Assembly (NCBI GenBank): GCA_913778495.1
Contig: CAJYVD010000025.1
Location: forward strand, 1-37,043
From: an uncultured Pantoea sp.
Lineage (GTDB): Bacteria; Pseudomonadota; Gammaproteobacteria; Enterobacterales; Enterobacteriaceae
Direction: 5' to 3'
Length of the DNA stretch: 37,043 bases
Below, piece after piece: positions 1-37,043 of the stretch; position 1 is the stretch's first letter, and each line of letters starts with the position of its first letter. The position numbers were made by a program, and so were the translations under genes. Under the pieces are notes generated by a model that saw only the letters and a program-made list of their open reading frames with translations, was not told the origin of the DNA and searched no databases.

Positions 1-336
<336 letters not shown>

Positions 337-343
337 GGCGCGC

Positions 344-372
344 AGTGTATAGGGTTTTCACCGGGTTGTCAC
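344..372 (-). promoter_or_regulatory. rnpB sigma-70 promoter with GC-rich discriminator
   Basis: On the minus strand a -35 GTGACA (367-372), a 17-nt spacer and a -10 TACACT (344-349) precede the RNA start by 7 nt (GCGCGCC). The GC-rich discriminator matches the E. coli rnpB promoter layout, typical of growth-rate/stringently controlled stable-RNA promoters. The -35 hexamer overlaps the rsmI stop codon (369-371). Confidence 0.85.
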
Positions 373-1232
373 TCACCCTGCTGCGCCAGCGCGTACTTAT
401 ACAGTGCATTTTTCTTCACGCCGTGGATTTCCGCCGCCAGCGCCGCGGCTTTCTTCAACGGCAGCTCCTGCTGCAACAGCACCAGCGTGCGCAGCGCTTC
501 CGGTGGCAACGCCTCTGCTTCGGCGTGATAGCCTTCCACAATCAGCACCATCTCGCCCTTGCGGCGGTTTTCATCTTCCTGCACCCAGGCCAGCAGTTCA
601 CCGACCGGAGCGCCGTGAATCGACTCCCAGGTTTTGGTGATTTCGCGCGCCAGCACCACATAACGCTCCGGCCCCAGCACCGTCACCATATCCTGTAAGC
701 TGTCGAGCAGGCGGTGGGTCGACTCATAAAAAATAATCGTCCGCGCCTCCTGTTCCAGCGCGCGCAGGGTGTCACAGCGCCCCTTGCTTTTAGCCGGGAG
801 AAATCCTTCGTAACAAAAACGGTCTGAGGGCAGCCCGGCCGCGCTCAATGCCGCAATTGCCGCACAGGCACCCGGCAGCGGCACGACGCGGATACCCTCT
901 TCACGACAGCGCCGCACAAGATGGTAGCCCGGATCGTTAATCAGCGGCGTGCCGGCATCGGAAACTAAGGCTATGCTTTGACCTTCGCGCAGCTTCGCCA
1001 GCAGGACTTCCGCCTTTTGCTGTTCATTATGATCGTGCAGTGCGAACAGGCGCGCATTGATGGCGAAATGTTGTAGCAACAGCCCGGTATGACGTGTATC
1101 TTCCGCAGCGATGAGATCGACGCTCGCAAGCACCTCCAGCGCCCGCCGGGTGATATCGCCCAGGTTACCTATCGGAGTGGGAACGATATAGAGCGTGCTG
1201 GCAGAAATATCTGCCCGATCGTGTTGTTTCAT
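369..1232 (-). CDS. rsmI: 16S rRNA 2'-O-ribose C1402 methyltransferase RsmI
   Basis: SAM-dependent methyltransferase that 2'-O-methylates C1402 of 16S rRNA in the decoding centre. The 287-aa product has the tetrapyrrole-methylase fold signatures of the family: the [10 protein letters not shown] motif at residues 19-28, the AEDTRHTG motif at about 43-50, and [13 protein letters not shown] at about 90-102. Length equals E. coli RsmI (formerly YraL). The gene starts with ATG at 1232, 62 nt from the divergent lpoA start, as in E. coli. It runs toward rnpB with no terminator between, and its stop codon lies inside the rnpB promoter. Confidence 0.97.
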
Positions 1233-1294
1233 TGTTTGATCCGAATTGCCGATTTAATATTGAGCATCTTGAAAAAAACATCACTGGATACAGT

Positions 1295-3322
1295 ATGCTT
1301 CCTTCAAAAGTCGTACGTCATAAAGCAGGACGCTTAGTGCCTGTTCTTCTCGCTGGGCTGATTTTAGCCGCCTGTAGCAGTCAAGCTCCGCAGCAAACCT
1401 CAACGGTCAATATTCAGGGGCCGGCAGCGGGTAAATCTGACTATTATCTGCAACAGGTGCAGCAAAGCAGCGATGATAGCAAGACCGACTGGCAATTACT
1501 TGCCATCCGTGCCCTGTTGAAGGAAGGAAAGTATCCGCAGGCCAACGATCAACTCAGCCAGCTGCCACAGCAGCTCTCTGACGTGCAAGCCCAGGAACTG
1601 CTGCTGCTGCGCGCGCAGCTGCAAATTGGCCAGCAAGATTTCGATGGCGCTCAGCAGCGCTTAAGCCAGGTCAAACCGTCGCTGCTTTCGCAAGATCAGC
1701 TGAAACGTTTCTATGCGCTGCAGATCGCGGCGTCGCAGAATCGCCCTTCGCTGGCGCTGCTGCGCGCATACATTGCCCAAGAGCCGCTGCTGAACGGTGC
1801 CGAGCATCAGAGCAACATCGACGGCACCTGGCAAGCACTGACGCAACTGTCGCAGGATCAGCTGAACAGTCTGGTGATCAACGCCGATGAAAATACCCTG
1901 CAGGGCTGGCTGGACCTGCTCAACACCTGGCACGCAAACAGCCAGGATGCGCAGATGCTCAAAGCCGCCATTGCCGACTGGAAAACGCGCTATCCGCAAA
2001 ATCCCGGTGCCAAAACGTTGCCTACGCAGTTGAACCAAGCGCAAAACATGACTCCGGCCTCAACCAGCACTATTGCGCTGCTGCTGCCACTGAACGGTCA
2101 AGCCCAGGTCTTTGCGAATGCGATTCAGAAAGGCTTTAACGATGCGAAAAACGGGGTACTGACGCCGCCATCGGCAGCGCCAGCCGCGACCGACACCGCC
2201 AGCGCGCCACAACCGGCTGCCGATCACGGCGATGGTAGCGCCAGCAGTCCCATTTCGGCAGAAGGCGTCTCGCCTGCGCAACCGCAAACCACCGCGACGC
2301 CTGCACAAACGCCCGCGCCAACCGCCGCTCAGCCGTCGAACGCCCAGATCAAAGTGTATGACACCAGCAGCCAGCCCATTGCCCAGCTGATGCAGCAGGC
2401 GCAGCAGGATGGCGCGACGCTGGTGGTCGGGCCGCTGCTGAAAAACAACGTGGAGTCGGTGGTCAACAGCCAGACCGCGCTTAACGTGCTGGCGCTGAAC
2501 GAACCGGAGCAGATCCAGAACCATCCGAATATTTGCTATTTTGCGCTTTCTCCTGAAGACGAAGCGCGCGATGCCGCGCACCATATCTACGAACAAGGCA
2601 AACGCCAGCCGCTGCTGCTGGTTCCGCGCAGCAGCTACGGCGATCGCATCACCAATGCGTTTGCGCAAGAGTGGCAGAAACTGGGCGGCAGCACCGTGCA
2701 GCAACAGCGTATTGGCAATGCGGCCGAACTCAAGCAGGGCATTAACAGCGGCGCCGGTATTGCGCTGAGCGGCACGCCCGTCACCGTTCAGCAACCGCAA
2801 TCGCCAGGCGTGTCGATTGCCGGCCTGACCATTCCGGCCCCGCAAAGCAGCACCCCAGCGCCGTCGACTGAAAACAGCGGCGGTGGCGTGGACGCGGTTT
2901 ACATCGTTGCCAGCCAGGATGAGCTGCAGCTGATTAAGCCAATGATTGCGATGCGCACCAGCAGCCGCAACAATATCGCGCTTTACGCCAGTTCGCGCAG
3001 TGCGCAGGCGGGTGCAGGTCCAGATTTCCGTCTGGAGATGGACGGTTTGCAGTTCAGCGATATTCCGCTGCTCTCGGGCACTAATAACGCGCTGATGCAG
3101 CAGGCCGCCAAATCGTTCAACAACGATTACTCGCTGGTTCGTCTTTACGCCATGGGCCTTGATGCCTGGACGTTGGCGAATCATTTTAACCAGATGCGCC
3201 AGTCCCCGGGTTACGCCATTGATGGCAATACGGGCAAGCTGAGTGCCGACGCCAATTGCGTGATCAACAGGAAGTTGACATGGAACCAGTACCGCCAGGG
3301 ACAGATCGTACCGGCACAGTAG
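1295..3322 (+). CDS. lpoA: Outer-membrane lipoprotein LpoA, activator of PBP1a
   Basis: Outer-membrane lipoprotein that reaches through the periplasm to activate the peptidoglycan synthase PBP1a (MrcA). I place the start at ATG 1295 (675 aa), because it gives a short basic N-terminus, a hydrophobic stretch and a lipobox LAA-C with acylated Cys27. An in-frame TTG at 1232 would add 21 unlikely residues. Residues about 30-270 are a TPR-like N-domain. Residues about 275-675 are the periplasmic-binding-protein-like C-domain, interrupted by an Ala/Pro/Thr/Gln-rich linker at about 290-350, as in E. coli. First gene of lpoA-yraN-diaA-dolP; its last 43 nt overlap yraN. Confidence 0.96.
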
Positions 3323-3675
3323 ATCGCCAGCGGCTTGGGGCGACACATGAGCAGCTGGCGCGCCGCTATCTGGAACGCGCCGGATTAAAGTGGGTTGCCA
3401 GCAACGTGCACGTGCGCGGCGGTGAGATCGATCTGATCATGCGCGACGCCACGGGCTGGGTGTTTGTAGAAGTGCGCTATCGCCGCGATGCGCGCTTTGG
3501 TGGCGCCGCCGCCAGCGTAACGCGACGTAAACAACACAGGCTGCTGCGCGCCGCCGCACTCTGGCTCCTTGCGCGCGGCGGCAGTTTTGATACGGTGAAT
3601 TGCCGTTTTGACATCATTGCCATTACCGGGCACGAACTCACATGGCTGCCCGATGCCTTTAATGCCGATGAATAG
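3280..3675 (+). CDS. yraN: UPF0102 family protein YraN (restriction-endonuclease-like fold)
   Basis: Predicted PD-(D/E)XK-nuclease-like protein of the UPF0102 family; its function in cells is not established. The 131-aa product from ATG 3280 carries the family hallmarks [11 protein letters not shown] (E and D of the nuclease-like core) and VFVEVRYRR (ExK/R-type second half of the motif), followed by [11 protein letters not shown] and a conserved FDIIAI strand. The start is chosen because AGGAAG lies 7 nt upstream; an in-frame ATG at 3256 lacks such a site. The beginning overlaps the 3' end of lpoA by 43 nt in another frame, which suggests translational coupling. Confidence 0.93.
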
Positions 3676-3689
3676 AACCAGGTGGTCTT

Positions 3690-4277
3690 GTGCAGGACAG
3701 AATTAAAGCGTGTTTTACCGAAAGTATTCAGACGCAAATTGCCGCGGCCGAAGCCTTACCAGACGCCATCTCCCGCGCGGCGATGACGCTGGTGCAGTCG
3801 CTGCTGAACGGTAACAAAATCCTGAGCTGCGGCAACGGGGCTTCCTCCGCCAACGCGCAGCATTTTGCCGCCAGCATGATCAACCGTTTTGAAACCGAGC
3901 GCCCTAGCCTGCCTGCGCTGGCACTCAGCGCAGACAATGTGATGCTGACCGCCATCGGAAACGATCGCTTGCACGATGAGGTGTATGCCAAGCAGGTACG
4001 TGCGCTGGGTCAGGCCGGTGACGTTTTGCTGGCGATCTCAACCCGCGGCAATACCCGCGATATCGTTAAAGCGGTGGAAGCCGCGGTGACGCGCGATATG
4101 ACCATCGTCGCGCTAACCGGCCACGATGGCGGCGAGCTGGCGGGCCTGCTGGGGCCGCACGATGTGGAAATTCGCATTCCGTCACACCGCAGCGCGCGCA
4201 TTCAGGAGATGCATATGCTGACGCTGAACTGCCTGTGCGATTTGATCGACAACACCTTGTTTCCTCACCAGGAATGA
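3690..4277 (+). CDS. diaA: DnaA initiator-associating protein DiaA
   Basis: Homotetrameric SIS-domain protein that binds several DnaA molecules at oriC and promotes timely replication initiation. The 195-aa product is nearly colinear with E. coli DiaA, beginning [16 protein letters not shown] and containing the SIS core [29 protein letters not shown] and [15 protein letters not shown]. Translation starts at a GTG (3690), as in E. coli, with AGGTGG 6 nt upstream. It lies 14 nt after yraN and 14 nt before dolP, so it is in the lpoA operon. Confidence 0.96.
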
Positions 4278-4291
4278 TTGAAGGAGCCTAC

Positions 4292-4864
4292 ATGAAAGCA
4301 TTGAACGCTGTTGCCATTCTGCTCACTGCCATGCTGCTGCAAGGCTGTGTAGCCGTGGTCGCAGGCGGTGCCGCCGTCGCGACCAAAACCGCTACCGATC
4401 CCCGTACCGTGGGCACGCAGGTGGATGACGGCACGCTTGAGCTACGCGTCTCTAACGCGCTGGCAAAAGATGAACAAATCAAAAATCAGGCGCGCGTTAT
4501 CGTGACCGCTTATCAGGGCAAAGTGCTGCTGACCGGCCAAGCGCCGTCCGCAGACTTGTCGAGCCGGGCGAAGCAGATTGCCATGGGCGTTGACGGCGCC
4601 ACCGAGGTTTACAATGAGATCCGCATTGGCCAGCGCGTCAGCCTTGGCACCTCGTCGAACGATACGTGGATCACCACCAAAATTCGCTCCCAGCTGCTGG
4701 GTAGCGATCAGGTGAAATCGTCTAACGTGAAGGTGACTACTGAAAACGGCGAAGTGTTCTTGCTGGGACTGGTGACGCAGGAGGAAGCCGCGGCGGCAGC
4801 CGATATCGCCAGCCGCGTGAGCGGCGTCAAGCATGTGACGACGGCGTTTACGATTCTCAAATAA
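4292..4864 (+). CDS. dolP: Outer-membrane lipoprotein DolP, dual BON domain
   Basis: Septum-localised outer-membrane lipoprotein (formerly YraP) that maintains envelope integrity and influences BAM and peptidoglycan amidase regulation. From ATG 4292 (AAGGAG 6 nt upstream) the 190-aa product has a signal peptide ending in lipobox LQG-C19. Two BON phospholipid-binding domains follow (about residues 46-113 and 124-190), each ending in the G-V-x-x-V-x-N/T type pattern, for example GVDGATEVYNEI and GVKHVTTAF. Last gene of lpoA-yraN-diaA-dolP, followed at once by a strong terminator. In E. coli dolP is in the sigma-E regulon; I saw no separate sigma-E promoter here, but one could lie inside diaA. 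Confidence 0.95.
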   Translation: MKALNAVAILLTAMLLQGCVAVVAGGAAVATKTATDPRTVGTQVDDGTLELRVSNALAKDEQIKNQARVIVTAYQGKVLLTGQAPSADLSSRAKQIAMGVDGATEVYNEIRIGQRVSLGTSSNDTWITTKIRSQLLGSDQVKSSNVKVTTENGEVFLLGLVTQEEAAAAADIASRVSGVKHVTTAFTILK

Positions 4865-4882
4865 TCACGTTATGAGATGTGC

Positions 4883-4909
4883 AAAGGCGGCCTGCGGGCC
4901 GCCTTTTTT
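4883..4909 (+). terminator. Intrinsic terminator of the lpoA-dolP operon
   Basis: A 10-bp perfect stem, AAAGGCGGCC / GGCCGCCTTT with TGCG loop, followed by T residues. The end of the T-run is part of the stop codon of the convergent gene yhaK. Confidence 0.9.
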
Positions 4910-5606
4910 ATGCGGGTAGGTCAATCACCAGCGCACGCAGCGGCGTTTTCGCCTGCAGCGTGATATGCGCTTCGTCGCTGACGAACGCGCCATCGCCGCA
5001 GCCTAACGAAGCCAGCGCGGCACTGCCGGTGGCGTCCAGCGAACCGTGAATCGACTGCAAATAGGCGCGCGGCCCGTGCAGATCCAGCGCAAACACCTCG
5101 CCCGGCTCCAGCGTCACCTGATGCAACCACACCTGCTGGCGCAGCTGCACACTGTCGTCAGCGCCATCGGGCGAAGCAAGCAGCACGTGGGTTTGCGCCG
5201 CCAGTGATTTCTTTTGCAGCCGCGGGTTGTCGCGTTCAGGACAGGCCGCCAGCCAAAGCTGCATGCGCGTCAGAGAACGATCTTTGCGGCTGTTGCTTTC
5301 GCTGTAATTGACGCCCTGACGCGCAGAAATCAGCACGGCTTCGCCTTCACGCGCCAGCAGATGGTTGCCTTCGCTGTCGCGATACTCCGCCTCGCCTTGC
5401 AGGATCACATTCAGCACATCCACCTGCGGATAGCTGCGCGGCTGGAACGCCGCGCCCGGTGCCAGCACTTCCTGATTCAGCACGCGGAGTGCGGCGTAGC
5501 CCATGAGTTTTGGATCGAAATAGTGGCCAAACGAGAAGCTATAGCGCGCCTGCAACCAACCGAAATCGGCCTGGCCACATGCGGACGCGCAGCGAGTAGT
5601 CATCAT
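4908..5606 (-). CDS. yhaK: Pirin-like cupin protein YhaK
   Basis: Cytosolic bicupin of the pirin family; E. coli YhaK has been linked to redox/nitrosative stress sensing, but its biochemical role is unclear. The 232-aa product matches E. coli YhaK throughout: FSFGHYFDPKLMGYAALRVLNQEV, the cupin strand VDVLNVILQGEAEYRDSEGN, QLRQQVWLHQV and the C-terminal LRALVIDLPA. The metal-binding HPHRGFE segment of canonical pirins is here FQPRSYPQV, so the usual first histidine ligands are absent, as in E. coli YhaK. GGAGG lies 6 nt before ATG 5606; a second ATG follows directly. Transcribed divergently from yhaJ. Confidence 0.93.
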   Translation of the reverse strand: MMTTRCASACGQADFGWLQARYSFSFGHYFDPKLMGYAALRVLNQEVLAPGAAFQPRSYPQVDVLNVILQGEAEYRDSEGNHLLAREGEAVLISARQGVNYSESNSRKDRSLTRMQLWLAACPERDNPRLQKKSLAAQTHVLLASPDGADDSVQLRQQVWLHQVTLEPGEVFALDLHGPRAYLQSIHGSLDATGSAALASLGCGDGAFVSDEAHITLQAKTPLRALVIDLPA

Positions 5607-5735
5607 GCATTACCTCCAGCGCGCTGCGGCAAGAACGGACCGCAAGCATTATGCAGGTATGGTAAAAGGCTGGACGCCGGATTGTTAGCCAGTTAATCTG
5701 CCTGGCATATTCAAATTTACTGACAGAGAATCGGC

Positions 5736-6635
5736 ATGGCAAAAGAGCGCGCGTTAACCCTCGAAGCCTTACGTGTGATGGACGCGATTGACCGCCGCGG
5801 CAGCTTTGCCGCCGCCGCAGATGAGCTGGGTCGCGTTCCCTCCGCGCTGAGTTACACCATGCAGAAGCTGGAAGAAGAACTGGACGTGGTCCTGTTCGAT
5901 CGTTCAGGGCATCGCACCCGTTTTACCAACGTCGGCCGCATGCTGCTTGAGCGAGGACGCGTGCTGCTGGAAGCTGCCGATAAGCTCACCACCGACGCCG
6001 AAGCGCTGGCGCGCGGCTGGGAAACGCACCTCACTATCGTTACCGAAGCCTTGATCCCGACCGAGCAGCTGTTTCCTCTGGTGACGAAGCTGTCAGAAAA
6101 AGCCAATACCCAAATTTCGCTGATCACCGAAGTGCTGGCGGGCGCATGGGAGCGTCTGGAGCAAGGGCGTGCCGATATCGTGATCGCTCCGGATATGCAT
6201 TTTCGCGCCTCCACCGAGATCAATACCCGCAAGCTCTACAGCATGATGAGCGTGTACGTGGCCAGTCCGGATCATCCCATTCACCAGGAAGCAGAACCGC
6301 TTTCTGAAGTGACGCGCGTGAAATATCGCGGCATCGCTGTGGCCGATACCGCGCGCGAGCGTCCGGTGTTGACCGTGCAGCTGCTGGATAAACAGCAGCG
6401 CTTGACCGTCAGCAGCATGGACGACAAACGTCGGGCGCTGTTAGCCGGTATGGGCGTGGCGACAATGCCGTACGCGATGGTGGAGCGAGATATTGCCGAA
6501 GGCCGTTTGCGGGTGGTGAGCGCCGAGTACACGCACGAAGTGGATATCATTATGGCGTGGCGGCGCGACAGCATGGGCGAAGCAAAAGCCTGGTGCCTGC
6601 GCGAAATTCCCCGCCTGCTGGCAAAACGCGGCTAA
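5736..6635 (+). CDS. yhaJ: LysR-type transcriptional regulator YhaJ
   Basis: DNA-binding regulator; in E. coli YhaJ responds to aromatic compounds such as dinitrotoluene products, activates yqjF and affects virulence genes in pathogens. The 299-aa product has an N-terminal winged HTH (residues about 6-65, containing GSFAAAADELGRVPSALSYTMQKLEEEL) nearly identical to E. coli YhaJ, and a LysR substrate domain (about 92-295) with TEVLAGAWERLEQGRADIVIAPD. It is divergent from yhaK across 129 nt, the classic arrangement in which a LysR protein controls its neighbour. It ends 10 nt from the convergent end of the accessory operon regulator with no terminator hairpin visible between them. Confidence 0.94.
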   Translation: MAKERALTLEALRVMDAIDRRGSFAAAADELGRVPSALSYTMQKLEEELDVVLFDRSGHRTRFTNVGRMLLERGRVLLEAADKLTTDAEALARGWETHLTIVTEALIPTEQLFPLVTKLSEKANTQISLITEVLAGAWERLEQGRADIVIAPDMHFRASTEINTRKLYSMMSVYVASPDHPIHQEAEPLSEVTRVKYRGIAVADTARERPVLTVQLLDKQQRLTVSSMDDKRRALLAGMGVATMPYAMVERDIAEGRLRVVSAEYTHEVDIIMAWRRDSMGEAKAWCLREIPRLLAKRG

Positions 6636-6645
6636 CGCTCGCCCG

Positions 6646-8556
6646 CTATAAGCGCTGTAAACACTCGCTCGCCACGGCGCGGAAACTGGCAAAGTCTCGG
6701 CAGTCGCGCAGGCGTGCCGTGGCGCGCTCGCGCAGAAACGTCACAAACAGATCGTAAATGGCCATCGCTTCTTCATACTCATTTTTACTGATGGCCAGCA
6801 AAAAAATCACCGACGCCGTTTCGTCTCCCCAGCTCACGCCGTGCGGTGCCAGCACGGTGTATACCACGCTTTTTTTCGCCAGCAGTCCCAGCGAATGGGG
6901 CAGCGCAATACCTTCACCCAGCAGGGTACTAACGATGGCTTCCCGTTCCTCAACCGAGGCATAAAAGTCGCGTTCTACGTAGCCCTCGGCCTCCAGCCGA
7001 TCGCACAGCAACCGGAACAGCGCAGACTGCGTCATCGGCCGATCCAGCACCATAAAGTGCCCGGCATCAAAATATTTCGCCAGCATGTAGGGACGCGTGC
7101 GATCCACCAGCACCAGCTTGCCCAACTGCTCCAGCTGATACTCGGTGGGAAACGGCGCCATCACTACCACCGGTTTATTCTTTTCATTCAGGCGCGCCGT
7201 GGAGATCACAAAGTCCTCGTCGATCTGCGTGCGCATCTCATAATCGCGCTGCGACAGCCGCGCGGTGACCACCAGCTGCGGGTACTTACGCAGCAGGAGC
7301 GCTTCGAGCATGCGCAGCGTTGAGTTACCGCTGTCGCAAACCAGCAGAACCTGCGGATGACGCTGGTAGCCGACGTTATAGTGCCGCTCCAGCCCCACGC
7401 CAATATGCAGCACCAGAAAGCCAATCTCGTTTTCGCTGATGGAATACGGCGTGTGCCTGCCCCAACTGGTGACGGCCGCCAACGTGACGTCGTAGGCCAT
7501 CGGATAGTGCTGTTTGATATTGCTCAACAGCGGATTAGGAATATGGATCTGATAACGCACCCGCGTGATCATGGTTTTAATGTGGGTGAGCAGATCGGCG
7601 CGCAGCTGCTCGTCCTGCTGCAAACGGTAGTTATAGTGCGTGTTGATGTAGTTCAGCAGGTAATCCACCAGGGCATCGGCGTCATCGGCGTTGATGTTAT
7701 CCGGCGTCAGCGCCTGAATTTGCCGCGCCGCGATGTGCAGACCCAGCCAGTTCTGCTCGGCCTGCGAGATGGGTTTCCCCGTTAGCGGATGCAGTTGCGT
7801 CACCAGCTGGCGCGCCGCGTCGCGCACGGGCGTACTCACCTCCTCAACGCCCGGATCGCTCAGCGGGAAACCTTCGCTGATGCGGCGCACAGCCACGGCG
7901 CAATACAGTTGCAGGTAGCGCTCCCCCTCATCGCTCAGGCGAATAGCGTGCTGGCTCACGCACTGATGCAACAGCGGTTCGAGCTGCGTCAGAATGCCGG
8001 GGTGCAGCACTTCAACCGTCAGCAGCGGGCTGTCCGGCGTCTCCTGATCGATCTGCCACAGCAAGTCCGTCAGACAGGTGCGAATCGCCGACTCGCGACC
8101 AAACAGCTTCATGCCGTAGCGCGGTTTGGTTTCAATGTGCAGATCGTAACGACTCAACCATTCGCGCACCTCAGCCATATCGCTTTGCAGCGTGGCGCGA
8201 CTGACAAACCACTCTTCTGACAGATCCTCCAGTTTCAGCGACCAGGCCGCGGTGAGAAAACGCGTCAGCAGATAGCGTACGCGCTCCGGCGAACTGCGCG
8301 GCACCCGCAGCGGCGCCGCGCGCTCCTGCTGCAGGCGGCTAAAACGCGCGGCGTCATCAATGCGCATGCGGTAGCCCGCACCGCGCGCCAGCACAAACTG
8401 TGCGCCATGCTCAACCAGCAGCGCATTCAGCGCGGTGATATCCGCGCGCACCGTGCGCGTAGAGACGGAAAAGCGGCGCGCCAGCTCATCCTGCGGCAGC
8501 GTTTCGTTTTGCAGCGCGTTAAACAGCTGCGCCAGACGCTGATGGGGAAATCTCAC
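6646..8556 (-). CDS. PRD/EIIB/EIIA-domain transcriptional regulator (MtlR/LicR-like)
   Basis: Predicted PTS-responsive activator of the accessory operon it ends. Domains in the 636-aa product: winged HTH (about 5-50, ELARRFSVSTRTVRADI), second HTH (about 93-140), PRD1 (about 185-285), PRD2 (about 295-395; H325 and H384), an EIIB-like P-loop with Cys407 (VCDSGNST), and an EIIA-mtl/fru-like domain (about 508-636) with His554 (IALPHS). The N-terminus is DNA-binding rather than the RNA-binding CAT domain of BglG/LicT, so this should act on DNA. PRD1 appears to have Tyr218 where the first conserved His is expected. Start is GTG 8556 with AGGTG upstream. It lies 24 nt after the aldolase gene, so is probably co-transcribed and autoregulatory. 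Confidence 0.9.
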   Translation of the reverse strand: MRFPHQRLAQLFNALQNETLPQDELARRFSVSTRTVRADITALNALLVEHGAQFVLARGAGYRMRIDDAARFSRLQQERAAPLRVPRSSPERVRYLLTRFLTAAWSLKLEDLSEEWFVSRATLQSDMAEVREWLSRYDLHIETKPRYGMKLFGRESAIRTCLTDLLWQIDQETPDSPLLTVEVLHPGILTQLEPLLHQCVSQHAIRLSDEGERYLQLYCAVAVRRISEGFPLSDPGVEEVSTPVRDAARQLVTQLHPLTGKPISQAEQNWLGLHIAARQIQALTPDNINADDADALVDYLLNYINTHYNYRLQQDEQLRADLLTHIKTMITRVRYQIHIPNPLLSNIKQHYPMAYDVTLAAVTSWGRHTPYSISENEIGFLVLHIGVGLERHYNVGYQRHPQVLLVCDSGNSTLRMLEALLLRKYPQLVVTARLSQRDYEMRTQIDEDFVISTARLNEKNKPVVVMAPFPTEYQLEQLGKLVLVDRTRPYMLAKYFDAGHFMVLDRPMTQSALFRLLCDRLEAEGYVERDFYASVEEREAIVSTLLGEGIALPHSLGLLAKKSVVYTVLAPHGVSWGDETASVIFLLAISKNEYEEAMAIYDLFVTFLRERATARLRDCRDFASFRAVASECLQRL

Positions 8557-8580
8557 GGAGCTTCACCTGTGGTGGGTGGA

Positions 8581-9318
8581 TTACAACAGACTTTTGCACG
8601 TTGCCAGAAGCTGGCGCACGTCGTCAACGCGCGTTTCGCCGCTGGCGCTGTCGATAATGGCGCTGTAAACGTGGGGGATGACTTTGCTCACGCCGGCCTC
8701 CAGCGCAATGCGCACAATGTCAGCGAAATTCCCGAGATCGATACCGCCGGTCGGCTCCAGCCAAAAATCGTATCGCGCACACGCTTCCGCCACTGCCCGG
8801 TACTCCGCCACCGCGCTCAGACCGCCCATGGGAAAATACTTCAGCGAGCTGCCGCCCATGTCTTGCAGCAGCGCAATCGCACTTGCGATCGGCACGATAG
8901 CGTCAACGCCTTTTGAACTGCGCGGGCCGGTAGAGATTTTCACCCGACCGGGCGTGCCGGTGGGGGACACCAAGCCATTCACCACGGTGAGTGGCTGCCC
9001 AAGCCGCGCCCGCGTGGTGGCCACGCCGGTAAACACCTGGTTCACGTGCTGCGGCTGAAGCGCGGCCGCAATCTCGCTGACCATGGCCGACTGATTAGGA
9101 TCGCCGGCACCCAGCCCCACTGAGAGCGCATTATCAATACGTGCCGCATAGTCGCGCATGTCGGCAATGGCCGCCTCGCTGGAGGCATAGTTTTTTGATA
9201 GCACGCCCACCAGCACGTGCCCTTCGGCCGCCTGCCAGATGTCGGCGGCATTTTGCTTTGATCCTGCCAGCACGTTAAGGCAGAGACGGTCCTGATAGAA
9301 ATTTGGCGTCAGCGTCAT
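8581..9318 (-). CDS. KDGP aldolase family protein (DgaF/EF_0839-like)
   Basis: Predicted class I aldolase of the DgaF family, which in Salmonella cleaves 2-keto-3-deoxy-gluconate 6-phosphate to pyruvate and glyceraldehyde 3-phosphate. The 245-aa product has a TIM-barrel-like pattern of strands: HVLVGVLS, VSVGLGAGDP-like LSVGLGAGDPNQ, VNQVFTG, VKISTGP, SSLKYFPMGG (Lys160 is the likely Schiff-base lysine) and FWLEPTGGIDL. Its ATG overlaps the stop of the DgaE-like gene by 4 nt (ATGA), indicating translational coupling and a shared pathway. Whether the real substrate is phosphorylated is unknown, because no kinase is encoded nearby. Confidence 0.88.
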   Translation of the reverse strand: MTLTPNFYQDRLCLNVLAGSKQNAADIWQAAEGHVLVGVLSKNYASSEAAIADMRDYAARIDNALSVGLGAGDPNQSAMVSEIAAALQPQHVNQVFTGVATTRARLGQPLTVVNGLVSPTGTPGRVKISTGPRSSKGVDAIVPIASAIALLQDMGGSSLKYFPMGGLSAVAEYRAVAEACARYDFWLEPTGGIDLGNFADIVRIALEAGVSKVIPHVYSAIIDSASGETRVDDVRQLLATCKSLL

Positions 9319-10436
9319 GCGCGGGTCTCCTCTCCCAGCAGGTGCTGGATAGCGGTAAAAATGGTGTGCAGCTGCGCGGCACTGACGCTGCGGACATCGG
9401 CTTCAATCATGCCTTCATTGGCCTTGTAACCGCGAAAATAGATGGCGGTGTCGCCGTGCTGTAGCGCCTGCACCAGCTCTGCGGTGGATGTGCCGATAGC
9501 GTCCTGGTCGAACGTGATTTCCGCGCGGGCGATATCGCGTCCGGCGGCGTCCCAGACCACGCGCGCGCTCACGCCGCGCAGCGTATTCAGGTTCTCGATA
9601 AACGGCGTCATTTTCGCCACCATCTCCGCACCGGTGGTTTTCGGCTGGCGCAGGTAATCTTCAATCGCCTGCGTCAGCCCCAGAATGCCCTCTTTACCCA
9701 CTTTCATGGCGCGGCCAATGCCGCGATTTTGCCGTTTGACCCATTCAACATACTGCCTGCGGCCGATCACCAGCCCGCTGGTGGGGCCTTCAAGGGCCTT
9801 TGCGCCACTGTAGATCACCAGATCGGCCCCCGCGCGGTAATAGCTGTGGAGATCCTCTTCTGCGGCGGCATCGACAATCAACGGCACGCCGTGCGCACGC
9901 GCCACTTCCGCCGCCTGCGCGACGCTCAGGTGGCTTTTTTGCACACAGTGATGGGATTTCACGTAAAGCAGCGCCGCGGTGGTGGGCGTGATGGCCGCAG
10001 CCAGCTGTGCTGGGGAGCACTCGTTACTGTACCCCGCCTCGATAAGGCGTCCGCCGCCCAGCGCCACCATGGTGCCCACCGGCACCCCATAGTTGACGTT
10101 GTGACCCTTGGGCACCACGATATCGTGCGCGACGCTCAGCGGGGCGGCGTGCAGGTTTTCCAACAGCCAGTCATCGTCTTTCACAATCACCGCCGCCACC
10201 GACTGTGCCAGGCCCGATGAGGCGCAGGACACCACCACCGCGTTGTCCACCTCCAGCAGTGAGGCGATATACGCGCCGGTTTTATTCACCAAGTCGGACA
10301 TTTCAAAATAGTGATTCAGACCGTAGCACACGGTATCCACCACGCTGGCGGCAGGCGTGGACACGCCCAGCACGGTCATACGACCCGACGCGTTAATGAC
10401 CCGCTTGAGGCCATACTTTTCATAAATCGAAGACAT
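9315..10436 (-). CDS. DgaE-like PLP-dependent ammonia-lyase (SelA-related fold)
   Basis: Fold-type I pyridoxal-phosphate enzyme related to selenocysteine synthase SelA and to DgaE, the D-glucosaminate-6-phosphate ammonia-lyase (dehydratase). The 373-aa product has the PLP-lysine motif YSGAKALEGPTSG with Lys213, the pyridine-binding Asp189 in LIVDAAAEED, and an N-terminal KRVINASGRMTVLG typical of SelA-like lyases. A role in selenium metabolism is unlikely: the family member sits between an amidohydrolase and an aldolase. Expected chemistry is alpha,beta-elimination from a 2-amino-3-hydroxy acid giving a 2-keto-3-deoxy acid, which the adjacent aldolase could cleave. The start overlaps the amidohydrolase end by 17 nt. 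Confidence 0.88.
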   Translation of the reverse strand: MSSIYEKYGLKRVINASGRMTVLGVSTPAASVVDTVCYGLNHYFEMSDLVNKTGAYIASLLEVDNAVVVSCASSGLAQSVAAVIVKDDDWLLENLHAAPLSVAHDIVVPKGHNVNYGVPVGTMVALGGGRLIEAGYSNECSPAQLAAAITPTTAALLYVKSHHCVQKSHLSVAQAAEVARAHGVPLIVDAAAEEDLHSYYRAGADLVIYSGAKALEGPTSGLVIGRRQYVEWVKRQNRGIGRAMKVGKEGILGLTQAIEDYLRQPKTTGAEMVAKMTPFIENLNTLRGVSARVVWDAAGRDIARAEITFDQDAIGTSTAELVQALQHGDTAIYFRGYKANEGMIEADVRSVSAAQLHTIFTAIQHLLGEETRA

Positions 10437-11553
10437 GATTGGCTTTTCCTTCCTCAGTCAAATGCCACTGGCCCGCGACGATCGCGGCCAGCGGCTGCAG
10501 ATGTTGCTGGCCCAAGACCTGTTCGCCCTCGGCATCCACAAACGGATGCGTCGCCTCGTTAACGCGAAACAGCGTCAAATCGGCGTCAAAGCCGGGCTCT
10601 AGCTGGCCCTTAGTGGATAAACGCAGCGCTGCCGCCGCATGCGCGGTCACGCAGGCGATCACCTGCGGCAGCGTCATGCCGAGGTGAAGGAATTTCGACA
10701 TCACGTGCGCGAGGCTGCGTACCGGGCCGTTCAGCCGGTTACGGCAGTAGATATCCGAGCTAATGGTGTCCGGCAGGATGCCGAGGGCAATGGCTTGGCG
10801 CGCGACAGCGAAACTGAAACTGGCGCTGCCGTGCCCCACGTCCAGCCGGACGCCGCGCGCAAGCGCCTGTTGTACCGAGGCCTTCAGTTCACCCTGCGGC
10901 GATAACAGGCGATTGGGTTTGCCGTTAAAGCAGTGGGTGATGATGTCGCCTGCGGTTAAGTGCTCGGCGATGGCGTCCAGCGTTGGCGGTGCGTTACCGA
11001 TGTGCACCATCAGCGGCAAGCCGCCCACCGCCTGCTGCATCGCCTTGGCGTGTATCAGCGGTGCGATACCATTGTCACCGACCACGCTGCTGCTCATGCG
11101 TGCTTTCAGGCCAATAATAAACGCCGGATGGCGCTGCACCGCCTGCACCACCGCGTCGCCGTCAATCTGCGCCATATCAGCAAGCTCTTGCTGCGTGACG
11201 ATGCCGGTGCGCGCGATGTTGAGCAGCGCACGCACGTCGGTGGCGGCGCTGCGCGTGAGCTGATAGAAGTCGTCGATCTGGTCGGCACCGGTGCTGCCCG
11301 CATCCACCACCGTGGTTACGCCCTGCGCGATCCCCACGGCATCGGGCGCATCGTGGTAAATCGGCGAGCGGGGATAGCAGTGCACATGGCTGTCGATCCA
11401 GCCAGCGCTAACGTAACAGCGTCCGGCCAGATCGCGCTCCAGCCGCGCCGTGCCCTGCACCTCGCCCACGGCGGCGATTTTGCCGTTCAGCAGGGCGATA
11501 TCCAGCTGTCGTTCATCGCACAGCCGGGCGCGGCGTAATATCACATCGAACAT
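10420..11553 (-). CDS. Amidohydrolase/deacetylase family metallohydrolase (cog3964, EF_0837-like)
   Basis: Metal-dependent hydrolase of the amidohydrolase superfamily, often misannotated as dihydroorotase or adenine deaminase. The 377-aa product from ATG 11553 (AAGGAG 5 nt upstream) shows a complete binuclear-site pattern: His56-x-His58 (DSHVH), probable carboxylated Lys150 (GLKARMSS), His184 (VHIGN), His207 (THCFNG) and catalytic Asp267 (SSDIYCRN), plus a DVGHG motif. From memory, purified cog3964 members (EF0837, Atu3266) hydrolyse acetyl-(R)-mandelate and some N-acetyl amino acids, but the true substrate is unknown. Here it probably removes an acyl group before the DgaE-like lyase acts. 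A longer in-frame start at 11619 overlaps DUF4310 and is less likely. Confidence 0.88.
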   Translation of the reverse strand: MFDVILRRARLCDERQLDIALLNGKIAAVGEVQGTARLERDLAGRCYVSAGWIDSHVHCYPRSPIYHDAPDAVGIAQGVTTVVDAGSTGADQIDDFYQLTRSAATDVRALLNIARTGIVTQQELADMAQIDGDAVVQAVQRHPAFIIGLKARMSSSVVGDNGIAPLIHAKAMQQAVGGLPLMVHIGNAPPTLDAIAEHLTAGDIITHCFNGKPNRLLSPQGELKASVQQALARGVRLDVGHGSASFSFAVARQAIALGILPDTISSDIYCRNRLNGPVRSLAHVMSKFLHLGMTLPQVIACVTAHAAAALRLSTKGQLEPGFDADLTLFRVNEATHPFVDAEGEQVLGQQHLQPLAAIVAGQWHLTEEGKANHVFDL

Positions 11554-11578
11554 GCTTTCTCCTTGCGAGCCCATGACC

Positions 11579-12229
11579 TTAAAGCGATACCGGGAAAAAG
11601 GCGCCCAGCACCATGGCACCGAGGATCGCGCCGCCGGTAATTGGCTTGTTCCAGAGATAGAACAGCAGCGCGCCCGCCAGCGAACCCAGCCCGATGGGGA
11701 TCGACGCCGCCATCGCCGACAAAATAATCAACGGCCCCAGAAAGCGGCCGGAGGCATTACCGGCCCCCATCATGACGTCGGCACCGTAGGTCGAGTCGCT
11801 CTGATTGATGGTGAACTTACGCGCGAGGATAATCACATAGCCAATCGCTACGCCAATCACCAGACCGGTTGCCAGCGAGGCGGCAAAATTCGCCACCGGA
11901 AATACCATGCCCGCGCCCAGCAGGAGCGCGGGCACGCCCAGCCCGACGCCGGTTTGAATCGCCCCGCCAATATCCAGAATGCCCACCAGCGATCCTTCAA
12001 TAATGCGTGCAAACAGAAAGCTGGCGCCAAACGCGGCCACCGCGCCGTAGGTACCGGTTTCGATACCGGCACGCAGCATGGAAACAAACGCCACCTCATT
12101 GAAGGCGCCAATGCCATAGAGGTAATACATGTGCGTGCCGGCGAACACGCCGGAAGAGAGCAGCCCGACAAACAGCGGGAAAGACCAGTCGGCGTACCAA
12201 AAGCCAGCGTGGGGTTTATCGTTGTGCAT
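11579..12229 (-). CDS. DUF4310 family integral membrane protein (EF_0832/EF_0833-type locus)
   Basis: Polytopic inner-membrane protein of unknown function, 216 aa. After a short charged N-terminus (MHNDKPHAGFWYADW) there are about six to seven hydrophobic segments rich in Gly and Ala, roughly residues 15-40, 58-75, 80-106, 108-135, 163-190 and 197-216. This looks like a channel or carrier subunit rather than an enzyme. AAGGAG lies 7 nt before ATG 12229 and the gene is 10 nt after DUF4311, so the two are probably made together and form one complex. Strictly associated in known genomes with DUF4311, DUF4312 and the SFCGS protein. Confidence 0.87.
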   Translation of the reverse strand: MHNDKPHAGFWYADWSFPLFVGLLSSGVFAGTHMYYLYGIGAFNEVAFVSMLRAGIETGTYGAVAAFGASFLFARIIEGSLVGILDIGGAIQTGVGLGVPALLLGAGMVFPVANFAASLATGLVIGVAIGYVIILARKFTINQSDSTYGADVMMGAGNASGRFLGPLIILSAMAASIPIGLGSLAGALLFYLWNKPITGGAILGAMVLGAFFPVSL

Positions 12230-12239
12230 AACAGGCTCC

Positions 12240-13016
12240 TTATTTGCCGCTCAGGCTGTTGTGTATGGCATCGAGCCAGCCCGGGATCCCCAGCTGGAAG
12301 GACTGCAGCAGCTTCATGTCAAAGCCGCGGAAGAAGCCGCTCAAAACAAATAGCAGCACAATTGCCGTCATCATCACGGCGGTGACGCGGTTCCAGCCGC
12401 TCTCTTCAACCCCTTTGCCAATCAGAATGCCCAGCACCAGGCCCGGTACCGCATTGCCCATGATCAGCTGGGCGAGGCCGCCAAAAATCGTCGCCCAAAA
12501 GCCCGATTTTTTGCCGGCATCAATGGCTGCCAGCCAGAAAATCACCGGCATCACGGTGTTCACCAGCAGGTTCGCAGCGGGTACCAGCACTTTCACTGCC
12601 GTGACCTGCAGCGCCGCCGGCACCGCAGAGGCGGTACTGTTCAGAAAGGCCACCACGATGGCACCGATGATGCCGCACGCCAGCGCCATGCGTTTTGGGT
12701 TATGCAACGTGTCCGCCAGATTGCGGTTTTTCACCATCAGCGCCGCAGCGCCCCAGTTCGGCAGAATGCGGTGATCGACATCCTGGGTAAACGATCCCGC
12801 CGCCACAGACGACGCCCAGGCGTTAAAGAAAAAGCCGAGACCGAAGGAGAAGTGAGAAGCCGGATCGCCTTCGCAGGCATTGAGTTCGCCCAAGGTGCGG
12901 AATGCGCCCATGCCCTGCGTGACCGGCGCGTGGAACATACGCGCAGCCCCCGCGCCTACGCCCACGCCGACCAGCCCACCGATGATTAACGACTTAAACA
13001 AAATGATGAAAAACAT
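12240..13016 (-). CDS. DUF4311 family integral membrane protein
   Basis: Polytopic inner-membrane protein, 258 aa, function unknown. Hydrophobic segments are visible at about residues 2-27, 55-76, 108-130, 137-168, 172-202 and 212-230, with a conserved-looking soluble insert (FRTLGELNACEGDPASHFSFG) near residue 40-60. Length and topology are in the range of PTS EIIC-type subunits of the mannose class, but I see no diagnostic EIIC motif. It lies 117 nt after DUF4312, the largest gap in this operon, and 10 nt before DUF4310. Likely the partner membrane subunit of a transporter. Confidence 0.87.
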   Translation of the reverse strand: MFFIILFKSLIIGGLVGVGVGAGAARMFHAPVTQGMGAFRTLGELNACEGDPASHFSFGLGFFFNAWASSVAAGSFTQDVDHRILPNWGAAALMVKNRNLADTLHNPKRMALACGIIGAIVVAFLNSTASAVPAALQVTAVKVLVPAANLLVNTVMPVIFWLAAIDAGKKSGFWATIFGGLAQLIMGNAVPGLVLGILIGKGVEESGWNRVTAVMMTAIVLLFVLSGFFRGFDMKLLQSFQLGIPGWLDAIHNSLSGK

Positions 13017-13133
13017 GATGTTGGCCCTTGATTGTTGTTGTCATTTTTCGTGCCCGGCAGGCCCGGTCTGCGGCAGGAACTGAACGCCGTGAACAACATG
13101 ACCGCGTGCTGCCGATCGGCGCCGCAGCGGCCA

Positions 13134-13433
13134 TCAGGCGCTGGCGGTAAAGGTCACCTGCTCGGTATCGATAGCCGTCACGCTGACGGTGATCGCCAGC
13201 TCCACGCGATAGAGCCGCTTGACGCGCGGCAGGAAGAAAAACAGAAATCGCTCTGTGCGTACCGCTTCGTGCGCACGCACGATGCGCACATCCTGCGGTT
13301 CAATGCGCAGCAGAATTTGCTGGCTGCTGCGCAGCACCTGCTGCTGAACCTGGCTTAGCGCATCGGCAAAGGCTTTGGCCTTGGTATCACCGCTGCCCGC
13401 CACGCTGACCTGGGTTTCATAATGCTGTTTCAT
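13134..13433 (-). CDS. DUF4312 family small protein
   Basis: Small soluble protein of 99 aa, function unknown. It reads as an alpha/beta domain: strand YETQVSVAGSG, helix KAFADALSQVQQQVLR, then strands with the unusual run ERFLFFFLPR and a C-terminal VELAITVSVTAIDTEQVTF. It lacks a signal peptide and membrane segments. ATG 13433 is only 2 nt after the stop codon of the SFCGS protein, so translation is probably coupled. A TTG at 13460 in the same frame is less plausible. Found in the same conserved locus as DUF4310/DUF4311, it is probably the cytosolic part of that complex. Confidence 0.85.
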   Translation of the reverse strand: MKQHYETQVSVAGSGDTKAKAFADALSQVQQQVLRSSQQILLRIEPQDVRIVRAHEAVRTERFLFFFLPRVKRLYRVELAITVSVTAIDTEQVTFTASA

Positions 13434-13435
13434 AC

Positions 13436-13792
13436 TTAGCTGCCGTGTTTTTTTGCCCAAGCCTGCACCAGGCGCTCACCCAGCTCCTCTTTATCCATAA
13501 AGCCGAAGCCGAGCACCGTCGCGCCTTCATTGATGGCAGTGACGCCTTCCTCAATAGAGCGCATACCGTGTTTGGCTTTGTAGCCATATTTGTTCTGCGC
13601 GGTAATCGCGCCCGCACCGCCGCTGCCGCAAAACGAGATGCCAAAATCCGCGTTCTCGGCTTTCATCACGTCACCTAACTTCATGTCTGCCGCAACGCCG
13701 GGCACCACGACCGCCCGTCCACCCGCTTTTTCAATGCCAGCCGCGACTTTCTGCCCTTTACCCAAACGATCGCCAATGACCACCGTGACCAT
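13436..13792 (-). CDS. Glycine-rich SFCGS family protein
   Basis: Small cytosolic protein of 118 aa named for its SFCGSGGAGA motif (Cys55 in FCGSGGAGAI). The N-terminus MVTVVIGDRLGKGQKVAAGIEKAGG looks like a Rossmann-type beta-alpha start. The protein resembles E. coli YhfU (DUF2620), which sits in another uncharacterised amino-sugar-like operon beside the membrane protein YhfT. The cysteine within a Gly-rich loop recalls the phospho-cysteine loops (C-G-x-G-x-G-S) of ascorbate/galactitol EIIB proteins, though there the Cys is near the N-terminus. That analogy is inference. ATG 13792 has AGGAG 6 nt upstream; the PRD gene ends 13 nt before. Confidence 0.87.
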   Translation of the reverse strand: MVTVVIGDRLGKGQKVAAGIEKAGGRAVVVPGVAADMKLGDVMKAENADFGISFCGSGGAGAITAQNKYGYKAKHGMRSIEEGVTAINEGATVLGFGFMDKEELGERLVQAWAKKHGS

Positions 13793-13805
13793 ATTGTTCT
13801 CCTCG

Positions 13806-14144
13806 CTATGCTTGGTTGGTTTTTGCCACTTCGATATGCACCGACAGCAGCCAGGCTTCTTCCACCGGCAAATTGCCGAACAGATCCACAATCTGCTGCG
13901 CCAGCGCCAGCGAGTTAGGGGCGATCTCGTCAAACAGATCGGCCTCTACCTCCGGGAGCGCCTCTCCGGTTAGGGATCGCACCGCCATGGCCCGAACGTG
14001 CGACGCCAGCATCTGCTGCTGAACGGCGTCGGGATAGATCTGATGCGCAGCATAGATCGCCGCGATCTGATGCAGTGCTTTCTCCGTCAGCGTCTCAAGC
14101 GCTTCCGGCGTATTCTGGGGCAGCGGGACAGCTTCACTCCTCAC
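13806..14144 (-). CDS. Stand-alone PRD-domain protein (EF_0829 family)
   Basis: First gene of the accessory operon; 112 aa consisting of a single PTS regulation domain. Both hallmark histidines of a PRD are visible: His49 in LASHVRAMAVRS and His103 in EEAWLLSVHIEVAK. There is no DNA- or RNA-binding domain, so it cannot itself be a regulator of transcription in the usual way. It could be a phosphorylation partner or decoy for the large PRD regulator at the operon's other end, or a regulatory subunit of the transporter. Start is GTG 14144 with AGGAG 6 nt upstream. Confidence 0.85.
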   Translation of the reverse strand: MRSEAVPLPQNTPEALETLTEKALHQIAAIYAAHQIYPDAVQQQMLASHVRAMAVRSLTGEALPEVEADLFDEIAPNSLALAQQIVDLFGNLPVEEAWLLSVHIEVAKTNQA

Positions 14145-14190
14145 CCTAAACTCCTGTTACAGCGGACATTGCCCGACGTTTCGCCATAAC

Positions 14191-14208
14191 CGGAAAGTAC
14201 GCTTTCCG
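14191..14208. promoter_or_regulatory. Inverted repeat upstream of accessory operon
   Basis: CGGAAAG-TACG-CTTTCCG, 7-bp perfect arms, 47 nt upstream of the first gene of the operon. Candidate operator or leader hairpin. Confidence 0.45.
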
Positions 14209-14231
14209 CCGCGCGCTGTGGAGACGCATCT

Positions 14232-14251
14232 TTTCCACCTTGAAGTGGAAA
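14232..14251. promoter_or_regulatory. Inverted repeat upstream of accessory operon
   Basis: TTTCCAC-CTTGAA-GTGGAAA, 7-bp perfect arms. It contains the heptamer CACCTTG, which recurs in the palindrome at 14279-14294. Confidence 0.45.
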
Positions 14252-14278
14252 TCTCAGGCGCGCGCGTGCGTAAGATCG

Positions 14279-14294
14279 CAAGGTGCGCACCTTG
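14279..14294. promoter_or_regulatory. 16-bp perfect palindrome, candidate operator
   Basis: CAAGGTGCGCACCTTG is a perfect palindrome about 135 nt upstream of the first gene. This is a plausible activator site for a dimeric HTH regulator such as the PRD protein encoded last in the operon. Confidence 0.5.
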
Positions 14295-14332
14295 TGCAAT
14301 CAGGCGTTAAAAAGAGAATGCGTCGTGCAATC
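14294..14332. repeat. Direct repeat GTGCAATC, 31-bp phase
   Basis: GTGCAATC occurs at 14294-14301 and 14325-14332, 31 bp apart (about three helical turns), next to the palindrome at 14279-14294. May be regulatory, may be chance. Confidence 0.3.
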
Positions 14333-14377
14333 TGGCGAGGGAAAAGCGGCGATACGTGCGTGTGGCGGGGCGATAAG

Positions 14378-14401
14378 CAGGCCAGCCCGGAGGCTGACCT
14401 G
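14378..14401 (-). terminator. Terminator-like hairpin after cybC
   Basis: On the minus strand CAGGTCAGCC / GGCTGGCCTG with a 4-nt loop forms a 10-bp stem with one G-T pair, 6 nt after the cybC stop. The following bases (CTTATC) are not a real U-tract, so termination efficiency is doubtful. Confidence 0.45.
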
Positions 14402-14406
14402 ACGTA

Positions 14407-14793
14407 TTAGCGGAATTTCTTATGGTTAACGTTGCGAATCTCTTCCAGTTTCTTCGCTTCGGTTTTGGCTTCGTCCAGCTTGTTGGCTTTTGCCAGCTGA
14501 TCAACTTTGTCGATCTGCGCAATCAGCGAATCCAAACCGGCGTGGTAGTCCTTCACCTGCGCGCTGTCAGCAGGCTGGCCTTCCAGCTTGTCCGGCGTAG
14601 ATTTTTTCGCATCTTCCGCTGCAGCGCGCATTTTACCGAGCGCCGTTTGCATCTCTTTGGCATCGGAGGTTTTCTTCACGACGCTCAGCCCATCTTTCAG
14701 GGTGTCCATGTCTTTTTCTAAGTCAGCGGCATACGCAGCCGTACTGCCTGCGAACAGCGCGAGGGATAACATTGCAATCACATGCTTACGCAT
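14407..14793 (-). CDS. cybC: Periplasmic cytochrome b562
   Basis: Small soluble periplasmic four-helix-bundle haemoprotein; its electron-transfer partners are unknown. The 128-aa precursor has a Sec signal peptide with predicted cleavage AYA-ADLE after residue 22. The two axial haem ligands are in place: Met29 (Met7 of the mature chain, ADLEKDM) and His124 (mature His102, in NVNHKKFR). There is no CxxCH motif, as expected for b-type haem. AGGA lies 7 nt upstream of ATG 14793. It is downstream of tldE/pmbA in the same orientation, as in E. coli, but separated by a terminator and about 190 nt, so it likely has its own promoter. Confidence 0.94.
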   Translation of the reverse strand: MRKHVIAMLSLALFAGSTAAYAADLEKDMDTLKDGLSVVKKTSDAKEMQTALGKMRAAAEDAKKSTPDKLEGQPADSAQVKDYHAGLDSLIAQIDKVDQLAKANKLDEAKTEAKKLEEIRNVNHKKFR

Positions 14794-14947
14794 TGGTCTG
14801 TCCTTTTAATTGTTGTGGGTTAAGGCTTCCCACAGAGTAGCGGGAAAGCAAGCAAAACGGCAGAGGGAAACAACGTGGTTTTAACAATTTTTTGACGTTT
14901 GTCTGGCCCGGCAAACGGCTCTTGGGCCAAAAGGGTGAACGCAGGGC

Positions 14948-14973
14948 AAAAAAAAGCAGCCCGCAGGCTGCTT
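14948..14973 (-). terminator. Intrinsic terminator of tldE
   Basis: On the minus strand AAGCAGCC / GGCTGCTT stem with a 4-nt loop followed by eight T residues, 13 nt after the tldE stop codon. Confidence 0.92.
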
Positions 14974-14986
14974 ACTGAAAAGGCGC

Positions 14987-16327
14987 TTATTGCCCGGCGA
15001 TTTTCATCTCCGGCAGCAGCACGGAACCGCACTGGATATTGCTGCGGGTTTCGATATCGTCGCCCACGGTGACGATGTTACGCCACATCTCTTTGAGGTT
15101 GCCGGCAATGGTGATTTCACTCACCGGATACTGAATTTCGCCATTCTCGACCCAGAAGCCCGCCGCACCGCGCGAGTAATCGCCGGTCATGGCGCTGATG
15201 CTGGACCCCATCATTTCTGTCACTACCAGGCCGCGATCCATTTGCTTAATGAGATCGTCGAAGCTGTAGCCCTGGCCCGCGATACGCCAGTTGTGGATGC
15301 CGCCCGCATGGCCGGTGCTTTTCAGGCCAAGCTTGCGCGCCGAATAGCTGGTTAACAGCCAAGTTTGCAGCACGCCATCTTTAATAATGTCACGTGCTTC
15401 CGTGCGCACACCTTCGCTGTCGAATGGCGTAGACGCAAGGCCTTTCAGCAGATGCGGCTGCTCTGAAATGGTGAGCCAATCCGGCAGAATCTGTTTCCCA
15501 AGGGCATCCAACAAAAAGGTGGATTTGCGGTACACGCTGCTGCCGCTGATCATGCCTACCAGGTGGCCGAACAGGCCGGTCGCCACTTCAGGGGCAAACA
15601 GCACCGGCGCTTTCATGGTAGGAAGTTTACGCGGCGCCAGGCGCGCCAGCACGCGGCGTGCGCACTCGCTGCCCACCCATTCCGGGCTGTGTAATTCGTT
15701 AAACGCGCGCGCCATGGTGTAGGCGTAATCGCGTTCCATGTTGCCATCCTGCTCAGCGATAACGCAGCTCGACAGCGAGTGGCGGCTGGAGCAGTAGCTC
15801 TGCAGCATACCGTGGCTGTTGCCAAAGACTTTGATGCCAACGTGACTGTTAAAACTGCCGCCTTCGGTATTGGTGATGCGCTTGTCGGCTTTTAACGCGG
15901 CCTCCTCGGCCTGCGCAGCGAGCTCAATGGCGCGATCGGCGTCGATCTCCCACGGATGATAGAGATCGAGATCCGGCGCGTCGAACGCCAGCAGTTCGCG
16001 ATCCGCCGGCGCGGCGAAAGGATCGGCTGAGGTGTAGCGCGCGATGTCGATCGCCGCCTGCACGGTGCGTTTGATCGCCTCTGGGCTGAGATCGGTCGAA
16101 GAAGCGCTGCCTTTGCGATTCTGATGATAAACGGTGATACCCAGCGCACCATCGCTGTTGAATTCGACATTTTCCACTTCGCCGTAGCGGGTGCTCACGC
16201 CAATGCCGGTGGTTTTGGTCACCGCCACTTCGGCGCCGTCAGTGGCCGTTTTGGCCAACTCCAGCGCCTGCGCGACAGCCTGTTCCAACACTTTACGTTG
16301 TTCTGCAACCTGAGTAGATACGTTCAT
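14987..16327 (-). CDS. tldE: Metalloprotease subunit TldE (PmbA)
   Basis: Partner of TldD in the heterodimeric metalloprotease that matures peptides such as microcin B17 and degrades the CcdA antitoxin. TldE itself lacks the catalytic metal motif. The 446-aa product from ATG 16327 matches E. coli PmbA nearly throughout ([72 protein letters not shown], and the conserved C-terminus [18 protein letters not shown]). An in-frame ATG at 16360 would add 11 residues not found in the family. Divergent from darP; the order cybC-tldE-darP-mpl matches E. coli. Confidence 0.96.
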
Positions 16328-16442
16328 CGACCTGCCGTCTAATCTTAAGTATGAATGCATTGAGTCTATCAGACTCAGAGAACAATTTCGCAGTCACCCG
16401 ATAAACTGGTAGGATTAGCCTCTTTTTTTAGGGAGCCAAAAG

Positions 16443-16985
16443 ATGACCAAGCAGCCCGATGACTGGCTCGACGATGTGCCTGATAATCAAGAAGATGAAG
16501 AAGAAGAGATTATTTGGGTCAGTAAAAGTGAAATTAAGCGCGATGCCGAAGAGCTTAAACGCCTGGGTGCCGAGCTGGTAGAACTGGGAAAAAATTCCCT
16601 CGACAAAATCCCGCTGGATGAAGATCTGCGCACCGCGATCGAACTGGCGCAGCGCATTAAAATGGAAGGTCGTCGCCGTCAGCTTCAGCTGATTGGTAAG
16701 ATGCTGCGTCAGCGCGACGAGGAGCCGATTCGCCAGGCGCTGGATAAGCTGAAAAATCGCCATAACCAGCAGGTGGCGCTGTTCCATAAATTGGAACAGC
16801 TGCGCGATCGCTTAGTGGAAAACGGCGATGACGCGGTAGCGGAAGTACTTAACCTCTATCCGCACGCCGATCGCCAGCAGCTGCGCAGCATGATCCGCAA
16901 CGCGCAAAAAGAAAAAGCAGCCAATAAGCCGCCTAAGTCTGCGCGTCAGATCTTTCAGTATTTACGCGAACTGGCCGAAGCCTGA
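16443..16985 (+). CDS. darP: Dual-action ribosomal maturation protein DarP (YjgA)
   Basis: Factor that associates with late 50S precursors and assists peptidyl-transferase-centre maturation. The 180-aa product has the highly acidic N-terminus of the family ([17 protein letters not shown]), the conserved [18 protein letters not shown] block and a helical C-terminus with DALVEVLN-like [21 protein letters not shown] and [15 protein letters not shown] lies 8 nt upstream of ATG 16443. Monocistronic, with its own terminator, and divergent from tldE. Confidence 0.95.
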
Positions 16986-16992
16986 TCGCGCG

Positions 16993-17019
16993 AAGGGCGT
17001 CCAAACGGACGCCCTTTTC
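16993..17019 (+). terminator. Intrinsic terminator of darP
   Basis: AAGGGCGTCC / GGACGCCCTT stem with AAAC loop followed by TTCT, 7 nt after the darP stop and immediately before the convergent mpl stop codon. Confidence 0.88.
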
Positions 17020-18375
17020 TCACTTCCCTAAGCGATCCAGCAGCTTTTGGTGAATGCCGCCGAAGCCGCCGTTGCTCATCACCAGAATCGAGTCGCCCGG
17101 CTGGGCCGCTTTCGCCACCATCTCGACCAACGCATCAATATCGGCGCTCCAGTGCGCAGGCTGCATGCACGCCTCGGCCACATCTGAAACCTGCCACGGA
17201 ATGTGGTGCGGTTGGAACAGGAACACTTCATCGGCGCGGCCCAGCGAGGGCGCCAGATCGTTTTTGCTGACGCCCATCTTCATGGTATTGGAGCGCGGTT
17301 CGAGCACCGCCAGAATGCGCGCCGTGCCTCCGACTTTGCTGCGCAGCGCCGCCAGCGTGGCGTGAATGGCCGTCGGGTGATGCGCAAAGTCGTCATACAC
17401 CTTGATGGCGTTCACCTCGCCGCGCAGCTCCAGGCGACGGCGGGCATTGATGAAGCGGCTCAGCGCCTCACCGGCATCCTCGGGCTTCACGCCAACGTGA
17501 CGCGCCGCCGCAATCGCCATCAGGCCATTGTGCATGTTGTGCTCGCCCACCAGGCCCCAGTTCACCTCGGCGACTTTTTCACCCGCCAGCCACACTTCCC
17601 AATGGGAGGCATCCGGCGTCACTTTTTTCGCCTGCCACTGGCCGTTATCACCTACCGTCTCCTGCTCGCTCCAGCAGCCCATCGCCATTACCTGACGCAG
17701 ATGGGGATCGTGTTCCGGCAGCAAAATTTTTCCCTGACCGGGCACGATGCGGATCAGATGGTGGAACTGCTTCTGGATGGCGCGCAGATCGTCAAAGATG
17801 TCCGCGTGATCGAACTCCAGATTATTGAGGATCAGCGTGCGCGGGCAGTAGTGCACAAACTTGGATCGCTTATCGAAGAAGGCGCTGTCGTACTCATCGG
17901 CTTCGATCACGAAGAATGGGCTTTTTCCTAATTTTGCCGACACGTCGAAGTTGCCCGGTACGCCCCCGATAATAAAGCCCGGCTCCAGCCCGCAGGCCTC
18001 TAAAATCCACGCTGCCATGCCGGCGGTGGTGGTTTTACCGTGGGTGCCCGCGACCGCCACGACCCAGCGGTCGCGCAGCACGAAATCGTGCAGCCACTGC
18101 GGGCCAGACAGGTAAGGAATGTTACGTTCCAGTACCGCTTCAACGCAGGGATTGCCGCGCGTCATGGCGTTGCCAATGATCACTAAGTCCGGCGCAGGTT
18201 CAAGCTGGCTTGCCTCATAACCTTCTGTTAATTCAATACCTTGCTGTTCAAGCAGCGTGCTCATCGGCGGGTAGACGTTGGCATCTGAACCGGTTACTTC
18301 GTGTCCCAGCGAGCGGGCCAGCATGGCCAGCCCGCCCATAAAGGTGCCGCAAATCCCAAGGATGTGAATACGCAT
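17020..18375 (-). CDS. mpl: UDP-N-acetylmuramate:L-Ala-gamma-D-Glu-meso-DAP ligase
   Basis: Cytosolic Mur-ligase family enzyme that attaches recycled tripeptide to UDP-MurNAc in peptidoglycan recycling. The 451-aa product from ATG 18375 has the N-terminal nucleotide-sugar domain (MRIHILGICGTFMGGLAMLARSLGHEVTGSD), the ATP-binding P-loop GTHGKTTT at about residue 109-116, the Mg-binding IEADEYDSAFFDKRSKF segment typical of Mpl, and the C-terminal YDDFAHHPTAI and LEPRSNTMKMG motifs. Five extra residues are possible from ATG 18390. Convergent with darP and divergent from fbp, as in E. coli. Confidence 0.96.
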   Translation of the reverse strand: MRIHILGICGTFMGGLAMLARSLGHEVTGSDANVYPPMSTLLEQQGIELTEGYEASQLEPAPDLVIIGNAMTRGNPCVEAVLERNIPYLSGPQWLHDFVLRDRWVVAVAGTHGKTTTAGMAAWILEACGLEPGFIIGGVPGNFDVSAKLGKSPFFVIEADEYDSAFFDKRSKFVHYCPRTLILNNLEFDHADIFDDLRAIQKQFHHLIRIVPGQGKILLPEHDPHLRQVMAMGCWSEQETVGDNGQWQAKKVTPDASHWEVWLAGEKVAEVNWGLVGEHNMHNGLMAIAAARHVGVKPEDAGEALSRFINARRRLELRGEVNAIKVYDDFAHHPTAIHATLAALRSKVGGTARILAVLEPRSNTMKMGVSKNDLAPSLGRADEVFLFQPHHIPWQVSDVAEACMQPAHWSADIDALVEMVAKAAQPGDSILVMSNGGFGGIHQKLLDRLGK

Positions 18376-18541
18376 AAAGAGACCTATCACTCAAAAGTTC
18401 GGCGCACAGTGTAACCTTGAGCCGAGTGGGAAGAAACGGATTAGGACTATGGTTTTTAAAGTTCAATCGGCTAAACTGCGCTCACATGTGGGTAGCGTGT
18501 GACCACGGCTACCACTCCACCGTAGATTCAGGGAATGTGTT

Positions 18542-19546
18542 ATGAAAACGTTAGGCGAATTCATCGTCGAGAAGCAACACGACTTTCCACACGCCACAGG
18601 TGAACTGACGGCGCTGATTTCCTCCATCAAACTGGGTGCCAAAATTATCCACCGCGATATCAACAAAGCGGGCTTAGTGGATATTCTCGGTGCCAGCGGC
18701 GTAGAGAACGTGCAGGGTGAGCAGCAGATGAAGCTGGATCTTTTCGCTAACGAAAAGCTCAAAGCGGCCCTGAAAGCGCGTGGTGTGGTAGCGGGCATTG
18801 CCTCGGAAGAAGAAGACGAATTCGTTATCTTTGAAGGATCAGAGAACGGTCGCTATGTGGTGTTGATGGATCCGCTGGACGGATCGTCAAACATCGACGT
18901 TAACGTCTCCGTGGGGACCATTTTCTCTATTTATCATCGCGTCAGTGAACCCGGCACGCCGATCACCGAAGCAGATTTCATGCAGCCGGGCCACAAGCAA
19001 GTGGCAGCAGGCTATGTGGTCTACGGCTCCTCGACCATGATGGTCTACACCACCGGCGTCGGCGTTCATGCGTTCACCTACGATCCGTCGCTCGGCGTCT
19101 TCTGCCTGAGCCACGAGCGCATGACCTTCCCGGAGCAGGGCTATACCTACTCCATCAACGAAGGCAACTACATTCGCTTCCCGCAGGGCGTGAAAAAATA
19201 CCTCAAGTTCTGTCAGGAAGAGGATGCCGCCACGCGCCGTCCTTACACCTCGCGCTACATCGGTTCGCTGGTGGCGGATTTCCACCGCAACCTGCTGAAA
19301 GGCGGAATCTACCTTTATCCCAGCACGGCCAGCCATCCGAAAGGCAAGCTGCGTCTGCTGTATGAGTGCAATCCGATGGCCTTCCTGGCCGAGCAGGCTG
19401 GCGGCAAAGCCAGCGACGGTGCCAATCGCATTCTGGATATCCAGCCTGAAACGCTGCACCAGCGCTGCCCGTTCTTCTGCGGCAACGAAGCCATGGTGGA
19501 CGACGTTGAGCGCTTCATCCGCGAATACCCGGACAGCCACGCTTAA
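18542..19546 (+). CDS. fbp: Fructose-1,6-bisphosphatase class I
   Basis: Gluconeogenic enzyme converting fructose 1,6-bisphosphate to fructose 6-phosphate and phosphate; Mg-dependent, AMP-inhibited tetramer in enterics. The 334-aa product contains the metal-binding [11 protein letters not shown] motif (Asp110, Asp113), the SEEEDE acidic segment at about 89-93, and the substrate-binding [23 protein letters not shown] block. Length matches the family (332 aa in E. coli). It is monocistronic with a terminator directly after it. Confidence 0.97.
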
Positions 19547-19560
19547 TGTCGTGAAGAATG

Positions 19561-19588
19561 AAAAAAGCCCGCGCATGCGGGCTTTTTT
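19561..19588. terminator. Bidirectional terminator between fbp and chemoreceptor gene
   Basis: AAAAAAGCCCGC-GCAT-GCGGGCTTTTTT: a symmetric hairpin with A- and T-runs on both sides, serving both convergent genes. The end of the T-run forms part of the chemoreceptor stop codon (19589-19591). Confidence 0.93.
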
Positions 19589-21151
19589 TTACGCGCTTGC
19601 CACGCGGAACTGCGCCATTGAGGCCTGCAGCTGCTGCGACTGCGCTTCCAGCGACTGGGTGGCGGCGCTGGCCTCTTCCACCAGCGCGGCGTTCTGCTGA
19701 GCGGCCTCATCCATTTGCGTCACGGCGGTATTCACCTGCTCAATGCCGCGGCTCTGCTCCTGCGACGCCACGGCGATCTCTTTGATCAGCGAGGTCACAC
19801 GCGTAACCTCTCCGGCGATTTCATCCATGGTTTCGCCAGCCCGCGTCGCCATATCGCTGCCCTCTTTCACCCGCGACTGCGACTCGCTAATCAGTTCGCG
19901 GATCTCTTTGGCGGCGGTGGCGCTGCGTCCAGCCAGCGTGCGCACTTCGTTGGCGACCACGGCAAAGCCGCGCCCCTGCTCACCGGCGCGCGCCGCTTCC
20001 ACCGACGCGTTCAGTGCCAGGATATTGGTTTGAAACGCAATGCCGTCAATCACGCTGAGGATATCGCCAATGCGGTTGGCGCTGTGGGTGATCTCCTGCA
20101 TTTTTTCCATCACGTATCCCACCACCTCGGCACCGCGATCGGCGCTCTGGGAGACGTTGCTGGCCAGCTGATCGGCCTGTTGGGCGTTACTGGCGTTCAT
20201 GCGCACGGTGGCGGTCAGCTGTTCCATGCTGGCCGCCGTTTGTTCCAGCGAGGCCGCGGACGCTTCGGTACGCTGCGACAGGTTCACCGTACCGGCCGCC
20301 AGTTCGCGGCTGCCGATGTCAATTTGCAGGCTGGCTTCGCGCACCTGGCTCACCGACTGACGCAGCGACAGCTGCATGTTCGCCAGCGCGTCGTTCAGAC
20401 GACCAATCTCATTTTTACCGGCTTCGGGCAGCGGCTGCGACAAATCGCCCGCGGCAATCTGCTCCAGATGCACGATGGCGTGATTGAGCGGTTCAATAAA
20501 CAAACGGCGCAGCAGCTGCCACGACAGCACGATGATCAGCAACGTCAGCACCATGGCGATGCCAATCAGCACTTTCATCTTGAGTTCATTGTCTGCCGCC
20601 TGCTGCATGCGCTCGGCGGTGACCTGATCGGCGTACTGACTGAACGCGTTCACCGCCTTCGAGTAGTTGGCGGCCAGCTGCGACTGATTGCCTTCCAGCA
20701 CCTGATAATATTCGTCAGTATATTGCTTTTGCAGCGCCGACATCATGGGCGCGATGCCCTCTTTGTCGTAGGTGGTGTAGGTCGAGACGATGTCTTTCGC
20801 CAAGGCTTTACCTTTCTCGGTGACCGTACCGGCCTCCACAAAGCCTTTGAAGAAAGCGTGTGAGCTATCTACCGCCGCCTGCGCCTGCTTAGTGACCTTC
20901 GCGCCGTCGTCCAGCAGGCCAATTTCAATTTTCCGCACCGCCAGCGCGGCGTTGGCGCGGGCGCGCATCAGCTCTGAGCGACTTTGATACAGTTTATTCA
21001 GCTCTACCGCCTGAATGCGGTTGATCGCCTGCAGTGATTCATTGCCCGCGTTGATGGCATAGATCCCCATCAGACTGACCGACAGCAGCAGCAGCGTCAT
21101 AAAAAACAGCAAACCGCGTATGCCATTTTTTATCGATAGTTCTTTAATCAT
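19589..21151 (-). CDS. Methyl-accepting chemotaxis protein
   Basis: Transmembrane chemoreceptor. From ATG 21151 (520 aa) there is a TM1 at about 11-31, a helical periplasmic ligand-binding domain (about 35-190, four-helix-bundle type), TM2 at about 192-211, HAMP (about 214-266) and a methyl-accepting signalling domain. The strongly conserved hairpin tip lies at about 367-402 ([42 protein letters not shown]). The C-terminus ends MAQFRVASA and lacks the NWETF pentapeptide used to tether CheR/CheB, so it probably relies on other receptors for adaptation. The ligand cannot be read from sequence. A sigma-28 promoter lies just upstream; the ORF could extend to 21229 but that would include the promoter. 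Confidence 0.94.
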
Positions 21152-21209
21152 GTTAATCACCCGTGTGCTTGATAAAAGGCAGAATCCCGTTGGCCCTAAA
21201 ACGGTGAGA

Positions 21210-21237
21210 TTATCGGCAGCGGACCGCATAAACTTTA
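21210..21237 (-). promoter_or_regulatory. Sigma-28 (FliA) flagellar-class promoter for chemoreceptor gene
   Basis: On the minus strand TAAAGTTT (21230-21237) and GCCGATAA (21210-21217) match both FliA consensus elements exactly, separated by 12 nt (the usual spacer is 11). The predicted transcript starts near 21203, about 50 nt before the chemoreceptor ATG. This places the receptor in the class 3 flagellar regulon. Confidence 0.85.
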
Positions 21238-21323
21238 TCTGCAGTGAACAATCATTGGGGTGACAATTGCTGGCGTGTCATCCGCACTCAGGCTTCATCC
21301 ACACCATTACAAGGAATATCACC

Positions 21324-21740
21324 ATGAAAAAAGGGCTTTTGCTTATCGCGTTAATCAGCAGCGGCACCGCGCGGGCTGCGCCGTCTCATCCCATCGACCA
21401 GCAGCTGGCGCAGTGCCTGAAGACGGAAGTCAGCACCCTGGCGCTGTCACAGTGCTACAGCCAGGCGAATAAGGCATGGGACGGCGAAATGAATCGACAA
21501 TACACGCAGGCGATGGCCCGGCTTACCGGTGAGCCTAAAGCGCAATTGCGCAGCGCCCAGCGCGCCTGGCTGGCCTACCGCGATAGCTGGCTCACCGCCA
21601 CGCGCAGCTATTTTACCCAGTCTCAGGGCACGATGGCGGCGCTCTCGCTCGGCGATCAGGGCGTGAGTTTGGTGCGCAATCAGGCATTGATGCTGCAATC
21701 CCTTAACAAAGGCAGTTGCGCCAACCCCGACGATTGTTGA
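21324..21740 (+). CDS. DUF1311 / LprI-like secreted protein
   Basis: Small predicted periplasmic protein of the DUF1311 (lysozyme-inhibitor LprI-like) family; most members lack a proven function. From ATG 21324 (AAGGAA upstream) the 138-aa product has a Sec signal peptide (MKKGLLLIALISSGTARA-AP). The domain shows the pattern C-x(n)-LSQCYSQANKAWDGEMNRQY, a pair of helices with AQRAWLAYRDS (the RxWxxxRD-type signature of the family), and a C-terminal SCANPDDC that could form disulfides. Divergent from the chemoreceptor gene across 172 nt. Confidence 0.82.
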   Translation: MKKGLLLIALISSGTARAAPSHPIDQQLAQCLKTEVSTLALSQCYSQANKAWDGEMNRQYTQAMARLTGEPKAQLRSAQRAWLAYRDSWLTATRSYFTQSQGTMAALSLGDQGVSLVRNQALMLQSLNKGSCANPDDC

Positions 21741-21767
21741 TAAATGAGGGCGTGAAAATCGCTTAGC

Positions 21768-21783
21768 GCTGATCATTATCAGC
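21768..21783. promoter_or_regulatory. Small inverted repeat upstream of yeaL
   Basis: GCTGAT-CATT-ATCAGC, 6-bp arms, between the DUF1311 gene and yeaL. There is no T-run, so it is not a clear terminator. It has partial similarity to half a Fur box, which I do not consider sufficient for a call. Confidence 0.3.
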
Positions 21784-21807
21784 ACGCACATTATTTTGGG
21801 AGAAAAT

Positions 21808-22257
21808 ATGGCAGCTTATGCCTCCACGCTCATTCTTATCTGCCTGGCCGCACTGAGTTATTTTGTGCATAACAGCGCCGTGACCATTTCGATTTTGATC
21901 CTGCTGGCGATCAAGCTCACGCCGCTGGCGCAGTTTTTTCCCTTTGTTGAGAAACAGGGGATTCAGGTGGGCATTATTATCCTGACCGTCGCGGTAATGG
22001 CTCCGCTGGCGAGCGGTACGCTGCCAGCCTCGTCGCTGCTGAAGTCGTTTGCCAACTGGCAGTCGCTGGTGGCGATTGGCGTGGGCGTCTTTGTCGCCTG
22101 GCTGGGCGGACGCGGCGTCAGTTTTATGAGCGTCCAGCCTTCCGTGATTGGTGGACTGCTGATTGGCACGGTGATTGGCGTGGCTTTCTTCCGCGGCGTG
22201 CCGGTTGGGCCCTTGATTGCCGCCGGGATCGTCTCGCTGTTTGTCACCGCGAAATAG
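21808..22257 (+). CDS. yeaL: DUF441 family inner-membrane protein YeaL
   Basis: Small integral membrane protein of unknown function (UPF0756/DUF441). From ATG 21808, with GGGAG 7 nt upstream, the 149-aa product has four hydrophobic segments (about 6-24, 28-45, 52-75, 85-100) plus a C-terminal pair. It carries conserved family blocks [45 protein letters not shown] and [18 protein letters not shown]. coli YeaL (148 aa) is very similar but sits elsewhere in that genome, so this location is a rearrangement relative to E. coli. Confidence 0.9.
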
Positions 22258-22313
22258 GCGCTTGGAGCATTCTGAAAGGCCAAAAAGGGGGCATACTTTC
22301 AGAGTCAGTTGGC

Positions 22314-22319
22314 TATAAT
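22314..22319 (+). promoter_or_regulatory. ppa promoter -10 element
   Basis: A perfect TATAAT 38 nt upstream of the ppa ATG, with transcript start expected near 22326. No good -35 hexamer is visible at 16-18 nt (GCATAC or similar). Confidence 0.6.
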
Positions 22320-22357
22320 AGCCGTCACTCAACTTACGACTAATGAAGGAAAGCCAG

Positions 22358-22888
22358 ATGAGTTTGAACCAGGTGCCTGCAGGTAAAGATCTGCCAGAAG
22401 ATATCTACGTTATCATTGAGATCCCGGCCAATGCCGATCCGATCAAATATGAAGTAGACAAAGAGTCTGGCGCCCTGTTTGTAGACCGTTTTATGTCTAC
22501 CGCCATGTTCTATCCGTGCAACTACGGCTACATCAACCACACGCTGTCACTGGATGGTGACCCGGTTGATGTGCTGGTGCCAACCCCGTATCCGCTGGAG
22601 CCTGGCTCGGTGATCCGCTGCCGTCCCGTTGGCGTGCTGAAAATGACCGACGAGTCTGGCGAAGACGCCAAACTGGTTGCGGTTCCGCACACCAAACTGA
22701 GCAAAGAGTACGATCACATCAAAGATGTGAACGACCTGCCAGAGCTGCTGAAAGCACAGATCACCCACTTCTTTGAGCACTACAAAGATCTGGAAAAAGG
22801 CAAATGGGTGAAAGTGGACGGCTGGGATAACGCTGAAGCCGCCAAAGCAGAGATCATCTCCTCTTTCGAGCGCGCTCAAAAGAAGTAA
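22358..22888 (+). CDS. ppa: Inorganic pyrophosphatase
   Basis: Essential cytosolic family I pyrophosphatase that hydrolyses PPi to drive biosynthetic reactions; hexameric, Mg-dependent. The 176-aa product matches E. coli Ppa in length and motifs: the metal-binding signature [14 protein letters not shown] with Asp66, Asp68 and Asp71, then Asp98 and Asp103 with Lys105 in [10 protein letters not shown]. The N-terminus [24 protein letters not shown] is the family start. ATG 22358 is chosen over a codon at 22343, with GGAAAG upstream. Followed by a strong bidirectional terminator. Confidence 0.97.
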
Positions 22889-22914
22889 TCTGCGCCTGCG
22901 CATGAAATAAAAAA

Positions 22915-22941
22915 AACACCGTCCATTGGACGGTGTTTTTG
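22915..22941. terminator. Bidirectional terminator between ppa and ytfP
   Basis: AACACCGTCC / GGACGGTGTT stem with a 3-nt loop, T-run on the plus side and a long A-run on the left, which acts as a T-run for ytfP. Confidence 0.93.
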
Positions 22942-22942
22942 T

Positions 22943-23296
22943 TTATGCCTCTTGGTTATCGTCGCGCTTCAGCCAGTCACCGCTGGCGATACGATCGCGC
23001 CCGGTAATAGACCGCTGATAGACGTAAAGCCACGCGCTGCCATAAGGCGTCTGGGTAAGCTGGCGTTTGTATTCGCCATTCTTGCAGCGCAAGGCATCAA
23101 GTTCAGCGAGCGTACTGGCGTCAATGCGATAAACCTCGCAATAGACCGTGCCTGTACCCGCTACCACGCCCGGATAATGCCCCAGATTGTAGAGATCGAA
23201 CCCGTCAATCTGGTGGTCACCGAGCCACTGCGCATTTGTCATCCAATGACTGTTTCCCTGTTTGCGCCGTAAACTGCCGTAGACAATTATTCGCAT
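22943..23296 (-). CDS. ytfP: Gamma-glutamylcyclotransferase-fold protein YtfP
   Basis: Small AIG2/GGCT-fold protein of uncertain activity. The 117-aa product has the family N-terminal loop MRIIVYGSLRRKQGNSHW (YGSLR binding loop), GFDLYNLGHYPGVV and the acidic EVYRID strand. The catalytic-type Glu after VYxxV is present in CEVYRI. It starts 2 nt after the tamB stop codon with no strong ribosome site, so translation is probably coupled. The tamA-tamB-ytfP order is as in E. coli. Confidence 0.93.
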   Translation of the reverse strand: MRIIVYGSLRRKQGNSHWMTNAQWLGDHQIDGFDLYNLGHYPGVVAGTGTVYCEVYRIDASTLAELDALRCKNGEYKRQLTQTPYGSAWLYVYQRSITGRDRIASGDWLKRDDNQEA

Positions 23297-23298
23297 TG

Positions 23299-26200
23299 CT
23301 AAAACTCAAACTGATAGAGCAAATCCAGTGCCTGATCGAGACCGGACACGGCTTCCAAATAGAGTTTGGGCATCAGGCGATAACGCAATGTTAACGTCGC
23401 CAGTGAATCAAAAATGCCAACACCGTATTTTACTTGTAGACCCGGCAACACATAGCCGCTCACCTGCACCTGCTGGCTGTCGCCAACGCCGGTGGTATCA
23501 AGCGCGAGGTTACTGACGCCGAACGTCTCGCCGATTTTACCCACAACCTGCCCACTTTGTGCAACCCCTAAGCCCACCAGCGCGGAGGTTAAGGCGTTAT
23601 TGTCGCCGTCGCTACTCAATCCCTGGCCACGCAGCAGATAAGAGAGCGCCTCCTGCTGCGACATCGCAGGGTCGGAGAACACTTCGACTTTGGGCTCATC
23701 CGCCAGGCCCGTGACGCGCAGACCGGCGGTGACGTCGTTCTCAGTGGCCTCTGGGTTGCGGATCGCTTCCAGGTTCACATACGGCTGATCCGGCGGACCG
23801 GCAAACTGCAATTCGCCTTTACGTACAATCAGATCCTGACCATACGCGTGGAAGCGTCCGGAAGGAATATTGATTTGTCCGTTTAATCCCAGCCCGGTTT
23901 TGTCCTGCACCACCTTGAGATCGCCGTTGAGCTTAGCTTTAAGACCAAACGCTGACAGGCGCACATCGTTGCCGACGTGGATCACCAGGTTGCTGTTGAT
24001 CGGGATCGCCGCGGTCTTCGGTTTAATCGGTTTGAGATTTTCATCCAGCATCACTTCGTCGGATGAAACACCGGTGGCGCTCGCCGGCACTTCCTGCACC
24101 GTGATGCGCGCCCACGGAATATCGACCTTGCCGTCGAGATTAAACGCCGCTGGCGTGGCCTCAAACACCAGATCCGGCGACACATCCATGCGCACCATCG
24201 GCGGCACGGTGACGCGAATGCGGCTGCCCTGCGCCGTGACGCGTGCACGCCAGTTATCAAGCTGGCTCCAGTCGGCATCGCCGCCCAGGCTCAGATTGCC
24301 TTTCGCAGTCTGAATCGCCCCGTTCAGCGTGGAGCGCATGCCGTTGAACACCATATTGAGGTTAGCCGAAGTCAGATCCACCGGCATAAAGCTGGCATCA
24401 ACCCCGACATCACGCAGCCCCAGTTGCCCAAAGATCTGCGGCTGCTGGAGCGAACCGCCGAGGCGCAGGTTGCTGTTCAGCATCCCTTTCACCTTCTCGC
24501 CTTGCATCAGCGCCGGGTTAAACATCGCCAGCGACAGATTGCTGATACTCACGTTGCCGGACAGCTGGCGACGCGTTTGCGGGTCGGCGATCTGCACATT
24601 GCCGCTCAGCTGACCGTTATTAACGATGTGGATCAGCCAGTCGAGCTGCGCGCGTCCTTCACGCAGCGCAGCATTCAGGTTCAGCTTGTCAAAGGCCACC
24701 GGTAACAGATTGCCCTGTACATTCTGCTGCACTTTCACGCCGCTGCCCTTGAGCGCCACGCTGGCGGTCGGCAACGCGCCATCGGCGGTCCAGTTTACCC
24801 GCGCATCGCCCGTAAAGACGCCGCGCAGCTGCGTCGCATCGGTGAGGAAAGGCTTGAGCATGGCCAGATCGAAGCGGTTGAGCACCACGTGCGCGTGGCC
24901 GCTGGCACCGGCTTCAATCGGCTCGGGCACGCACAGCTGTGCGTTCGGGTTCTGCCAACAGTGCGGACCCAGCGTCGCGGTCTGCTTGCTGTTGAGGTAG
25001 TCGATCGCCATCGCGCGGGTCAGGCGCCACTCGCCCACCGGCGTGTCGAAACGCGTGTTGTTAAGCGTGCCCTGCCAACGCTGCGTCTGGCGATCAAAGC
25101 TGCCGTTCAGCGCCAGCTGACCGGAAACCGGCTCGCCCTGTACGTTGAGCTTGAGCTGATGCTGCTTTTCGTTGCCGTCCGCGTTCAGCGTTAGCGTGCT
25201 GATTTTCAGCGCATCCTGCTGCAGTTGCTCGACGTTGAGCTTCAGCTTGCCGGCAATTTGCTCGCTGGATTTCACATCCCCCTGCAGCGAGACGCGGCGG
25301 ATTTGTAGCTGCTGCCAGCGCAGCCCGCTGGCGGTGAGATCGGCCAGCAGCTGCGGCGCTTGTAGCGTCCCGCGCGCCTTGATACTGCCTTTTGCCACCC
25401 CGCCCAAACCTGGCAGCGCGTTGTTAAGCTGCGGTGCATCCAGCGTGGCATCGAGATCCAGCGCGTCACCCAGCTCGCCCTTTACATCCAGATGATTACG
25501 GCCCAGCGCAAGGTTGAGCGCCGGAATTTTCCACTGGTTATAGCTGTTGCCGGTGAGCGAACCGCTGGCGCTGACCGCGTTCTGCTTGACGTTACCCTTC
25601 AGCGCCAGCTGCGGCACGCTCAACTGCCAGCTGCCACCGTACAGGCTGCCGCGCGTGCTGATTTTCCCGTCGAGCTTCGCGGGCCAGTCGGGATACTGTT
25701 TGGCGGTATTGATGCCGGTGAGCGTCAGTTCGCTGCGCCAGCTGATCGCCTTGCTCCAGTCCAGCAGCGCGGTGAGGTCAATAGTGCCCTGCAGCGCCGC
25801 GATTCGCAGTTTATCCAGCGCAAACTGCTGCACGTTCCCTTTGCCATCCAGCGTGACGGTCGCTGGCGGTACGTCTTGTCCCTTAACGGCGGTGCGCAGT
25901 GACATTACGTAGTCGGTGGCTTTGCCTTTAAACTGATAATCCAGATTGTCTGCCTGGTACTGCGTCGGGCCGCTCAGCGGCCAGCGCAGCTGCGGGCTGG
26001 TTAACTGCAGCGACAGCGGCAGACCGGCAACCGCGGGCTGCGCGCTGGCATCCAACTGCGCGCGCACCGGCCCCGACAGATTCACGCCGAGCGTCAGCGC
26101 GTCGCGCAGAGCGCCGCCCAGCTTCAACGCAATCTTTTCGCCTTTGATCGGATCGACATTCAGCGCGCCGTTGAGGGTAAAGTTCACCGGCCAGTTATCC

Positions 26201-27069
26201 GCCAGTCTCGCTTCGCCGCTGGCATTCACCTGCCCCTGCGGCGACTCTACGTCGAAGGTCTCAAGCTGGAGATGGCGATCGGCCGTGCGGGCTTTGACCA
26301 GCAGGCGTGTAAGAATGAGATCGGTGTCGCCGGTGACGCGCAGCTGTTCACCCAGCAGCTGCTCTACGGTGATATCCAGCGGCAGCTGAAAATCAGGCAT
26401 CGCAGGCAGCAACGGTTTGGCAAACAGGGCTTGCAGCGTTTCGCCCAGCGGCTTTTCACCGGACTGCGGCTGCTGCACTTTAGGCTGCACCACCTGCTCA
26501 TCAGCCACTTTTGCCGCTTTGGGCAGCGCGATGAGCAAGCTTTGAATATGGGTAGGCGTGAGCGTCAGCGCGCGTGCTTGCCAGTGCAGACCGGAGGTGA
26601 AATCCAGCAGCGAAATGGCGGTATCGTCGACTTTCACCGAGATATTGTGCAGACCCACCTTATTCAACGTGATCGGATAAGGCGTGCTGAGATTGAGCGG
26701 ACCGCTCTCTTCTTCCGGCGGTGGGTTGGCGGCAGGCGCCATCTTTTTGCTGTCCACCACCACGCTAACATCCTGCAGCGCCAGATCGTCCACGCACACC
26801 GAGGAGTGCAGCAGGCAATTGAGGTTGAGCGCCAGATGTAAACGTCCAGCGTTCACGCTGACGCCGGGCATGTCATATTTTACGCCGCTCAGCGTCAGGT
26901 CACGCCAGCCGCCCTCGACCTTGGTCAGCGAGAGACCGGGCACCCAGCGATCGGCGCCCTTCAGCAGCAGGTGTAAGCCGGGGGTGGTGCCCACCAGAAA
27001 AGCGATGCTGGCGAACAGCACCAATAAAAACGCGCCGAATCCTATCAGGACCTTTTTCCACAGCTTCAT
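23299..27069 (-). CDS. tamB: Translocation and assembly module / lipid-bridge protein TamB
   Basis: Very large AsmA-like protein anchored in the inner membrane and spanning the periplasm to TamA; involved in outer-membrane protein assembly and phospholipid transport. The 1256-aa product has an N-terminal signal anchor (residues about 7-28, [21 protein letters not shown]), a long beta-taco made of repeated amphipathic strands, and the conserved DUF490 C-terminus ([32 protein letters not shown], ending LYQFEF). E. coli TamB is 1259 aa. Its ATG overlaps the tamA stop (ATGA), so the two are coupled. Confidence 0.97.
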
Positions 27070-28805
27070 AGTTCAGGCCCCAGTCCCACATAAAATTGCA
27101 ACCCGTGCTCCTTGTCGTCGCCGATTGGCCGTGCGATATCCAGTTTGATCGGCCCCACCGGAGAGGCCCAGCGCACGCCGATACCGGCGCCGGTTTTGAC
27201 GTTGCTTTGCTTGATGTCGTTTACCGCTTCGCCACTGTCCACAAATACCGCGCCCCACCATTTCCCGCTCACGTTGTACTGGTATTCCAGCGAGCCGGTA
27301 GCCATTTTTGACGCACCGGTAAGTTTGCCGTCGCTGTCGCGGGGGGAAATGCCTTTGTACTTGTAGCCGCGAATGCTGCGATCGCCGCCCGCGAAAAAGC
27401 GCAAGTCCGGCGGGACTTTGTCAAAGTCATTGGTTTCGATCCAGCCCAGCGTGCCGCGCGCCACAAAGCGGTTTTTATCGCCAATCATGCGGATCCAGAC
27501 GTTTTGCGCCTGAAGAATCAGGAAGTCGACGTCTGAGCCCCACGTGGTATCGGAGACATCCACCGAATAGCGCTGCGAATCGCCCCACGTCGGCATCAGG
27601 CCGCCGCGTGAACGGGTACGGTTCAGGCTCAGGCCGGGATAAAGCAGCATCGTGGTATTGGTCACGTTGCCTTGGGTAAAGTGGTCGAGGCTCCATTTGA
27701 GATTGACCGCACGCTGCCAGCCGGAGCTGCTGTCCCAGTTGCGCGACAGGCCCAGCGTGGTGGTGTCGGCTTTGGTGTCGTTGAGATCGGTGCGCTTCAA
27801 GCCGCCCGAGAAGGTGTAATACTGCTCCAGCGGACTTTTCAGCAGCGGCACTTTATAGCTAAAGTCCAGCTGCTGTTCCGGAGCGGAAACGTAGGCGCTG
27901 GCGGTAAAGCTGTGTCCGCTGCTGTTGACCCACGGTTTTTTCCAGGTACCTTTGAGCCGCGGTCCCACATCCGTTGAGTAGCCGACGCCGGTTTCAATGG
28001 TGTTCTCCACGCGCGGTGAGACGGCCGCATTCAGCGGCAATACTTTGGTTTTACGCCCCTTGTCAAACTCCGGCGCCACCACCACTGAATTGAACCAGCC
28101 GGTTGCGGACAAGCGGCGGTTAAGCTCGGCGAGATCGCGCGAGCTGTAGTAGTCGCCCTGCTTAAAAGGCACAAGATTTTTCAGGTAGGCTTCGTCGATC
28201 TGCGATCCTTGAAACGTGACGTCGCCAAAGCGATAGCGTGGGCCACTGTCATAGTCGATATCCCAAAAGGCGAGCCGACGCTCAACAGAGACGCCAAGCT
28301 GACTCTTTTTGAAATCGCCGTCGAAATAACCGTTACGCAGCGCGAGGTTAGAAAAGCCTTTCTTGAATTTATCGTACTGTCCGTGATTGAGCTGGCTGCC
28401 TACCTTGGGCCTGCCCTGTTTAACCCAGTCTTGATAGTCAGGATCGCGTTTTGCCTCTCCCTCTATCACAATGGAACTGCCGCCGATTTTTACGGGTTCA
28501 CCTGGCGTTACGCGGGCAATCAGCACCGGACGCCCTCCCTGTGGCGGCGCGGGGCGAGAGACAAAAACAATCGTCGGTTCGTAATACCCTAAGGCGCGCA
28601 GCCCCTGTTTGATCGCATCGTCTACGCGCGCCTGAAAACGCCCATCATTAGAGACTTCATCGCTGGCAATGGTAGACAAACTCGCGCGGGCGTTTTTCTC
28701 CAGTTCCCCGGTTAGCCCTTCAAGCTGCAAGCGCACTTTCGCAGCCTCGACAGCGGGCACGGCAAGCAATAAGCCAGCCAAACAATAAAGGTGAAATCGC
28801 GGCAC
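27066..28805 (-). CDS. tamA: Outer-membrane Omp85-family protein TamA
   Basis: Outer-membrane partner of TamB. From GTG 28805 the 579-aa product has a signal peptide cleaved near VEA-AKVRL, three POTRA domains (about 22-265) and a 16-strand barrel carrying the Omp85 signatures [16 protein letters not shown] and [10 protein letters not shown] and a C-terminal [13 protein letters not shown]. The start is ambiguous: two GTG codons occur at 28811 and 28805. The only Shine-Dalgarno (AGGAG) overlaps the first and is correctly spaced (5 nt) for the second, so I favour 28805. In E. coli msrA is divergent upstream; here it is missing. Confidence 0.95.
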
Positions 28806-29070
28806 GCTCACTCCTGTTATTTTGCCGCCCCTATTCCGCAGGGACGTTCATTCTGGTGAAAAGGGGCGCACCACCCCTCGCTTACCCATCAGCATAGCTG
28901 CTGTCACTCATAGCGGCAGCGCCAACGCGGCATTTAAGGCAAATCGTGCGCTATTGTCGGTAAATGCGTCGACTGATACAACTGCGAAGCGGCGGTTACG
29001 CGCTCGCAGCCACGAGATCAGACAATTCTTAACCCGCCCTCTGCGCCTCTGGCGGCATGATAAGCGCTGC

Positions 29071-29079
29071 TGCTATAAT
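29071..29079 (+). promoter_or_regulatory. Extended -10 promoter of ytfL
   Basis: TGC-TATAAT, a perfect extended -10 element; no usable -35 hexamer (GGCGGC at the expected place). Transcription would start near 29086, giving a leader of about 170 nt before the ytfL ATG. Confidence 0.6.
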
Positions 29080-29087
29080 CAGCGCCT

Positions 29088-29228
29088 GGCAGGCACAGGC
29101 CTGCCTTCATCTCTGCCCCGACGTTAGCGTGAACGTGTCGAATTGGCGCAGACATTTTTGGCACGGATAGCCTGCTTCACTGCTGAGCCACGGCGCTACG
29201 CCGCGCTCCGCTGCCCAGGCCAAAAATG
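29088..29228 (+). promoter_or_regulatory. Potentially structured 5' leader of ytfL
   Basis: Three nested or adjacent pairings are visible: GGCAGGC / GCCTGCC with ACAG loop near 29088-29105; CGGCG-CTA-CGCCG near 29191-29203; and a long-range 10-bp pairing CATTTTTGGC (29153-29162) with GCCAAAAATG (29219-29228) enclosing the second. The last pairing ends 27 nt before the start codon. It does not resemble a riboswitch class that I can name. Confidence 0.45.
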
Positions 29229-29255
29229 ACAAGTGATTAACTCAACGGACCTTCT

Positions 29256-30584
29256 ATGCTCGATAGCTTACTTGTCATCCTTTTACTGATCGTGATCAGT
29301 TCTTTCTTTTCACTCTCCGAGATCTCGCTGGCCGCGGCCCGCAAGATCAAACTCAAACTGCTGGCCGATGAAGGCAACATCAATGCGCAACGCGTGTTGA
29401 AAATGCAGGAGCAGCCCGGCATGTTCTTCACCGTGGTGCAAATTGGCCTGAATGCGGTGGCTATTCTGGGCGGTATCGTGGGCGACGCCGCGTTTTCGCC
29501 CGCCTTTAGCAGCCTGTTCCGGCGCTTTATGGCACCGGAGTTAGCCGAGCAGCTGAGCTTTATTTGCTCTTTCACCGTCGTCACCAGCCTGTTCATTTTG
29601 TTTGCTGACCTGACGCCCAAGCGCGTGGGCATGATCGCCCCAGAAGCCGTAGCGCTGCGTATCATTAATCCGATGCGCTTCTGCCTGCTGGTGTTCCGTC
29701 CGCTGGTATGGCTGTTCAACGGGCTCGCCAACGTGTTCTTCCGTATCTTCAAGCTGCCGATGGTGCGCAAAGATGACATCACCTCAGACGATATCTATGC
29801 GGTAGTAGAAGCAGGCGCACTGGCTGGCGTGCTGCGCAAGCAGGAGCACGAGCTGATTGAAAACGTGTTCGAGCTTGAGTCGCGTACGGTGCCCTCCTCC
29901 ATGACGTCCCGCGAGAACATCGTCTGGTTCGATTTGCATGAAGATGAAGTCAGCCTGAAAAGCAAAATTGCCGAGCATCCCCACTCGAAGTTTCTGGTGT
30001 GCAGCGGCGATATCGACCACATCGTGGGCTATGTGGATTCCAAAGAGCTGCTGCTGCGCGTGCTGGGCAATCAAAGCATGGCGCTCAACAGCGGCGTGCA
30101 GATCCGCTCGGCGCTGATCGTGCCGGACACGCTCACACTTTCTGAGGCGCTGGAGAGTTTTAAAACCGCAGGCGAAGATTTCGCGGTGATCATGAACGAA
30201 TACGCGCTGGTGGTCGGTATTATCACGCTGAATGACGTGATGACCACGCTGATGGGCGATTTGGTCGGCCAGGGGCTGGAAGAACAGATTGTTGCCCGCG
30301 ATGAAAACTCGTGGCTGGTGGAGGGCGGCACGCCGATTGACGACGTGATGCGCGTGTTGGATATCGACGAGTTTCCTCAGTCGGGCAACTATGAAACCAT
30401 TGGCGGCTTTATGATGTATATGCTGCGCAAGATTCCCAAACGCACCGACTTTGTGAAGTTCTCCGGGTATAAATTTGAGGTGGTGGACATCGACAGCTAT
30501 CGCATCGACCAGCTCCTGGTGACGCGTATTGACGAACGCCCGGCGATGTTAAACGTGACGAAAAGCGAGACGGATGCGGAATAG
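29256..30584 (+). CDS. paeA: CNNM/CBS-domain membrane protein YtfL (PaeA), polyamine-related exporter
   Basis: Inner-membrane protein of the UPF0053/CorC family; in E. coli and Salmonella it protects cells from cadaverine and putrescine toxicity and probably exports them. The 442-aa product has a DUF21 membrane domain (about 1-190, with SLSEISLAAARKIKLKLLADEG and the conserved LTPKRVGMIAPE), two CBS domains (about 205-335) and a CorC_HlyC C-terminal domain (about 345-430, with VEGGTPIDDVMRVLDIDEFP and TIGGFMMYMLRKIP). A typical Shine-Dalgarno is weak, which may mean translation is influenced by the long leader. Ends with a terminator before ytfK. Confidence 0.94.
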   Translation: MLDSLLVILLLIVISSFFSLSEISLAAARKIKLKLLADEGNINAQRVLKMQEQPGMFFTVVQIGLNAVAILGGIVGDAAFSPAFSSLFRRFMAPELAEQLSFICSFTVVTSLFILFADLTPKRVGMIAPEAVALRIINPMRFCLLVFRPLVWLFNGLANVFFRIFKLPMVRKDDITSDDIYAVVEAGALAGVLRKQEHELIENVFELESRTVPSSMTSRENIVWFDLHEDEVSLKSKIAEHPHSKFLVCSGDIDHIVGYVDSKELLLRVLGNQSMALNSGVQIRSALIVPDTLTLSEALESFKTAGEDFAVIMNEYALVVGIITLNDVMTTLMGDLVGQGLEEQIVARDENSWLVEGGTPIDDVMRVLDIDEFPQSGNYETIGGFMMYMLRKIPKRTDFVKFSGYKFEVVDIDSYRIDQLLVTRIDERPAMLNVTKSETDAE

Positions 30585-30629
30585 CGGACGGATGGGCTGA
30601 ACAACGCTGCCTTATACGGCAGGATCAAC

Positions 30630-30654
30630 AAGGGCGCCTCTGGCGCCCTTTGTC
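30630..30654 (+). terminator. Intrinsic terminator of ytfL
   Basis: AAGGGCGCC-TCT-GGCGCCCTT stem followed by a short T-rich stretch (TGTCT), directly before the convergent ytfK stop codon. The U-tract is modest. Confidence 0.75.
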
Positions 30655-30858
30655 TCAGTTGTGCGTCTGTAAACGAAGCACTTGTCGATTAATTTCGGAC
30701 ATGGCAGACAAATGCTGCTTATCTTTGACGCGCGGCAGCAATACCTTGCCGTAGTCAAATTCAAACGCGCCTACATCTTTAATGTAGAGTCTTCCTTTAA
30801 ACAACGTTTTTACATATTTCGCGATTTGCAGCGGATTATATCGCTGGAAGATTTTCAT
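30655..30858 (-). CDS. ytfK: DUF1107 protein YtfK, stringent-response modulator
   Basis: Small cytosolic protein that in E. coli binds SpoT and promotes ppGpp accumulation during phosphate or fatty-acid starvation. The 67-aa product is almost identical to E. coli YtfK ([34 protein letters not shown], and the C-terminal [13 protein letters not shown]). AGGAG lies 9 nt before ATG 30858. A -10-like TATATT lies upstream on the minus strand. It is convergent with ytfL and divergent from ytfJ. Confidence 0.95.
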
Positions 30859-30938
30859 GCTGTCTAACTCCTGAAAGATGGAATACGCTTCGCCGTTGCC
30901 AAATTCGGTACGAGCCCTTGAAGCGCAAATGAGGCATA

Positions 30939-30944
30939 AATATA
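30939..30944 (-). promoter_or_regulatory. Candidate ytfK -10 element
   Basis: TATATT on the minus strand, 81 nt upstream of the ytfK start, with no good -35. This would suit an activator-dependent promoter (PhoB control is known for E. coli ytfK), but I did not find a Pho box. Confidence 0.35.
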
Positions 30945-30992
30945 GAACATCATTTGTTGCGCATGTTCCGAAAAGGTGAATTTTTTACTGAA

Positions 30993-31022
30993 TTGACACA
31001 TCATTACAGAACACTCTGTTAT
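30993..31022 (+). promoter_or_regulatory. Sigma-70 promoter, probably of ytfJ
   Basis: Perfect -35 TTGACA (30993-30998), an 18-nt spacer and a -10 TGTTAT (31017-31022). The dyad ACAGA-ACAC-TCTGT (31006-31019) overlaps the -10 and could be an operator. Confidence 0.55.
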
Positions 31023-31169
31023 ATGAGTCCTTAAAATCAGTATAAAGCCGATATCGCGGCGAAATTGTGGCATCAGTTGCAAAGCGACCAATTCATCGCG
31101 ACATGCGCATCATCCGCGCCTAATATTGCAGAAACATGAACAACTGGTCGGATCACCAAGGAGAAGGAT

Positions 31170-31727
31170 ATGCGTTTAGCACATTCATGGTTAGCACTGG
31201 CACTGCTGGTGCCGGTTGTGGCATCAGCGCAGGCGTTTAAGCAAGGCGAACGGGTGCCGCCGGTGGGCATTAATGACAAAGGTGAGCTGATCTATCAGAA
31301 GGATTCGTTCAGCTACCGCCCCTGGAACAGCGCGCAGTTGAGCGGCAAGGTGCGCGTGATTTTGCATATCGCAGGCCGCTCGTCTGCCAAAGAGCAGAAT
31401 GCCGCGCTGATTGAAGCCATCAAAGCCGCGCAGCTGCCGCACGATCGCTATCAAACCACCACGGTGGTGAACACCGATGACGCCATCCCCGGCACCGGGA
31501 TGTTTGTGCGCAGCAGTATTGAGAGCAACAAGAAACAGTATCCGTGGTCGCAGTTTATTATTGATAGCAACGGCAGCGCGCGTAACGCCTGGCAACTTAA
31601 GAAAGGCGGCTCCGCTATCGTGGTGTTAGATAAAACGGGCCACGTGCGCTATGCCAAAGATGGTCCGCTGACGCAGGATGAAGTAACACAGGCAATGGCC
31701 CTGATTCATCAGCTGCTGCAGCAATAA
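31170..31727 (+). CDS. ytfJ: Periplasmic YtfJ family protein, thioredoxin-like fold
   Basis: Secreted protein of the YtfJ/HI0045 family with unknown function. The 185-aa product has a Sec signal peptide (MRLAHSWLALALLVPVVASA-QA) and a thioredoxin-like domain: SGKVRVILHIAGRSSAKEQN, TTTVVNTDDAIPGTGMFVR, and the late strand AIVVLDKTGHVRYAKDGPLTQDEV. No CxxC redox motif is present, so a thiol-oxidoreductase role is not supported. GGAG lies about 7 nt upstream. Terminated by a strong hairpin shared with cysQ. Confidence 0.93.
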   Translation: MRLAHSWLALALLVPVVASAQAFKQGERVPPVGINDKGELIYQKDSFSYRPWNSAQLSGKVRVILHIAGRSSAKEQNAALIEAIKAAQLPHDRYQTTTVVNTDDAIPGTGMFVRSSIESNKKQYPWSQFIIDSNGSARNAWQLKKGGSAIVVLDKTGHVRYAKDGPLTQDEVTQAMALIHQLLQQ

Positions 31728-31756
31728 AAAACGGGAGGCGATGCCTCCCGTTTTTT
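31726..31756. terminator. Bidirectional terminator between ytfJ and cysQ
   Basis: AAAAAACGGGAGGC-GAT-GCCTCCCGTTTTTT, a 14-bp perfectly symmetric hairpin. It overlaps the ytfJ stop codon (31725-31727) and ends 1 nt before the cysQ stop. Confidence 0.95.
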
Positions 31757-31757
31757 A

Positions 31758-32504
31758 TTAGAAGATGGACACCCGGAAGCCGGGATTGATCAGGGATTCA
31801 CGCGGCGTGTAATCCAGGTCGCGCCCCTGCCAGTCACGGACATGGCCGCCTGCTGCTACCGCCACGGCGTGGCCTGCGGCAGTATCCCAGATGCTGGTTG
31901 GCCCAAAGCGCGGATAGAGCTGCGCTTTACCTTCTGCCACCAGGCAAAACTTCAGTGACGAGCCAATCGCCGTGGTTTGATGCTCACCCAGCTGCGACAA
32001 ATACTCCTGTAATTCGTCATTTTTCGCGGCATGGGTACGGCTGACCACCACCAACGGTGGGTGCGCTTCGCGTACGTGAATCTGCGCTGTGTGCCCGCCC
32101 TCTTCTTTCCAGGCTTTCCCTTCAGCGGCGGAGTACATCACATCAATCACCGGCGCGTAGACCACGCCCAGCACCGGTTTGCCCGCTTCAATCAGCGCAA
32201 TATTCACCGTGAACTCGCCGTTGCGTTTAATAAACTCTTTGGTGCCGTCCAGCGGATCGACCAGCCAGTATGTCTGCCACTGCTGGCGGACCGCCCAGGC
32301 AGGGGGATCCTCTTCCGATAGCACTGGGATGTCGGGCGTCAACGCCTGCAGCCCCTCGACAATCACTTTGTGCGCGGCGAGATCGGCGGCGGTGACGGGG
32401 GAATCATCAGACTTACGCGTCACATCAACGGGCTGCGCGCTCGTGTAGACTTGCATAATGGCCTCGCCCGCTTCCCGCGCGAGCTGGCAAATCTTCTCTA
32501 ACAT
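31758..32504 (-). CDS. cysQ: 3'(2'),5'-bisphosphate nucleotidase CysQ
   Basis: Mg-dependent, Li-sensitive phosphatase that removes the 3'-phosphate of PAP during sulfate assimilation. The 248-aa product has the inositol-monophosphatase-family metal site: Glu in SEEDPPAW, the [25 protein letters not shown] signature, and the second signature [15 protein letters not shown]. The N-terminal helix [17 protein letters not shown] is typical. Length is close to E. coli CysQ. Divergent from cpdB, which handles related nucleotides in the periplasm; the gene order is as in E. coli. Confidence 0.96.
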
Positions 32505-32782
32505 ACTTCACCTCTTTTTGCTGATTCTGCCTGACAGACATCATGAGCAAGTTTAGCAGTTGGGCTTTGGCAGCCGACAAGGGCCGCGTTCGCCATGAAT
32601 AGTATTGGGTTATCAATATCATAGATCGGCGCCATCGGCTATGGCGCAAGGCGGAATTGCACACCGCGGGGGGTGACACGCAGTACAGGTGCAAAATTTC
32701 GAGACGCATCACAAATTGAAATAATCATTCGTCATCGTTTTACATTATTTTGAGAGGCTCATCGACATACAAGGAGCACTTC

Positions 32783-34735
32783 ATGTTCAAAGCGGGCATG
32801 TCATTACTGGCGCTGTGCATCACCACGGCCACCGTGCAAGCGGCAACGGTGGATTTACGCATTCTCGAAACCACCGACCTGCACAGCAATATGATGGATT
32901 TCGATTATTACAAAGACACGCCAACCGAGAAGTTTGGCCTGGTGCGCACCGCGACGCTGATTAAACAGGCGCGCGCAGAAGTGAAAAACAGCGTGCTGGT
33001 GGATAACGGTGACCTGATTCAGGGCAGTCCGCTGGGCGACTACATGGCGGCAAAAGGATTGAAAGCAGGCGAGATCCACCCGGTCTACAAGGCGCTTAAC
33101 ACGCTGGACTATGACGTGGGCAACCTCGGCAATCACGAATTTAATTACGGTTTGCCCTATCTGCAAAAAGCCCTGAGCGGAGCGCGTTTTCCGTACGTTA
33201 ACGCCAACATTATCGATGAAAAAAGCGGAAAACCGCTGTTTACCCCCTATTTGATTAAAGAAACCCGCGTGGTTGACCGAGACGGACAGCCGCATCGGTT
33301 AAAAATTGGCTATATCGGCTTTGTTCCGCCGCAGATTATGGTGTGGGATCGCAACAATTTGCAGGGCAAAGTGCGCGTTGATGACATCACGGAAACAGCG
33401 AAGCGCTATGTGCCGGAAATGCGCGCAAAAGGTGCTGAAATAATCATCGCTATTCCGCACTCCGGGTTGAGCAGCGAGCCTTATCACGCGATGGCTGAAA
33501 ACTCGGTTTATTACCTCAGCCAAGTGCCCGGCATCAATGCCATCATGTTTGGCCATGCGCACGCCGTGTTCCCCAGCAAAGAATTTGCTGCGATTCAGGG
33601 CGCGGATATTGCTAAGGGAACGCTCAATGGCATTCCCGCCGTGATGCCGGGCATGTGGGGCGACCATCTTGGCATTGTCGATCTGGCGTTGAGCAACGCG
33701 GGCGGGCAGTGGCAGGTCACGCAGGGCAGCGCACAGGCAAGGCCGATTTACGATGCACAGGCCAAGAAGTCGCTGGCGGCTGAAGATGCGCAGCTGGTGC
33801 AAGTGCTGCAGCAGGATCACCGCGCCACGCGCGAATTTGTCGCCAAGCCTATCGGTAAATCCGCCGATGTCATGTACAGCTACCTCGCGCTGGTGCAGGA
33901 TGATCCCACGGTGCAGATCGTCAATAACGCGCAGCGCGCCTACGTTGAGCACTTTATCCAGGGCGATCCCGATCTGGCACGCCTGCCGGTGCTCTCCGCC
34001 GCCGCGCCCTTTAAAGTGGGCGGGCGCAAAAACGATCCGGCCAGCTACACCGAAGTGGAAAAAGGCGCACTGACCTTCCGTAACGCCGCCGATCTCTATC
34101 TGTATCCCAATACGCTGGTGGTGATGAAAGTCAGCGGCGCGCAGGTTAAAGAGTGGCTGGAGTGCTCGGCGGCGCAGTTTAACCAGATCGATCCGCGTCA
34201 ACGCCAGCCGCAATCGCTGATCAACTGGGATTTTCGCACTTACAACTTTGATGTGATCGACGGCGTGGACTATCAGATCGATGTCACGCAACCGGCGCGC
34301 TACGATGGCGAGTGCAAACTGATTAACCCTGGCGCGTCGCGCATCACCGATCTGCGCTGGCAGGGCAAGCCGATCGATCCCCACGCGACTTTCCTGGTGG
34401 CCACCAACAACTACCGGGCTTACGGCGGCAAATTCGCCGGCACCGGCGATCAATACGTGGCCTTTGCGTCACCAGATGAAAACCGCGCTATCGTCGCCGC
34501 CTACATTAGCGAACAGAGCAAAGCGCAGGGAGAAGTGAAGCCGCAGGTGGATCATAACTGGCGTCTGGCGCCGATCCACAGCGACACGCCGTTGGATATC
34601 CGTTTTGAAACCGCACCCGGTGAAAAAGCCACGCAGTTTATTCGGCAGCACGCGGACTATCCCATGACGCCGCGCGGCAGCGATGATATCGGTTTTGCCG
34701 TTTGGCAGGTGGATTTACAGAAGAAAGGTCAGTAA
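32783..34735 (+). CDS. cpdB: Periplasmic 2',3'-cyclic-nucleotide 2'-phosphodiesterase/3'-nucleotidase
   Basis: Secreted bifunctional enzyme that lets the cell use extracellular nucleotides as nucleoside and phosphate sources. From ATG 32783 (AAGGAG 7 nt upstream) the 650-aa product has a Sec signal peptide (cleaved near VQA-AT). Its metallophosphoesterase domain (about 22-340) carries [35 protein letters not shown] and GHAHAVF. A 5'-nucleotidase C-terminal substrate domain (about 380-600) contains [16 protein letters not shown]. Length matches E. coli CpdB (647 aa). An upstream in-frame ATG at 32750 is not needed. Confidence 0.97.
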
Positions 34736-34745
34736 ATCGCAATAA

Positions 34746-34770
34746 AAAAGGGGCGCAGTGCGCCCCTTTT
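34746..34770. terminator. Bidirectional terminator between cpdB and fklB
   Basis: AAAAGGGGCGC-AGT-GCGCCCCTTTT stem-loop with an A-run upstream, 11 nt after the cpdB stop and 14 nt from the fklB stop. Confidence 0.92.
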
Positions 34771-34783
34771 CCATCAGAGATGC

Positions 34784-35404
34784 TTAGAGAATTTCCAGCA
34801 GTTCGACTTCAAACACCAGCGTGCTGAACGGCGGAATGGATGCGCCTGCGCCGCGCTCGCCGTACGCGAGATTGTGCGGGATCGCCAGTTCCCACTTGGA
34901 GCCAACGGGCATCAGAGTCAGTGCTTCGATCCAGCCCGCGATCACACCGCTTACTGGGAATTCAGCCGGTTCGCCGCGCGCGACAGAGCTGTCGAACACG
35001 GTACCGTCGATCAGCTTACCGGTGTAATGCACGCGTACGCGATCCTGACGTGAAGGGATCGGGCCGTCTCCTTGGGTGATGACGCTGAATTGCAGGCCTG
35101 ACTCGGTGCTGCTTACGCCTTCGCGCTGCGCATTCTGCTCGAGGAATTTTTGTCCTTCTACCGCCATGGCTTCAACACGTTCACGGCGCACACCTTCTGC
35201 ACGTTCGTGCACTTCACGCAGCGCGCGATGAACCACGTCAACCGGTACCGCCGGTGAGTTCCCTTCCAGCGCGTCGCGCAGGCCCGCGAGCAGCGCTTCT
35301 GGCTGCAAACCCTGCAGTCCAGATTCCTGCAGCTGCTGGCCAACCTGTAAACCAATACCGTAACTTGCTTGTGATTCGACGCTGTCAAATGAAGGGGTCG
35401 TCAT
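34784..35404 (-). CDS. fklB: FKBP-type peptidyl-prolyl cis-trans isomerase (FKBP22)
   Basis: Cytosolic homodimeric prolyl isomerase and chaperone. The 206-aa product, the same length as E. coli FklB, has the helical dimerisation domain (about 1-90, [20 protein letters not shown]), a linker helix and a C-terminal FKBP domain (about 105-206). Conserved residues of the FKBP pocket are visible in [25 protein letters not shown] and [25 protein letters not shown]. The genes ytfE-ytfH and cycA that flank it in E. coli are absent here. Confidence 0.96.
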
Positions 35405-35599
35405 GGTGATTCCTTAATCCCGGGGAAAAAAATGAAACGGCAGCATAACAGCGCAGGGCGCTGGCGTAAAATCTGCTGCGCCAGAGATGACATTTCAGCG
35501 GTAACACGAAACAATACGCAGGTCTGATTTTTCAAGGCTGGCAAGCACGTTACGCCCGCATTGCCCATACTATAGCTGTAATATAAAAAGAGAGAATAC

Positions 35600-36262
35600 A
35601 TGGGCCAAATCGCCCCACAACGCCGCAGGACGCGCGCAACGCGCACGTTTACGTTATCAAGGCTGCAACGCTGGCTGCCGTCATTGCGCCGCAGCAGCGC
35701 CAGCGAGGAGGATTCACGCATGGCTTCTGACACCCCTTCCCGCACGCCCGCTGCACTGCACCGCGTCTGGCATTTGCTGGATGACGTACGCTGGATGGAC
35801 CCGCTGCCTGCGTTCCATCGCCGCGGTATCGTGATTGCGCTATTGGTCGTGCTACTGGCGTTTCTCTGGCCGACCAGTACGCCGCAGTATCCGGTTGAAC
35901 AGCCTGCCGAGCGTGAGAACAAATCGGTACCGCTGCAGGCGGAAATTTACGACAACGCGCAGCCACAGCGGCAAACTACACCCACACAAAACGATGCGCA
36001 GGGCGAATGGCGCACCTACACCGTCGCGTCAGGGCAAACGCTGGCGCAGCTGTTTCGTGACAATAATCTCCCGGTGAATGATGTGTTCGCGATGGCGCGC
36101 GTCGAGGGCGATGGCCAACCGCTGAGCGCGTTACAGAGCGGGCAGCAGGTAAAAATCAGGCAAAATGCGCAGGGTGTGGTGACGGGTTTAACCGTAGAGG
36201 GCAGCAACGGTCCGGTGCTGTTTACGCGTCAATCTGACGGGACCTTTATCCGCGCGCAGTAA
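35600..36262 (+). CDS. ytfB: YtfB/OapA family cell-division-associated membrane protein
   Basis: Inner-membrane protein with a periplasmic LysM-like/OapA domain; E. coli YtfB binds glycan chains and localises to the division site. Product 220 aa from ATG 35600. The family region starts near residue 55 (HRVWHLLDDVRWMDPLPAFHRRG), followed by one TM (about 76-94, IVIALLVVLLAFLWP), a Gln/Pro-rich linker and the LysM-like C-domain (WRTYTVASGQTLAQLFRDNNLPVNDVFAMARVEG, ending FTRQSDGTFIRAQ). An alternative start is ATG 35720 (180 aa), which has the better ribosome site (AGGAGG, 8 nt). The basic N-terminal extension is longer than in E. coli. Confidence 0.88.
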   Translation: MGQIAPQRRRTRATRTFTLSRLQRWLPSLRRSSASEEDSRMASDTPSRTPAALHRVWHLLDDVRWMDPLPAFHRRGIVIALLVVLLAFLWPTSTPQYPVEQPAERENKSVPLQAEIYDNAQPQRQTTPTQNDAQGEWRTYTVASGQTLAQLFRDNNLPVNDVFAMARVEGDGQPLSALQSGQQVKIRQNAQGVVTGLTVEGSNGPVLFTRQSDGTFIRAQ

Positions 36263-36274
36263 GCGCCAAAAACA

Positions 36275-36303
36275 AAAACGCCGGCACAGGGCCGGCGTTT
36301 TCG
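36275..36303. terminator. Bidirectional terminator between ytfB and rplI
   Basis: AAAACGCCGGC / GCCGGCGTTTT stem with a 5-nt loop, A-rich upstream and T-rich downstream, between convergent genes. Confidence 0.93.
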
Positions 36304-36318
36304 CATCACGGAGTAAAA

Positions 36319-36780
<462 letters not shown>

Positions 36781-36807
36781 TTAAAGTCGTTAATGGACAG
36801 TTGCCAA

Positions 36808-37041
<234 letters not shown>

Positions 37042-37043
37042 AG

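What the first reader, a model, noticed from the sequence alone, without database searches (positions are those of the whole stretch)
6646..14144. Nine-gene uncharacterised transport-plus-catabolism operon of the EF_0829-EF_0839 type
Seen: nine minus-strand genes with overlaps or small gaps (4-nt and 17-nt overlaps, gaps of 2-24 nt, one gap of 117 nt) encoding a single-PRD protein, SFCGS protein, DUF4312, DUF4311, DUF4310, amidohydrolase, DgaE-like PLP lyase, DgaF-like aldolase and a PRD/EIIB/EIIA regulator. Known: this set of families travels together in scattered Firmicutes and gamma-proteobacteria, and as far as I recall its substrate and transporter mechanism are undescribed. Inference: a complete importer-catabolic-regulator module for an acylated amino-acid-like or amino-sugar-acid compound.
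Basis: partly seen in the sequence, partly recalled or inferred. Interest (0 to 1): 0.82.

Follow-up and report, generated by a model that had tools for sequence, protein, structure and literature searches.

The report
Uncharacterised amino-sugar-acid import and breakdown operon
A nine-gene set found together in many gut, plant and insect bacteria probably imports an acetylated sugar acid of the N-acetylglucosaminate type and breaks it down to pyruvate, perhaps with a permease of an undescribed kind.

Summary
Nine minus-strand genes (14144 to 6646) match TIGR03582/03577/03578/03580/03579/03583, the DgaE and DgaF families, and a PRD/EIIA regulator. DUF4310 and SFCGS are over cut-off in the same 12 of 398 Pseudomonadota genomes. 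All nine genes are detectable in 77 of 80 loci; three are cut by contig ends. Salmonella STM4440 onward is the same operon.

New here: SFCGS is probably RpiB-like. A PRD, RpiB-like, membrane-protein cassette recurs in the yhf operon. Two Bartonella plasmids carry the operon plus an HPr-Enzyme I fusion. A conserved operator (14232-14251) precedes the first gene in 77 of 84 regions and 12 of 12 genomes. DgaE keeps three proposed phosphate-binding arginines. 26 of 78 loci add a lactonase.

Best reading: uptake and phosphorylation of N-acetyl-D-glucosaminate, deacetylation, deamination to KDPG, aldol cleavage. Substrate and transport mechanism are inferred. The cell's own LPMO is not supported as source (3 of 12 operon genomes). 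Membrane-protein models failed.

The parts
13806..14144 (-). single-PRD protein (EF_0829 / AHA_3910 family; first gene)
   Evidence: TIGR03582 118.9 bits, cut-off 69.35; His49 and His103 kept in 11 of 11 aligned members
13436..13792 (-). SFCGS protein, probable RpiB-superfamily small protein with invariant Cys55
   Evidence: TIGR03577 221.4 bits, and TIGR02133 (RpiB type) at E 5e-4 under its cut-off; profile against E. coli RpiB alone scores 27.2, 0 of 60 shuffles reach it, maximum 22.3; Cys55 in 14 of 14
13134..13433 (-). DUF4312 small soluble protein, fold unknown
   Evidence: TIGR03578/PF14189; no hydrophobic segment
12240..13016 (-). DUF4311 integral membrane protein, candidate permease subunit
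   Evidence: TIGR03580 495.9 bits; several hydrophobic segments
11579..12229 (-). DUF4310 integral membrane protein, candidate permease subunit
   Evidence: TIGR03579 383.6 bits; several hydrophobic segments
10420..11553 (-). EF_0837-type amidohydrolase, predicted N-acetyl-aldonate(-phosphate) deacetylase
   Evidence: TIGR03583 533.6 bits; PDB relatives 8wzy and 2ics; metal-ligand positions H56, H58, K150, H207, D267 in 82 of 82 and H184 in 81 of 82 distinct sequences (ligand roles recalled)
9315..10436 (-). DgaE-family PLP ammonia lyase
   Evidence: TIGR01437 573.9 bits, but under the DGL equivalog cut-off (371.6 of 600); aligns to DGL 7lc0; Arg304/335/349 and His163 in 81 of 81 distinct sequences; SGAK lysine in 81 of 81
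8581..9318 (-). DgaF-family KDPG aldolase
   Evidence: NF047796 369.4 bits, cut-off 300; PDB 3m0z E 1.4e-117
6646..8556 (-). HTH-Mga-PRD-EIIB-like-EIIA regulator (last gene)
   Evidence: Pfam PRD, PTS_EIIA_2, HTH_11, Mga; EIIB-like Cys and EIIA His read by eye (sequence)
14232..14251 (.). conserved operator TTTCCAC-N6-GTGGAAA before the first gene
   Evidence: at most 2 mismatches in 77 of 84 upstream regions against 3 sites in 968,155 bp downstream in the same loci; operon site in 12 of 12 genomes

Best explanation
The operon imports an N-acetylated 2-amino-aldonate, most likely N-acetyl-D-glucosaminate (GlcNAc1A), and turns it into acetate, ammonia, pyruvate and glyceraldehyde-3-phosphate. 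Proposed steps: (a) in members with the lactonase, the lactone is opened outside the cytoplasm; (b) DUF4311/DUF4310 form the membrane path, with SFCGS and DUF4312 as cytoplasmic partners, and uptake depends on the PTS relay (PEP, Enzyme I, HPr), giving a phosphorylated substrate; (c) the amidohydrolase removes the acyl group; (d) the DgaE-like lyase makes KDPG; (e) the DgaF-like aldolase cleaves it; (f) the PRD/EIIB/EIIA regulator reads PTS phosphorylation and binds the 20-bp operator. Shown by sequence: gene set, co-occurrence, operator conservation, active-site conservation in (c) and (d); probable from sequence: the RpiB relation of SFCGS. Inferred: substrate identity, order of steps, (b) as a whole, export of the lactonase, and that the regulator binds the operator.
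For: DgaF is over the KDPG-aldolase equivalog cut-off. [quoted passage not shown] In 81 of 81 distinct operon sequences it keeps the three Arg near which the DGL substrate's phosphate was docked, and His163, the proton donor (PMC9529869, part 1 of 3 read; counts; positions mapped by hand on the alignment). The amidohydrolase keeps its metal-site residues. No kinase lies inside the operon in the window or in the Salmonella and Klebsiella annotations. Two of two Bartonella plasmids carry an HPr-Enzyme I fusion right after the operon; in the loci searched it is found nowhere else. Its nearest relatives in the plasmid collection are in Caballeronia and Paraburkholderia, and the one annotated neighbourhood has the PTS permease gene ptsG next to it. 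A lactonase lies between aldolase and regulator in 26 of 78 loci, and the Klebsiella copy has a signal-like N-terminus (by eye). In E. faecalis, ef0834 of the operon is named among PTS genes of the NagY (N-acetylglucosamine antiterminator) regulon (PMC12502629, section 8). Operator.
Against: No substrate was measured. DgaE falls below the DGL equivalog cut-off. LPMO genes do not track the operon: 3 of 12 operon genomes against 1 of 6 same-family genomes without it. The known GlcNAc1A route (ong) uses other enzyme families and is reported in Klebsiella and Serratia too (PMC9537276, passages), so the operon would be redundant there. The window genome has 14 PfkB-family matches elsewhere, 13 over cut-off, so phosphorylation by an unlinked kinase is possible. 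The Bartonella HPr-Enzyme I could serve only the regulator. The E. faecalis regulator has no EIIA match, so EIIA is not a constant part. Neither membrane protein gave a significant match to a PTS EIIC or to any solved structure, and both structure models failed.
Confidence: 0.45

Rival explanations
1. Same catabolic route, but DUF4311/DUF4310 is an ordinary ion-coupled carrier. The PTS parts (PRD, regulator, Bartonella HPr-Enzyme I) only control expression or activity, and phosphate comes from an unlinked kinase.
For: The regulator carries PRD and EIIA modules. 14 PfkB-family matches (13 over cut-off) in the window genome. E. faecalis has a PfkB-family kinase in the operon whose best models include KDG kinases, all under their cut-offs. 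DUF4311 proteins weakly match DUF2232, all under its cut-off (E 0.001 to 0.034 in four of five members, 3.5 in Bartonella).
Against: A kinase like that of the E. faecalis operon is found in none of the other loci searched. DgaE keeps the proposed phosphate-binding Arg cluster in 81 of 81, which favours phosphorylation before DgaE.
Confidence: 0.33
2. The substrate is a different N-acyl D-amino acid or amino-sugar acid (for example the galacto or manno epimer, or an acyl group other than acetyl), processed by the same three enzymes.
For: The amidohydrolase family is named by homology only. DgaE is under the DGL equivalog cut-off. E. faecalis adds a MupG-family protein and a lactose/cellobiose-family EIIC, which suggests a disaccharide-derived substrate there.
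Against: DgaF is over the KDPG-aldolase cut-off, so the lyase product is probably KDPG or a close epimer.
Confidence: 0.3
3. The SFCGS protein is a catabolic isomerase or epimerase of the RpiB kind rather than a transport partner.
For: Similarity to RpiB with the Cys position kept.
Against: The RpiB His99 position is not His in SFCGS, and the match ends before the C-terminal Arg/His residues of RpiB (their roles are recalled). In the yhf operon its likely relative YhfU again lies beside a membrane protein.
Confidence: 0.25

Closest known systems
dga operon (D-glucosaminate catabolism, Salmonella)
   Same: DgaE-type lyase and DgaF-type KDPG aldolase; phosphorylated intermediate predicted
   Different: No mannose-family PTS permease; extra deacetylase; four unexplained proteins (SFCGS, DUF4312, DUF4311, DUF4310). 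The dga description is from PMC9529869 and, for the mannose family, from a title in a reference list; the primary paper PMC3754740 was not held
ong pathway for GlcNAc1A (chitin oxidation, Pseudoalteromonas; PMC9537276)
   Same: Logic: deacetylate, deaminate, reach KDG-6-phosphate
   Different: OngB is D-aminoacylase-like, OngC is fold-type III PLP, KdgK phosphorylates late, uptake is by an SSS carrier, the regulator is MurR/RpiR (passages). Here the families and probably the order of phosphorylation differ
EF_0829-EF_0839 / AHA_3910-3917 hypothetical equivalog set (NCBIfam)
   Same: The window is a full member of this set
   Different: The hypothetical-equivalog models of the set give no tested function
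E. coli yhf operon (YhfZ to YhfS)
   Same: Single PRD (YhfY), DUF2620 (YhfU, weakly RpiB-like), membrane protein (YhfT), PLP enzymes and a hydrolase, in E. coli, Vibrio, Cetobacterium and a gut contig
   Different: Other enzymes and regulator; YhfT not shown to be related to DUF4311 or DUF4310

Membership tests
EF_0829-EF_0839 conserved gene set | each product over its NCBIfam cut-off | tested here: met
   TIGR03582, 03577, 03578, 03580, 03579, 03583, 01437, 03581 all over cut-off; no model of the set covers the regulator
EF_0829-EF_0839 conserved gene set | genes travel together | tested here: met
   DUF4310 and SFCGS in the same 12 of 398 genomes; all nine genes detectable in 77 of 80 loci, three cut by contig ends. 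Exception: A. caviae L035 lacks two
D-glucosaminate (dga) operon | DgaE over the DGL equivalog cut-off NF047797 | tested here: not met
   371.6 bits against 600
D-glucosaminate (dga) operon | DgaF over the KDPG-aldolase equivalog NF047796 | tested here: met
   369.4 bits against 300
D-glucosaminate (dga) operon | mannose-family PTS permease DgaABCD in the operon | tested here: not met
   no EIIC, EIID or Man-type EIIA/EIIB match in the nine proteins at E up to 0.001
ong GlcNAc1A pathway | OngB-type deacetylase and OngC fold-type III lyase | tested here: not met
   deacetylase is TIGR03583, only a weak PDB match to PpOngB (E 4.8e-4 and 5.9e-4); lyase is SelA-like
RpiB superfamily (SFCGS protein) | profile similarity to RpiB above chance | tested here: met
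   against E. coli RpiB alone: E 5.6e-4, score 27.2, 0 of 60 shuffles, maximum 22.3. Against three RpiB: E 1.3e-6, score 42.0, maximum 19.9, but two of those three were picked because they hit the SFCGS profile, so this value is inflated. A profile search of PDB did not return RpiB
RpiB sugar-phosphate isomerase (enzyme) | catalytic Cys plus His99 and C-terminal Arg/His phosphate site | tested here: not met
   Cys kept; His99 position is not His and the C-terminal part is missing from the match (residue roles recalled)
PTS permease (Enzyme II) | EIIC-like membrane fold with EIIA/EIIB partners | tested here: inconclusive
   no significant Pfam or PDB sequence match to EIIC; models failed at pLDDT 43.8 and 44.7; HPr-Enzyme I next to the operon in Bartonella
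PTS permease (Enzyme II) | PEP-dependent phosphorylation of the substrate during uptake | not testable with these tools
   needs membrane or whole-cell assay

The most novel reading that the evidence does not exclude
DUF4311/DUF4310 with DUF4312, the RpiB-like SFCGS protein and a single-PRD protein form a hitherto unrecognised kind of PTS-driven permease, in which a free PRD takes the place of EIIA or EIIB. The yhf cassette (YhfY-YhfU-YhfT) is a second branch of the same design.
Probability: 0.26. Interest if true: 0.87.

Novelty: new variant of a known kind. Interest (0 to 1): 0.6.

Why it matters
Four protein families without a function (DUF4310, DUF4311, DUF4312, SFCGS) get a testable role. 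If the substrate prediction is right, many enteric bacteria and Enterococcus have a second, phosphorylated route for N-acetylglucosaminate, a compound for which a complete pathway was described in 2022 (PMC9537276, passages) and for whose deacetylase and lyase an Aeromonas study found only distant or no matches (PMC11653859, passages). The PRD + RpiB-like + membrane-protein cassette, seen in two operon types, may mark an undescribed transporter class.

Tried and rejected
Structure route: AlphaFold models of DUF4311 (the window plus 39 of 58 distinct locus sequences) and DUF4310 (the window plus 45 of 68) came out at pLDDT 43.8 and 44.7. I ran no fold search on them, since matches would be meaningless.

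DUF4311 or DUF4310 as parts of YhfT: looked plausible by eye at the N-terminus. Not supported for DUF4311 (23 of 60 shuffles reach the score); marginal for DUF4310 (1 of 60, hhalign probability 3.5%). DUF4311 related to DUF4310: 14 of 60. DUF4312 related to RpiB: 34 of 60. PDB matches of the DUF4312 profile (RecA fusions, E 2.4e-5 and weaker, over 26 positions, and haemoglobin) I take as spurious. The profile search of SFCGS against PDB returned only a nitrogenase at E 0.96, although the single-sequence search gave RpiB 2vvr at E 0.55 as its only hit.

With E. coli RpiB alone the SFCGS match drops from score 42.0 to 27.2 (shuffle maximum 22.3), and the YhfU match from 22.5 to 19.7 (maximum 17.7). 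I call SFCGS "probably" RpiB-like for this reason, and lowered the novel case from 0.28 to 0.26.

Chitin oxidised by the cell's own LPMO as the general source: not supported. An RNA element at the leader or inside the operon: no Rfam match at E up to 1 except two below their gathering scores. The dyad's inner pairs do not covary beyond independence, so it reads as a DNA site. Viral contigs: three scans, no relative. E. coli: no match in the collection of 5,426 genomes with the DUF4310-DUF4311 DNA at blastn sensitivity.

A first guess that the genus was Serratia was wrong: the DUF4311 stretch is 100% identical in Pantoea sp. Mb-10.


Full report
What is there. The window lies in a genome close to Pantoea sp. 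Mb-10 (DUF4311 stretch 100% identical). Between a gene that by position and resemblance is cybC (compare) and a convergent LysR-family gene run nine minus-strand genes: single-PRD protein, SFCGS, DUF4312, DUF4311, DUF4310, amidohydrolase, DgaE-family lyase, DgaF-family aldolase, and a regulator with HTH, Mga, PRD and EIIA modules. Each of the first eight is over its curated NCBIfam cut-off.

How tightly it travels. In a sample of 398 Pseudomonadota genomes DUF4310 is in 12, all from the window's family, and SFCGS over cut-off is in the same 12. In the 18 same-family genomes listed there the amidohydrolase and DgaE families are over cut-off in the same 12, at adjoining positions; two of the 12 have a second DgaE elsewhere. 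Of 36 genomes of the window's genus, 34 have DUF4310. Of these 80 loci, 77 have a detectable copy of all nine genes, and the other three end at a contig edge. Detectable is not intact: in 26 of the 77 some gene's best single frame covers less than 85% of the window protein. In 22 of these 26 it is the short, divergent PRD protein alone; in the other four (L038, L068, L094, L097) other genes are concerned. Outside Enterobacterales the set is in E. faecalis, in a Listeria-labelled wastewater contig, on two Bartonella plasmids, and in part in Aeromonas caviae. In Salmonella it is STM4440 onward (tags shown for STM4440-4443 and STM4447), again between cybC and nrdG. A DNA search of the 5,426-genome E. 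coli collection found nothing.

The enzymes. The aldolase passes the KDPG-aldolase equivalog cut-off. [quoted passage not shown] It aligns to that enzyme (7lc0) over nearly its length. The three Arg near which the DGL authors docked the phosphate, and His163, which they showed to be the proton donor (PMC9529869, part 1 of 3 read), are present in 81 of 81 sequences. These 81 are the window, four from plasmid records and 76 distinct, full-length ones from the 80 loci; identical and incomplete copies were left out. His162 is Ala in two of 81, the Bartonella HY761 copy among them. The amidohydrolase keeps its metal-site residues (82 of 82, one position 81 of 82). Its closest relatives of known structure are 8wzy and 2ics. 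An Arg in a motif shared with 2ics is absent from 2ogj (alignment); that it binds phosphate is only a lead.

Accessory genes. A lactonase lies between aldolase and regulator in 26 of 78 loci that hold both and in Klebsiella; it is absent from the window. The Klebsiella copy starts with a signal-like stretch (judged by eye). GlcNAc1A exists in equilibrium with its 1,5-lactone (PMC12017989, passages), which would give such an enzyme work. Two loci without it have other, unidentified reading frames in that gap (L086, L095). E. faecalis adds a lactose/cellobiose-family EIIC, a 99-residue protein without a family, a MupG-family protein, and a PfkB-family kinase whose best models include KDG kinases, all under their cut-offs. 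Its ef0834 is named among PTS genes of the NagY regulon (PMC12502629, section 8). An earlier paper suggested that EF0839 may be linked to amino sugar metabolism (PMC7701990, passages), and another gives the dgaE and dgaF names to an E. faecalis pair (PMC7396535, passages). So an amino-sugar link is not new; the specific substrate is my inference.

PTS dependence. On both Bartonella plasmids the operon is followed by a gene for HPr fused to Enzyme I (domains tested on one copy, the other 99.7% identical). No other locus searched has it. The nearest relatives in the plasmid collection are in Caballeronia and Paraburkholderia at about 54% identity (15 of 198 records listed). Of three of their neighbourhoods fetched, one is annotated and has the PTS permease gene ptsG next to it. 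I take this as evidence that the module needs the PTS relay. It does not separate a role in uptake from a role in regulation. That Bartonella lacks a sugar PTS is recalled and was not tested.

SFCGS is probably RpiB-like. The window protein hits the RpiB-type model TIGR02133 at E 5e-4, under its cut-off, and 2vvr, an RpiB, is its only PDB hit at E up to 1 (E 0.55). Nine genomes gave SFCGS hits below cut-off. I looked at three, and all are RpiB reading frames (the two distinct ones are 47% and 44% identical to E. coli RpiB). The profile match to E. coli RpiB plus these two has E 1.3e-6 and score 42.0, above 60 column shuffles (maximum 19.9), but those two had been selected by the SFCGS profile. 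Against E. coli RpiB alone it is E 5.6e-4, score 27.2, above 60 shuffles (maximum 22.3). Against YhfU the score is 25.8 (maximum 20.7). YhfU against E. coli RpiB alone is 19.7 (maximum 17.7). A profile search of PDB did not recover RpiB. The Cys is kept, but the His99 position and the C-terminal part of RpiB are not, so isomerase activity is doubtful.

A recurring cassette. In E. coli, Vibrio halioticoli, Cetobacterium and a gut contig the yhf operon has a single PRD (YhfY), the DUF2620 protein (YhfU) and a membrane protein (YhfT). YhfY matches the operon's PRD protein (score 42.0, shuffle maximum 17.2). The membrane proteins are not shown to match each other. Two operons sharing two small parts beside different membrane proteins is the ground for the novel case.

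Operator. TTTCCAC-N6-GTGGAAA with at most two mismatches lies upstream of the first gene in 77 of 84 regions (79 of the 80 loci, Klebsiella, Salmonella, two Bartonella, the window), against 3 sites in 968,155 bp downstream in the same loci. Exact sites are in 25 of 84; at most three mismatches, 81 of 84. The motif was found on this same set. The 12 genomes together have 8 other matches, and the reversed control pattern also has 8. The two Bartonella sites keep the arms with three mismatches. The site thus looks private to this operon. That the operon's own regulator binds it is inferred.

Against the chitin story. LPMO_10 is in 3 of 12 operon genomes, the window's own among them, and in 1 of 6 same-family genomes without the operon. 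If the substrate is N-acetyl-D-glucosaminate, it is mostly scavenged. The ong route to the same compound uses different families and is reported in Klebsiella and Serratia as well.

Literature. Searches for the DUF names, the SFCGS name, DgaE/DgaF, yhf genes, EF_0829-0839 tags, STM444x tags, GlcNAc1A terms, cog3964 terms and a set of domain terms found no paper that gives this operon a function. The hits on gene tags that I opened were passing mentions. PMC11135667, which names EF0838, was seen only in a listing. Only open-access PMC text was searched.

Verdict. A real, widely shared, uncharacterised operon. The catabolic half is well supported by homology (about 0.65 that the lyase product is KDPG, by my judgement). 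N-acetyl-D-glucosaminate as substrate is about even, and PTS-driven uptake by DUF4311/DUF4310 is a minority but serious possibility. The confidences of the rivals overlap and are not meant to sum to one.

Noticed in passing
L033:15405-17417 and L036:8047-10062: Two bat-faeces Bartonella plasmids carry the operon plus an HPr-Enzyme I fusion, close to a type VI secretion gene (tssA).
   Followed up: partly
L035:9714-10346: In Aeromonas caviae KAM479 one reading frame matches both DUF4310 and the DgaF aldolase, and amidohydrolase and DgaE give no hit: apparently an internal deletion.
   Followed up: no
L032:15570-16330: The DgaF-type aldolase of E. faecalis IDRL-9065 is split by a frameshift and is not in the record's gene table.
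   Followed up: no
L038, L068, L094, L097: Short or broken frames for operon genes: DUF4312 in L038, SFCGS in L068, DgaE and DgaF in Pantoea stewartii L094, six genes in Serratia rubidaea NCTC12971 L097 (possibly assembly errors).
   Followed up: partly
L086:15111-17323 and L095:14669-16024: Unidentified reading frames between aldolase and regulator in an Erwinia and a Yersinia aldovae genome.
   Followed up: partly
L141:9714-10358: The depositor's note on the Salmonella DUF4310 gene cites a weak hit (0.0003) to methyltransferase subunit MtrC; my Pfam and PDB searches did not show it.
   Followed up: partly
window 14191-14208 and 14279-14294: Two further perfect dyads in the leader of the operon; one search printed 39 relatives and shows neither in them.
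   Followed up: partly
L139 (MT836239.1), L140 (OR848318.1): Records filed as phage genomes hold bacterial metabolic operons (yhf-type and EF_0829-type), so they are probably host DNA.
   Followed up: no
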